Part shown: positions 1-50,090 of the stretch, piece by piece
Layout of the letters: each line of letters begins with the position of its first letter
Numbering within the stretch: position 1 is the first letter of the stretch
Source: Deltaproteobacteria bacterium
GTDB lineage: Bacteria; Desulfobacterota; JAJRXV01
Direction: 5' to 3'
DNA length: 50,090 bases
Assembly (NCBI GenBank): GCA_024275075.1
Contig: JAJRZU010000050.1
Location: forward strand, 1-50,090
The notes under the pieces: generated by a model
Seen by the model: only the letters and a program-made list of their open reading frames with translations
Told to the model about the DNA's origin: nothing
Database searches by the model: none
Program-made: the position numbers and the translations under genes

Positions 1-1455
1 AGAGATAAACTTTATCTGCAACGGTAATATCTTCGTCGCTATACTTTTTGTGTTATTGACATATCTTTTGTAGCGGTTATGGTAATTCTGCTTATTGACC
101 TGCTCGTCGATCACAAGCCTGTTGAAATTCGGTGATGAGGCCTTCATTATCTCAGAATAATACTCTACGATGTCAGGAGAGAGCGCCATAGCCTTTCTAA
201 ACTCCATATCGGCTTCATCTAACTTGACGAGCTTCAAATAAAGCTTGTTCAGGTTATAGTGCGCAGTACCGTTTTTCGGGTCTAACTCTGACGCCAACCG
301 ATACAGCTTCTCGGCTTTAGCTGTCCTGTTAAGCGCTAAATATACATTGCCAAGGTTGATGTTCAGCTCATAAGAATCAGGGGCGGACTCCAGACCCTTG
401 AGGTAATAACTCTTTGCCCTCTTATAGTCGCCGCGCTTCTTACTTAAAAGGCCAAGGCTTAAAAGTATGTCCGAGTCGTCAGGGTGCTTGTTAAGCATCA
501 TCTCAAGGTTCTTTTCGGTCTCTAAGTACCATGTACCCTGATTCGCCCGGTATATGCTCTTCATCTCGCCGGTATTGACGAAAGTGTATATCCGAAGAGA
601 TGTAGTAACCAGAACCGGTAACAATAATATCAAAAGCGCGATAAAATAAAAGGTCTTCTTCTCTTTGATCGTACCATAGATGAAACCGATAAGGATAAGA
701 AAAATAAATTCCCAAAAGATACCAAAGCCTAAGAGAAGCGGCAGGAAGAAAAGAACGACAGTGTACAGCTTGACGATGTTTACATTAAGAGATTTCGGGA
801 AAACATCGGTGATATCATGCAAGAACAGCTTAAAATACTTAAGCGATATGATAATTGTATACACAAAAATAAACGCTATGATGATCGTTACAAAATAAAG
901 CAGGGTATTCGCTTTAAAGATTATGGAATCCATAAAGTTTCGCGACCTTACTTTCACGGCCTGTACATACGTGCTGATACCTTTTACTATGCTGTAATTG
1001 CTGAAATGAATGTCTGCCAATTCAAAATAGAACCGTGATATCTTTGGTGAGAGTGTGATCGCCTGCTCACTAAGCGTCACAGCTAACAGCGGTTCCCCCT
1101 GCTTGATGGCGCTGTTAGCCTCTATTACTAACGCGGAACTGAAATCTGTCAGGTTGGCTATTACGCTGTTAAGCATTATTTCTACGATCTCATTGATAAC
1201 TTCGTGAGCTTTCGTTATATTGCCATCATCAAGGAATCTCTTTCTTTTCAGCCACTTCTTCTCAAACTTGTTCTTGACCTGCTCTGACGTGATCAACGAT
1301 AAACGGGCAGGGGCCAGCGCTTCAGAAACAGCTTTGCTCTCATCCTTTGCGCTATCTTTGCCTTCTTTGGACTGGTCAGCAAAAATGACCGAAGCGAATA
1401 CTAAAAGAGCTAAAATCGCTGTAATAACACATGATATGATGAATTTATTTTTCAT
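1..1455 (-). CDS. TPR-repeat membrane protein, 3' end cut by window edge
   Basis: The reading frame is open from an ATG at 1455 down to base 1, about 485 codons, so the C-terminus lies outside the window. The N-terminus (MKNKFIISCV, then a hydrophobic stretch ending in FA-DQ) looks like a signal peptide or anchor. The middle holds about four hydrophobic spans, from LLYFVTIIIAFIFVYTII to FYFIALLILLLPVLVTT. The visible C-terminal part has about three TPR units (for example DSDILLSLGLLSKKRGDYKR and ELNINLGNVYLALNR with alternating Leu, Ala and Tyr). TPR modules usually scaffold protein complexes, here probably at the inner membrane. No enzymatic motif is visible. It follows the DUF1844 gene by 8 bp and has no clear Shine-Dalgarno of its own, suggesting coupled translation. 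Specific function unknown. Confidence 0.8.
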   Translation of the reverse strand, partial: MKNKFIISCVITAILALLVFASVIFADQSKEGKDSAKDESKAVSEALAPARLSLITSEQVKNKFEKKWLKRKRFLDDGNITKAHEVINEIVEIMLNSVIANLTDFSSALVIEANSAIKQGEPLLAVTLSEQAITLSPKISRFYFELADIHFSNYSIVKGISTYVQAVKVRSRNFMDSIIFKANTLLYFVTIIIAFIFVYTIIISLKYFKLFLHDITDVFPKSLNVNIVKLYTVVLFFLPLLLGFGIFWEFIFLILIGFIYGTIKEKKTFYFIALLILLLPVLVTTSLRIYTFVNTGEMKSIYRANQGTWYLETEKNLEMMLNKHPDDSDILLSLGLLSKKRGDYKRAKSYYLKGLESAPDSYELNINLGNVYLALNRTAKAEKLYRLASELDPKNGTAHYNLNKLYLKLVKLDEADMEFRKAMALSPDIVEYYSEIMKASSPNFNRLVIDEQVNKQNYHNRYKRYVNNTKSIATKILPLQIKFIS

Positions 1456-1463
1456 AGTCATAT

Positions 1464-1778
1464 TTACTTGAACTTTACCGCATCCAAATATTTCATCTTC
1501 AACTCAGAGCATAAAGACTGAATAAGCTCATCCTCATCTTTTGATAAATTACCCTTTGTCTTCTCTTTTAACATGTTAATAACATCGATCATATGTTTTG
1601 CCGTGCCAAGGTCTTTTTTCATCTCCTTGGTCAGCGGATCAGGTATCGCACCGATCGCCACTAATGCTGAAGAAGAAAGGGACAAAATAAATGCTGAAAA
1701 ATCTATCTTTACACTATGACCTTTGCGATGTGTTCCCGCCTCTTCTTTTTTCATCTCATCAGGATGGTTAAATTCCAT
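1464..1778 (-). CDS. DUF1844 family protein
   Basis: A 104-residue protein. Its core, FSAFILSLSSSALVAIGAIP followed by DPLTKEMKKDLGTAKHMIDV and a helical tail (MLKEKTKGNLSKDEDELIQS), matches my recollection of the DUF1844 family, small alpha-helical proteins common in Desulfobacterota, Acidobacteria and related groups. Their function is not known. The start is the ATG at 1778 because AAAGGAGGGGG sits about 8 bases upstream. A longer open frame reaches 1895, but that part runs through a dispersed repeat and is not protein-like. It is followed at once by the TPR membrane protein, so the two probably form one transcript. Confidence 0.8.
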   Translation of the reverse strand: MEFNHPDEMKKEEAGTHRKGHSVKIDFSAFILSLSSSALVAIGAIPDPLTKEMKKDLGTAKHMIDVINMLKEKTKGNLSKDEDELIQSLCSELKMKYLDAVKFK

Positions 1779-1810
1779 AAAAACACCCCCTCCTTTCCAT
1801 TCAAGGAAGA

Positions 1811-1886
1811 CGCCTGTTAAATGAACTTCCTCGCTGCAAGCTACGGGAAATCGAACCCACAGATAACAACAGGCGCGCATGTTGAA
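1811..1886 (+). repeat. Dispersed repeat family 1, copy A (shortened)
   Basis: Carries the family start TGAACT, one CGCTGCAAGCTACGGG hairpin motif, a CGAACCCACAG segment and the 3' AACAGGCGCGCATGTTGAA palindrome. It lacks the second hairpin present in the full-length copies. The repeat end (GCCTGTTAAA) also occurs just before its start, as if a second unit had abutted it. Confidence 0.7.
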
Positions 1887-1939
1887 AGCTAACACAAAAA
1901 ACTATGCTGTGCAAGTAAAATGTGCTGTTTTTTATTTTT

Positions 1940-1968
1940 TTGACAATTCAAATAAGCTGTGGTATTGG
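1940..1968 (+). promoter_or_regulatory. Candidate sigma-70 promoter for the MopE-type lipoprotein
   Basis: TTGACA at 1940-1945, a 17-base spacer and TATTGG at 1963-1968. The -35 box is perfect and the -10 box is weak. It lies about 145 bp before the start codon, with a family-1 repeat in the presumed leader. Confidence 0.4.
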
Positions 1969-1986
1969 TTGTATATAACCATCTAA

Positions 1987-2081
1987 TGAACTACTCCGTA
2001 GCAAGCTGACGGGGTACCCGGATTAACTCTCGTAGCAAGCTATGGAAATTAACCCGCAAAAAAACAGGCGAGCCTGTTAAA
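1987..2081 (+). repeat. Dispersed repeat family 1, copy B
   Basis: Near full length: TGAACT, then CCGTAGCAAGCTGACGG, then GGATTAACTCTCGTAGCAAG with a pairing GGAAATTAACCCG, then an A-run and ACAGGCGAGCCTGT. It ends about 20 bases before the ribosome binding site of the lipoprotein gene at 2111, in the same orientation as that gene. Confidence 0.8.
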
Positions 2082-2110
2082 CATCAAATATATTTAAAAG
2101 GAGATGAGAT

Positions 2111-3652
<1,542 letters not shown>

Positions 3653-3670
3653 CGCACGGGGAATACGCAC

Positions 3671-4066
3671 CTATTTCCGCTTATCCGTCTCATACGTCGG
3701 GTAGCGCCTGTACCAGCCGCCCTCCTCATAAATAAACGGGAACTGCGTACTGAACACACCGCTGTCGAGCGTAAAGAGAACGTCTACAGTCGCGTGAGTC
3801 GAGTCAGCAAACGTTATATTGACGATCGAAAAGTCGTTCAATTTCATATTGACATATCGTTTTTGCTGAGTCCTGAAACTCTCCTCGCTTATCAACTCCC
3901 GTGATTTCGGATTGATATATTTATACATGCCGCTGATATCATTCTTCACCCGCGCCGTGAAATACCCATCCACACTATCTCGCAACGCAGCCTGGTTCTT
4001 CACGCCGCAGGCAAGGATAAGAACCGCGAGCGCAAATGCCGCGACTGTCATAATTGCTTTATTCAT
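3671..4066 (-). CDS. Small lipoprotein with NTF2-like fold (predicted)
   Basis: A 131-residue protein. The N-terminal hydrophobic stretch ends in LILAC, a good lipobox with the acylated Cys at residue 20. The mature part (ALRDSVDGYFTARVKNDISG, then a region ending in YEEGGWYRRYP) has the helix-then-sheet pattern of NTF2-like or DUF4878-type lipoproteins, which often bind small ligands or assist envelope assembly. No catalytic motif is visible. Its ATG overlaps the end of the heptosyltransferase gene by 8 bp, so translation is probably coupled. The link to LPS or surface glycan work is inferred from this context only. Confidence 0.7.
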   Translation of the reverse strand: MNKAIMTVAAFALAVLILACGVKNQAALRDSVDGYFTARVKNDISGMYKYINPKSRELISEESFRTQQKRYVNMKLNDFSIVNITFADSTHATVDVLFTLDSGVFSTQFPFIYEEGGWYRRYPTYETDKRK

Positions 4067-5096
4067 TTTCCCTCCCTCCCCCTTGACGAAGGATATAATT
4101 AACCTTGTTAATGATTTCAGATTCCGCGATATCGTTCAGGCACCTGTAATCATACTTCACGCACTCCTTCTTACCGTGAAGCGAGCACGGACTGCAACTA
4201 TAGTTTTTTGTCAACACAATATCATCCCTACCGAGCGGGTAGAACCCGAAACCCTTGTCTGTCGGGCCGAACAGCGCGACCAACGGAGTTCCCACGGAGA
4301 CCGCGAGGTGCATCGGTGCGGAATCGTTCGTTACGAGGATGTCGCACTCCCTGATGACCGCCGCGCTCTGCTTTATCGTACCGTCAGTGAGTGTGAGGAC
4401 GCACTCCTTGTTCGTGATACCGGTCATGATATCGCTTATCTGGCGCTCATCCGCCTTCGACCCGATGAGAATAACGCGGGCGCCGGGATCATCGATCAGC
4501 ATATCGATAAGGTTCGCGAACTTCGCCGCCGGGTACCTCTTCGCTCTGTGCTTCGCTCCGGGACACACCGCCACCCTTACGGCCGCGTCACTCATCCCGC
4601 CCTTCACCAGAAGATCCTTCGCGAATGACAGATCATCGTCAGAGAGGCTGATGTACGGCAACGGGTCGGCGGAACCGATACCCAGAGACGCTAACGCGCT
4701 CAGGTACCTGTCAACGGTGTGGGGCATATTTTTGAATCGTATCTTGAACGCGGTGAGCAGCCGCCTTTTCATGGCGCCCTTCTTGTAAGCGAGCTTCCTG
4801 CCCGCCTTTACAAATAGCAGGATGAGGCGGCTCCTTATGTTCCGGTGCAGATCGATCACGATGCTGTAATCGTTCTTGTTCAGCTCCTTACAGAGTTTCA
4901 GGACACCACTCTTTGCGCTGTCGAACCCGATCACCCCGTCAACGAACGGCGACCCCTCGAAGATCTCGGAAAATTCCTTCTTGACAAGCACATCTATGCG
5001 CGCGCCGCCGAATTTTTCTCTCAACGCCCTCATGACAGGTGTCGTCAGTATAACGTCACCTATCGAGCTGAACCTTATCACCAGTATCCGTTCCAT
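4059..5096 (-). CDS. Glycosyltransferase family 9 (ADP-heptose:LPS heptosyltransferase type)
   Basis: About 345 residues, the usual GT9 length. The N-terminus ERILVIRFSSIGDVILTTPV is the family signature for the acceptor-side Rossmann domain. The C-terminal half has CPGAKHRAKRYP (nucleotide-sugar phosphate contact), ILIGSKADE, and VTNDSAPMHLAVSVGTPLVA followed by LFGPT, the classic WaaC/WaaF motif. Such enzymes transfer heptose to the lipid A-core on the cytoplasmic face of the inner membrane. WaaF- versus WaaQ-like specificity cannot be decided. I chose ATG 5096; a TTG sits one codon upstream. The 3' end overlaps a lipoprotein gene and a GT4 gene lies upstream on the same strand. Confidence 0.88.
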   Translation of the reverse strand: MERILVIRFSSIGDVILTTPVMRALREKFGGARIDVLVKKEFSEIFEGSPFVDGVIGFDSAKSGVLKLCKELNKNDYSIVIDLHRNIRSRLILLFVKAGRKLAYKKGAMKRRLLTAFKIRFKNMPHTVDRYLSALASLGIGSADPLPYISLSDDDLSFAKDLLVKGGMSDAAVRVAVCPGAKHRAKRYPAAKFANLIDMLIDDPGARVILIGSKADERQISDIMTGITNKECVLTLTDGTIKQSAAVIRECDILVTNDSAPMHLAVSVGTPLVALFGPTDKGFGFYPLGRDDIVLTKNYSCSPCSLHGKKECVKYDYRCLNDIAESEIINKVNYILRQGGGRENE

Positions 5097-5225
5097 CAAT
5101 CAAGCAGCGCCTTGTAATACTAATTTGTAGTTAAACAAGTAAATCAGATTAGTATAGAGTTTTATTTTGGGAAAACCCTTCTGAAGAACGGTTCTTCCCC
5201 AAACTCCTTTCCCAAGCTTAACTAT

Positions 5226-5290
5226 TAAAAAGTTTTTGAGGAGAGTTTGAGAACCGCTTTTTTCAAAAAGGGGTTCTCAAAAAACTTTTA
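5226..5290 (-). terminator. Possible intrinsic terminator between the two glycosyltransferase genes
   Basis: The inner arms TTTGAGAACC (5246-5255) and GGTTCTCAAA (5272-5281) pair perfectly, and the outer AGTTTTTGAG at 5231-5240 can pair with the CTCAAAAAACT around 5276-5286. On the minus strand the structure is followed by CTTTTTAAT. It would end transcription from the GT4 gene. A separate perfect palindrome GAAGAACGGTTCTTC lies at 5183-5197. Competing folds make the call uncertain. Confidence 0.4.
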
Positions 5291-5302
5291 CATTAACTTA
5301 TA

Positions 5303-6418
5303 TTACTCGTTTGACCGCAATTTAGTATATACATTAAAAGTCTTTTTTGCGGTAATGCGATAATCGAAATTGTCACAGACGAACCGGTATGCGTTTTGTG
5401 CGTATTTCTCCGCCGTTTCCGGCGCCGCGAATACGTCTTTGATCGCCTCTTTCAGCTTCTCTGGCCGCTTCCGCTCCACCAAACGGCCGGTATCCCCGTC
5501 CTTGACGATCTCCGGGATCCCGCCGGCATCGGTCGCCACGACCGGTGTCCTCATTATCATCGCGTCGAGGATGGCGGTACACAGCCCCTCGAGATGCGAT
5601 GATATCACAAAAACGTCGAACAGTTTGTAAAAATCGGCGATATCCGTCCGAAAACCAGGGAATATTACGCTCTTACCGATACCAAGGCCGGCGGCCTGCT
5701 TCTTCAGGGCGGACTCGAGCTCACCGTGACCGACAATGAAGAGCTTCACGTTATCGACCTCTTTCATTAGGCCGGCAAACGCTTCTATCAGGTATTTCTG
5801 CCCCTTATGGTCAGCGAAGTGCGCGATATTACCGACGATGCGCTCACTGCCGGTGAGATTGAACTCCTTCAACAAGGGCGCCTTTGACGCGGCGGGGAAT
5901 TTATCAGGATCGACACCAGAATGCACCGTCTCGATGCTACCATCTGGTACGCCGCAGTCCACCATCACACCCTTTATCGCGTTAGACACCGATATATACT
6001 TATCGGGTAGCTTATACTTCAACTTGTTCATCAGGTTCCGTTTCAGGCGGAAATCGACGCGGCGCGACACGACAACCTTCACGCGGCGCTTACAAAATAA
6101 CGCCGCGATCACAGCCATTGAATGAGCGTGTGAAGTATGGGCATGAACAATATCGGCGCTTATCTCACCGATGATACGGGAGATGTGAAACGCGCTTATT
6201 ATGTCCAGTTCGCCGCGCATATTGACCTCATGAAAGGTGATACCCTCTGTATGAAGCGCCCTGGACAGTTCGCTGCCCGGCTGGCATACGACGACGGGTA
6301 CGCTACCCATCTCCTTCAGCGCGCGCACCAGGTAAAGGAGCTGCTGCTCCCCGCCGCGCCACGTTCTCTGGGTATCGATATGCAATGATATGATACGGTT
6401 CCCCATCGGGTTTCCCAT
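5303..6418 (-). CDS. Glycosyltransferase family 4
   Basis: A 371-residue GT-B enzyme. The N-terminal domain has DTQRTWRGGEQQLLYLVRAL (the acceptor-side glycine loop) and VHAHTSHAHSMAVIAALF. The C-terminal domain has NIAHFADHKGQKYLIEAF, IVGHGELESALKK and the nucleotide-sugar binding segment EGLCTAILDAMIMRTPVVAT followed by GGIPEIV, which carries the family E-x7-E pattern. It would build a surface polysaccharide or LPS on the cytoplasmic side; the sugar is unknown. A second ATG lies four codons inside. A good promoter (6454-6482) lies just upstream. Confidence 0.88.
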   Translation of the reverse strand: MGNPMGNRIISLHIDTQRTWRGGEQQLLYLVRALKEMGSVPVVVCQPGSELSRALHTEGITFHEVNMRGELDIISAFHISRIIGEISADIVHAHTSHAHSMAVIAALFCKRRVKVVVSRRVDFRLKRNLMNKLKYKLPDKYISVSNAIKGVMVDCGVPDGSIETVHSGVDPDKFPAASKAPLLKEFNLTGSERIVGNIAHFADHKGQKYLIEAFAGLMKEVDNVKLFIVGHGELESALKKQAAGLGIGKSVIFPGFRTDIADFYKLFDVFVISSHLEGLCTAILDAMIMRTPVVATDAGGIPEIVKDGDTGRLVERKRPEKLKEAIKDVFAAPETAEKYAQNAYRFVCDNFDYRITAKKTFNVYTKLRSNE

Positions 6419-6453
6419 GTAACAAGTCTCTTTTATTAATCTAACGCGGTAAA

Positions 6454-6482
6454 ATGATACTCAACGGACGGCAAATAGTCAA
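6454..6482 (-). promoter_or_regulatory. Sigma-70-type promoter for the GT4 gene
   Basis: On the minus strand TTGACT (6482-6477), a 17-base spacer and TATCAT (6459-6454), five of six matches in each box. It lies 36 bp before the GT4 start. Confidence 0.6.
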
Positions 6483-6565
6483 GCGTAAAAGAAGCCATCA
6501 TTGATGGTTTTTCAGGAGGGGCTTTGATCTGTTGTCAAAAAATCACTGCCGCGAATGGCAGCTAC

Positions 6566-6784
6566 AGGGCATGTTCCCCAATGCAATAAAGGGGTGCAGC
6601 CACACTTCTTTGCACGCGAGCTCTTTTGGAAAGAATGCATTTTTTGCCCATACGACAAGCGCCCTAATAGATCGTTACGTTTTGCCCCATTCGCTTCTGT
6701 TGCCGGTGCCCCATTTTTTCAATAATTTACAAACGTTACTTTTTTGAAACAGGTCTATTTTTCTATTTGGCAACAGTCCCTTTA
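6566..6784 (+). repeat. Dispersed repeat family 2, copy C (divergent, with internal extra sequence)
   Basis: It begins with AGGGCATGTTCCCCAATGC and ends with TTTTTCTATTTGGCAACAGT followed by CCCTTTA, as the family does. The centre has GCCCCATTCGCTTCTGTTGC in place of the usual CCCCTTCGCCTCCGTTGTC. About 100 bp of extra sequence separates the ends compared with copies A and B. Confidence 0.55.
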
Positions 6785-6906
6785 TAGGGTAAAATCATAT
6801 AGGTCTCATTTTTTACCTTATTCAATGGCCTGTGCCTGTAAAGACAGCCTTATCACCTTTGATAAAGTAAATTTCAAACTAAATTAAATAAAAAGCATTA
6901 AACTGC

Positions 6907-6935
6907 TTGCATTCATTTAATTTTCATAGTAAAAT
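6907..6935 (+). promoter_or_regulatory. Candidate promoter for the HAMP-cytochrome cluster
   Basis: TTGCAT at 6907-6912, a 17-base spacer and TAAAAT at 6930-6935. This would give a leader of about 310 bases containing repeat family 1 copy C. Confidence 0.4.
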
Positions 6936-7143
6936 TAATACTTAAATGTTTTTATCATTCAACTTTTGTACTTTATAAGTGAGTCTGAGCGGCCGCTTGG
7001 TTTTATTATTGTTTTTTTATCGCCGCTAACTGTAGAGACATTTTGTACGTAAAAGCCGCGTTTAGAGACTAAGCAGTAATTACAAGTTGTTATGCTTGGC
7101 GGATTATTGAAATATTGATTTATCCATGATTTTTTAACCGTAA

Positions 7144-7243
7144 TGAACTGCTTTGCGGCAAGCTGTCGGAGTATCTGGTTTAAATCTCGTAGCAAGCTAC
7201 GGAGAATTAAACCCGCTGAAAAAAAACAGGTTAGCCTGTTAAA
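7144..7243 (+). repeat. Dispersed repeat family 1, copy C (best preserved)
   Basis: The 100-bp unit has three potential hairpins: GCGGCAAGCTGTCGG; then GGTTTAA (7177-7183) pairing with TTAAACC (7207-7213) around GTAGCAAGCTAC; then ACAGGTTAGCCTGT. Its last bases (AAA) run directly into GGGGGG, the ribosome binding site of the gene at 7255. Confidence 0.8.
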
Positions 7244-7254
7244 GGGGGGAATTC

Positions 7255-7866
7255 ATGTCAAAAGGTAGGCCAAGTTTCTTCAGACGGACTTTCCTTATCG
7301 AGAGATCCTATCAGATAAAATTCATCTTAAAGATCGTTTCTTTTGTCGCCTTTGCCACGATCATCACCGGTGTCGTCACATATTTCCTCACCAATGAAGA
7401 GCTCGAGCGGAGCTTTTACAGCATACATTACCAGATAAAGAACGTCTGGCAGATACTCTTGCCCGCGGTCGTAATAATCAGTTTCATAACGACCGCCATC
7501 GTCGCTTTTTTCACTACATTTATTTCGCTGTATGAGTCCCATAAGATAGGCGGCCCTTTGTTCCGGTTTAAAAAGAGCCTGAAGGAGATCGGTACTGGTG
7601 ATCTAAGCGTTGTGACTAAGCTGCGGGCGAGTGACGAGCTGCAAGAGCTGACCGACAACATCAATACGATGACTGCGAACTTGAAGGAGAAAGTAATTAG
7701 AATCGATAAAGATTATGATGCGTTAAAAGAGCAGGCGAACGTAATGAACGAGAGTTTTTCTTCAAAAAGCGGCTTAGGTGACAAGGATAAGGAGCTTTTG
7801 CGGGTACTTAATAAGAGAATAAACGAACTGGGGGAGGACATACACCAGTTTAAATTTGAAGGATAA
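7255..7866 (+). CDS. Membrane protein with two TM segments and a HAMP domain, no output domain
   Basis: A 203-residue protein. TM1 is at about residues 22-45 (FILKIVSFVAFATIITGVVT) and TM2 at about 67-92 (ILLPAVVIISFITTAIVAFF), with only a short periplasmic loop between them. A HAMP linker follows (HKIGGPLFRFKKSLKEIGTG, then DLSVVTKLRASDELQELTDN), then a coiled-coil tail. There is no kinase, cyclase or MCP signalling domain, so it would act by pairing with another protein or as a structural partner. It lies 6 bp before the multiheme cytochrome gene, which suggests a joint membrane complex. The start ATG follows AAAGGGGGGAATTC. HAMP and TM assignment is firm; the role is inferred. Confidence 0.85.
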   Translation: MSKGRPSFFRRTFLIERSYQIKFILKIVSFVAFATIITGVVTYFLTNEELERSFYSIHYQIKNVWQILLPAVVIISFITTAIVAFFTTFISLYESHKIGGPLFRFKKSLKEIGTGDLSVVTKLRASDELQELTDNINTMTANLKEKVIRIDKDYDALKEQANVMNESFSSKSGLGDKDKELLRVLNKRINELGEDIHQFKFEG

Positions 7867-7872
7867 TGTCAA

Positions 7873-9525
7873 TTGAAAGAGATTCGCGTATCAAAATCAC
7901 TAATAGTCTTACTGATTATCCTTGGTATTTGGTTAGGGGTGTTTTCCATTGTGCCGCTCTTTTTTGTAAAGCCGCCGCCGGATCCTCATATCGCGGCATT
8001 TGCGGATAAATGCGTGATCTGCCACAAAGAGGAACCCAAGGCTTTGAAAACCGCCGAGGAGAAGAAGAAGGAAGCCGCAGCTAAGGCTGAGGAGAAGAAG
8101 AAAAAGAAGAAGCGAAAGATAGATTTCAAGAAGAAGAAGGAGTACAAAGTCTCTTTGTTCAATAAAGACGTAGTAAGCCTTTGCGTTGGATGTCACCAGG
8201 AGATGGACAGCGACACATTGCATCCTCTGGATATCAAGCCGACCCAGTCCAATGGCAGCAAGCTCCCGTTTGATTCGGATGGGACGTTGACCTGCATTAC
8301 GTGCCACTACCCGCATGGCAGTAACTATTCTGCCGAGCAGTACGTTGGGCGGACTTCATTGGCAAAGCTGATATCAGTATTCTTAAAGAAAAAGTATTAT
8401 AAAACTTATTATCTGCGCATGAAAGTAGTGAAGGGTGAGTTGTGCAATGAATGTCATGAGATCAAGGAGCTCGCCACAAAGAAGCGGCATCTTGAGCTAA
8501 AGTACACTAAAGAGGATTACATCGGTTCTGAAAAGTGTGGCGACTGTCACTTAGAAAAGTATGAGGCATGGAAGAAGACCCCGCACGCGCGAATGATCAG
8601 GAACCCGCAGACAGATAAGACAGCTATTATCGCCGATTTTTCAAATTCGCCGCCATTTCGGATAGATGAGGTAAAATATACTATCGGTAATCACTGGACG
8701 CAGCGTTTCATCAGTGAGCGAAAAGGGAAATTATATGTCCGCTCGCCCATCTGGTCGATCCAGGAGGAGAAGTGGAATACCAAATACTGGAAGGATATGG
8801 CATGGTTGAAATATTGTGCGGGGTGTCACACGACAGGTTACAGCCCCGTCGGCGGCGGCGAGTACTCAGAGGTGGGGATTTCGTGTGAGGCGTGCCACGG
8901 GCCGGGCAAAAAGCACGCGCTGACTGAGGATCCGGCTCTTATCGTCAACCCGCAGAAGCTGTATGACGACCCGAAGACAAGGAGCAGGAAGGATATGATC
9001 TGCGAAGGGTGCCACACGACCGGACACGACCCGACCGGTGAGTTTAAGTTCCCTGTCGGTTTCCTGCCCGGGGAGAACCTGCAGGATTACTACATAGGAC
9101 TTCTACCGAAGCCCGGTCAGGACGACTCGACCTTTAGAGGTGATAATAGTTATGAGGACAGGCATAACCAGTTTATGTTTGTTCAAAAGTCATTCTTTAA
9201 AGCTCAAGGTATAACTTGCGATATATGCAAGAACTTCAGGGCGCAAAAGATGGAGGAGAATGAAGGTGGGAAGAAGAAGGAGTTCCTGACGCCGTCGGAA
9301 TTTTGCATGACGTGCCACCAAAGGGATCTTAAGAGGACTGACCTTCACATTGCTCACCTGATAGATGAAGTCAACTGCCATGACTGCCACCAACCAGAGC
9401 TGGCACCGGATAAAAAGCGCTACAGTATACATGACCATAAGTTCATGTTCCTGGCGCCTAAATATAAGACTGCGTTTGCAGTGAAGGAAAGCTGTGATCA
9501 TTGCCATAAAGGTAAACAACTATAA
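7873..9525 (+). CDS. Membrane-anchored multiheme cytochrome c (11 CXXCH plus one CXXCK)
   Basis: A 550-residue protein with an uncleaved-looking N-terminal anchor (residues 9-32). CXXCH motifs begin at Cys 47, 104, 141, 191, 222, 315, 338, 377, 478, 502 and 541. A twelfth, CDICK, is at 449-453. The centre (YIGSEKCGDCHLEKYEAWKK, then WLKYCAGCHTTGY and ISCEACHGPGKKHA) matches the cytochrome c554-like families. Between hemes 1 and 2 lies a very basic low-complexity stretch (residues 60-90, mostly Lys, Glu and Ala). It is probably a periplasmic, membrane-tethered electron carrier or reductase. A Lys-ligated heme (CXXCK) is known as the catalytic site in NrfA nitrite reductases, but the rest is not NrfA-like. 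The TTG start follows the HAMP gene; TlpA-like thioredoxins follow and may serve heme attachment. Confidence 0.9.
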   Translation: MKEIRVSKSLIVLLIILGIWLGVFSIVPLFFVKPPPDPHIAAFADKCVICHKEEPKALKTAEEKKKEAAAKAEEKKKKKKRKIDFKKKKEYKVSLFNKDVVSLCVGCHQEMDSDTLHPLDIKPTQSNGSKLPFDSDGTLTCITCHYPHGSNYSAEQYVGRTSLAKLISVFLKKKYYKTYYLRMKVVKGELCNECHEIKELATKKRHLELKYTKEDYIGSEKCGDCHLEKYEAWKKTPHARMIRNPQTDKTAIIADFSNSPPFRIDEVKYTIGNHWTQRFISERKGKLYVRSPIWSIQEEKWNTKYWKDMAWLKYCAGCHTTGYSPVGGGEYSEVGISCEACHGPGKKHALTEDPALIVNPQKLYDDPKTRSRKDMICEGCHTTGHDPTGEFKFPVGFLPGENLQDYYIGLLPKPGQDDSTFRGDNSYEDRHNQFMFVQKSFFKAQGITCDICKNFRAQKMEENEGGKKKEFLTPSEFCMTCHQRDLKRTDLHIAHLIDEVNCHDCHQPELAPDKKRYSIHDHKFMFLAPKYKTAFAVKESCDHCHKGKQL

Positions 9526-9545
9526 AAGAAAAGGGGGATTTTATT

Positions 9546-10079
9546 TTGGAGAGAAGATACATATTAAAAAGGTTGTTGATATTAACGGTTTGTTTTGCGT
9601 TCTTGTTGGGCGTCGCGCTAAGTTCATTTGCTGTATGTCAGAAGATCGGTGACGTTGCACCAGGCTTTGAGTTAGAGGAGCTAAATAGTGGTGAATTAGC
9701 TAAGCTATCTGATTATAAGGGCAAAGTCATCCTGCTCACTTTCTGGGCGACATGGTGTCCAAGGTGCTGGGAGGAGTTGGACTATATCAAGGCGCGGTTT
9801 GAGAATGAAGATCGTGTCGCTGTACTGCTGGTGAATATGGAGACCCAGAGCCTTTCACCCCTTCACGTTAAAAAGATTAAGAAAAAGGCTAAGGAGCATC
9901 AGATCAAGTTCCCTATGTTCCTTGACAAGAGGTTGAAAGTGTGGGAACTTTATTGTGTAAACTCTCTGCCGACTACTCTGGTGCTGGATAAAGAGGGTAA
10001 GGTGGCATTTGTGGAACCAAACTTCTACTTTGAGTCTCGGGAGAAGATAGAAGATATAATAAAAGACCTCCTAAAGTAA
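9546..10079 (+). CDS. TlpA/ResA-like periplasmic thioredoxin (paralogue 1)
   Basis: A 177-residue protein with an N-terminal signal peptide (ILKRLLILTVCFAFLLGVAL, with likely cleavage after SSFA). The thioredoxin fold has the redox motif WATWCPRCWEEL (Cys 71 and 74) and the cis-Pro loop SLPTT. Two further Cys stand out: Cys31 at the mature N-terminus (VCQKIGDVAP) and Cys137 just before the cis-Pro loop (LYCVNS). Both are conserved in the paralogue at 11914, so a second disulfide is plausible. ResA/CcmG relatives reduce apocytochrome c thiols before heme attachment. Sitting 20 bp after a heme-rich cytochrome, that is the best guess. The TTG start is preceded by AAGGGGGAT. Confidence 0.85.
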   Translation: MERRYILKRLLILTVCFAFLLGVALSSFAVCQKIGDVAPGFELEELNSGELAKLSDYKGKVILLTFWATWCPRCWEELDYIKARFENEDRVAVLLVNMETQSLSPLHVKKIKKKAKEHQIKFPMFLDKRLKVWELYCVNSLPTTLVLDKEGKVAFVEPNFYFESREKIEDIIKDLLK

Positions 10080-10132
10080 CAGCGTCAAAAAAGGGGGTAT
10101 CTCTTTTAAATAACTTAATATGAGGGGTTTAT

Positions 10133-11116
10133 ATGGATCCAAAGAGTGAGCTTAAGCTAATTGAAGATATTTTAAGTAAAATAAATTCTAAGATGACCTC
10201 TGAAGAGCTGATAAGCTATGCATTGACAAAAATATGCAGCGTGTATGATTTTCTGTCTTGCGGTATCATTACTTATGATAAGATGACAGGCGATCTAAGG
10301 GTCAAAATATCAAAAGGATTAAGTCACCAGTTTGTAAAGACATTTCATGAGAAAAAGACGAAAGGTATTATCGAGGAAGTCTTAAAAAATGAAATGGCGC
10401 TTTTGATTAACAAAGACCACCCGCACTATAATAAAGAGGAATTTCGATTTGAACACGACTACGAAGTTCTATATGTAACGCCATTAAGAATCGGTGGCGA
10501 AGTCATCGGCGCTATTTATTTCGATTCCACGAACAAAGATATGTTCTCAGAGAGCGACTTGAATTTCCTAAGTGATTTCGCCAATATATGCGCGCTGGTA
10601 ATCGACCACACTAACCTGCTCGACTATATTGTCAAAACGTCTGATCATGACAGTCTCACCGGCCTTTATAGCTACAAATATTTCCATGAGGCGTTAGACC
10701 GGGAGATGATGCACGCGAAGAGGGCAGATTATCCGGTGGCTCTGTTCTTAGCTTCTATCGGGCACTTAGGCGACTATAATTCAGTTTTCGGGCATATCGC
10801 CGGCGACCAGGCTGTCATCACTACCGCGAATATAATCAAAGAGTGTATCAGGAGTAACGATATCCCTGCAAGGTACGGGAATAAATTTATTATCATCTTC
10901 CCTGAATCTGACGCTCAGGGAGTCAGCCAGCTTGCAGAAAGGATCTGTAAAAGGATGGATGATGAGGCATTTAAGGGGAAGGCCCCAAAACCGACTCTGC
11001 GGATCGGCATAGCAAGCTTCCCAAGAGACGGCATGGAGGAGCAAGAGCTCATTACTCATGCCGAGAGGAACTTGTTTGAGGCAAAACGCAGGGGTGGCAA
11101 TAGTTATGTTTACTAA
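10133..11116 (+). CDS. GAF domain with degenerate GGDEF domain (probably catalytically inactive)
   Basis: A 327-residue cytoplasmic protein. The GAF domain is at about residues 10-160 and the GGDEF-like domain at 165-325 (DHDSLTGLYSYKYFHEALDR). The catalytic GGDEF motif is replaced by GNKFI (249-253), and the metal-binding Asp of the usual DIDxFK is gone (LASIGHLGDYN). The inhibitory RxxD site is kept five residues upstream of the motif (RSND, 240-243). This pattern suggests a c-di-GMP receptor rather than a synthase; that is inference. It sits between two thioredoxin genes in the cytochrome cluster. Its 3' end overlaps the next gene by 11 bp and is followed by repeat family 1 copy D. Confidence 0.85.
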   Translation: MDPKSELKLIEDILSKINSKMTSEELISYALTKICSVYDFLSCGIITYDKMTGDLRVKISKGLSHQFVKTFHEKKTKGIIEEVLKNEMALLINKDHPHYNKEEFRFEHDYEVLYVTPLRIGGEVIGAIYFDSTNKDMFSESDLNFLSDFANICALVIDHTNLLDYIVKTSDHDSLTGLYSYKYFHEALDREMMHAKRADYPVALFLASIGHLGDYNSVFGHIAGDQAVITTANIIKECIRSNDIPARYGNKFIIIFPESDAQGVSQLAERICKRMDDEAFKGKAPKPTLRIGIASFPRDGMEEQELITHAERNLFEAKRRGGNSYVY

Positions 11117-11948
11117 AGTGAACTGCCATGCGGCAGGCTGTCAGGGAATCAGGTTTAAAATCTCGCAGCGGGCTGTGGGGAATGAAATCCGCAGAAAAAA
11201 ACAGGGCGCCCTGTTCAAGTGTTTGATATTGTTCCTATTCATTTTGTCGGCAACCGCCTGTCATGCCGAAGTAAAACCTGACAGTTCAAACGTAGTAAAC
11301 GATGTCTCAGAGCTTAAAGACCTCTATGAAACAATAATTCCGGTCGGTTCATACGCACCAAGCTTCAAATTAAAGGACCTGGCCGGCAGGGTTTGGGATG
11401 CAGAAACCTTTTTAAAGAAACAAGTCACTATTCTCTACTTCTGGTCGGCTTTCTGTCCGTATTGTAAAGAATCGTTACCAAAGCTTAACAAACTGAATGA
11501 AAAATATAGGCAAAAAGGGTTAAAGGTCCTGGCCATAAACCTTGACGGTCGGGATTTCTCCAATGCCATTATATCTTTTTTGACTGATAGTAAAATAAAG
11601 CTTACCGTTCCTTTAGATGAACTGTATGAGCAGAAGTTCTTTACCGCCGGTGACCCGTACGGTGTAAACAAGACGCCTACGATATTTTTGGTCGATAAAA
11701 GCGGGAAGATTATATATGAAGCTGAAGTCGATATAGATTACCCGTTCTTAGAGAAATTGATACAGGAGAACACAAAGAACGTAAAGCAGAAGGTAATGAT
11801 AATAGTGATCGCTTTTGTTATTTTGATTCTCTTATCTATTATCGTCTTTATTTTCTTTATACGACCTAACATGATCCAGAATAAAATAATTGATGACCTT
11901 AAAAGGAGAACGCATGATGAGATTAAAAATGAGAGCAGTAGTTCTTAG
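11106..11948 (+). CDS. TlpA-like thioredoxin with C-terminal membrane anchor; N-terminus runs through a repeat
   Basis: The thioredoxin domain (GSYAPSFKLKDLAGRVWDAE, then FWSAFCPYCKESLPKLNKL and the cis-Pro loop NKTPTIFLVDKSG) is followed by a C-terminal transmembrane helix (MIIVIAFVILILLSIIVFIF) and a charged tail. The active site is FCPYC. The start is unclear. ATG 11106 has an AGGGGTGG site and overlaps the previous stop, but then the first 40 or so residues are encoded by repeat family 1 copy D. GTG 11175 would give a basic n-region (NEIRRKKQG) before the hydrophobic LILFLFILSATAC signal, and TTG 11223 starts inside that signal. The Cys in SATACHA might be a weak lipobox. It is the middle of three thioredoxin genes in this cluster. 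Confidence 0.7.
   Translation: MFTKVNCHAAGCQGIRFKISQRAVGNEIRRKKQGALFKCLILFLFILSATACHAEVKPDSSNVVNDVSELKDLYETIIPVGSYAPSFKLKDLAGRVWDAETFLKKQVTILYFWSAFCPYCKESLPKLNKLNEKYRQKGLKVLAINLDGRDFSNAIISFLTDSKIKLTVPLDELYEQKFFTAGDPYGVNKTPTIFLVDKSGKIIYEAEVDIDYPFLEKLIQENTKNVKQKVMIIVIAFVILILLSIIVFIFFIRPNMIQNKIIDDLKRRTHDEIKNESSSS
11119..11218 (+). repeat. Dispersed repeat family 1, copy D (overlaps coding frame)
   Basis: A full-length 100-bp copy: TGAACTGCCATGCGGCAGG, then GGTTTAAAATCTCGCAGCGG with GCTGTGGGG, then ACAGGGCGCCCTGT (a perfect palindrome at 11201-11214). Hairpin 2 keeps pairing through a T-A to C-G change relative to copy C (GTAGC/GCTAC becomes GCAGC/GCTGT). It has no in-frame stop in the reading frame of the following thioredoxin gene. 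Confidence 0.75.
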
Positions 11949-12447
11949 TATTGTCGCAGTTCTTTTGGTATTTTCTTTTGCACCGAATTCTTCTTTTGCG
12001 ATTTGTATGAAGAAGGGTGACGTGGCGCCTGAGTTTGTATTAAGTGATATAGACGGTAATATAGTGAAACTATCTGATTATAGAGGTAAAGTCGTTCTCT
12101 TGACTTTCTGGGCTACATGGTGCGCGAAGTGCTGGGAAGAGATAGATTTCATTCAGACATCCCTTGAAAAAACTGAAGACCTCGCTATCATTCTCATCAA
12201 TATGGAGACCAGGTCACTCTCTGAGGCGCACCTGAAAAAGATAAAGACCACAGTCAGAGAGCTGGACATCAAGTTCCCGGTACTCCTTGACCTGAAACTC
12301 AAGGCATATAAAGATTATTGCATATCTTCGCTGCCATCTACCGCTATTGTTGATAGAGAGGGTATCATCCAGTTTGCCGGCCCTCATTTCTATAAAGCGT
12401 ACAGGGAGAAGATAAACAATGTTATCAAAGAGTTAAGCGCAAAATAG
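11914..12447 (+). CDS. TlpA/ResA-like periplasmic thioredoxin (paralogue 2)
   Basis: A 178-residue close paralogue of the protein at 9546. It has a signal peptide ending NSSFA, Cys31 at the mature N-terminus (ICMKKGDVAPEF), the redox motif WATWCAKCWEEI (Cys 70 and 73), INMETRSLSEAHLKKIK, KFPVLLDLKLKAYKDYC and the cis-Pro loop SLPST. The extra Cys pair of paralogue 1 is kept. The dipeptide between the active-site cysteines differs (AK against PR), which should shift the redox potential. ATG 11914 (or 11917) is chosen because AAAAGGAG lies just upstream. The gene overlaps the preceding thioredoxin gene by 35 bp, so translation is probably coupled. Confidence 0.87.
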   Translation: MMRLKMRAVVLSIVAVLLVFSFAPNSSFAICMKKGDVAPEFVLSDIDGNIVKLSDYRGKVVLLTFWATWCAKCWEEIDFIQTSLEKTEDLAIILINMETRSLSEAHLKKIKTTVRELDIKFPVLLDLKLKAYKDYCISSLPSTAIVDREGIIQFAGPHFYKAYREKINNVIKELSAK

Positions 12448-12452
12448 AAACC

Positions 12453-13442
12453 ATGCAAATCGGTGATCTTTACCTTGATAACAACTTCTTCTTAGCGCCG
12501 CTTGCCGGTATCTCCAACCTGCCGTTTCGACTGCTTAACAAAGATTATGGCTGCGCATTGGTCTACACAGAAATGATCAGCGTGCAAGGGCTCATAAGGC
12601 GCGGGAAAAAAACATTTAACCTCATGATCTCTGACGAAAGGGAGAAACCTGTAACGTTTCAGATTTTCGGGTCTGATCCGGCGGCGCTGGCTGACGCGGC
12701 AAAGATATGCGAGGAGCGCGGCGCGGACATAATCGATATCAACATGGGCTGCCCGGTAAAGAAAGTGGTGAGGAACGGCGCCGGCGCCGCCCTGCTAAGC
12801 GACCCTGACAAAGTAAGAAGCATCATCAAAAGCGTAAGAAATTCAATCAATATACCGCTTACAATAAAATTGCGGTTAGGTCTTGACCACACAAGCCTGA
12901 CCTACCTGAAAATCGCGGCGATCGCAGAGGCCCAGGGCGCCGACGCGATATGCCTGCACCCGCGCACAAAGAACCAGGGCTTCAAAGGTGAGATAGACAC
13001 CGATGCCTTGAAAACACTCAAACAGAGCGTAAAGGTTCCGGTCATCGGGAGCGGCAACCTCTTCACCGCAGACGACGCGCGGGAGATGCTCGCCAAAACA
13101 GGCTGCGATGCCGTGATGTTAGCCAGGGGCGCGCTCGGGAACCCGTTCATCTTCGAAGAGCTCATCGCGAACAGCGCCACCCACCCCCATCAAGGAAGGG
13201 GGACAGGATTGACCCCGATGCAGAGCACAGGGGAACGCTTTCGGTTGAAGAAAGTTATTCTTAAACATATCGACTACTTCCTGGAATTTTACAATGAGAA
13301 AAAATGCCACAAAGAGATGAAAAAGCACCTGCTCTGGTACACAAAAGGGTTGCAGGGAAGCTCGGAATTCAGGCAAAAAGTCGTCCATTCAGATGACCTT
13401 CCCCAGATGCGCCGCCTGCTCGACGATTACCTCGGCGCTTGA
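12453..13442 (+). CDS. dusB: tRNA-dihydrouridine synthase, DusB-like
   Basis: A 329-residue flavoenzyme reducing uridines in tRNA to dihydrouridine. The TIM-barrel signatures are present: FFLAPLAGISNLPFR (FMN site), VTFQIFGSDP, DINMGCPVKKVVRNGAGAAL with the catalytic Cys in GCP, KLRLG, CLHPRTKNQGFKGE and PVIGSGNLFTADDA followed by VMLARGALGNPFIF. The C-terminal helical tRNA-binding domain (KKHLLWYTKGLQGSSEFRQ) is intact. Before that domain a low-similarity loop (residues about 243-264) is encoded by a palindrome-like stretch resembling the CCCCC-TTGATGGGGG repeats elsewhere in the window. The ATG lies 5 bp after the thioredoxin stop and may be co-transcribed with it, though the functions look unrelated. 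Confidence 0.92.
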   Translation: MQIGDLYLDNNFFLAPLAGISNLPFRLLNKDYGCALVYTEMISVQGLIRRGKKTFNLMISDEREKPVTFQIFGSDPAALADAAKICEERGADIIDINMGCPVKKVVRNGAGAALLSDPDKVRSIIKSVRNSINIPLTIKLRLGLDHTSLTYLKIAAIAEAQGADAICLHPRTKNQGFKGEIDTDALKTLKQSVKVPVIGSGNLFTADDAREMLAKTGCDAVMLARGALGNPFIFEELIANSATHPHQGRGTGLTPMQSTGERFRLKKVILKHIDYFLEFYNEKKCHKEMKKHLLWYTKGLQGSSEFRQKVVHSDDLPQMRRLLDDYLGA

Positions 13443-13516
13443 ACCCTAATAGAAGACTCCTGCACAGCCTCCCAAAGTTCCCTCCCCCTTTGATTGCCGG
13501 ATTAATAGGTAAAGCG

Positions 13517-14692
13517 TCAGCTTGAAATCTTGTCCAAAAAACTCGCGCCCGGTATATCACCGGTTATACCGAATATCTCGGCGATAGTTGCCGCGATATC
13601 GCTTATGGAGTCCCTTACGCCAAGGCTTTCCCCGTTCTCATTCGCTTTGCAATACGCGAGCAAGGGTACATATTCCCGCGAGTGGTCGGTGCTCTTTGTC
13701 GTCGGGTCGCAGCCGTGATCGGCGGTTATCAGAAGAAGGTCGCCAGCGGTCAGGGTCTTTGTAACCCCGCCCAGCCACGAGTCAAACTCCTCTAACGCGC
13801 GGGCATAACCCTTAGCGTTGTTCCGGTGCCCGTATACCATGTCAAACTCCACCAGATTGGTGAAGATGAGCCCTGTATCGTACTTTGCAATGCACTCCGC
13901 AGTCACTTCCATACCGTCTATGTTGCTTTTGGTGTGGATCGCGCGGGTAAGCCCTTGTTTCGCAAAGATATCCTCGATCTTCCCGATACCGATGACGTTC
14001 GCACCGCAGGACTTCAACATATCAAGGATAGTCCGCTTAGGGGGCAATATAGAAAAATCGCGCCGATCAGCCGTCCGGTAGAAGCTGCCCGGCTCCCCCA
14101 TGAACGGGCGCGCGATCACGCGGCCGATCATGAACTTATCGCAGAGCCTGCGGGCGATCCGGCAGATCTCGTAGAGCCTGTCAAGTGGTATCGCGTCACC
14201 GTGCGCGGCGATCTGGAATACGCTGTCCGCCGAAGTGTAGACTATCGGGCAGGCCGTCCTAAGATGCTCTTCGCCGAGCTCCTCGATGATCTCAGTCCCT
14301 GATGCGGCGTAATTGCCTAATATGTCACTGTTTATCTCGGCCTTAAACGCTTCGATCAGCCCATCAGGGAAACCGTCATGGTAGACAGTAAATGGAGTGT
14401 CAAGTATGATACCCGCCATCTCCCAGTGACCGGTAGTCGTGTCCTTCCCCGAAGAACGCTCACCCATCTTGCCATAAAAACCGACCGGCGCCGCCACTTT
14501 CGCGACGCCCTTTATGTCGGTGATGTTACCAAGCCCTAAGCGCCGCATGTTCGGCAGGTTCAGGCCGCCAGCCGCCGCCGCTGTGTGCACAAAGGTATTG
14601 GTTCCTGCGTCACCATACGAACCGGCGTCGGGCAGGGCGCCGATACCAGCGCTGTCCAACACTATCAGGATAACCTTCTTTATCACAACCAA
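13517..14692 (-). CDS. deoB: Phosphopentomutase
   Basis: A 391-residue member of the alkaline phosphatase superfamily. It interconverts ribose (deoxyribose) 1- and 5-phosphate in nucleoside salvage. Visible motifs are VILIVLDSAGIGALPDAGSY (metal-binding Asp), SSGKDTTTGHWEMAG (the phosphorylated Thr lies in KDTTTGHWE), YTSADSVFQIAAH, ARPFMGEPGSFYRTADRRDF, IGKIEDIFA, TNLVEFDMVYGHRNN and LLITADHGCDPTTKSTDHSR (metal ligands). Length is normal for the family. The start is TTG 14692, eight bases after a G-run (AGGGGGGGGG); GTG 14686 is an alternative. A good promoter lies at 14733-14760. The gene stands alone here without other salvage genes. Confidence 0.95.
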   Translation of the reverse strand: MVVIKKVILIVLDSAGIGALPDAGSYGDAGTNTFVHTAAAAGGLNLPNMRRLGLGNITDIKGVAKVAAPVGFYGKMGERSSGKDTTTGHWEMAGIILDTPFTVYHDGFPDGLIEAFKAEINSDILGNYAASGTEIIEELGEEHLRTACPIVYTSADSVFQIAAHGDAIPLDRLYEICRIARRLCDKFMIGRVIARPFMGEPGSFYRTADRRDFSILPPKRTILDMLKSCGANVIGIGKIEDIFAKQGLTRAIHTKSNIDGMEVTAECIAKYDTGLIFTNLVEFDMVYGHRNNAKGYARALEEFDSWLGGVTKTLTAGDLLLITADHGCDPTTKSTDHSREYVPLLAYCKANENGESLGVRDSISDIAATIAEIFGITGDIPGASFLDKISS

Positions 14693-14732
14693 ACCACAGC
14701 CCCCCCCCTAAATAACCGAATATTCTATTTTT

Positions 14733-14760
14733 ATTATACATTTTATTCTTAGATCGTCAA
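14733..14760 (-). promoter_or_regulatory. Sigma-70-type promoter for deoB
   Basis: On the minus strand TTGACG (14760-14755), a 16-base spacer and a perfect TATAAT (14738-14733). The start codon is about 40 bp downstream. Confidence 0.65.
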
Positions 14761-14814
14761 GTGGCAAGGATGTGGAGTCACCCCTTTTTTTGGGGAACTT
14801 CTGGGAAGGGCGGC

Positions 14815-15453
14815 CTATACCGCTTCCCAGAAGTCGTCGAATGGGCAGTATTTACCGGCTCCTTTGTAGAGTGTTTTGTGAGAGGCTATTTTCCCATCCT
14901 TCTTCAGCTCGTTCTTTATATCGACTACAAGCGCGTAATTCGCGAGGAATTTCAGCAATATCGGGTCGGTTATGAGTATGTTGAAGCTGTCTGCGCCGTA
15001 CCCCCATTTAAGCGTCTTCAGGACTCTCTTTGCTTTGACAAAGCGCAGGTATAACAGGTAGTTCACTTTTTCGGTCTGTGTTAATGAGGTGAGCCTTCGG
15101 TTGCATACAGTCTCCTTTGCGCATGAGAGGCAACAGTCGTACCCGTTTAAAATCGCCTTCTTCGATGATGACACCTTTTCAGAGAGGATCATATCGTTTA
15201 ATGATTCCATATCGTTAGCGGAAATAAGGTATTTCAGGAGGTCAAAATAATTCACCTTTTTCGCAACTGCGTGTAATATATTAAGAATGGAGCGTTTCAA
15301 GGCATCAGGTTTGTGAAGTTTCTTTTGCGCGAGGTAATAGTAGAGCGAGTTCTTCTCTTCATCAAGGAAGGGCGTAAGGTTATTCTTTAACCTCTGATAT
15401 GGTTTTGTGAGGCTTTGATTTATCGTTATCATAGTGTGTTTCAAGCTTGTCAT
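14815..15453 (-). CDS. Hypothetical protein, unrecognised
   Basis: A 212-residue, largely helical and Lys-rich protein with no family I recognise. It has a Cys cluster in the middle (GYDCCLSCAKETVCNRR) and one more Cys near the end (GKYCPFDDFWEAV), which might bind a metal. It overlaps the 3' end of the GAF-GGDEF gene by 74 bp; ATG 15432 would cut the overlap to 53 bp, and neither start has a convincing ribosome site. The stop codon lies inside a hairpin (CTTCTGGGAAG at 14799-14809 pairing with CTTCCCAGAAG at 14822-14832). The overlap suggests co-expression with the cyclase and perhaps a c-di-GMP-linked role; that is a guess. Confidence 0.6.
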   Translation of the reverse strand: MTSLKHTMITINQSLTKPYQRLKNNLTPFLDEEKNSLYYYLAQKKLHKPDALKRSILNILHAVAKKVNYFDLLKYLISANDMESLNDMILSEKVSSSKKAILNGYDCCLSCAKETVCNRRLTSLTQTEKVNYLLYLRFVKAKRVLKTLKWGYGADSFNILITDPILLKFLANYALVVDIKNELKKDGKIASHKTLYKGAGKYCPFDDFWEAV

Positions 15454-16483
15454 ACCTGGTGGTGCAGTTCTTGCCGGTGCGCTTACCGTAATACAAAGCC
15501 TCGTCGCTCCTTCTGATGAGCTCGTCCTTATCTAATGCGTCTATCGGGTATGAGGCGATACCAAGGGTTACTGTCACATCACTATCCGCATCTTCAAAAA
15601 AGCCTTTTGTGTCGGTAATGATGCTATTTCGTATCCGCTCTGCGACTACGTATGCGGACTCGATGTCGATCTCGGGCAGGATTATCGCAAACTCCTCCCC
15701 GCCGTACCTTGAAGCGCAGTCCACCTCCCTGATCGACTTTTGAATACTCTTTGACACTTTCTTTAGTATCTTATCGCCGATCTGATGGCCATGGCGGTCA
15801 TTGAGCTTCTTAAAATCATCTATGTCAAGTAAAATGAGCGATGTATACAGGTTATACCTCTTTGCCCTCGCCACCTCGTCCTCTAACGCTTCCTGGAAGT
15901 AGCGGTGGTTGTAAAGGTTTGTAAGGCCGTCGGTAATGGCGAGCTTAAATGTCTCTTCATGCAGCTTCGCGTTGTCTATGGACATTGCGGCGAATGACGA
16001 GAGGATGGATAGCAGCCTTAAACTATTTTTAGAGAACTTACGCTTCTTGAAATCGTCGACGTACAAAATCCCGACGATCTTGTCATGGAAGATAAGCGGC
16101 GCAGCGACTAACGCCTCAATCCCCTCCGCTTTCGCAAGAGGATTGTTAAAATAACGCCGCCGCTTAGTATCATCAATGATTACAGGATATTTGTTCCTCA
16201 GGATCTTTTCCGTGAGCCCGCCCTTCCTCACCGGCCATGACTTCTGCGTCATGAACTCCTTGCTGAAACCCTTAGCGGCGTGAATTATCATCATGTTGCT
16301 CTCTTCATCATACAACGCTATGCTGCCAGAAGGCGTATCGGCAATATCCATCGCGCTTCTTAAGATAGAGGAGAGTACCTTGTCTAAGTCTAAGGTCGAG
16401 ACAACTGTTTTGGCGATCTCGAACAGGTCAGTTAATTCCTTGACTTCTCTAATGAGTTTTTCATCTTTTGATTGATCTGTCAT
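15380..16483 (-). CDS. Diguanylate cyclase with N-terminal GAF domain
   Basis: A 367-residue cytoplasmic protein. A GAF domain at about residues 25-175 probably binds a small ligand or senses redox state. A canonical GGDEF domain follows at 182-345 (ITDGLTNLYNHRYFQEALED). The catalytic site is intact: GGEEF at 261-265, the metal-binding DIDDFKKLND and the base-contacting SRY. The inhibitory site RxxD (REVD, 252-255) is present five residues upstream, so product inhibition is expected. It would make c-di-GMP from two GTP. ATG 16483 follows AAGGTTAAAACT. A promoter lies at 16511-16538. It is the only full-motif cyclase in the window. Confidence 0.92.
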   Translation of the reverse strand: MTDQSKDEKLIREVKELTDLFEIAKTVVSTLDLDKVLSSILRSAMDIADTPSGSIALYDEESNMMIIHAAKGFSKEFMTQKSWPVRKGGLTEKILRNKYPVIIDDTKRRRYFNNPLAKAEGIEALVAAPLIFHDKIVGILYVDDFKKRKFSKNSLRLLSILSSFAAMSIDNAKLHEETFKLAITDGLTNLYNHRYFQEALEDEVARAKRYNLYTSLILLDIDDFKKLNDRHGHQIGDKILKKVSKSIQKSIREVDCASRYGGEEFAIILPEIDIESAYVVAERIRNSIITDTKGFFEDADSDVTVTLGIASYPIDALDKDELIRRSDEALYYGKRTGKNCTTRYDKLETHYDNDKSKPHKTISEVKE

Positions 16484-16510
16484 AGTTTTAACCTTGAGAA
16501 TACAATTATA

Positions 16511-16538
16511 ATTATACTACATAATAACTGTTTGTCAA
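16511..16538 (-). promoter_or_regulatory. Consensus sigma-70 promoter for the GAF-GGDEF gene
   Basis: On the minus strand a perfect TTGACA (16538-16533), a 16-base spacer and a perfect TATAAT (16516-16511). It sits between dut and the cyclase gene, so the cyclase is transcribed independently of dut. Confidence 0.7.
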
Positions 16539-16560
16539 ATGCAATATTTGTTTGTGATAT

Positions 16561-17007
16561 TTATTTGTGACCAGTATGGCCAAATCCCCCGCTACCTCTG
16601 CCCGTCTCCTCAAGGTCATCTGTCTGAATAATCTTTGGTCTGAATACCTGACTTATCACCATCTGCGCAAGCCTTAAGCCCCTTGAAATCACATAAGGCT
16701 CACCACCATGATTGATCATCAATGTCATTATCTCGCCGCGGTAGTCCGCGTCGATCGTACCCGGTGAATTTACTAACGTTATCCCATGCTTATATGCTAT
16801 ACCGCTACGTGGGCGGATCTGCGCTTCATACCCCGCCGGCAGTGATATCGCGATACCGGTCGGCACCATTGCGCGCTTGCCAGGCATCAATAAAATATCC
16901 TCCTCATTCGCACTGTACAAATCCATTCCCGCCGCCGCATCTGACATATACTTTGGCAGTATCGCGCACTCACGTAATTTCTTTACTTTCAGCACTAACG
17001 CCCCCAA
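16561..17007 (-). CDS. dut: Deoxyuridine 5'-triphosphate nucleotidohydrolase (dUTPase)
   Basis: About 148 residues, the usual size of trimeric dUTPases, which split dUTP to dUMP and pyrophosphate and keep uracil out of DNA. All five motifs are seen: AAGMDLYS (1), [10 protein letters not shown] (2), [11 protein letters not shown] (3, with the catalytic Asp), RLAQMVI (4) and the C-terminal P-loop-like [10 protein letters not shown] (5). The start is a TTG at 17007; GTG 16995 is an alternative that would remove four residues. A 370-bp AT-rich region lies upstream. Confidence 0.95.
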
Positions 17008-17378
17008 TACTCTACCCTTGCTTCCTAATGTGATTTACGCACACCATTACTTATACCTGTGTTAGTAATTAAAGTTACACTACAGGTCACAGCCTGACCT
17101 GACAGTAAACGCCCGCCCACTTATAAAGCGGATTTCATGCTTATTAAATATACATTTATCTGCCTATATTTAGCACAGAACAACAATAAAATAAACAAAA
17201 ATAATTAAAAAATACAATAGAAAAATAAGTTTAATTACCGACAATTTACATCCATTTTAGCGCGCAAGAAATACGCCGTATAAGTACATGTATTTACACA
17301 TGAAATAAGTATGCGCTTTACATTTATTAAATTGTACGATATTTATATAATGCAATTTCATTCAAAGGGGGATAGGCA
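17008..17378. other. AT-rich intergenic region between divergent genes
   Basis: A 371-bp gap between dut (minus) and the amidohydrolase (plus), very AT-rich from 17140 to 17360. Apart from a possible -10 element TATAAT at 17346-17351, about 27 bp before the amidohydrolase start, with only a weak TTTATT 17 bases upstream of it, I see no feature or gene. Confidence 0.6.
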
Positions 17379-18599
17379 ATGAGTAAGAGGAAACCGGTAT
17401 TCAACGTGCACTGCCATCTGCTGAATTTCAGGTTCGTACCAGACAAGATGACTAAGCTGCTCGCGCATATACCTGAGGATATCGCCGATGATGACTGGTT
17501 CGGGGTCGCCGCCGGCTTCCTTTTTAACGTGATTCCCGGCCCCAGATATAACCGGATCCGGAGCTTTTTGAAGACGTACAAGAAGAGTATCCACAAGGTG
17601 GCGCAGGATTATGTCAAAAAGAGCATGAAAAACGCCCGGATAGATATATGCGTCCCGTTGATGATGGATCTTGAGCAGGCTTCTAGGGAGCCGAAAGATG
17701 TAAACGTCCCTTATTACAGGGGAAACGGCGAGAGTCAGATCTCGCTGATCTCAGAGCAGGTACGCAGGTTCCCATGGCGGGTCTTCCCGTTTATCATGTT
17801 TGACCCAAGGCGGCAGGACGCGGACAAAATCTGCATCGACGCTTTGCGAAACAAAGGGTTCATCGGTATCAAGATGTACCCCGCGCTCGGGTACAGTCCG
17901 TCATGCCGCGTGCTGAAAAAGACGAGCCCCGCCGCAGCGGTAAGGCTCGGTAATCTCTACAAATACTGCGGTGATAATCAGGTGCCGATAACGGCTCACG
18001 CGTCCGTGGGCGGAGCGTACTCCACTGAGCGTGACTCAAACCGCGAGCTGGATGTCTGGCCGCTTACCGAGGTATCGAACTGGATTGACCCGATCTTGGA
18101 ACACAATCTGAAGATAAATTTCGCGCACCTCGGCGGCAACTACATGCACGATACCGATTCAAAGCGTGTCCAGTCCGCCACGTGGCGCAGGCAGATCCTT
18201 AACCTCATCGCAAGATCGCGAAATGAAAAGGGTTTCGGTACGGTTTTCAGTGACATATCCTTTCATGATATGGCGCTCGGCGGCGATAAGAGGAGATATT
18301 TTCGCGAGTTGATAACGCTGATGAAAAACAGCGATTATTCGCCGGGTATCCTGTTTGGCACCGATTCCAGCATGATCAGCCATACATGGTCGGAAAGCGA
18401 TTACATCAAACCGTTCAGGAAGTACCTGCCGCCAAAGATGCAGACGCGTATCTTTTGCGACAACCCGACATCGTTCCTGTTCGATAACGCACGGATACCA
18501 GATGCTTACGTCAAGTTCCTGAAGAGCCGGCTGGGTGACCCGCTACCGGAAAAAGATTGGATTATAAAGAAAAACGGTAAGTACTACATCGTGACGTAG
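17379..18599 (+). CDS. Amidohydrolase-family (TIM-barrel) metal-dependent hydrolase
   Basis: A 406-residue protein of the amidohydrolase-2 type. The first metal site is FNVHCHLLN (HxH). Further ligands appear in GIKMYPALGY, PITAHASVGG, INFAHLGGNY and LFGTDSSM (the barrel-end Asp). Members hydrolyse or decarboxylate diverse compounds; the substrate cannot be told from sequence. An insertion after the first strand (about residues 30-75, including GFLFNVIPGPRYNRIRSFLK) is longer than in typical family members. There is no signal peptide, so it is cytoplasmic. The ATG follows AAAGGGGGATAGGCA. It stands alone, between dut and a cysteine desulfurase on the other strand. Confidence 0.82.
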   Translation: MSKRKPVFNVHCHLLNFRFVPDKMTKLLAHIPEDIADDDWFGVAAGFLFNVIPGPRYNRIRSFLKTYKKSIHKVAQDYVKKSMKNARIDICVPLMMDLEQASREPKDVNVPYYRGNGESQISLISEQVRRFPWRVFPFIMFDPRRQDADKICIDALRNKGFIGIKMYPALGYSPSCRVLKKTSPAAAVRLGNLYKYCGDNQVPITAHASVGGAYSTERDSNRELDVWPLTEVSNWIDPILEHNLKINFAHLGGNYMHDTDSKRVQSATWRRQILNLIARSRNEKGFGTVFSDISFHDMALGGDKRRYFRELITLMKNSDYSPGILFGTDSSMISHTWSESDYIKPFRKYLPPKMQTRIFCDNPTSFLFDNARIPDAYVKFLKSRLGDPLPEKDWIIKKNGKYYIVT

Positions 18600-18862
18600 C
18601 TGCCCACCGGGGAAGTACGCCAGAGATTAAATTTGATGATAACGTGGGTAATGAATAGATGTTTTTGTTGCGCTTCGTACCTCAGCGCAACCTACCCGAC
18701 TCTTTATTTCATTTAAGCTTAATGCCATTAATAATTATTGTACTTTTGCTTGGTTATGAAGCTTTACAGTGATAGAATCAATGAAAACAATGTAACATAT
18801 ATAATTGTTTATTATCAAGTAAAAACGATTTGAAAACCGTCAACCCTTAACAAACCCGACCT

Positions 18863-20008
18863 CTAACCTTTTTTAGTGATCTCTTTTATTGATTTTATGA
18901 AATACTCGATCTGCGCGTGGGTGTTGAAGCAGCCGAGGCTCGCGCGGACTGTACCCTGCGGGAACGACTTGATCGTCTTGTGCCCCCATGGCGAGCAGTG
19001 TACACCGACCCGCAGCAGGATATCGTATTTTGTGTCCAGTATATAACCGATATCCGAGCATGGCATCCCGCTAATGTTGAATGAGACGACGCTCGTTTGC
19101 CGCGACGGGTCGCAAACGCCGTATAAGATAACGTCGTCGATCTTTTGCAGCTCCTTTTGCAGGTGGGAGAGGAGCTCCGTCTCGATACCCCTTATCTTTT
19201 GCACAGTCTGCTCTTTGATGTACTTTATACCAGCGCCGAGCCCTGCGATCGCCGGTGCGTTCAGGGTACCGCTCTCGTATTTGTCCGGCAGGTCGTCGGG
19301 CTGGTCAGGCGCCTCGGAGTGGCTGCCGGTGCCGCCCTCCTTCATCGTATCGATATCGAGACCGTCTTTGATGTACAGGATACCGGTGCCCTGCGGCCCG
19401 AGTAGCGCTTTATGACCGGCGCAGGCGAGCATATCGATGTTCATGCTCTGTAGATCTATATCGATCACGCCGGCGGTCTGGGCGGCATCGACCATGAACA
19501 CGATACCGTGCTCCTTCGCGATCTCCCCGATTGCCTTGATATCGATTATGGTGCCGCAGATGTTTGACGCGTGTGTCAACACAATAAGGCGCGTGTTCCC
19601 GCGGATAGCGCCTTTGATATCGGCGGGGCTTAGCTCACCGGTATCGGTGCAGTGCACCATAGTGAACGTGACGCCGCGCGCGGTCAGCTTGTGGAGCGGG
19701 CGTATGACAGAGTTATGCTCCATGGAGGTCGTGATGGCGTGGTCACCGGGGTTCAACAGCCCCTTGATACCAAGGTTCAGGGCCTCTGTGGCGTTACATG
19801 TGAAGATGATGTTTTTCTCGTCAGGGGCATTGAAGAATTCCGCCGCCTCCACCCTGGTATCGTAGACGTACCTGCTCGCCTCGATCGCCATCTTGTGGCC
19901 AGAGCGCCCCGGGTTCGCCCCGACGTGTCGCATCACATGGTCTACCGTCTGATACACTTCCTCAGGTTTTGGGAATGATGTCGCGGCATTATCAAAGTAT
20001 ACCTGCAT
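18863..20008 (-). CDS. Cysteine desulfurase family protein (class V aminotransferase)
   Basis: A 381-residue PLP enzyme. The N-terminus MQVYFDNAATSFPKPEEVYQ and the segment ITTSMEHNSVIRPLHKL are typical of the SufS/NifS-like subgroup. The PLP Lys lies in CAGHKALLGPQGTGILY, the cofactor Asp in MVDAAQTAGV, and the C-terminal active-site Cys probably in RVGVHCSPWGHKTI. It would release sulfur from cysteine to alanine; this subgroup is sometimes linked to selenium or molybdenum-hydroxylase metabolism. Although the frame is open back to 20296, I start at ATG 20008, which has AAAAGGAACTTT upstream; the extension runs through a repeat and into another gene. No Fe-S scaffold gene is adjacent. Confidence 0.9.
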   Translation of the reverse strand: MQVYFDNAATSFPKPEEVYQTVDHVMRHVGANPGRSGHKMAIEASRYVYDTRVEAAEFFNAPDEKNIIFTCNATEALNLGIKGLLNPGDHAITTSMEHNSVIRPLHKLTARGVTFTMVHCTDTGELSPADIKGAIRGNTRLIVLTHASNICGTIIDIKAIGEIAKEHGIVFMVDAAQTAGVIDIDLQSMNIDMLACAGHKALLGPQGTGILYIKDGLDIDTMKEGGTGSHSEAPDQPDDLPDKYESGTLNAPAIAGLGAGIKYIKEQTVQKIRGIETELLSHLQKELQKIDDVILYGVCDPSRQTSVVSFNISGMPCSDIGYILDTKYDILLRVGVHCSPWGHKTIKSFPQGTVRASLGCFNTHAQIEYFIKSIKEITKKG

Positions 20009-20017
20009 AAAGTTCCT

Positions 20018-20154
20018 TTTATGGGCAAGGTGCCCAGCCAATTTAAGGGGCTTGGCCCCTTCGCCTCCGTTGTCGGCTGCCCCGCGATATCGACAACTTA
20101 CAAAATTGCGTTTTTTACAATATGTATCTTTTCTATTTGGCGGCAGTCCTTTTA
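20018..20154 (+). repeat. Dispersed repeat family 2, copy A
   Basis: It shares with copy B the blocks ATTTAAGGGGCTTG, CCCCTTCGCCTCCGTTGTC, GGCTGCCCCGC, ATATC-ACAAC and TTTTCTATYTGGC. It lies between the cysteine desulfurase and the broken SPASM gene. On the minus strand its end coincides with the stop codon of the SPASM gene. Confidence 0.75.
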
Positions 20155-20718
20155 TTTCATGAGTTTCTTTGGTTTTTGGTTCTCTTCTTTCCCATAGGGG
20201 CATAGCGGGTCTGGTTGCAGGAAAGTCTCGTTGATGAAGTAAACAACGCCGCGGCACCCCCCCTGACAATCGCTGAAGTCCAGACACCTCACGCACTTTT
20301 TGGCGAAACGCTCTTCGATCTTTTTCCTTACATCCGACCTTAGTTTGCTTCTGAAAATGGTCTTTATGTCTTTGTCCAATACGCTACCAAGGTTGACATA
20401 TAAAGATGAGCATAAATAAAGATCGCCCTTTTGGTCGATATAGCAAAGTGCGTTACCCGCCTGACAGCCGCCATATTCCATTCGCTCCTTACTCTTCCTT
20501 TTCTCAGGGAAGAATATTTTGAAGATAAACAGGTCATGAATGAAGAACCGGATGTTCGACCGGTAATAATCGACTTTCCCAGATATTAGTTCCCTGAGGT
20601 TTTTCAGGTCATCAAAAGTCAGCAGTTGCTGCGATATCTCCTCGGCGGCTCTGTTGTTGATAAAAGTGTTCGGCATCTTAAAGTATTTGATCCCGCGCTT
20701 TATAAAGTAGTCCAGCAA
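20152..20718 (-). pseudogene. SPASM-domain protein, C-terminal part after an in-frame TAA
   Basis: This 188-residue open frame continues, in the same frame and without a gap, from the reading frame ending at 20719. It carries the SPASM iron-sulfur signature: GGCQAGNALCYIDQKGDLYL, then CSSLY, then CVRCLDFSDCQGGCRG and PDPLCPY. A TTG directly after the stop codon could serve as a start, but there is no ribosome site. I read it as the C-terminal half of one protein broken by a single stop. SPASM domains hold auxiliary 4Fe-4S clusters in peptide-modifying radical SAM enzymes. It is flanked by family-2 repeat copies A and B. Confidence 0.7.
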
Positions 20719-21162
20719 TTAAGGCAATAGCTTATAATTATCCGCAGTTACCACAAGCGAAGGGCATACCTTGTCAGTAACGTTCAGGTACATCTTCAAT
20801 GTTTTATTGATCTTGTCCAGGTGCTTTTTGTTTCTCTTTATAGTAGCGATGTGCGGGTTCAGCTTAAACTCAAGGAAGTCGAGCTTATGCTCATTCAGGA
20901 ATCCTAAGTCCTTTTTATCCTTGATGATATTAGACGATGACAGCGAAAGCTTTATCTTAGCGTCCTGAAATTTTTCAAGCAGTTCGTTAAGATGCTCATA
21001 GTTTAAGATATCTTCACCTAAATTGACGAAAAAGGGTCTGCCCGCGAGGATCCTGCCCGCAATCTTGAATATATCTTCCTTTTGTAAGATATCATCTGAA
21101 GAGTGCTTGAAATTTACGTCCCAGTAGACTCTAAGCGGTGCATCAAGTTTTGATATTTTCAT
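20719..21162 (-). pseudogene. Radical SAM-like protein lacking the Cys motif, N-terminal part before an in-frame TAA
   Basis: This 147-residue frame begins SKLDAPLRVYWDVNFKHSSD, which resembles the first strand of SPASM-type radical SAM proteins. The expected CX3CX2C motif after RVYWDV is absent, and the GGEP region reads VNLGEDILN. It ends with TAA at 20719-20721, immediately followed in frame by the SPASM half. Either the gene has decayed, or it belonged to a class of SPASM proteins that naturally lack the radical SAM cysteines (such a partner is known in the GeoRSP system) and was then broken by one stop mutation. The ATG at 21162 has no obvious ribosome site. Confidence 0.65.
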
Positions 21163-21170
21163 GGTTTTCT

Positions 21171-21305
21171 ATAAGGGCATGATGCCCAATTCAATTTAAG
21201 GGGCTTGCCCCCTTCGCCTCCGTTGTCGGCTGCCCCGCAATATCAACAACCTGCAAAGTTGCATTTGTGGCGGCGCGTATTTTTCTATCTGGCAAGTGTC
21301 CCTAT
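21171..21305 (+). repeat. Dispersed repeat family 2, copy B
   Basis: A full copy in the same orientation as copy A, about 1.15 kb away, so the two flank the broken SPASM gene as direct repeats. It starts TAAGGGCATGATGCCCAAT and ends TATTTTTCTATCTGGCAAGT followed by GTCCCTATA. Its end contains the TAG stop (minus strand) of the HD-GYP gene. Confidence 0.75.
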
Positions 21306-22660
21306 AAGTAATCGACGATATTTATTCCGATAAAAGTCGGGTCTACCGCTGAAACGACCGACTTTAGCTTCTTGCCGTCAGCGCCATCTGTATCTCGTAA
21401 ATCGGTCTCAACAATATCGGTCAGCTTATTCCCTTCTCGATCTATGACTATCTTTACTACCGGTGACTCAAAGTCATCCACGTTCTGTTTTGTGACAAGC
21501 GCCACCTCGTTGGTATCGAGCCGGACAAACGAACCGGTTGGGAACACGCCCAATATCTCAATGAATTTCCTGAGGATATTCTTCTCGAAGTGCTTGCCTT
21601 CAAACCGCAGCATGATATCTATCGCGTCCTTTGGCGTCACCGGCGCCTGATACGTTCTCAAGGTAGTCACCGCATCGTAAGTATCCGCCGTGGTGATGAT
21701 CGTAGCATGAGGGTTAAGCTGAAAATCAGCGGGTACTGTAGGATATCCATTTTTATTGTAATGTATATGATGCTGGTGCACCATTTCCTTGACATTAGTA
21801 CTGATATCTCTCATCTTCTCTAATATCTCCACACCATTTTCAGGGTGCAGCTTGATCGCCATAAACTCCTCTTCGGTCAACTTGCCCGGTTTCTTTATAA
21901 TCGATTTTGCCGTCAATGTCTTCCCGATATCGTGCAGGAGGCCGGCGATACCGATTTCATTAATATCTTTCTCACTGATGTTCAGCGACTTCGCGATCGC
22001 GATAGCCAATATGCTGACATTTACAGAATGGTTGAAAGTGTAGTTATCATAATCCTTTATCATCGTCAGGCAAAGCATGGCGTTATGGTCGGTAAAGACA
22101 ATATCAACGATGTCCTTGACGACTTTGCGCGACCTCTCCGCTCTTGGTATCTGCCCTAACCGCACTTCATCAAAAGTGGCTTTAACAACGTCTATCGCCT
22201 CGGAGTGTACCTTTTTCGCTCGTTCTAATATGTCATCTTCATCGACATATACTACTGTAATACTTTGAATATCTTTCTTTTTCAGCTCTTTCCTTATTGC
22301 GCCGGTCTGTGCTAATGACGGGTCAGGGTTTGCGATCAGCGACAGCGCCTCAAGCAGGTCATCGCTTGTAAAACCTCTTGAGATACTGACAGATACAAGA
22401 TTCTTCTCCTCTAATTGAGATATGAAGCGTTTTACAACCGCGCTCTCATCGTAGAACACGAAGTCCTCGATATGTAAGAGCCCGTTAAGTATGCCGAATA
22501 TCACAACTTCCCGCTTCTTGTGTATCTCCTTGATGATAGCGGTGACAGTGCTAAGCGGCGTCATTATTGCCGGATGCGTACCAGGGTATAACTGCGACCC
22601 TTTCGCGATCGCGGTAAAACTCTTTACAATGTCTTCACCTATGTCGTTTAAATCAGGCAT
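21302..22660 (-). CDS. HD-GYP domain protein with an N-terminal domain shared with the upstream HEAT protein
   Basis: A 452-residue protein. The HD-GYP domain (about residues 190-370) has the ligands H211 (NHSVNV), H243-D244 (LLHDIGKT), H272 (KLHPENG), HH at 297-298 (HQHHIHYNK) and GYP at 305-307. HD-GYP proteins degrade c-di-GMP to pGpG or GMP. The front domain (residues 10-140: QLYPGTHPAIMTPLSTVTAI, then SRGFTSDDLLEALSLIANPD, then GAIRKELKKKDIQSITV) aligns with the N-terminal region of the HEAT protein encoded just upstream. The ATG follows the HEAT stop codon directly. The two probably act together in signalling. Confidence 0.88.
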   Translation of the reverse strand: MPDLNDIGEDIVKSFTAIAKGSQLYPGTHPAIMTPLSTVTAIIKEIHKKREVVIFGILNGLLHIEDFVFYDESAVVKRFISQLEEKNLVSVSISRGFTSDDLLEALSLIANPDPSLAQTGAIRKELKKKDIQSITVVYVDEDDILERAKKVHSEAIDVVKATFDEVRLGQIPRAERSRKVVKDIVDIVFTDHNAMLCLTMIKDYDNYTFNHSVNVSILAIAIAKSLNISEKDINEIGIAGLLHDIGKTLTAKSIIKKPGKLTEEEFMAIKLHPENGVEILEKMRDISTNVKEMVHQHHIHYNKNGYPTVPADFQLNPHATIITTADTYDAVTTLRTYQAPVTPKDAIDIMLRFEGKHFEKNILRKFIEILGVFPTGSFVRLDTNEVALVTKQNVDDFESPVVKIVIDREGNKLTDIVETDLRDTDGADGKKLKSVVSAVDPTFIGINIVDYL

Positions 22661-23926
22661 TTAGTCTTCTTCTTCTTCTTTCATTTTTGATATGACTTTG
22701 TGCAACATCTCCTTACATGTCTTTTTGATATGAGGGTTATGTGAGTTGACCCCGATCTCAAGAGCCTGGATAGCTTCCTCGCCACCCACCTCGGCAATCG
22801 AATGCGCGGCCAAAACACGTATCTCATTATTATCATCTTTACCAAAGAAGCTGATATCCTTCAGCAAAGCTAAAAGCGGCGGAATAGCTTTATAAGAACC
22901 GGTCCTGCCAAGCGCGATCACCGCGGACTTTCTTATACCCATATCGCTTTTTTTGAACAGCCCCTTTTTTGCCAGACCGATCAGGTACGGGATCGATAAA
23001 TCAAACTGAAGCTGCCCGATGGAAATAATTGCCGGTTTAAGCAGGCTCTTGTCGGCGGATTTCACTGTGTACATCAAAAGGTCTAAGGAGTCCGGGCTCC
23101 CGATATTGCCAAGAGCCTTGATCACTTCTCTTTGAATCCGGGTATCAGGGCTGTTTAGCAATGGAATCAGGTAGTTTAGGGCAGCGTTCAGCCCTGTCCT
23201 GCCCAGAGCGGAGATTACCGTGCACGCCACGTACCAGTTGTTGTCATTCAGCCATGGCTCTAACTGTGGCAACGCCTCCTTACCAAATACAGCGATAGCG
23301 TCCGCGATATTGTACCTTGTGTTTATATCACGTTTCTGCATAAGGTACCCAAGCAGCAGCGGTATGCAGTGTTCACCATAGTTCTTGAAAAACGTCAGGT
23401 ACTTTTCTTTATTGCGAACGGTATCGGCGCCCATCTCCTCTATCGCAAGGTTGATTACATCAGGTGAAGTGATAACAGACAACCTTGATAATATCAGTTC
23501 GCGCTGCTGCGGAAATTTTGGGATTGGCAGCGTCGCGAGCGATGAGAGAAAGAGAGCGACCTTTAGAATAATGTTGAATTTCTTCGCGTTTTTCAGGTGA
23601 TGGCACATATTTGCGATTTTATTTAGTTTTTCATCATAAGCGCTTGAGTTGGTCTCGCTGGTCAGCTCCTTTAACAACTCAAAAAGCGCTTTATCAGAAA
23701 CGAAGACCTCTTTTAAATCAGCAAGAGCTTTGCCCTCCTCGTCATCATGCAGGTCATCGAAGACCTCTTCTAATAACTCTTCCTTCTCCTTCGGGTGGTC
23801 TAAAAACTCATCAAACGCGCCGTCATCAAGCCCGTCGTCCTCTTGCGCATCCTCTTCCTCGTCTGGCGGCAATTCCTCTTGCATATCCTTTTGACGCTTC
23901 AAGTCTATCAACTTCTGGTAATTCAC
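22661..23926 (-). CDS. HEAT-repeat protein (C-terminal portion of a gene split by an in-frame TAG)
   Basis: 421 residues from a GTG. After an acidic linker (residues 15-60, rich in Asp and Glu: LPPDEEEDAQEDDGLDD) come at least six HEAT or PBS-lyase-type units, such as VACTVISALGRTGLNAALNY, IQREVIKALGNIGSPDSLDL and IRKSAVIALGRTGSYKAIPP, which form an alpha-solenoid for protein contacts. The C-terminus is acidic again (KMKEEEED). There is no proper ribosome site before the GTG. The frame continues upstream through KEIGNIWANEVNYQKLID to a TAG and then into the 127-residue piece at 23957-24340, so the intact ancestor was one protein of about 560 residues. Confidence 0.8.
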   Translation of the reverse strand: MNYQKLIDLKRQKDMQEELPPDEEEDAQEDDGLDDGAFDEFLDHPKEKEELLEEVFDDLHDDEEGKALADLKEVFVSDKALFELLKELTSETNSSAYDEKLNKIANMCHHLKNAKKFNIILKVALFLSSLATLPIPKFPQQRELILSRLSVITSPDVINLAIEEMGADTVRNKEKYLTFFKNYGEHCIPLLLGYLMQKRDINTRYNIADAIAVFGKEALPQLEPWLNDNNWYVACTVISALGRTGLNAALNYLIPLLNSPDTRIQREVIKALGNIGSPDSLDLLMYTVKSADKSLLKPAIISIGQLQFDLSIPYLIGLAKKGLFKKSDMGIRKSAVIALGRTGSYKAIPPLLALLKDISFFGKDDNNEIRVLAAHSIAEVGGEEAIQALEIGVNSHNPHIKKTCKEMLHKVISKMKEEEED

Positions 23927-23956
23927 CTCGTTTGCCCAGATATTACCGATCTCTTT

Positions 23957-24340
23957 CTATAAGAGCGCAGCCTCTATCCCGCCGGCTTTTCGTATGCTTT
24001 TCGGGTCTTGGGACAGTATCTGAAAAAAGTTTGTCATCTCCTCATCAGTAACATCTTTCATGAAGAAGATCGTAGAGATGTTCCGCGAGAAGAATTCCTT
24101 TGCAAATAACGCGAAACTATTGTTATTCTTACCAACGACTTCACCGTTATACTCAAACGCGCTTCGTGTAACCAAGAAACTTATGTCATCCCCGTCACCC
24201 GCGTTGGTCTTGATGCACTCGATCGCGCTTCTGATAGCGGCCGTCAGGGCGGGGTGCTCCTCCGGGTAGAATTGCACCGCCTTGTAAGCTTTGCTTAACT
24301 CGATCAACAGCTCCACATTTTTCTTCGCCGTAGTCCCCAT
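23957..24340 (-). CDS. N-terminal portion of the split HEAT-repeat protein
   Basis: 127 residues: VQFYPEEHPALTAAIRSAIE, RNISTIFFMKDVTDEEMTNF and the end KAGGIEAALL. It aligns with the N-terminal domain of the HD-GYP protein two frames downstream. The stop (TAG, 23957-23959) falls where that homologue has a Lys in KELKKKDIQSI, so an AAG-to-TAG change would explain it. The next in-frame residues (KEIGNIWANEVNY) complete the domain. The ATG at 24340 is preceded by TAGGGTAATTA inside the end of the TatD-rSAM gene, a normal coupled start. Expression of this fragment alone is possible but the domain would lack its last strand. Confidence 0.75.
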   Translation of the reverse strand: MGTTAKKNVELLIELSKAYKAVQFYPEEHPALTAAIRSAIECIKTNAGDGDDISFLVTRSAFEYNGEVVGKNNNSFALFAKEFFSRNISTIFFMKDVTDEEMTNFFQILSQDPKSIRKAGGIEAALL

Positions 24341-24343
24341 TAA

Positions 24344-25732
24344 TTACCCTACATCATTTAGTTTTCTTGCCCGAAACCCTACGCCTAACGTCTGGTGCGC
24401 TATCTTTTCACACGCCAGCACATCGATCCCGGGCATATCAACAACAGTCACAGTCACACAAGGGATCACTTCTTTCGCCCGCAGGATAAAACTCTTTACC
24501 CCATTATACGCTTCTTTCCCAAAAATGGAATGACAAAATTTATCGTATTTTTCTTCACTCTCAGCATTCAGGCTAATCGAGATCATATCGACAATGCCTT
24601 TTAGTGACGGTAAAATGTTCCTCTTATGGATCATGTTACCCTGACCGTTCGTGTTTATCCTGACCTTACCGCCCTTTTGTTTCACATACTTGGCTATTTC
24701 AATAACATTCTTTAGTTTTATCAGCGGCTCACCGTAACCGCAGAAAACGACCTCATCATACTTTGACGGATCACCTATGAGCTTAATGACATCATCAACA
24801 GAAGGTTCGTTATCCAGTTTCAGGTTATGCCCCTTTACCACGAAAGATCGTGACCTTGCGCAAAAAGAGCAGTCATTTGTGCAATCATTCGTCAAGTTAA
24901 CATACAAGGAGTTCCTGATCTTGTATACTATTTCAGCATCAATTTCAGCGGCATCCTCTTTTTTTTTTGCACCAAATAGGGAATGAAAATTCCTTGCCGT
25001 TATCCTCGCGACATCCTCTACGCTCAAGCCTTTTATCTTAGCGATAAACTTCGCCACCTCTTTGACATAACAAGGTTCGTTCCTTTTGCCGCGAAACGGT
25101 ACGGGTGTCAGGTACGGCGCGTCGGTTTCTATTAGTATAATATCAGTTGAGATATTTTTCAAGGCTTCAACTTGTTTATAAGAATTTTTATAGGTGATCG
25201 AGCACGAGAACGAGATGTGAAACCCCAAGTCGATAAACTTCTTCGCGTGTTCAGAATCCGAAGAGAAGCAGTGGATCACCCCGCCCTTTTTGATCTTCCC
25301 CTTCTTCTTCAGGAAAATCTCATAACATTCTTCATAAGCGTCCCTTATGTGGACGATAAGCGGCAGGGCAAGCTCATCGGCCAGATCTATTTGAGATATG
25401 AAATGTTCGAGCTGAAGATCCTTCGGTGAGTAATTTTTGAAAAAATCAAGCCCGATCTCACCGTAAGCCGCTACATCATACTTCTTTACAAGCGCAGTCA
25501 GGTTCTTATACGTCGCGGGTGTCACAGTCTTGACATCGTGCGGGTGGATACCGACGCTCGCGCGCAGAAAGTCGTGCTGGAGGGCGAGCTTCACGCCAGA
25601 TGCGGAATCCTTCTCATTAGACCCGACAAGCATGATATTGTCTATGCCTTCACTGACCGATCTTATAAGGACAGCGTCAAGATCCTTCTTATAGTGAGGC
25701 AGCTGCAAATGAGCGTGAGAATCGACAAACAT
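24344..25732 (-). CDS. TatD-family hydrolase fused to a radical SAM domain
   Basis: 462 residues. The TatD part (1-258) has the full metal-site set: VDSHAHLQ, GIHPHDV, AAYGEIGLDFF, PLIVHIRDA, GGVIHCFSSD and ETDAPYLTPVPFRGKRNEP. TatD proteins are metal-dependent DNases or deacylases involved in quality control. The C-terminal part (about 270-462) is a radical SAM domain with C-TND-C-SF-C (Cys 284, 288, 291), GYGEPLIKLKNV as the GGEP equivalent and RINTNGQGN. This corresponds to the TatD-linked radical SAM family, seen in other bacteria as neighbours or fusions; the reaction is unknown. The start ATG lies one base after the metG stop with GAGGGAG inside metG; an earlier start would overlap metG. 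Confidence 0.88.
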   Translation of the reverse strand: MFVDSHAHLQLPHYKKDLDAVLIRSVSEGIDNIMLVGSNEKDSASGVKLALQHDFLRASVGIHPHDVKTVTPATYKNLTALVKKYDVAAYGEIGLDFFKNYSPKDLQLEHFISQIDLADELALPLIVHIRDAYEECYEIFLKKKGKIKKGGVIHCFSSDSEHAKKFIDLGFHISFSCSITYKNSYKQVEALKNISTDIILIETDAPYLTPVPFRGKRNEPCYVKEVAKFIAKIKGLSVEDVARITARNFHSLFGAKKKEDAAEIDAEIVYKIRNSLYVNLTNDCTNDCSFCARSRSFVVKGHNLKLDNEPSVDDVIKLIGDPSKYDEVVFCGYGEPLIKLKNVIEIAKYVKQKGGKVRINTNGQGNMIHKRNILPSLKGIVDMISISLNAESEEKYDKFCHSIFGKEAYNGVKSFILRAKEVIPCVTVTVVDMPGIDVLACEKIAHQTLGVGFRARKLNDVG

Positions 25733-25733
25733 A

Positions 25734-27275
25734 TTACTCCCTCTTTTGCTCAATTCTCGGGAAGAGTACCTCAGGCTTATCTATCTTTGTGCCTGATTCT
25801 ATCCCGCCAAAATTACTGCTGTATTTCAGGTTAATATCCGACATGTCGTAATTTGAGTTAAGATGCTCTAATATCTTCACCGCGGATTCTGGTATGAACG
25901 GATAGATGAAAAGCGCGATCACGCGGATGCAGTCAAGCGCGGCATAGAGCACCGTCCCTAATCTGCCGGCTTTCTTCGGCTCCTTGGCCAGGCTCCATGG
26001 CGCCATATCATCGATATATTTATTGATCGCCGAAATAAATTCAAATATAGATATCAAAGCCTTGTTCATTGCAAGGGCATCCATGTGAATCTCTAACTGG
26101 AGATAGACTTCCTCCTTCTTCGCTATGAGCGCTTTCTCGCTCTGTGTGATCTCCGATACTTTTGGTATGACCCTGTCAAAGTACTTTACGACCATAGAGC
26201 ATACGCGGCTGAACAGGTTCCCCAGATCGTTCGCCAGGTCACTGTTTATTCTATGAATCAGGGCATGTTTGGAGAAGTCGCCGTCAAGTCCGAATGGTAC
26301 CTCCCGAAGCAGGAAATACCTTATCTGATCCACACCATAAGTCTGAACCAGCATATTCGGGTCTACCGCGTTTCGCAGCGACTTGCTCATCTTCTTCCCC
26401 TCAACAGTCCACCAGCCGTGCGCGAAGACCCTCTTTGGCGGCTCGATGCCGGCGGCAAAAAGGAACGTAGTCCAGTACACGGCGTGGAACCTGAGGATAT
26501 CCTTACCGATAACGTGCACATCCGCAGGCCAGTACTTGTTGAACATCCTGTCATCGGCCCTGTAACCGATACCTGAGAGGTAGTTCAGCAAGGCGTCGAA
26601 CCAGACATAAACGACGTGCTTGTCGTTCCCGGGAACGGGTACGCCCCAGGAAAATGTGGTCCTGCTTATGCTAAGATCCCTAAGCCCCTCTTTGATAAAG
26701 CTCAATATCTCGTTACGCCTTGATGCCGGTGCGATGAAGTCAGGATTGTCCTGAATATACTGCGAGAGCCTGTCCTGATATTTCGACATCCTAAAGAAAT
26801 AGCTCTCCTCTTTGAGCTTGTGCGGGTCACGGTTGCAGTCCGGGCATTTGCCGTCCGCCAACTGCTTTTCCGTCCAGAATGTCTCACACGGCGTACAGTA
26901 CCAGTCCTCATATTCACCAAGGTAGATATCACCGGCATCTAACACCTTTTTGAAGATATCCTGCACCACTTGCTTATGCCTGTCCTGAGACGTTCTGATA
27001 AAATCGTTGTTAGAGATATTCAGCTTCTCCCACAACTGCTGGTACCTTTTGACGACCCTGTCGGCAAGCTCTATCGGTGCCTCACCGTTAGCTTTCGCGG
27101 CGTTCTCCACCTTCTGGCCATGCTCATCGGCACCGGTCAGGAAGAACACATTGCACCCCATCATCCGCTTATAGCGCGCCAAAGCATCGCAGGCGATCGT
27201 AGTATACGCGTGCCCGATGTGCGGGACATCGTTTACATAGTATATCGGCGTTGTGATATAAAACTTTTTCGTCAT
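25734..27275 (-). CDS. metG: Methionyl-tRNA synthetase
   Basis: A 513-residue class I synthetase charging tRNA-Met. The HIGH motif is PHIGHAYT, the zinc knuckle is WYCTPCETFW with GKCPDCNRDPH (four Cys), and the KMSKS loop is KKMSKSLRNAVDP. The anticodon-binding helical domain follows (NDLGNLFSRVCSMVVKYFDR). There is no C-terminal EMAP/Trbp111-type tRNA-binding domain, so this is the short form. ATG 27275 is preferred over an adjacent TTG because AGGAG lies five bases upstream. It belongs to a run with holB, the PSP1 gene and tatD, a gene order common in many bacteria. Confidence 0.96.
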   Translation of the reverse strand: MTKKFYITTPIYYVNDVPHIGHAYTTIACDALARYKRMMGCNVFFLTGADEHGQKVENAAKANGEAPIELADRVVKRYQQLWEKLNISNNDFIRTSQDRHKQVVQDIFKKVLDAGDIYLGEYEDWYCTPCETFWTEKQLADGKCPDCNRDPHKLKEESYFFRMSKYQDRLSQYIQDNPDFIAPASRRNEILSFIKEGLRDLSISRTTFSWGVPVPGNDKHVVYVWFDALLNYLSGIGYRADDRMFNKYWPADVHVIGKDILRFHAVYWTTFLFAAGIEPPKRVFAHGWWTVEGKKMSKSLRNAVDPNMLVQTYGVDQIRYFLLREVPFGLDGDFSKHALIHRINSDLANDLGNLFSRVCSMVVKYFDRVIPKVSEITQSEKALIAKKEEVYLQLEIHMDALAMNKALISIFEFISAINKYIDDMAPWSLAKEPKKAGRLGTVLYAALDCIRVIALFIYPFIPESAVKILEHLNSNYDMSDINLKYSSNFGGIESGTKIDKPEVLFPRIEQKRE

Positions 27276-27299
27276 CAAAACTCCTGTAATAGAATTCTT

Positions 27300-28106
27300 T
27301 TAAGTTCGCTCTTTTTTTATGACCTGAATGTCCTCAACGCTGATGGTCTTCTCCTCACCAGTTTCTAAAATTACGAGGACCCTGTTGTTCAGGATCTCCT
27401 GCCGGATTACCTTACCGGCGCCAAAAGGTGTCTCCACTTTCTTCCCGCACTTTGGGAACCCCTTTTTCAGCCTGATGTAAGTGCTGTGCTCATAGGCGAG
27501 GCAGCACATCAACCTGCCGCAGGCGCCGGAGATCTTCATCGGGTTCAACGCGAGGTTCTGCTCCTTCGCCATCCTGACGGAGACCGGTTCAAATGAGCTG
27601 AGGAATGATGTGCAGCAAAATTCCCTGCCACAGTTACCGACGCCGCCGGTCATCTTCGCTTCGTCCCTCACCCCGATCTGCCGCATCTCTATCCTTGTGT
27701 GGAAATTATGCGCCAAATCCTTTACCAGCTCCCTGAAATCGACCCGATCCGCGGCGGTGAAATAGAAGATCGCCTTGCTCTCGTCGATCAGGAACTCTAC
27801 CCTCACAAGTTTCATGACGAGCTTGTGCTCAGTTATCTTCTCAAGGCATACATTGAACGCTTCCTTTTCCCTTTCCCTAAGCTCCTCATATTTCTCAAGA
27901 TCCTCTTCGGTAGCTTTCCTTATCAACTTGAATTCAGTGACAAATTTCTCGCTTTCGGTTTTTCTTTTCGCACACACGACCTTTGCCATCTTAGGCCCCT
28001 GGTTTGTCTTGACAACGATATACTCACCAGGAGCGATCTCGACATCAGTGGCCTCGACCCAGGCGGCGCTACAGTTACACCTTGTATTTATCTTTATTAG
28101 TTCCAT
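27300..28106 (-). CDS. PSP1 C-terminal domain protein (RicT/YaaT-like)
   Basis: About 268 residues. The central GGVGNCGREFCCTSFL and SGACGRLMCCLAYEH Cys motifs and the region FRELVKDLAHNFHTRIEMRQ followed by IGVRDEAKM define the PSP1 family. In Bacillus the homologue (RicT) is part of an Fe-S-carrying complex affecting RNase Y and RNA processing; in other phyla the role is unclear. The C-terminus (CGKKVETPFGAGKVIRQEIL) is a family extension. ATG 28106 has AAAGGA six bases upstream. Its position between holB and metG is the usual one. Confidence 0.92.
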   Translation of the reverse strand: MELIKINTRCNCSAAWVEATDVEIAPGEYIVVKTNQGPKMAKVVCAKRKTESEKFVTEFKLIRKATEEDLEKYEELREREKEAFNVCLEKITEHKLVMKLVRVEFLIDESKAIFYFTAADRVDFRELVKDLAHNFHTRIEMRQIGVRDEAKMTGGVGNCGREFCCTSFLSSFEPVSVRMAKEQNLALNPMKISGACGRLMCCLAYEHSTYIRLKKGFPKCGKKVETPFGAGKVIRQEILNNRVLVILETGEEKTISVEDIQVIKKERT

Positions 28107-28116
28107 TCCCATTCCT

Positions 28117-29109
28117 TTATGTACACAGCTCTATCATCATCGATTCAACAGCAAGCCTCTTATTGACATTTGCCATCACAGAGCTTTGTATCTGATTCAT
28201 AATATTTATTTTTTCAAAGAGTTCATCCTTAGTCAAGCGTGAAGATATTCTCATTATATCCTTAACAATATCCTTATTTATCAGATCATCCTTAAGTCCG
28301 GTTTGAAGCATCGCCGCATCCCTGTAAAAAGTCTTGATTATCTCTATCGTCTGCACCAACAGCTCTTTGTCAGAGCCGGACAGTTCGTTGCTGAAGCTTA
28401 TTATCCCCGCCAGGTTGTTTAATGACGCCTCCTTGACTCTCTTTACAAGCTCCCTTCTTAGCTGTATGATCTTAGAAAAATCAGAGTACTCAATTTTCGC
28501 GAAACTCCCCTGCAAAAAAGCTGATATAACCTGCGCTTCGTCACCGCCAAGAGCATACCGCCTGATTAATTCTCCTGTGATATCCGCATCCTTGAGCGGA
28601 TTGAACCTCAGCTTCTGGCACCTTGAAACGATAGTCGGTAATAACATGTTAATCTTCGATGTGACCAAGATTATTACCGTATCGCGGGCAGGTTCCTCAA
28701 GCGTTTTTAATAGGGCGTTTGCGGCCTCGACCCGCAATTTTTCCGTTTCATCTATTATACAGAATTTAAACTTAGCTTCATATTTACCATATTGCAGTTT
28801 TCTTTGCAAATCCCTTATCATGTCGATCTTTATCACGGACTTTTCCGGGGAGATAATCAACATATCAGGGTGGTTACCCGCCTGTATCTTTCTGCATGGC
28901 GCGCAAAAAGAGCAGGAATCACCAGCATTGCCGCTTGAGCCTGACGAGTTCTCACAAAAAACATACTGGGCAAACGCCTTCGCGACGGTCTTCTTACCTA
29001 TCTCATCAGGCCCGTAGAAGAGATACGCATGAGCAAGCCTGTCAGAACGGTAGGCATTTATCATCTGCTCTATCTGCTCGTTATGACCAACTATATCATC
29101 GATTTTCAT
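28117..29109 (-). CDS. holB: DNA polymerase III delta' subunit
   Basis: About 330 residues, an AAA+ clamp-loader subunit. MKIDDIVGHNEQIEQMINAY starts the N-terminal domain, HAYLFYGPDEIGKKTVAKAF is a degenerate Walker A typical of delta', a zinc site lies in CENSSGSS...CSFCAPCRKI, and NALLKTLEEPARDTVIILVT followed by PTIVSRCQKLRF contains the SRC motif. It loads the sliding clamp at replication forks. I start at ATG 29109 (MKIDDIVGH); seven codons further upstream would deepen the overlap with plsC, which is already 14 bp. The lack of an ATP-binding consensus is normal for this subunit. Confidence 0.93.
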   Translation of the reverse strand: MKIDDIVGHNEQIEQMINAYRSDRLAHAYLFYGPDEIGKKTVAKAFAQYVFCENSSGSSGNAGDSCSFCAPCRKIQAGNHPDMLIISPEKSVIKIDMIRDLQRKLQYGKYEAKFKFCIIDETEKLRVEAANALLKTLEEPARDTVIILVTSKINMLLPTIVSRCQKLRFNPLKDADITGELIRRYALGGDEAQVISAFLQGSFAKIEYSDFSKIIQLRRELVKRVKEASLNNLAGIISFSNELSGSDKELLVQTIEIIKTFYRDAAMLQTGLKDDLINKDIVKDIMRISSRLTKDELFEKINIMNQIQSSVMANVNKRLAVESMMIELCT

Positions 29110-29824
29110 CACTCGCACCAGCCATATCATCCAGATTCTTTTGTATCTGCTGTTTTATCCGCTCTAACAACCCCTTCCTCTCCTCTTTACTCATACTTTC
29201 CGTATAGATCGGTGCGTCTATCTTTATGTGAATATTATTTTTTTTTATCATAAAGCGTTTTGGGCTCGTTATCATAGAGCTGCCAGAGATGGTAACTGGT
29301 ACTATCGGCGCACCTGCCTTGTTTATCAGGATCAGGCTCCCGCGCTTGAACGGTAGCAGTTCCCCATCCAGGCTCCTTGTCCCTTCTGGGAAGATGACCA
29401 CGGAGAACCCTTTGTTGATCGCCCGCACAGACCGCTCGATGCTCCTTATGGCGCTCCGTTTGTGCTCCCTGTCAATACTTATGTACCTCGCGGCTCTCAT
29501 CGACCAGCCAAGGAAAGGGATACGAAAGAGCTCTTTTTTTGCTATCCACTTTAATTGTACCGGGAAGTACGCGGCGATCGAAAATATGTCAAAAATACCC
29601 TGATGATTTGATATGAATATCTGAGGCCTGTCTGTAAGCAGGTTCTCCATGCCGGTGATCGTTACCTTGATACCGCTTGATAGTATTACAAGCTTCCCCC
29701 ATAACCGGGCAATTCTGTGCGCCACCCTGCCCGACGGGTCAAACATACCAAGAACTGTAGCAATAGTACCCATTACTACAGATTCCACAAACCATAATAT
29801 CCATACGAATAAGCTATATATCAT
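29096..29824 (-). CDS. plsC: 1-acyl-sn-glycerol-3-phosphate acyltransferase
   Basis: A 242-residue inner-membrane enzyme of phospholipid synthesis. It begins with a hydrophobic helix (SLFVWILWFVESVVMGTIAT). The acyltransferase motifs are FISNHQGIFDIFSIA (block I, NHx4D), RAARYISIDREHKRSAIRSI (block II), VVIFPEGTRSLDGELLPFKR (block III) and GAPIVPVTISGS (block IV). It would turn lysophosphatidic acid into phosphatidic acid. It overlaps holB by 14 bp and lies 12 bp after the small heme lipoprotein gene, within the same transcript. Confidence 0.92.
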   Translation of the reverse strand: MIYSLFVWILWFVESVVMGTIATVLGMFDPSGRVAHRIARLWGKLVILSSGIKVTITGMENLLTDRPQIFISNHQGIFDIFSIAAYFPVQLKWIAKKELFRIPFLGWSMRAARYISIDREHKRSAIRSIERSVRAINKGFSVVIFPEGTRSLDGELLPFKRGSLILINKAGAPIVPVTISGSSMITSPKRFMIKKNNIHIKIDAPIYTESMSKEERKGLLERIKQQIQKNLDDMAGASDENR

Positions 29825-29836
29825 TTATCAGAAGAT

Positions 29837-30133
29837 CTAATCTCCGCTTTCTTCCTGCAATAACAAAAGGATTTCATAAGCATCTTCGTGAGATATCTCT
29901 ATCTTCGCGCCCTGCGGGTTCTGCTTGCTTAAAGACACCATCCGCTTCACGATATTCTCCCAATCAGCTTTTGTATACTTCTTTTTGTATATCCTGTCTG
30001 AGAAGTGGCATTTGCTGCAACGTCGGTTTAATAACTCCTTGGCCTTAGCCAGCCTTTCAGCTTTGTTTTTACATGATATAGTCGTGACACTCATGATAAA
30101 TATTAATGCCATGTAAATAATAAATTTCTTCAT
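29837..30133 (-). CDS. Small c-type cytochrome lipoprotein (single CXXCH)
   Basis: A 98-residue protein. The N-terminal signal (KKFIIYMALIFIMSVTTISC) ends in a lipobox-like TISC with Cys21. One heme motif CSKCH is at 39-43, followed by a helical domain (KKYTKADWENIVKRMVSLSK) of the type found in short periplasmic monoheme cytochromes. No obvious distal Met is conserved near the end; KRMVSLSK offers one candidate. ATG 30133 is chosen for the strong site GAGGGGGAG just upstream; an 18-codon extension would overlap the promoter. It heads the transcript that continues with plsC and holB, which is an unusual lead gene. Confidence 0.85.
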   Translation of the reverse strand: MKKFIIYMALIFIMSVTTISCKNKAERLAKAKELLNRRCSKCHFSDRIYKKKYTKADWENIVKRMVSLSKQNPQGAKIEISHEDAYEILLLLQEESGD

Positions 30134-30158
30134 CGGCTCTCCCCCTCTTTTTTTATTA

Positions 30159-30187
30159 CGTATATCATTTAAATCATGAACTGTCAA
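30159..30187 (-). promoter_or_regulatory. Sigma-70-type promoter for the heme lipoprotein-plsC-holB run
   Basis: On the minus strand TTGACA (30187-30182), a 17-base spacer and TATACG (30164-30159). It lies 25 bp before the ATG at 30133, with the ribosome site in between. Confidence 0.6.
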
Positions 30188-30292
30188 TTATTATCAGGTT
30201 TAATCTAAGAAAGTCTCGTGGATCAAGTGATGGGTAGTATTTGTAGGCTGTATATATGTTTTACCTTTTTGCGAAGGAGATCATTGCGCGCC

Positions 30293-31345
30293 TCACTGCG
30301 TCAATAGTCTTATGACTTCACCTGTGATCTTATCCAAAGCTACGAGCTTTTGCGCCCCGCCATTCTTAAAAGCTTCGTTCGGCATCCCAAATACAATCGA
30401 TGACGCTTCATCCTGGGCGACAGTACCGGCGCCGGCCTCTCTCATAGCGAGGATACCGTCAGAACCGTCATGCCCCATACCAGTAAGTATGACCCCGACA
30501 GCGTTTGCACCGGCATTTTCCGCCACGGATCTCATCATCACGTCAACGGACGGGCAATAACCGCTGACCGGCTGACCGGCGTTACACGTTACTTTGTAAC
30601 TGCCACCTATGCGCCTGAGAGTCAAGTGCTTTTGCCCGGGGGCGACAAGTATCCTGCCAGGGATGACTTCATCACCACTCTCGGCCTCCTTCGCGTCCAT
30701 CGCGCAGATATCGTTAAGCCGCTCCGCGAACATCCTCGTGAACCCCGCGGGCATGTGCTGTACAACGATAACGCCCGGCGTGTTCGCAGGGAACCCTGCG
30801 ACTACCCTCTTGATAGCTTCGGTGCCGCCGGTAGATGCCCCGATCGCGATTATCTGCACTTTTGATTTACCTATATCATCATTATTGCCTTTATGAGACA
30901 AAACATCCTTGGCGCCGTTTATGCTTTTCCAGTGAGTCACGTTTGCAGTGGATGCAATCTTCACTTTCGCGCGCAACTCCTTGATCATCGCCGCCAGCCC
31001 CTGCGGTACATTCGCCAACGGTTTGGAGATAAAATCGACAGCGCCCGCCTCGAGAGCGTCAAGCGTTACGCTTTTACCTTTTTGAGTGAGTGAGCTGACC
31101 ATCACAACCGGTATCGGGAACTGCGGCATGAGCCGTCTTAGAAACTCAACGCCATTCATTCTGGGCATCTCGACATCGAGCGTGAGGACGTCCGGCCTGT
31201 ATTTTATTATCTTATCGCGGGCAACGTAAGGGTCTGGCGCGGTGGCGACCACCTGTATGTCAGGATCCTTGGACAGGCCGTTGGCAAGGATCGTGCGTAC
31301 TAACGACGAATCATCAACGACTATTACGCGGATCGGTTTGTTCAT
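30293..31345 (-). CDS. cheB: Chemotaxis response regulator protein-glutamate methylesterase
   Basis: 350 residues. The N-terminal receiver domain has VIVVDDSSLVR, the phospho-Asp in VLTLDVEMPRMNG, the switch Ser in VMVSSLT and Lys in FISKPL. The C-terminal methylesterase domain has the catalytic triad in IGASTGGTEAI (Ser), VVQHMPAGFT (His) and LTGMGHDGSDG (Asp). It removes methyl groups from (or deamidates) chemoreceptors, opposing CheR. Its ATG overlaps the cheR stop by 4 bp, so the two antagonists are translationally coupled. Confidence 0.96.
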   Translation of the reverse strand: MNKPIRVIVVDDSSLVRTILANGLSKDPDIQVVATAPDPYVARDKIIKYRPDVLTLDVEMPRMNGVEFLRRLMPQFPIPVVMVSSLTQKGKSVTLDALEAGAVDFISKPLANVPQGLAAMIKELRAKVKIASTANVTHWKSINGAKDVLSHKGNNDDIGKSKVQIIAIGASTGGTEAIKRVVAGFPANTPGVIVVQHMPAGFTRMFAERLNDICAMDAKEAESGDEVIPGRILVAPGQKHLTLRRIGGSYKVTCNAGQPVSGYCPSVDVMMRSVAENAGANAVGVILTGMGHDGSDGILAMREAGAGTVAQDEASSIVFGMPNEAFKNGGAQKLVALDKITGEVIRLLTQ

Positions 31346-32247
31346 TTTATAACCTTTTGTAGAGAGCCGGTCCTTTGGTAGACCGCCGGTTTAATATAAC
31401 AATACGGGCATCTATCCCTCGGCAGGCTCTCTGAATGCCCGATAAAAAGATAGCCGTCTTGCGCGGTCTGTTTAAAAAACCTGTAGATAAGTTTTTCGCG
31501 GGTCGGCGCGTCAAAGTAGATCATGACATTCCGGCAAAAGATTATGTGAAAAGATTGTCTGAACGGGAAAGTCCTGTTCATAAGGTTGAAGTGACGAAAA
31601 GTGACCTCTTTCTTTACACATTCCTTTACCGCCCACTGGTCGCCGCTTTGATGAATAAAATATTTCTTGCGTAAAACCTCAGGCACCAGGTTCACCTGCT
31701 CGTCCGTATACACCCCTGATTTCGCCAGACTCAGCGCGTGAGATGAGATATCGGTCGCGAGTATCCCCGCATTCCACGATACATATCTTTCACTGAAATA
31801 TTCAAGCAACAGCATGGCGAGCATATACGGCTCCTCACCGGATGAGCAACCGGCGCACCAGATTCTTATATCATTTGATTTTTGCCGCCTTAGTCGCTGG
31901 ACAATCACCGGCAGGGCGGTATTTACAAAATAATCGAAGTGGGCTCTTTCTCTGTTAAAAAAAGTGTAATTCGTTGAGATAAAGTTTGCCAGCTCCGCTA
32001 AAGCTTTCCCTGACTTGTCCGCTATTATGCTGTCATAGTATTGTCTAAAGGATTCATACCCCTCGGCGCGAAGCAGTTTTTGTAACCGGCTGACAATAAA
32101 GGTACGTTTCTTTTCAGACAGGTTTATACCGAAACGCTCATAGATAAGGGAGCGCATTAAGTGAAACTCTTTCTCTGATATCGTCATACTCCCTAACGAG
32201 ACCTGGATTCCCATATCTTTTTTACAAACCTGTCCTGAATTAATCAT
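31342..32247 (-). CDS. cheR: Chemotaxis protein methyltransferase
   Basis: The SAM-dependent receptor methyltransferase. The N-terminal helical domain is EFHLMRSLIYERFGINLSEK; the SAM pocket is IRIWCAGCSSGEEPYMLAML; further motifs are ILATDISSHALSLAKSGVY and FHIIFCRNVMIYFD. The start is uncertain. The frame is open to 32292, but that end is inside a family-2 repeat fragment. ATG 32247 has AGGGGAC five bases upstream; ATG 32214 or 32187 (MTISEKEF, closest to usual homologue starts) are alternatives. It lies after the mcp gene, separated by repeats and a strong hairpin. Confidence 0.93.
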   Translation of the reverse strand: MINSGQVCKKDMGIQVSLGSMTISEKEFHLMRSLIYERFGINLSEKKRTFIVSRLQKLLRAEGYESFRQYYDSIIADKSGKALAELANFISTNYTFFNRERAHFDYFVNTALPVIVQRLRRQKSNDIRIWCAGCSSGEEPYMLAMLLLEYFSERYVSWNAGILATDISSHALSLAKSGVYTDEQVNLVPEVLRKKYFIHQSGDQWAVKECVKKEVTFRHFNLMNRTFPFRQSFHIIFCRNVMIYFDAPTREKLIYRFFKQTAQDGYLFIGHSESLPRDRCPYCYIKPAVYQRTGSLQKVIK

Positions 32248-32256
32248 TCGTCCCCT

Positions 32257-32301
32257 GAAGGGCATGTTGCCCAATCCTTCGCTATCTGGCAAAAGTCCCT
32301 A
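32257..32301 (+). repeat. Dispersed repeat family 2, copy D (ends only)
   Basis: The two ends of the family are joined directly: GAAGGGCATGTTGCCCAAT followed by CCTTCGCTATCTGGCAAAAG and TCCCT. The central GC-rich block of copies A and B is missing. It overlaps the open frame upstream of the likely cheR start. Confidence 0.6.
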
Positions 32302-32317
32302 AAGACATCCCACCTTA

Positions 32318-32342
32318 CTCCTCCCCCTTGATGGGGGAGGAG
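32318..32342. repeat. Perfect 10-bp hairpin between mcp and cheR
   Basis: CTCCTCCCCC (32318-32327), loop TTGAT, GGGGGAGGAG (32333-32342). There is no T-run after it on the minus strand, so a standard terminator is doubtful. A relative (CCCCCCTC-TTGAT-GGGAGGGGG) occurs at 43979-44000, suggesting a small dispersed palindrome. Confidence 0.6.
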
Positions 32343-32347
32343 CTTTC

Positions 32348-32411
32348 AGCTGACGCGCCTGTTTTTGCTGTGGGTTTGATTCCCGTCAGCTTGCTACGGG
32401 GTAGTTCATTA
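32348..32411 (-). repeat. Dispersed repeat family 1, copy E
   Basis: Read on the minus strand: TGAACTACCCCGTAGCAAGC, TGACGGGAATCAAACCCACA, then GCAAAAACAGGCGCGTCAGC. This is a shortened form like copy A. It lies downstream of the mcp stop and upstream of cheR, in the same orientation as those genes. Confidence 0.65.
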
Positions 32412-32430
32412 AGCTACGCAGTCTTAATGC

Positions 32431-34863
32431 TTAGTACCTGCCAAACTCTTTGTCATCAAGCGCGATTACGTCACTTGGCTTAACCGGTGCGGCGCCTGCC
32501 GTCGTCCCATGCGGCTCATCATGAGAGATAGCGGCTAAGTGCCTGCCGCCACTGCCGCCACTGCCTCCCACCGCCACCTGACGCTGCTCCATAGCGTGTG
32601 TCTCGATCGCTTTTTGAGCAGTCAGCTTAAATGCGTTTAACATTGTCTGCATCTGCGTAGCCTGCCCTGATAACTGTATTGCGGCGGACGCGCTCTCTTC
32701 CGCGTTAGCCGTATTCTGCTGCGTGACCTGCTCGATCTGACCTAACCCCTGGTTGATCTGGGTTATCCCCTGCGACTGTTCTGTAGAAGCCGCGGCGATC
32801 TCGGCGACGAGGTCTGACACTTTTGTGACGCTATCCACTATCTCTTCTAAAGCGCCTGCCGTCTTCGTTACGATTTCACTGCCGGAATCAACTTTTTTCA
32901 CCGAACCCTCGATCAGCTCGGCGGTCTCTTTCGCCGCTTTCGCGCTTCTCGCGGCAAGGTTTCTCACCTCCTCGGCGACAACGGCGAAACCCTTACCGTG
33001 TTTACCCGCCCGGGCGGCCTCAACAGCGGCGTTCAAAGCAAGCAGGTTAGTCTGGAACGCAATCTCATCGATGACTTTGATTATCTTTGATATGTTCTTG
33101 CTCGAAGCGTTGATCTCTTCCATAGCGCTTATCATCTGCTTCATCTGCGCATTACCGGTATCCGCGACCTCACTCGCCTGTGACGCGAGCTGGTTCGCCT
33201 GGGTAGCGTTCTCGGCGTTCTGTTTGGTCTGGGAGCCGATCTGGGTCATCGCACTCGTTATCTGCTCAAGCGAGCTCGCCTGCTCTGTCGCGCCCTGAGA
33301 GAGCGACTGGCTCGAATCAGACACCTGTTGAGAGCCATAAGTGATCTGGTCAGACGCCGAAGATACCTGCCCTAACGTATCGTTCAACGAGTCCAGCGAA
33401 CTGCTTATCGCCACCTTGATCAACGCGTGATCACCTTTATAGTTACCGGTTACCTTTTTGGTCAGGTCACCTTTCGCCATCTCTTCTAACACTCCTTTCG
33501 CCTCGGAGATCGGCTCTAAGATAGCGTCAAGCATCGTGTTGATTCCGCGTATCATCTCTCCCCAGCTGCCTTTGAAAGCGGCTGCGTTGCCGCGGGCGTC
33601 AAGTTTCCCCTCCTGCCCTGCCAGAATAAGGGAAGTGGTCTCCTCGAGCAGGCCGGTCATCGCGTCTATACATGAGTTCAGGCTGTCCTTTATCTCGTTG
33701 AAATCCCCTTTGTATTCCTCGGAGATCTTCGGTGGGATTATACCGTTACCGATTTGGCTGACATAATCAGAAGTAACGTTGATCGGTTTGACAAACGCCT
33801 CCACAGTCTCGTTCATACCTTTGACGATACCCTGGAACTCGAAATTTATCTTATCTACATCGGCGCGGACGCTCAACTCTCCAGATTCCACGGCGTCTGT
33901 AAGGCGCTTGCTCTCGTCAAGCAGGTTCGTTATGTTCGTCATTATTCCTTTGGTTATCCCAAAGAGCAGTAGCGCGATGATTACAGTCACAATGATAAGC
34001 GTCGTCACAAAGGAGCGCGTAACAGCCGCGAGCGCTTTTACCTGATATTTGTCGTTTGCAGAGCTTAATGCGTCTACCTTCTCCATCAGCTCATCGAGCA
34101 GCGGAGCTATGGAATGCGCGGAAGCACGAAAAATCTCCGTCTCCGCAACGACTTTTTTAGACGCGGCTACCATGCTTTGGAAGATAGCGGTATATTTATC
34201 TATGCCATCTTTAAATATCTGTTTCGCTTCATCAGAAAGCTTTGAGTTATCCACTATATCCTTAAAGACCGCCAGTTCTGCACCCATTTTCTTTACATAC
34301 TTGTCATCCCCTCTTAAGAGAAAGTCCTTTTCGTGGCGGCGCATCATCAATAATGAGTTGTACAAAGCAGTCTCACCTTTATGGTCTTTAAATATGGCCT
34401 CCACCTTGTGAGCGATGTCCCTTAATTTACCTTGTTCCCCGCTCTTATACTCCAGCCCGAGCTCTTCTTCTAATACTACAACGTTATTAAAACTCGTCTC
34501 ATAAGACTTAACGGCATTATTAAGCTTTGCTACAATGGCCTTTATCTGCGGCTCTTTGGATAACGTATCCAACTTGCCTGTTTTTTCATATATCGCCGCT
34601 ATGGTCTTGGCCTGTTTGTCAAGATACTTCTTATCCTTTCGCATCAAGAAGTCCTTCTCGTTACGCCTCGCGGCAAGAGATTCAATGCCCAGCTCAAGGG
34701 TCAGCGCATCCATGGCGGTCACTCTTTTATCTTCAAGCTTCGCCGTTTTCTGGATGTTTCGCCCGGAGTTGTAAACCAGCCCGATAACAATAAAGCCCAC
34801 CACCAACACTACTGCTATTAGCACCATCTTGTGTAATATTTTCATATTTTCATAAAACTTCAT
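32431..34863 (-). CDS. mcp: Methyl-accepting chemotaxis protein with HBM-like sensor domain
   Basis: 810 residues. TM1 is at about 12-32 and TM2 at about 283-305. The periplasmic domain carries two similar helical segments ([20 protein letters not shown] and [20 protein letters not shown]), the pattern of helical bimodular (HBM) ligand domains that bind small organic acids in known cases. After TM2 come HAMP-like segments in series up to about residue 490. The signalling tip is [20 protein letters not shown] followed by [18 protein letters not shown]. The C-terminus ends [10 protein letters not shown]; the final aromatic-x-x-aromatic could be a CheR tether. A strong ribosome site (AAGGGGGAGAC) precedes the ATG. 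The ligand is unknown. Confidence 0.93.
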
Positions 34864-34959
34864 TTTCTTTGTCTCCCCCTTACTTTTTATTCCCCACTCT
34901 AATAATATCTTTCATGGTAATAAGAGAACCTCGCTGTGATAAGTGTTTCGCACCCGCTA

Positions 34960-35511
34960 TTATCCAGCCGTCGCTCGTTTCTTCTCCTTCGCCGGCGCCG
35001 CTCCTTTTAACATCTCCAGCTCTTCGTCGTAAAGTAGCCTGCTCACGTCAAGGATTATTTTTACATCCTCTTCCATCTTTCCCATACCTTTGATGAATCT
35101 GCCGCGGTCACCCCTGCCAGTCCTTGGCGGCGGTTCCACCTGGTCTTCAGGTATGTTCGCGACCTCGCTCACCTCGTCAACGACAAGCCCGACCGCCATA
35201 TCATTGATGTTCACGACAATAATGCATGTGCGGTCATCATACTCTTTGGGCTCTAACCTGAACCGGGTGCGCACATCTATCACCGGTATGATCTTCCCGC
35301 GAAGATTGATCACCCCCCTGACGAAGTCCGGCATATCAGGCACCTTCGTGATCCTCTGGATACCTATGATCTCGGTGACGAACCGGATCTCAATACCGTA
35401 ATCTTCCTTCGCAAGATGGAAGGTCAAATATTTGTCCTTCTGGGCATCCTCTTCATCTTCATCGTACAGTTCATCGTCTAACTTCTCTACGATACCTTTG
35501 TTCTGCGCCAT
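34960..35511 (-). CDS. cheW: Chemotaxis coupling protein
   Basis: 183 residues linking receptors to CheA. After an acidic N-terminal extension (LDDELYDEDEEDAQKD) comes the SH3-like CheW fold: KYLTFHLAKEDYGIEIRFVT, VPDMPDFVRGVINLRGKIIP, VIDVRTRF and VGLVVDEVSEV. The Lys- and Ala-rich tail is short. The start codon lies one base after the cheA stop and the ribosome site (GGAGGGGAG) is the end of cheA, so the two are coupled. Confidence 0.95.
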   Translation of the reverse strand: MAQNKGIVEKLDDELYDEDEEDAQKDKYLTFHLAKEDYGIEIRFVTEIIGIQRITKVPDMPDFVRGVINLRGKIIPVIDVRTRFRLEPKEYDDRTCIIVVNINDMAVGLVVDEVSEVANIPEDQVEPPPRTGRGDRGRFIKGMGKMEEDVKIILDVSRLLYDEELEMLKGAAPAKEKKRATAG

Positions 35512-35512
35512 A

Positions 35513-38068
35513 CTACTCCCCTCCTTTCATAACAGTCCTGTTATTATCCTCCTGCTTCTCAGCCAGATAGACAAGAGTCCCTGCATCAAGTATCAGGCTC
35601 ACCTCACCGTTCCCTAAGATAGTGCAGCCGGAAACGCCTTTGACATTACCGATATAGCTTGATAAACCTTTTATCACCGTTTGCTGCTGACCAAGAATCT
35701 CATCGACAAAGAGACACGCCTTCTTTTCATGAGCTTCAAAAACTATCAATATCCCGTCTTTGAATTTATGATAATCCGGTTCTGTCCTTAGCACCTCATG
35801 CAGCCGGAGTATCGGGATGAACTCTTCCCGCAGGCGCACTATCTCCTGCCCGTCCGGCGAGACGATGATCTTGTTAGAATCCTGACGAAACGTCTCTTGA
35901 ATGGAGAGGATCGGCAGGATGCACTTGCTCTTACCGACGCGAACTAACATCCCCTCGATGATCGCAAGTGTAAGCGGTATGCGCAAAGTGACCTTTGTGC
36001 CGACCCCTTGTCTGCTCTGGATATCTATCTTCCCTTGTATCTTTTTCAGGTTCTGCTTGACCACGTCCATACCGACGCCTCTGCCGGAGATATCCGTCAC
36101 CTTATCAGCGGTGGAGAAGCCAGGCTGAAATACCAACGAAAAGACCTGCTTGTCGCTTAGCTCTGAGCCGTCCCCCTCGATCAGGCCCTTGGATATCGCT
36201 TTTTCAATTATCTTTTGACGGTCCAACCCCTTACCGTCATCCTCAATAATAATCCACACCTCTCCTTCTTCATGCCTCGCCGTAAGCCTTACAGTGCCTT
36301 CATCAGGCTTACCCGCCTTGCGCCGCTCCTTTTGCGGTTCTATTCCGTGATCGATGCTGTTGCGGATTAAGTGGACAAGCGGGTCTGTGATCGTCTCGAT
36401 GACAGATTTATCCACTTCGGTCTCCTCACCGGAGAGCTTCAGGACGACCCTCTTTTTTGATTTGGCGCCAAGGTCATGCACAAGGCGAATCATCCGGCGG
36501 AAGAGCCCTGATACCGGTATCATACGGATCACCATCGCCATCTCCTGCAGCTCACGCACTATCTTATCCATCTGCTGGGCGGCTTTGTTGAAATTGTCCA
36601 GTTGGAGATCGTGTAAATCGTTGTTATTGACAACGACCTTCTCGGCAATGACCAGCTCACCGATCAGATTTATCAGGGAATCGAGTTTTGTCAGGTTGAC
36701 CCGTATATCCTGCCGTTTCAGGACATCTTTCGGCGCCACTTTGACTTTCTTTTCAATGACAGGGGCGACAGTCATCATGCTTCTCGCCTCTTTTTGCTTT
36801 TTCAACGCTTCTTGCACCTGTCGCTTGGTAACAACGCCCTTCTTGACTAAAATATCGCCAAGCGGTTTTCGCTGTTCCTCTAACGCAATCTGTATCTCTT
36901 TGGGAGACACGCTCCCCTGCTCGATCAACAGGTCACCTAAGAACAGCGACCCTTTCTCCTTGCCCGGAGTAACCAGCCACCCCTTTGGCAACAAGCTTTC
37001 GATAAGCTCAAGATAAAGGGGCAGGTTACTTATTGCACCGGCGCCCTCGTTTGATATGTCAAACATAGCGGTTCTCAGCACATCGACAAGCTCTAACATA
37101 ACTTTTGCCGCTTTGTGCTTATCGACGTTGGCTTTCTCCTTTACCGCGTCCATAATAGTCTCTATCTTATTGCTGAGCATCTCTAAATCGACATAACCGA
37201 AGAAGCCGCAATTACCCTTGAAGCTGTGGATGTTGCGTAACAAATCGCCGAGGATCTCCATATCATCGATTGAATTGATCCATTTAAGGAGACCCTGCTC
37301 AAATGCCTGCAAAAGCTCGTCCGCCTCCTGAACAAAATGTTCCACCATCTGTGTCGTTATAAGGAACTCTTTTTCAGACGACGTATTTTCCTGCATGGAG
37401 TCAGCTGTCCGCTCTTCTTCAGGCTCCTTCGCACCATCTTTGGTAAGGTAGGTTTTGCGCCCTGCGTCGAGTGCGTCATTTGCCTGCTTAATAGCCTCTG
37501 TCAGATTATCGCGCACGAGCCTGGCATCCTCCGCCATACCTTTGTCAGAGAGATTATCCTGCAAATAATCCAGGGCGTCTTTTGTAAAATCACATGTGGT
37601 GCACAGAAGATCAACATGTTGGGGCCTAATCCAGATACCGCCTGAGCGGACGAGGTCAAGCAGGTTTTCCGCGGCATGAGCGACGCCACAGATATTTTCT
37701 AATTCCAGGAAGCCGGCGCTCCCTTTCATCGAGTGGAACAATCTGAAGATCGCGTTAAGTGTCTGGGAGTCACCGTTTATCAATTGAAATACTTTGCAAT
37801 TCAGGCAATCCTGTCTTGTAGCCCCCCCGATACATGACCCTAAGGCGCTTTCAACATAACCGACATGTAACCAGCACGGAAATTCTATCTCCTTTCCATA
37901 CCTTACGCAGATATCGTTCCCACATTCCATCGTTTCCCAGCAATTTACATGACCGCAGCTTTGCCCGAGCTCAATGACCGCGGGTTCTAACTGCTCGACC
38001 ATCTCTCTGGTCTCTTGTATAAATTCCTGGATTATCTCATATTGTTCACTTTTAATATCATAACTCAC
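35513..38068 (-). CDS. cheA: Chemotaxis histidine kinase CheA with two Hpt domains and a Cys-rich insert
   Basis: About 851 residues from GTG 38068 (GTG 38101 would add 11 but has no ribosome site; AAAAGG lies 12 bases before 38068). The first Hpt domain has LFHSMKGSAGFLEL as phosphorylation site and, just before it, eight Cys within 55 residues including two CW pairs (NCWETMEC and PCWLHVG) and DCLNCKVF. This resembles the two-CW type of Fe-S or redox module. A second Hpt has LLRNIHSFKGNCGF. A paired motif (LGDLLIEQGSVSPKEIQIAL and LGDILVKKGVVTKRQVQEAL) looks like a GspE/MshEN N-domain. Then dimerisation, an HATPase with HLIRNSIDHGIEP, EDDGKGLD and GRGVGMDVV, and a CheW-like regulatory domain. 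It phosphorylates response regulators such as CheB; no cheY is in the window. Confidence 0.93.
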   Translation of the reverse strand: MSYDIKSEQYEIIQEFIQETREMVEQLEPAVIELGQSCGHVNCWETMECGNDICVRYGKEIEFPCWLHVGYVESALGSCIGGATRQDCLNCKVFQLINGDSQTLNAIFRLFHSMKGSAGFLELENICGVAHAAENLLDLVRSGGIWIRPQHVDLLCTTCDFTKDALDYLQDNLSDKGMAEDARLVRDNLTEAIKQANDALDAGRKTYLTKDGAKEPEEERTADSMQENTSSEKEFLITTQMVEHFVQEADELLQAFEQGLLKWINSIDDMEILGDLLRNIHSFKGNCGFFGYVDLEMLSNKIETIMDAVKEKANVDKHKAAKVMLELVDVLRTAMFDISNEGAGAISNLPLYLELIESLLPKGWLVTPGKEKGSLFLGDLLIEQGSVSPKEIQIALEEQRKPLGDILVKKGVVTKRQVQEALKKQKEARSMMTVAPVIEKKVKVAPKDVLKRQDIRVNLTKLDSLINLIGELVIAEKVVVNNNDLHDLQLDNFNKAAQQMDKIVRELQEMAMVIRMIPVSGLFRRMIRLVHDLGAKSKKRVVLKLSGEETEVDKSVIETITDPLVHLIRNSIDHGIEPQKERRKAGKPDEGTVRLTARHEEGEVWIIIEDDGKGLDRQKIIEKAISKGLIEGDGSELSDKQVFSLVFQPGFSTADKVTDISGRGVGMDVVKQNLKKIQGKIDIQSRQGVGTKVTLRIPLTLAIIEGMLVRVGKSKCILPILSIQETFRQDSNKIIVSPDGQEIVRLREEFIPILRLHEVLRTEPDYHKFKDGILIVFEAHEKKACLFVDEILGQQQTVIKGLSSYIGNVKGVSGCTILGNGEVSLILDAGTLVYLAEKQEDNNRTVMKGGE

Positions 38069-38258
38069 AATAACACTTAACCTTTTGCACTCTCCCCCCA
38101 CAGAAAAGATTCATATATATGTATCTATGCGAACCACAAAACACTCATTAAGAAAATTTTGGCTTATTTTTTCCGGTTGTCAATAGGTAAAAATAAAAAA
38201 CACGTTTTTTTTGGTGGAATTGCCTGCTCTGTTAATTGTTACAGCATGTTAGGTGGGT

Positions 38259-39806
38259 TTACTTATTTGCCTGCTTCAAGCCCTTTACATTTTCGTAATA
38301 AAGAAATTCATCATTGTCTTTTCCCTGCGGGACAAAATCATCTATAATTGGGAAGGAATCCAAAGCCTTGGCGATGTTTGCCCGCAAGAAAGAGTCTACC
38401 CATTTAAATATGTTATTCTCTTTGATCGAGCGCCGCATCCGCCGCATCCTTGTTTTTTGCTCTTCCCTGTCCATCGTGAATGCCCGGTATATAGTCTCCG
38501 CTACACCCTCTATGTCATAAGGGTTGACTAACAACGCGTTTCGTTGCAGCTGCGCGGCGACCCCGGCAAACTCGCTTAGGATAAGAGCGCCATGCTCCTC
38601 GACGCTCGAGGCGCAGTATTCCTTAGCGACGAGGTTCATACCATCTTTCAATGGTGTGACAAGCGCGATCTCACACGTGCGGTAATATGCGAGCAGCTCT
38701 GCCCGGCTAACGCTGCGAAAGATATAGTGTATGGGTACCCAGCCCGAACGCGTGAACTGGCCGTTTATCTCACCCACCAGCCGCTCGATCTCTATCTTCA
38801 GGTCATAGTACTCTGGTATATCCTCGCGGCTTGGTACGACTATCTGTATCAACGTGGCTCTGTTTCGCATCTCAGGGAATCGTATCAAAGCATTCCTGAA
38901 CGCTTCTAATTTATCTGGTATCCCCTTCGTATAGTCCAGGCGGTCGACGCCAAGGATAAGGCAGCAGTGCGGGAGGTCTTCGTGCAGGTACCACGCCCTC
39001 TCAGAGACCTCCTTCGTCTCCGCCATGTTCGCGAATTCATTATAATCGATGCTGATCGGGAAAGTACCGATCCGGGATTCCCTCTTACCGATGCGGCACC
39101 TGATAACCTGCCCTTTACCATGGATAACAGCGTCCTTTAGAAGCATACGAACGCACTGGACAAAATTCCTTCTGTCTCGCAGCGTCTGGAACCCGATGAG
39201 GTCATATTCCAGCAGTGCGCGCAGTATCTGAAACCGCCACGGCAGTTTGACAAAAATATCAAGAGAGGGGAAAGGTATATGCAAAAAGAAACCGGTCTTG
39301 TTATTTACATTCATCTGCTTAAGCTCGCTCGCGACGTTCATCAGGTGATAATCATGCACCCAGATATAATCATCGTTCTTAGTGTTTTTCGCGATCGCCT
39401 CGGCAAATTTGAGGTTGACAGCTTTGTAGGAGTTCCAGTATTTTGGCGCGAAATTGCACCGGGTCTGGAGATCATGGAATAGTGGCCAGATTATCTCGTT
39501 TGAAAACCCGTAATAGAAATTCTTGATCTCGCTTTCTGACAGGTTTACGGGCTTAAGTGTATATCCTGACTGGCCTGCCGCGCTCTTAAGAAGGGTTGAC
39601 AAATCAATACTTCTGGTCTCTTCCTCGGTCACGCCTGTCCAGCCTATCCATACGCCGCCACGGTTTTTCAGTACCGGTGCGAGCGCAGTTACAAGTCCGC
39701 CGGAACCAGGCTCGACATTCCACTCATCCGCACCTTTGTTCAATACGATAGGTAGCCTGTTTGAAACGATTACCAGTCGCTTTTTATGAGTATCTTCAGC
39801 CGACAT
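38259..39806 (-). CDS. otsA: Alpha,alpha-trehalose-phosphate synthase (GT20)
   Basis: 515 residues. It makes trehalose 6-phosphate from a nucleotide-glucose and glucose 6-phosphate. GT20 motifs: IVSNRLPIV, GSGGLVTALAPVLKNRGGVW, YIWVHDYHLMNVASELK, FFLHIPFPS, LGVDRLDYTKGIPDKLEAF, TPLKDGMNLVAKEYCASS and LILSEFAGVAAQL. The product should be dephosphorylated by OtsB, encoded two genes upstream. It is the last gene of the osmoprotection operon, 8 bp after mscS, with AGGGGGAAAG before the ATG. Confidence 0.95.
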   Translation of the reverse strand: MSAEDTHKKRLVIVSNRLPIVLNKGADEWNVEPGSGGLVTALAPVLKNRGGVWIGWTGVTEEETRSIDLSTLLKSAAGQSGYTLKPVNLSESEIKNFYYGFSNEIIWPLFHDLQTRCNFAPKYWNSYKAVNLKFAEAIAKNTKNDDYIWVHDYHLMNVASELKQMNVNNKTGFFLHIPFPSLDIFVKLPWRFQILRALLEYDLIGFQTLRDRRNFVQCVRMLLKDAVIHGKGQVIRCRIGKRESRIGTFPISIDYNEFANMAETKEVSERAWYLHEDLPHCCLILGVDRLDYTKGIPDKLEAFRNALIRFPEMRNRATLIQIVVPSREDIPEYYDLKIEIERLVGEINGQFTRSGWVPIHYIFRSVSRAELLAYYRTCEIALVTPLKDGMNLVAKEYCASSVEEHGALILSEFAGVAAQLQRNALLVNPYDIEGVAETIYRAFTMDREEQKTRMRRMRRSIKENNIFKWVDSFLRANIAKALDSFPIIDDFVPQGKDNDEFLYYENVKGLKQANK

Positions 39807-39814
39807 CTTTCCCC

Positions 39815-40882
39815 CTAAGCAACGGTTGCTGAATCTTTCTTTATATACAATGTCTGGGTCGGGTAGGCGAACTGAATACCCTCATCATTGAACTTGCGCA
39901 TTATCGCGACGTTTATCGCCTGCTGGATATCCATATAGACATTGTAATCAGGACTTAATACAATGTAAACGACCTCAAAGACCAGCGCAAAGTCACCGTA
40001 TTCCTTAAAATGCGCTCTGTCAAAACGGGTATCCGACTGCTTCTGGACGACCTCCTTTATCATGAGAGGTATCGCTTCCACCTTCTCTGCCGGTGTATCA
40101 TAAGTCATCCCCAGGGTAAATACGACGCGGCGCTCGAGCATCCGCTTGTAGTTCCGTACCCTGCTTTGCAAAAGATCGTTGTTCGAGAAGATTACCTGTT
40201 CGCCTGACAGGCTTCGGATGCGGGTTGTCTTCAAACCGATATGCTCGACACTCCCCAGATAATCCCCGACGATGATGAAGTCACCGATAACAAAAGGCTT
40301 GTCGAGCACGATAGACAAGGACGCGAGCAGATCGCCGAGTATGTTCTGGACGGCAAGCGCGACGGCTATGCCCCCGACGCCAAGGCCGGCGATAAGGGCG
40401 GTGACGTCTATCCCCAAGTTATCCAATACTAACAGAAATGTCACTACCCAAAGCGTTACCTTCGCGATGAAGCTAAGTGCGGAAATGGTAGTCGCGTTCG
40501 ATGTATCATGCTCTAATTTTCGTTTGACATAGCTCTTGCTCCAGATCGAGATGAACGCACTGCCCCAGAGAGCCGACTGGAGTATCAGCGCGATCACAGC
40601 CGCCGTGTTGATAATGATTGAAGCCGCCGCGGTCAGGTTCAGGACAAACGTACCGGCATATATTGAGAGTATTAAAAGGAAAATAAACTTCGTCTTTTTG
40701 AAAAGGTCTACGATGGTATCATCCATGGTGGTCTTTGTCTTTTTTGCGAACTGCGCCAACCGGTCAGTGATAATCTTCTTTATTATCTCTAATAAAATGA
40801 CGCCGAAAAAGGTGATTATTACGGCTAATAGCCATTTTGCCAGGGTGTTGTTATAGAATACTTCGTTTAATATCTCAATCAG
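39815..40882 (-). CDS. MscS-type mechanosensitive channel, probable CTG start
   Basis: The C-terminal part is classic MscS: the pore helix AGLGVGGIAVALAVQNILGD, the beta domain FVIGDFIIVGDYLGSVEHIG followed by TRIRSLSGEQVIFSNNDLL and the C-terminal alpha-beta domain. The first ATG/GTG/TTG is the TTG at 40759, but the frame is open 41 codons further and encodes another good transmembrane helix (LAKWLLAVIITFFGVILLEI). A CTG at 40882 overlaps the otsB stop (CTGA) and is four bases after GGAG, so I take it as the start, giving 355 residues with about four TM helices. It releases solutes upon hypo-osmotic shock. Its place between otsB and otsA links solute synthesis with release. Confidence 0.85.
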   Translation of the reverse strand: MIEILNEVFYNNTLAKWLLAVIITFFGVILLEIIKKIITDRLAQFAKKTKTTMDDTIVDLFKKTKFIFLLILSIYAGTFVLNLTAAASIIINTAAVIALILQSALWGSAFISIWSKSYVKRKLEHDTSNATTISALSFIAKVTLWVVTFLLVLDNLGIDVTALIAGLGVGGIAVALAVQNILGDLLASLSIVLDKPFVIGDFIIVGDYLGSVEHIGLKTTRIRSLSGEQVIFSNNDLLQSRVRNYKRMLERRVVFTLGMTYDTPAEKVEAIPLMIKEVVQKQSDTRFDRAHFKEYGDFALVFEVVYIVLSPDYNVYMDIQQAINVAIMRKFNDEGIQFAYPTQTLYIKKDSATVA

Positions 40883-41670
40883 TTATCTCCACAAGCTCTC
40901 TTCCAGCGTAATAGGAACTCTAAAAGTTCTTCGGGGGGCTCGATCCAGAGATCCGCCGCTGTCGCCCGCAGCCCGCCCCTCACAAGGACGCCAAGCCCCC
41001 TTCGCTTGATCGCCCTGAAAGCGTCCTCATCGGTCAGATCATCCCCCAGATATGCCGATACAGTATCTTCACCCATCTCAGCAAGGATTGCGTCTATCGC
41101 GCCGCCTTTATTCCCGCCTGATGTGCGAAGCTCAATACCACCATCAAATTCGTGTAAAGTCAGATTACTCCCTTTTGCGAGAAAAGTCCATTCTTTTATG
41201 ACTTTTTCGCGTATCTCATTGATAAGATTAGCAGATAACCCTCTTAGGTGTATCGCGCGCGAGGCGGGTTTCTTCTCATAATGATCCGCCAATCGCTCGA
41301 AAAGTACCCAGTTATCCGCTTTTATTAGAATGTCAGATGTGATCTCGTCTATCTTTGGCGCAAAGTAAGCGCCGTCTGGCATCATGCGCTCTGAGCCGTG
41401 CGAGCCCCAAATCTCCGGCAGCTTCTTCAGGCCGAGCAGGGGAATCAGGTCACTCACCGCGCGTCCGCTGATCAAAACTAACCGCGCAGCGCCGGTGCTG
41501 ATAATATCATCTATGATCTCTCGTACGCCTTCGTACGGATACGCCTTGTCGCGCTCATCGCGAAACGGCGCGAGAGTACCGTCGTAATCAAGCAGTAACG
41601 CCCGATTCTCAGCGTTTTTTACTTCGTCAAAGAAATCATCTAAATCAAAACCAGACTCAAGAATTTTCAT
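40879..41670 (-). CDS. otsB: Trehalose-6-phosphate phosphatase (HAD superfamily)
   Basis: 263 residues. HAD motif I is ALLLDYDGTLAP (nucleophile Asp), motif II is LVLISGRAV, motif III includes the Lys in SGGNKGGAIDAIL, and motif IV is YLGDDLTDEDAFRAI. The cap domain holds WGSHGSERMMPDG and LHEFDGGIELR, typical of OtsB. It turns trehalose 6-phosphate into trehalose. Its stop codon overlaps the probable CTG start of mscS. It lies 26 bp after treT. Confidence 0.95.
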   Translation of the reverse strand: MKILESGFDLDDFFDEVKNAENRALLLDYDGTLAPFRDERDKAYPYEGVREIIDDIISTGAARLVLISGRAVSDLIPLLGLKKLPEIWGSHGSERMMPDGAYFAPKIDEITSDILIKADNWVLFERLADHYEKKPASRAIHLRGLSANLINEIREKVIKEWTFLAKGSNLTLHEFDGGIELRTSGGNKGGAIDAILAEMGEDTVSAYLGDDLTDEDAFRAIKRRGLGVLVRGGLRATAADLWIEPPEELLEFLLRWKRACGDN

Positions 41671-41696
41671 AATCTATATATAAATTTCCGGTAAGA

Positions 41697-42938
41697 TCAA
41701 CCTAACACGATCCGGTCTTCCGCGCCGTGTATCAGCCCGACCATAAGGGTCAGGTGCTCCCGTAACTGCCGCGTGAGCAGGAAATTCTCTCTCACAAAAT
41801 CACGCGCCTTCTTACCCATCTCCTTTAATTTGTTGCGGTGATGGAGCAGGTAGCGTATCCGTAGCGCGGCGCCCTCTGGCGTGTTCACAAGGAAACCGGT
41901 ATGGTGGTCAATAACCTGCAAACGGATGCCGCCGGTATTACCACCTATTACGGGTTTACTTTTCCACATCGCCTCGGTGACCGTCAGGCCGAACCCTTCC
42001 TTTATCGATTTCTGGAGCACTATGTCAGATGCGCGCTGCAACGCGTTGATAGTTGTGTGCGCATCCGCGGGCAGTAAAAGCACATGGATATCAGGGTCGC
42101 CCGAAGCGGCGCCCCGCACCTCTTTTAATACCGCTTCTCCCTCGGGGTCGTCTGTCGCTTCGCCACCGGCAAGCACTAACTGCAAAGTCGGTATGAATCT
42201 TTTAGTCAACTTGTAAGACTGTATGACACCGATCGGATCCTTAAATTTATCAAAACGCGAGACCTGCAATATAATCGGGCGGTCAGGGTCAAGGTCAAAA
42301 TCAGGGAAAACGGCTCTGACCTCTTTCGCGCTTATCGACTTGTTCTTGTCGCTTAACGGGTCGATACTTGGTGGGATCAGGTACTGGGGGTGCGACAACG
42401 CCTGCGAAAACACGGCCAGCGAAAAGATGCTCGCGTCATATTCCGAGACAAAATCCCGTAAATATTTCCATACCTGCCGGTTCGGGTGGCTGCCGTCTAT
42501 GTGACACCGCCAGATCCACCTGCCTTTCCGGTTCGGGCAGAACTTAAGCACCGCCGCGGGTTGAGGGTCGTGTATGAATACGAAATCAGCTTCTTCGAGC
42601 ATCTCCCTGAACTCATCTGCGAAATCATTGTTGGTCTGCTCATAGACCTTCAGTAAATTCTGTGGTATCTCTACATGACTGCCCTGAAGCGCGTTATGGA
42701 AATACTTTGTACACTGATAAAAGTCCGATCTGCCCAAAATCACTTCCCACTTCACGTCCAGCCCCAACTCCTGCTGCAACGGTACAAGCTTCGTCAGTAT
42801 CTCGGCAACGCCGCCTCCTATGCGGGTCGAGTTGATATGAAGCACCTTCATACCTTTTAATGGCACAGATAGCTGCCTGAGATGATCGATTACATCTTCA
42901 CCGGCAACTTTCGCGTACGATTCTAATAATGTGGTCAC
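41697..42938 (-). CDS. treT: Trehalose synthase, TreT type (GT4)
   Basis: 413 residues. The N-terminal half has the TreT-specific pattern: VLHINSTRIGGGVAEILTKL, LGLDVKWEVILG, CTKYFHNALQGSHVEIP and WRCHIDGSHPN. The C-terminal GT4 domain has ILQVSRFDKFKDPIGVIQSY, LVLAGGEATDDPEG and KSIKEGFGLTVTEAMWKSKP followed by GGNTGGIRLQV. TreT joins a nucleotide-glucose directly to glucose to give trehalose, reversibly. With otsA and otsB in the same operon the cell has two trehalose routes. GTG 42938 is the start, with GAGGAG five bases upstream. Confidence 0.92.
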   Translation of the reverse strand: MTTLLESYAKVAGEDVIDHLRQLSVPLKGMKVLHINSTRIGGGVAEILTKLVPLQQELGLDVKWEVILGRSDFYQCTKYFHNALQGSHVEIPQNLLKVYEQTNNDFADEFREMLEEADFVFIHDPQPAAVLKFCPNRKGRWIWRCHIDGSHPNRQVWKYLRDFVSEYDASIFSLAVFSQALSHPQYLIPPSIDPLSDKNKSISAKEVRAVFPDFDLDPDRPIILQVSRFDKFKDPIGVIQSYKLTKRFIPTLQLVLAGGEATDDPEGEAVLKEVRGAASGDPDIHVLLLPADAHTTINALQRASDIVLQKSIKEGFGLTVTEAMWKSKPVIGGNTGGIRLQVIDHHTGFLVNTPEGAALRIRYLLHHRNKLKEMGKKARDFVRENFLLTRQLREHLTLMVGLIHGAEDRIVLG

Positions 42939-42983
42939 ACCTACTCCTCTTTTAATGAAATTCTACTCTTTTTACCACATAAC

Positions 42984-43014
42984 GTCGGATTCGTCGCAAG
43001 CTCCTTAATCCGAC
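42984..43014. repeat. Short inverted repeat between treT and the DUF5752 gene
   Basis: GTCGGATT (42984-42991) and AATCCGAC (43007-43014) form an 8-bp stem with a loop containing GTCGCAAGCT. The loop recalls the core of repeat family 1. There is no T-run, so I do not call a terminator. Confidence 0.45.
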
Positions 43015-43021
43015 CTATGCG

Positions 43022-43159
43022 GCTAATATATTGGGTGAAGCATCATGCTTCCTCTTTAAATGAAATAATAAGTCAAGCAATAACCTACAATGCTTCCAAT
43101 TTGAGCGAAATAATGTATATTGCTAATATATTGGGTGAAGCATCATGCTTCCTCTTTAA
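43022..43159. repeat. 38-bp direct repeat, two copies 100 bp apart, at the end of the DUF5752 gene
   Basis: The identical 38-bp copies are 43022-43059 and 43122-43159. Each contains the palindrome GAAGCATCATGCTTC. The second copy includes the last codons and the TGA stop of the DUF5752 gene; the first is a duplicate in the downstream spacer. The intervening DNA differs from what follows the second copy, so this is not a simple tandem duplication. Confidence 0.8.
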
Positions 43160-43853
43160 TATTTTTAAAATAATTTTTGAACAATGTGATAAGCTGTTGC
43201 CGCAGCTCTGATAAAGAAATAAAGTACGGGTCTATAGTCTTTAGCTTTTTGCTCAGGTCGCTATAGCTGCTGCCGAACCCGTCTAACCACGCCTCAAAGT
43301 CATCCAGACTATCTTCGGTACGACGACGGGCGTCGATGAAATGGTAATAGATACTGCTGACCGACATCCCCGGTATCGCCTGCGCGAGCTCATGCGGCGA
43401 GCTTATCCGCTTATGGGTATCAAACACGACTATCTGCGACCGGATAAAGTGAAACTGCTGGTCGCTCCTCGCCCACGGTATCCACTCGCTCTCATCCAGA
43501 CGCTCCTCTATTACATCTAAAAGCTCTTGCCTCAACGACTCCAGATCCGTGTAGTCCGTCGGGTCGATCACGCTCAGACGCTCCGCCAATGATGTGTCAT
43601 GGAGACCGTGGCGCGCCCAGCCGGCAAAATCGTTGTTGAACTCCGGGTCGTCGAATCTCGGTCGGAGCAGCCCCCCCCAGAAATGGTAGTAAATGCTCCC
43701 TGAGTGTATTCTCTGAAGATTGTCCCGAAGCTCCCGAAGGTTCTGCGCCCTAAGGCCGGTGGCGACCGCCGCCAGAGCGCAGTCCTTTACGGCAAACGGC
43801 ACCGGCGCCGGCTTCGCTGAATTGTTGTTAGTTGAATTATTGTTATCTGTCAT
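43143..43853 (-). CDS. DUF5752 family protein
   Basis: 236 residues. FAVKDCALAAVATGLRAQNL, SGSIYYHFWGGLLRPRFDDP, EFNNDFAGWARHGLHDTSLA and SEWIPWARSDQQFHFIRSQI match DUF5752, a family typically encoded beside trehalose synthase genes. Its function is unknown; a regulatory or chaperone role for TreT is plausible. The protein has an internal duplication: the block from IYYHFWGGLLRPRFDDPEFN to the SLRQELLDVIEE region recurs as IYYHFIDARRRTEDSLDDFE to SELRQQLITLFKN. A polar Asn-rich N-terminus precedes it. It is the first gene of the operon behind a perfect-consensus promoter. Confidence 0.88.
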   Translation of the reverse strand: MTDNNNSTNNNSAKPAPVPFAVKDCALAAVATGLRAQNLRELRDNLQRIHSGSIYYHFWGGLLRPRFDDPEFNNDFAGWARHGLHDTSLAERLSVIDPTDYTDLESLRQELLDVIEERLDESEWIPWARSDQQFHFIRSQIVVFDTHKRISSPHELAQAIPGMSVSSIYYHFIDARRRTEDSLDDFEAWLDGFGSSYSDLSKKLKTIDPYFISLSELRQQLITLFKNYFKNIKEEA

Positions 43854-43895
43854 ATTGCCCGCCTGGATCGTTTAGTATCTTCATCATCGTATGAA

Positions 43896-43924
43896 ATTAT
43901 AAGTAATTAAATATGTTATGTCAA
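43896..43924 (-). promoter_or_regulatory. Perfect-consensus sigma-70 promoter of the trehalose/MscS operon
   Basis: On the minus strand TTGACA (43924-43919), exactly 17 bases, TATAAT (43901-43896). Both boxes and the spacing match the consensus fully. It lies 43 bp before the DUF5752 start codon and suggests strong housekeeping transcription of the operon. Confidence 0.8.
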
Positions 43925-43978
43925 GTACGATATTTCACTAACGCGATGGTTTGAAAGGAGTAACGCAGTAGCGGAGCC

Positions 43979-44000
43979 CCCCCTCTTGATGGGAGGGGGA
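43979..44000. repeat. GC-rich palindrome
   Basis: CCCCCCTC, loop TTGAT, then GGGAGGGGG. It shares the TTGAT loop and G/C arms with the hairpin at 32318-32342. Confidence 0.5.
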
Positions 44001-44056
44001 TGTTTTCTTGCTCCCGTGCATCTGGATGCCCCACCAGTTGAGGTGGTCGTTTATTC

Positions 44057-44085
44057 TTGACTTAATCAAGGTAAAAATATAAAAT
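44057..44085 (+). promoter_or_regulatory. Sigma-70-type promoter for miaB
   Basis: TTGACT (44057-44062), a 17-base spacer and TAAAAT (44080-44085), five of six matches in both boxes. The leader of about 205 bases includes a REP-like inverted element. Confidence 0.55.
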
Positions 44086-44155
44086 CAGGTTGTATATTCA
44101 TTATTAACACGGCAACTAAATAAGTATGCTTTCTTGTCAAAAATATAGCAGGTTG

Positions 44156-44250
44156 TCATTCCTGCGAAAGCAGGAATCCAGGTGTTATTATCAGATTTAT
44201 GGATCCCCGCTTTCGCGGGGATAACGGTGGTGTGCGGGGATGACGTGTCG
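44156..44250. repeat. REP-like inverted palindromic element
   Basis: One arm contains TTCCTGC-GAAA-GCAGGAA (44160-44177) and the other CCCCGC-TTTC-GCGGGG (44206-44221), each a hairpin. The arms are also inverted copies of each other (GTCATTCC...GGAATCCA against TGGATCCCC...GGGGATAAC). A partial third piece (GCGGGGATGACG) follows. This family of 'cattcccgcgaaagcgggaatcc' palindromes is widespread in bacterial genomes and is mobilised in trans, if at all. Confidence 0.75.
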
Positions 44251-44297
44251 TAAAAGCACACTGTTTGATTGCCGGGTTAATATAAAGGAAAAGAAGC

Positions 44298-45623
44298 GTG
44301 AAGAGACTGTATATAAAGACTTTCGGGTGCCAGATGAACGAGTATGATTCCATGCGGGTCGCGCGGCTGCTCGCACCACTCGGGTATGAGATGACCGACG
44401 ATAAGTGCGGCGCGGATCTGATCGTGTTGAACACGTGCAGCATACGGCAAAAGGCGGAGGGGAAGGTCTACAGCATGTTGGGCAGGCTCCGGCCGTTAAA
44501 GCAAGAGAATGAAAACCTGATCATCGCTGTCGGTGGCTGTGTCGCCCAGCAGGAGGGGAAGAAATTGCTTGGCAGGATGAGGCACGTCAGCCTGGTATTC
44601 GGTACGAAGAGCGTCTCGAACCTGCCGGCTATGATAAAGAAAATTGAGCGAAGCGGCGGGCGGTATGTAGATACCGGTGAGGCTGAGCACCGCGAGACTG
44701 CTTTTGATGATGCCTTCGATCATAATAAAGGCGATTCGAAAGCTTTGATCACAATAATCGAAGGGTGCAATAATTTTTGCGCGTACTGCATCGTACCGCA
44801 TGTGCGCGGGCGGGAGCGGAGCCGGCGGGCGCACGACATACTCGACGAGGCGCGGGTTCTTGTCAGAAGCGGCGTGAAGGAGATAACGTTGCTTGGTCAG
44901 AACGTGAACTCATATCATGACAGCAGTAACGGTACGACGGATTTCCCTGCGCTTTTGCGCAAGGTGGCGGCGACTAACGGGCTTGAGCGGCTCAGGTTCG
45001 TCACATCACACCCGAAGGATCTGACCGATGAGCTCATATCGTGTTTCAAGGAGCTCCCGACGCTTTGCAACCATATACACTTACCGGTGCAGGCTGGCTC
45101 TGACAGAGTCCTTGAAAGGATGAACAGAAAGTATACCCGCGGGGAATATTTAAATAAAGTTGATAAATTACGAAAAGTCTGTCATAATATAAGCATATCT
45201 ACGGATATAATCGTAGGTTTCCCAGGGGAGAGTCGGGACGATTTTAACAAGACCATGGAGCTGGTGAGGGAAGTGGAATACGACCACAGCTACTCTTTCA
45301 AGTTCTCCACCAGGGCGGGCACCAAGGCGGCGGGCTTTGATGATGACGTGTCGGGCGCAGAGAAGTCGGTGCGGCTAAGTGAGCTCCAGGCATTACAAAA
45401 GGAGATAATCTTTTCTAAAAACAAGGAGTTCGAGGGGACGAGCGCAAGCGTTTTGGTCGAAGGCGTCTCCAAGACGAATGAGGAGCTGCTCACCGGCAGG
45501 ACCACCTGTAACCGGATTGTCAATTTTTCAGGTGACAGCGCTCTTGTGGGGAAGATAGTCAACGTGAATATAACGAAAGCTTTTATGAACTCGCTTCGGG
45601 GTGAGGCAGCGGTAGACCATTGA
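44298..45623 (+). CDS. miaB: tRNA-2-methylthio-N6-dimethylallyladenosine synthase
   Basis: 441 residues. It adds a methylthio group to A37 of tRNAs reading UNN codons. The N-terminal UPF0004 domain has three cluster Cys: C11 (KTFGCQMNEYDS), C47 (LNTCSIRQKAEGKVY) and C81 (VGGCVAQQEG). The radical SAM motif is EGCNNFCAYCIVPHVRGRER (C157, C161, C164). GQNVNSYHD, HLPVQAGSDRVLERMNRKYT and STDIIVGFPGESRDDF follow, with a C-terminal TRAM domain. The QMNEYDS and NKYT-type signatures separate it from MtaB and RimO. The GTG start has AAAGGAAAAG upstream. Confidence 0.96.
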   Translation: MKRLYIKTFGCQMNEYDSMRVARLLAPLGYEMTDDKCGADLIVLNTCSIRQKAEGKVYSMLGRLRPLKQENENLIIAVGGCVAQQEGKKLLGRMRHVSLVFGTKSVSNLPAMIKKIERSGGRYVDTGEAEHRETAFDDAFDHNKGDSKALITIIEGCNNFCAYCIVPHVRGRERSRRAHDILDEARVLVRSGVKEITLLGQNVNSYHDSSNGTTDFPALLRKVAATNGLERLRFVTSHPKDLTDELISCFKELPTLCNHIHLPVQAGSDRVLERMNRKYTRGEYLNKVDKLRKVCHNISISTDIIVGFPGESRDDFNKTMELVREVEYDHSYSFKFSTRAGTKAAGFDDDVSGAEKSVRLSELQALQKEIIFSKNKEFEGTSASVLVEGVSKTNEELLTGRTTCNRIVNFSGDSALVGKIVNVNITKAFMNSLRGEAAVDH

Positions 45624-45643
45624 CAGAAACAGAGGGTGAAATC

Positions 45644-46141
45644 ATGTTTGTTAAAGTGAAGGTGGCGGGTATAGCGATCGACCCGCTCGCGAACACACCG
45701 ATAGTGATATTGAAGGATCTCGAGGAGCAGAGCGTCGTACCGATCTGGATAGGTATATTAGAGGCGAGCGCGATTGCCGCGGAGCTTGAGAAGATCAAGC
45801 TGTCACGGCATCTCACTCATGTCCTTATAAAGAACGTCTTAACCTCGCTGGGCGTCAAGCTTGAGAAGATCGAGATAAATGACCTGCAGGAGAACACTTT
45901 CTTTGCGTCTTTGTTCCTTAAAAGAGGCGGGGAGCTGATAGAAGTGGACGCGCGCCCGTCAGACGCGATCGCGCTTGCGCTTAGCATGGAGTCCCCCATC
46001 TATGTCGAAGAAGATGTGATAAAAAAATCCGGTAAGATGGACATTACCGCCGATGGCGAAAAAAGGGAATATGACAAGAAGAAATGGGCGGAGATATTAG
46101 AGAACCTGTCGCCCGAGGATTTCGGTAAGTATAAGATGTAG
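45644..46141 (+). CDS. Bifunctional nuclease family protein (DUF151)
   Basis: 165 residues. The core FVKVKVAGIAIDPLANTPIV, VVPIWIGILEASAIAAELEK, SRHLTHVLIKNVL and EVDARPSDAIALALSMESPI is the BFN/DUF151 domain, reported to have RNase and DNase activity in plants and found next to miaB or tRNA-modification genes in many bacteria. An acidic and basic C-terminal tail (about 35 residues) follows. ATG 45644 is used because GAGGGTG lies upstream; a longer frame from 45620 overlaps miaB by 4 bp. Confidence 0.9.
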   Translation: MFVKVKVAGIAIDPLANTPIVILKDLEEQSVVPIWIGILEASAIAAELEKIKLSRHLTHVLIKNVLTSLGVKLEKIEINDLQENTFFASLFLKRGGELIEVDARPSDAIALALSMESPIYVEEDVIKKSGKMDITADGEKREYDKKKWAEILENLSPEDFGKYKM

Positions 46142-46169
46142 CTGAAACTTTATTTTTTAGGATAATTAT

Positions 46170-47744
46170 TTGAACGTTGACAAAAACATTGCAAGTGACG
46201 CGATCCCTTTTGAGCAGGCCTTTTTGGATATCGGCAAGAACAAATTACTCACCGTACTGGATTCTTGTTATAAGATCATCAGCGGAAACGATTCTCAGAC
46301 CGTCCATGAGCGCATACTAAGTGAGTCACTAAGGATCATGCGCGCGGATAAGGGTTTTTTCTTCATCATAAAAGATAGTAAAGAACCTTTTGAAATAATC
46401 GATTACCTTGGCAGCAATGAAGCTGAGCTGAAGAGATGGAGCTCCATCAGCCTGTTCGTTAAAGATGAGCTGCAAATAAACAGTAAAGTTTTTTATGAGA
46501 TCCAGGAAGACAGGAAAGTAGACCTGAACTCGCTTATAATACCGGTGCATTATAAGGATAAGCTGTACGGGTTCTTAAAATTGGCGCAAAGGCAGGGGCT
46601 GGGTAAGTTCTCAAAGCTTGACCTGAGCCTTGCCAACGAGCTGATCGATTTTATCAATGTCGCCATAACAAAACATGAAGACGCAGAAACAGCTGAGCAG
46701 GGCTCTTTAGGTCTTTATGGCAGGAGAGCGTTTCGGGCGAATTATTTTACTGAATATCTCGCGAATGAGCTTAGGCGCGCGCACCGGTATAAGAAGGCGT
46801 TTTCTCTCATAGATTTAGAAATCGATAATTTTGATTCTATCAAGAAGAAGTTTAGTGGTAAAACGATTAATAATTTTATCATCGGGCTTTTAGAACGGCT
46901 TAATGAAATAATACGAGAGACAGACTTCATTACTGAGGAAGCGGAAGCGAAGTACCTGATAATGCTCCCAGAGACAGACTATTTTGGTTCGCTTATCACC
47001 GTCAGGAAAATTAACAGTATCCTTTCGCAGGGCTTGACAATCAAGGATGATAATTTCTCCGCACCGGTCTCGCTCATGATCAGTTCCGCGACATATTTAA
47101 AAGACGGCGAGACTGGGGAAGAGATTCTGCGGAACTTGAAGGCGCGCACAAAGAACGCGAAGAGCAGTATCGCGACGAAGCTGGATATAAAGAAAAAACC
47201 GTTTATCGAGATATTAAAGGCGTTGACTGACGGCGGGCAGTTAGCCGAGGTTTTAGCGCCTGATAAGAAGGGATATGATAAGCTCTCTTTACAAGAGACT
47301 CTTCAGGATGAAAAAGGCACCACGAGGTTCGCGTCGTTCCCGTCGCTTATGATAAACCAGGTAGAGAATATCATACTTAACGAAGCCTGGATCAACCCTG
47401 AGCGCGGCGGTATTATCTTCATCGGGAAACCTTCATTAGAGGATACCCTCGCCATGCTGAAGAACCTGCCGAACATCAAGAAAGCCAAGTCGCGGCTCTT
47501 TTTGATAACAAAACAGTGTGAGAAAGAGATTGTCTACCCGAATATAACTTATATATTTACTGCCGACGTGACCATAAAGGATTACTATTTCATAGTATAT
47601 CTGAACGAGGAGTACGCGTACGGCCTGTTTGCGAAAAAGGGGATGGGTGATACTTATAAAGGTTTTCACACTTCTGATTCGTTTTTTATAGAGAATCTGG
47701 TGGTAAAGCTCCAGAACCAGTACCTGTTACAGGAAAAACTATAA
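46170..47744 (+). CDS. GAF domain plus degenerate GGDEF plus C-terminal unknown domain
   Basis: 524 residues. The GAF domain is at about 28-170 (HERILSESLRIMRADKGFFF, then IIPVHYKDKLYGFLKLAQRQ). A GGDEF-fold segment at 180-330 keeps the first Asp region (FSLIDLEIDNFDSIKKKF), but the catalytic loop reads TEEAEAKYLIMLPE where RYGGDEFAIILP is expected, so cyclase activity is very unlikely. The last 180 residues (SFPSLMINQVENIILNEAWI, then GGIIFIGKPSLEDTLAMLKN) are a domain I do not recognise; it is alpha-beta in pattern. The TTG start follows TTAGGATAATTA. The stop abuts the ATG of the REC-DUF4388 gene, so the two products probably interact. Confidence 0.85.
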   Translation: MNVDKNIASDAIPFEQAFLDIGKNKLLTVLDSCYKIISGNDSQTVHERILSESLRIMRADKGFFFIIKDSKEPFEIIDYLGSNEAELKRWSSISLFVKDELQINSKVFYEIQEDRKVDLNSLIIPVHYKDKLYGFLKLAQRQGLGKFSKLDLSLANELIDFINVAITKHEDAETAEQGSLGLYGRRAFRANYFTEYLANELRRAHRYKKAFSLIDLEIDNFDSIKKKFSGKTINNFIIGLLERLNEIIRETDFITEEAEAKYLIMLPETDYFGSLITVRKINSILSQGLTIKDDNFSAPVSLMISSATYLKDGETGEEILRNLKARTKNAKSSIATKLDIKKKPFIEILKALTDGGQLAEVLAPDKKGYDKLSLQETLQDEKGTTRFASFPSLMINQVENIILNEAWINPERGGIIFIGKPSLEDTLAMLKNLPNIKKAKSRLFLITKQCEKEIVYPNITYIFTADVTIKDYYFIVYLNEEYAYGLFAKKGMGDTYKGFHTSDSFFIENLVVKLQNQYLLQEKL

Positions 47745-49277
47745 ATGGACAGAAAAAGGATTCTAATTGCTGATGAGGACCAGAAGCTTATCGTTCAATT
47801 GAAGGATATGCTTGTACCGATGGGCTATAAAGTCAGCACGGCGATCGACGGGGCGACCGCTCTGCAAAAAGCCCTTAACCTGCGCCCTGACCTGATCATC
47901 ATGGAGATGGACATGAGCATCATAAGCGGCGCTAAGATAGCTCAGATCCTGCGGACAAACCCCCGTACAGCGGAGACTTGCATCTACTTTTTAGATTCAG
48001 AGCGGGTGGAGATAGAGTCATTTGACGAAGAGAGAGACGTCTTCATACAAAAGCCGATAAATTACGGTAATTTAGTCTTAATGATAGATTCTTTCTTTAA
48101 AGGACAGGGCAAGAAGGAGGAGGCCTCTATTCTGGGGGAGGAACTCTCTGGCCACCTTTCCCAGATATCGCTCATTGACCTTCTCCAGGTATTCAGCATG
48201 AACAAGAAGAGCGGGCAGCTTGTCATAAACTATAATAATGGCAACGCTATCGTCTTCATCAAGGACGGCAATATAATCAACGTGCAAGTGGATGATATCG
48301 AAGGGGATAAGGCGTTCTACCGGCTTTTGACCCTGAAAGAGGAGCACTTTAATTTTATACCAGAGGGTTTTGTCGTCGGTTCTGATGATATCCCCCCAAA
48401 GATATTCAGGAAAACCGACTCGCTTTTGATGGAGGGGTTAAGGCAGCTCGACGAATGGAAGAAGATGGAGAGCAACCTGCCGGCATTAAGCACAACGGTC
48501 AAGCTTAACGTCGATCCAAGCACCCTGGCCAAAGGCATAAAACCTATTACAAAAGAGATATTCTCTTTGATGGACTACTACAACAGCGTCAAAGATATTG
48601 TAGATCATTGCTCTTTTAGTGATTTCGAGGCGCTCAAGTCCATTTTTGTATTACTGCAAAAAGGGGTCATTCAGGTGGTCTCTACCGATACGGCGGCAGA
48701 GGAGGGGAAGTCGTTCCTGTTGACCTCTGACCAGTTAGTATCAATCAAGAAGCGGATACTTGAGACAAGGGGATTCAAATCGAACAAGAAGTTCGGGAAG
48801 ATATTAGTCATCGGTGACGAGTACCGTACATTAAAGCGATTTGTCAAGACATTTTCACGTCTTAAAGAGTTTAAAATTAACAGGCAGAATTTAGGTTCTT
48901 CGCATGAAAAGGTATTGATAAGTATTATCGGTACGTTAAAACTCACCGATGGGCTGAACCTGCTCTTTTACTCCATGCCTGTCGCCGACAGCTTCAAACC
49001 GGTCTGGAACATCTTCTCAAAGGATATTATCGATGTGCTTTTGCTGCTGCCGCAAAAAGAGGCGGATGATACGCAAAGCCTGTCAAGCGCGAGCGGCTTT
49101 TTCTACAAGCATTTCGGCAAGGTAGTGAAACCGGTGCTGATAACTGACGACCCGGTAACAGACGGTGAATTGTCTAAGGTAAAGCGAGAGTATGATCTAA
49201 ACAGCGTCTTCACATATAATATTAACGAGAAGCAGGGCGTAAATGACTTCTTCGTCGATCTGTTTACGAAGTCGTAA
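47745..49277 (+). CDS. Receiver-like domain, DUF4388 and MglA-like pseudo-GTPase fusion
   Basis: 510 residues. Residues 1-118 are a receiver fold (RILIADEDQKLIVQLKDML; conserved Lys103 in FIQKPIN), but the phospho-acceptor position in PDLIIMEMDM is Glu54, not Asp. Residues about 133-240 are a DUF4388 (PatA-type) domain: GHLSQISLIDLLQVFSMNKK, SGQLVI and GNIINVQVDDIEGDKAFYRL. From about 345 the sequence follows MglA-type small GTPases (FGKILVIGDEYRTLKRFVKT, then TLKLTDGLNLLFYSMPVADS, then VWNIFSKDIIDVLLLLP), yet the P-loop (GxxxxGKT) and the TPGQ motif are lost. It looks like a scaffold that no longer switches. It is adjacent to the degenerate GGDEF gene with no spacer. Confidence 0.85.
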   Translation: MDRKRILIADEDQKLIVQLKDMLVPMGYKVSTAIDGATALQKALNLRPDLIIMEMDMSIISGAKIAQILRTNPRTAETCIYFLDSERVEIESFDEERDVFIQKPINYGNLVLMIDSFFKGQGKKEEASILGEELSGHLSQISLIDLLQVFSMNKKSGQLVINYNNGNAIVFIKDGNIINVQVDDIEGDKAFYRLLTLKEEHFNFIPEGFVVGSDDIPPKIFRKTDSLLMEGLRQLDEWKKMESNLPALSTTVKLNVDPSTLAKGIKPITKEIFSLMDYYNSVKDIVDHCSFSDFEALKSIFVLLQKGVIQVVSTDTAAEEGKSFLLTSDQLVSIKKRILETRGFKSNKKFGKILVIGDEYRTLKRFVKTFSRLKEFKINRQNLGSSHEKVLISIIGTLKLTDGLNLLFYSMPVADSFKPVWNIFSKDIIDVLLLLPQKEADDTQSLSSASGFFYKHFGKVVKPVLITDDPVTDGELSKVKREYDLNSVFTYNINEKQGVNDFFVDLFTKS

Positions 49278-49321
49278 GTGAATAAATTAGCCCGCAAAAA
49301 AAACAGGTGCGCCTGTTAAAC
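49278..49321 (+). repeat. Dispersed repeat family 1, copy F (3' half)
   Basis: GTGAATAAATTAGCCCGC, an A-run, then ACAGGTGCGCCTGTTAAAC. It starts at the stop of the pseudo-GTPase gene and ends 5 bases before the ribosome site of the PHP gene, in the same orientation. Confidence 0.7.
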
Positions 49322-49333
49322 ATTGAGGTGAAT

Positions 49334-49978
49334 ATGATCGATCTGCATACACATTCTTTTTTCAGCGACGGTGAACTGATACCAAGCGAACTTGTAAGGC
49401 GCGCCGAGGATACCGGTTATACGACGATCGCCATTACAGACCATGTCGATATCTCAAATTATGACTTTGTCGTACCAAGGCTCGCCAAAGCGGCCAAGGC
49501 GTTAAACGGCGCCGGCGGCATCAGGGTGATACCCGGTGCGGAGATCACGCACGTACCACCGGCTCTGATAAAGGGGCTCGCGGATTCGGTGCGGGCGCTC
49601 GGCGCGAAGCTTGTCATCGTACATGGCGAGACGATCGCGGAACCGGTTATTACCGGTACTAATCTTGCCGCCGTGGGCTCGGATATCGATATCCTCGCGC
49701 ACCCAGGGCTCGTTGACGACGAGACATGCGAAATAGCATCCACGAGAGGGATCCACTTTGAGATATCCGCGCGCAAAGGCCACTGCCTGACGAACGGACA
49801 TGTCGCGAAGATGGCATTGAAACACAACATAAAACTGGTGATAAACAGCGACACTCATTCTCCTTTTGATCTTCTGACCATACAAAAAGCGAAAAAGACG
49901 CTCAAAGGCACCGGTATCAGTGAGGATAAGATAGACGGCATAATCAACAATTCGAAGACTCTTGTCAGCAGACTGTAG
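49334..49978 (+). CDS. PHP-domain phosphoesterase (histidinol-phosphatase-like)
   Basis: 214 residues. Metal-ligand motifs of the PHP family: MIDLHTHSFFSDGELIPSEL (first HxH), TTIAITDHVD, VIPGAEITHVPP, LVIVHGETI, DILAHPGLV and LVINSDTHSP. Members include histidinol phosphatase, YcdX-like and polymerase-linked phosphoesterases; the substrate here is open. ATG 49334 is chosen for the GAGGTG four bases upstream; a frame from 49307 would run through repeat family 1. No histidine-biosynthesis gene lies nearby. Confidence 0.88.
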   Translation: MIDLHTHSFFSDGELIPSELVRRAEDTGYTTIAITDHVDISNYDFVVPRLAKAAKALNGAGGIRVIPGAEITHVPPALIKGLADSVRALGAKLVIVHGETIAEPVITGTNLAAVGSDIDILAHPGLVDDETCEIASTRGIHFEISARKGHCLTNGHVAKMALKHNIKLVINSDTHSPFDLLTIQKAKKTLKGTGISEDKIDGIINNSKTLVSRL

Positions 49979-50090
49979 GGGATACGTCACTTACTATATA
50001 ACTATATAACAAGCCGCCATGTAAAGTGAGCAGTTTTACGTCATGCTCAGGACAAAATCCGGCAACCTTCGTCGCAATGCGCGATTCTTG

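Follow-up and report, generated by a model that had tools for sequence, protein, structure and literature searches.

A conserved HAMP, cytochrome and TlpA gene module whose multiheme cytochrome carries a CxxC lacking its heme-ligating histidine

The window, a 50,090-nucleotide stretch of a Deltaproteobacteria bacterium genome (Desulfobacterota), encodes a multiheme cytochrome, here called CYT. By alignment, one of its eight core heme sites retains both cysteines, but the histidine that would ligate the heme is gone, as are two histidines beside it. Cytochromes that share this change form a clade (the CxxC clade), and most are encoded close to TlpA-like thioredoxins. The recurring set of a HAMP-only protein, CYT, TlpA and a second TlpA-like protein (TlpA') is best explained as a conserved redox module of the cell envelope. 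On the evidence of the sequences, we put at about 0.5 the probability that a dithiol in exchange with TlpA has taken the place of a heme in CYT, making the cytochrome a heme-to-thiol junction.

ORF reading gave six genes in one direction between positions 7255 and 12447 of the window. The initial annotation had named the same six, with a HAMP-only membrane protein, a heme-rich protein and TlpA-like proteins among them, and all were recovered where it had placed them. The data are metagenome-assembled genomes with contig ends, and ORFs were called mechanically. The features are as follows.

7255..7866, + strand: HAMP-only inner-membrane protein, 203 aa, HAMP domain at residues 98-145 (PF00672, E = 2e-6)
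7873..9525, + strand: multiheme cytochrome CYT, 550 aa, TTG start, c554/c7-type domains (PF13435/PF14522/PF22113)
9217..9231, + strand: CDICK codons (residues 449-453), site 5 of the CYT core, equivalent of OcwA heme 6 by alignment
9546..10079, + strand: TlpA1, ResA/TlpA-type thioredoxin, 177 aa, CPRC, N-terminal signal/anchor (PF00578/PF08534)
10133..11116, + strand: GAF plus degenerate GGDEF (Pfam), accessory gene
11118..11215, + strand: copy of an interspersed repeat, between the GAF gene and TlpA' (sequence repeat comparison)
11223..11948, + strand: TlpA', CPYC, C-terminal transmembrane helix and cytoplasmic tail (PF08534)
11914..12447, + strand: TlpA2, CAKC, ATG at 11914, paralogue of TlpA1
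12453..13442, + strand: dusB-like tRNA-dihydrouridine synthase (PF01207)

The HAMP-only protein has transmembrane helices at residues 23-41 and 67-85, separated by a loop of about 25 residues, and ends in a short coiled tail; Pfam found no output domain in it. TlpA1, TlpA' and TlpA2 have a thioredoxin/redoxin fold (Pfam AhpC-TSA/Redoxin) with an intact CxxC in each. They score 100, 73 and 101 bits, respectively, against the NCBIfam ResA model PRK03147, below its cut-off of 170, and under that cut-off ResA is the best NCBIfam match of both TlpA1 and TlpA2. The transmembrane helix of TlpA' lies at residues 248-266 of a 296-aa ORF, for which 11058 and 11106 are alternative openings. The genes had been described as tightly spaced or overlapping from 11106 onward. 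That description stands for TlpA2, whose start overlaps the end of TlpA' by 35 nt, but an overlap between the GAF gene and TlpA' is doubtful. An ORF opening at 11106 would translate the repeat, which is absent from the orthologue in the related genome G001, so the TTG at 11223, just before the predicted signal sequence, is the likelier start. Matches to Dus adjoin the module in several other loci (L042, L043, L044, L051, L052 and L053), and the dusB-like gene is a conserved downstream neighbour that probably lies outside the redox function.

Searching 395 genomes with a profile of the HAMP protein yielded 14 matches scoring above 189 bits, the best in the window's phylum. At 13 of these 14, the window counted, HAMP is adjoined by CYT, TlpA and TlpA', and the 14th (in G199) ends at a contig end. 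Every complete locus has a TlpA' orthologue. The only other genome of the window's family, G001, has the identical order HAMP, CYT, TlpA, GAF-GGDEF, TlpA', TlpA, dus. Other families of the window's phylum have HAMP, CYT, TlpA and TlpA', without GAF and with a single TlpA. Among the Riflebacteria, 23 of 40 genomes carry a CYT of the CxxC clade; in 17 the order is TlpA, TlpA', then HAMP, CYT, with an extra gene before HAMP in the 10-heme forms, while two more loci end at contig ends and four, of a CEDCL type, are without HAMP and without TlpA. Riflebacteria HAMP-CYT pairs that seemed to lack TlpA in short loci proved to have it once more of the surrounding sequence was examined. The phylum of G399 also has HAMP next to CYT, with a single TlpA downstream of the pair. 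Orthologues of the HAMP-only protein adjoin CYT in two phyla plus one further set of genomes, and linkage of the module genes, in more than one order, extends to at least three genome sets. Since the order varies and the membership is kept, the core of the module is HAMP, CYT, TlpA and TlpA', and the identical set and order in other genomes show that the cluster in the window is not a chance arrangement. In some Riflebacteria (L247-L254, L259 and L260), the gene between TlpA' and HAMP is parvulin-like by motif, with no match in Pfam.

The initial annotation had proposed a candidate redox unit of heme-rich and periplasmic thiol proteins and had stated that it would be refuted if homologues of these genes never co-occurred in other genomes. 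They do co-occur, both in the window's phylum and in Riflebacteria, and the unit survives as the conserved HAMP-CYT-TlpA-TlpA' set. Its remark that no described system has this gene set also agrees with our reading of the open-access literature, in which we found no description of either the set or the CxxC clade. The C-terminal anchor of TlpA' and the second TlpA paralogue, to which it had drawn attention, are both present in the window but are not conserved more widely: the anchor and the TlpA1/TlpA2 duplication were seen only in the window's family (G000, the window's own genome, and G001).

By motif count, CYT has 11 CxxCH motifs and one CxxCK. An N-terminal transmembrane segment or signal is followed by an N-terminal domain with four heme motifs and a C-terminal core with seven heme motifs plus the CxxCK; a 6-heme form in Riflebacteria is without the N-terminal domain. 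The nearest match to the core (residues 214-550) is OcwA (profile E = 1e-63; Foldseek E = 2e-13), with further matches to OmhA (profile E = 3e-33) and MccA (Foldseek 7e-4), and these comparisons place CYT in the OcwA/MccA family, in which a cytochrome c554 part is combined with an NrfA-like part. In the register given by the OcwA profile alignment, core site 5 aligns with OcwA heme 6 (GVTCQVCHASH). Of 88 aligned relatives, two were loosely aligned and set aside. Site 5 is CxxCH in all 50 ordinary relatives, whereas in all 36 members of the window's clade it is CxxC followed by a residue other than His. Histidines at H442, H453 and H456, present in 41, 50 and 50 of the 50 ordinary relatives, respectively, are found in none of the 36. 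Across 80 distinct clade proteins, the second residue of site 5 is D or E in 73, and the fifth shows no conserved alternative ligand of the SirA or NrfA kind (G in 30, K in 23, Q in 15, L in 5, R in 2, N in 2, and T, C or M in one each). As this residue can be Gly or Leu, it is not an iron ligand. The AlphaFold model of CYT is weak (pLDDT 67, and below 50 at the CxxC).

When the columns around the site were removed before tree building, the CxxC clade fell on one side of a single well-supported branch. Independent gains of the CxxC were rejected, as one change suffices on this tree. Because OcwA, OmhA and MccA all bind heme at the equivalent of site 5, loss of a heme is the likely direction of that change. 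Selenocysteine at the site, considered because of ExtKL and UshA-like matches, was also rejected: the selenocysteine of ExtKL sits in a PDGU motif, there is no TGA at the site, and the TGA flagged in Riflebacteria matches is the terminal stop.

The non-heme CxxC of CYT, which the initial annotation missed, is a mark of TlpA-linked proteins. Using a broad profile built from 68 sequences, we looked for a TlpA-like ORF within 3 kb of each cytochrome. Such an ORF accompanies 31 of the 36 CxxC-clade cytochromes compared to 1 of the 50 ordinary relatives, a contrast that, given the single origin, stands for one event retained, together with its TlpA partner, through a wide radiation and not for 36 independent cases. 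The sole ordinary relative with a TlpA match has a divergent ORF 2.4 kb away. When more sequence was read (L184), the clade member L029 turned out to have TlpA on both sides; those without a nearby TlpA are L026/L182, L027/L183, L046/L190, L057 and four CEDCL types (L243-246). The clade comprises the HAMP-linked type and two further types, one with 7 hemes and one with 8 or 11, which lie among TlpA genes without HAMP. The window's own genome offers a second such locus on another contig (C141, L047, 5371-9760), with the order TlpA, TlpA, CYT (7 heme), TlpA, CYT (11 heme), and both of its cytochromes have a site-5 CxxC without His.

If the heme-to-thiol junction exists, no heme would be bound at C449/C452 of CYT, and the two cysteines would act as a redox-active dithiol/disulfide pair located inside the heme chain or at its end. 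This CxxC could exchange with the CxxC motifs in its TlpA partners, and CYT would then convert between one-electron heme redox and two-electron thiol chemistry in the periplasm. We favor a direction of electron flow from the hemes to TlpA, since proteins of the TlpA/ResA kind mostly act as reductants and no supplier of the CcdA/DsbD type was found in the window's genome. Electrons for periplasmic thiol chemistry generally pass mainly through CcdA/DsbD-type membrane proteins. Neither PF02683 nor PF13386 proteins were found in the window's genome (96% complete), and no PF02683 protein was found in G001. With no CcdA/DsbD found in the window's genome, CYT is left as a candidate TlpA reductant there. 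CcdA is present in many other module genomes (G022, G027, G059, G094, G153, G222, G243, G284, G304 and G307), and a role for CYT as a general replacement of CcdA/DsbD is not supported, since most module genomes carry CcdA. A bolder reading, which we consider less probable, is that conversion of a heme site to a dithiol lets cytochromes of the CYT clade feed or drain periplasmic TlpA, so that reducing power crosses the envelope without CcdA/DsbD; in the window's family this may be the main route.

The main rival to the heme-to-thiol junction is dedicated maturation. Here, the TlpA proteins would be private apocytochrome thioredoxins, similar to ResA or SirH, that keep the many cysteines of CYT reduced so that hemes can be attached, perhaps including an atypical heme at CxxC-X as in NrfA or SirA, and the CxxC itself would have no part in exchange. 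A precedent exists in the sir cluster of Shewanella. There, SirH, a protein of the TlpA/DsbE/ResA type, assists the maturation of SirA, a cytochrome whose heme motif is atypical; without SirH, sulfite reduction is delayed and SirA levels fall (PMC6976685). The best match of TlpA1 and TlpA2 is itself an apocytochrome reductase, and the fifth residue of site 5 is K, as in the CxxCK of NrfA, in 23 of 80 clade proteins. However, the Gly and Leu found there in other members are incapable of ligating iron, and two further histidines were lost alongside. Ordinary relatives with all their hemes have as many heme motifs to mature, and yet only 1 of 50 has TlpA nearby. Nor was a dedicated lyase gene found in the modules: a motif scan of 35 loci for the WWD-type heme-lyase motif picked up nothing inside them and only a CcsA-like gene near L060. 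In some Riflebacteria, a gene that looks HemX-like by eye lies after the module. Dedicated maturation is a serious but doubtful explanation. A metal site is less probable still. The CxxC might bind a metal such as Cu(I), with TlpA reducing the cysteines for loading as it does for the copper sites of cytochrome oxidase. MccA, from the same broad family, has a Cys-bound copper beside its active heme, and TlpA-type proteins help to load CuA sites. Against this, site 5 offers a single CxxC with no conserved extra ligand and an acidic residue after the first Cys, and an unsystematic reading of the loci turned up no copper chaperone. We consider a metal site unlikely.

The initial annotation had leaned toward regulated periplasmic electron or thiol transfer with a possible c-di-GMP receptor. 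A version of that reading, in which extracellular or periplasmic electron transfer is regulated by c-di-GMP and HAMP signaling and TlpA is incidental, gains some credit from the best solved relatives of CYT, OcwA and OmhA, which are extracellular electron transfer cytochromes, and from the HAMP-only protein always adjoining the HAMP-linked CYT subclade. As had been noted, the GGDEF domain appears dead with its I-site intact. GNKFI replaces GGEEF, the metal-binding Asp is Ser and the diguanylate cyclase motif is absent, while the RxxD I-site persists as RSND in the window and in G001, as would suit a putative c-di-GMP receptor of the degenerate GGDEF type. No GAF-GGDEF gene was found outside the window's family, the other orthologous loci lacking it, and the G001 orthologue (L042, frame of 10335-11318) contains an in-frame TAA, which marks either a pseudogene or an assembly error. 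The c-di-GMP link is therefore peripheral, and this part of the earlier reading falls away. TlpA, kept in nearly all modules, is not incidental, and the HAMP protein has no output domain; no partner or output was found for it. Overall, regulation of this kind is highly improbable as the explanation of the cluster.

Within the proposed heme-to-thiol module, the HAMP protein might be a membrane partner of CYT, acting as a scaffold or as a sensor of redox state, though this is a guess, as is any role for it as a regulator of transfer. Binding of a transmembrane heme b by its H58 and H96, both invariant in a first alignment, was rejected: H58 is missing in Riflebacteria and other relatives, and H96 is missing in the second HAMP protein of L177-179. 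In L177, L178 and L179, a seven-heme cytochrome has a HAMP-only protein on each side, and beta-propeller genes and more cytochromes come next. Other HAMP-only proteins (L171-L174 and L176) have a small lipoprotein-like gene (with SurA_N in L174) on one side and a gene for a small exported protein on the other, and some are near exopolysaccharide-type genes.

Several known systems resemble parts of the module. We know of no TlpA or HAMP partner of OcwA, a surface terminal reductase of Thermincola potens (PDB 6I5B). Its heme sites 1 to 4 and the three after site 5 align with those of CYT, but it binds a heme at the site-5 equivalent (heme 6, CQVCH), where CYT has CDICK and no His. It also has two five-coordinate active hemes, one of them the NrfA-type heme 5 in an insert that the CYT core lacks; CYT has no such heme 5. 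OcwA was described as combining a c554-like tetraheme part with an NrfA-like pentaheme part, in a family where MccA-type proteins are without heme 5, and was reported to have no redox-active disulfides (PMC6703420). The octaheme sulfite reductases MccA/SirA belong, like CYT, to this broad family and likewise lack the OcwA heme 5, and the Shewanella sir cluster resembles the module in including a TlpA-type protein (SirH). Unlike CYT, they keep all eight hemes, include an atypical heme motif and have a heme lyase of their own; to our knowledge, no HAMP-only protein occurs in these systems. The TlpA proteins of the window share fold and CxxC with ResA, TlpA and CcmG, none reaching the NCBIfam cut-off of a named member, and we know of no description of such a thioredoxin paired with a CxxC-bearing multiheme cytochrome.

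Thiol chemistry within multiheme cytochromes has its own parallels. The ExtKL (seleno)proteins are multiheme, have a likely thiol or selenol redox residue and share with CYT the region around the first core heme. Their selenocysteine, however, lies in PDGU outside the heme sites and they have no TlpA pair, whereas the CxxC of CYT is at a lost heme site; CYT scores 23 bits against the ExtKL NCBIfam model (cut-off 250) and has no PDGU. ExtKL-type cytochromes with a PDGU selenocysteine (L191, L196, L199, L204 and L207) are common in the window's phylum. In MtrC/OmcA, a disulfide has a role in a multiheme cytochrome (mentioned in PMC6703420), but that disulfide is in a beta domain of a different cytochrome family and not at a former heme site, and we know of no dedicated TlpA genes. 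If the heme-to-thiol junction is real, a heme wire linked directly to a thioredoxin would join respiration to protein-thiol chemistry in a new way and would account for multiheme cytochromes beside TlpA genes in many uncultured bacteria. For annotation in the OcwA/MccA-type family, a site-5 CxxC without His would predict TlpA partners and a heme number one below that of a motif count in which CxxCK is accepted.

The repeat between the GAF gene and TlpA' belongs to an interspersed family of about 85 to 100 nt with inverted-repeat parts, with copies at 7141-7225 and 11118-11215 and also at about 1830, 1984 and 32362-32411. The first of these lies directly before the HAMP gene and the second before TlpA'; a known RNA element at these two places was rejected, as an Rfam search gave no match. 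Elsewhere in the window, positions 2111-3652 encode a secreted-type protein with tandem DxDGDGxGD repeats at a period of 198 nt, and a perfect 38-nt direct repeat occurs at 43022-43059 and 43122-43159, 100 nt apart.
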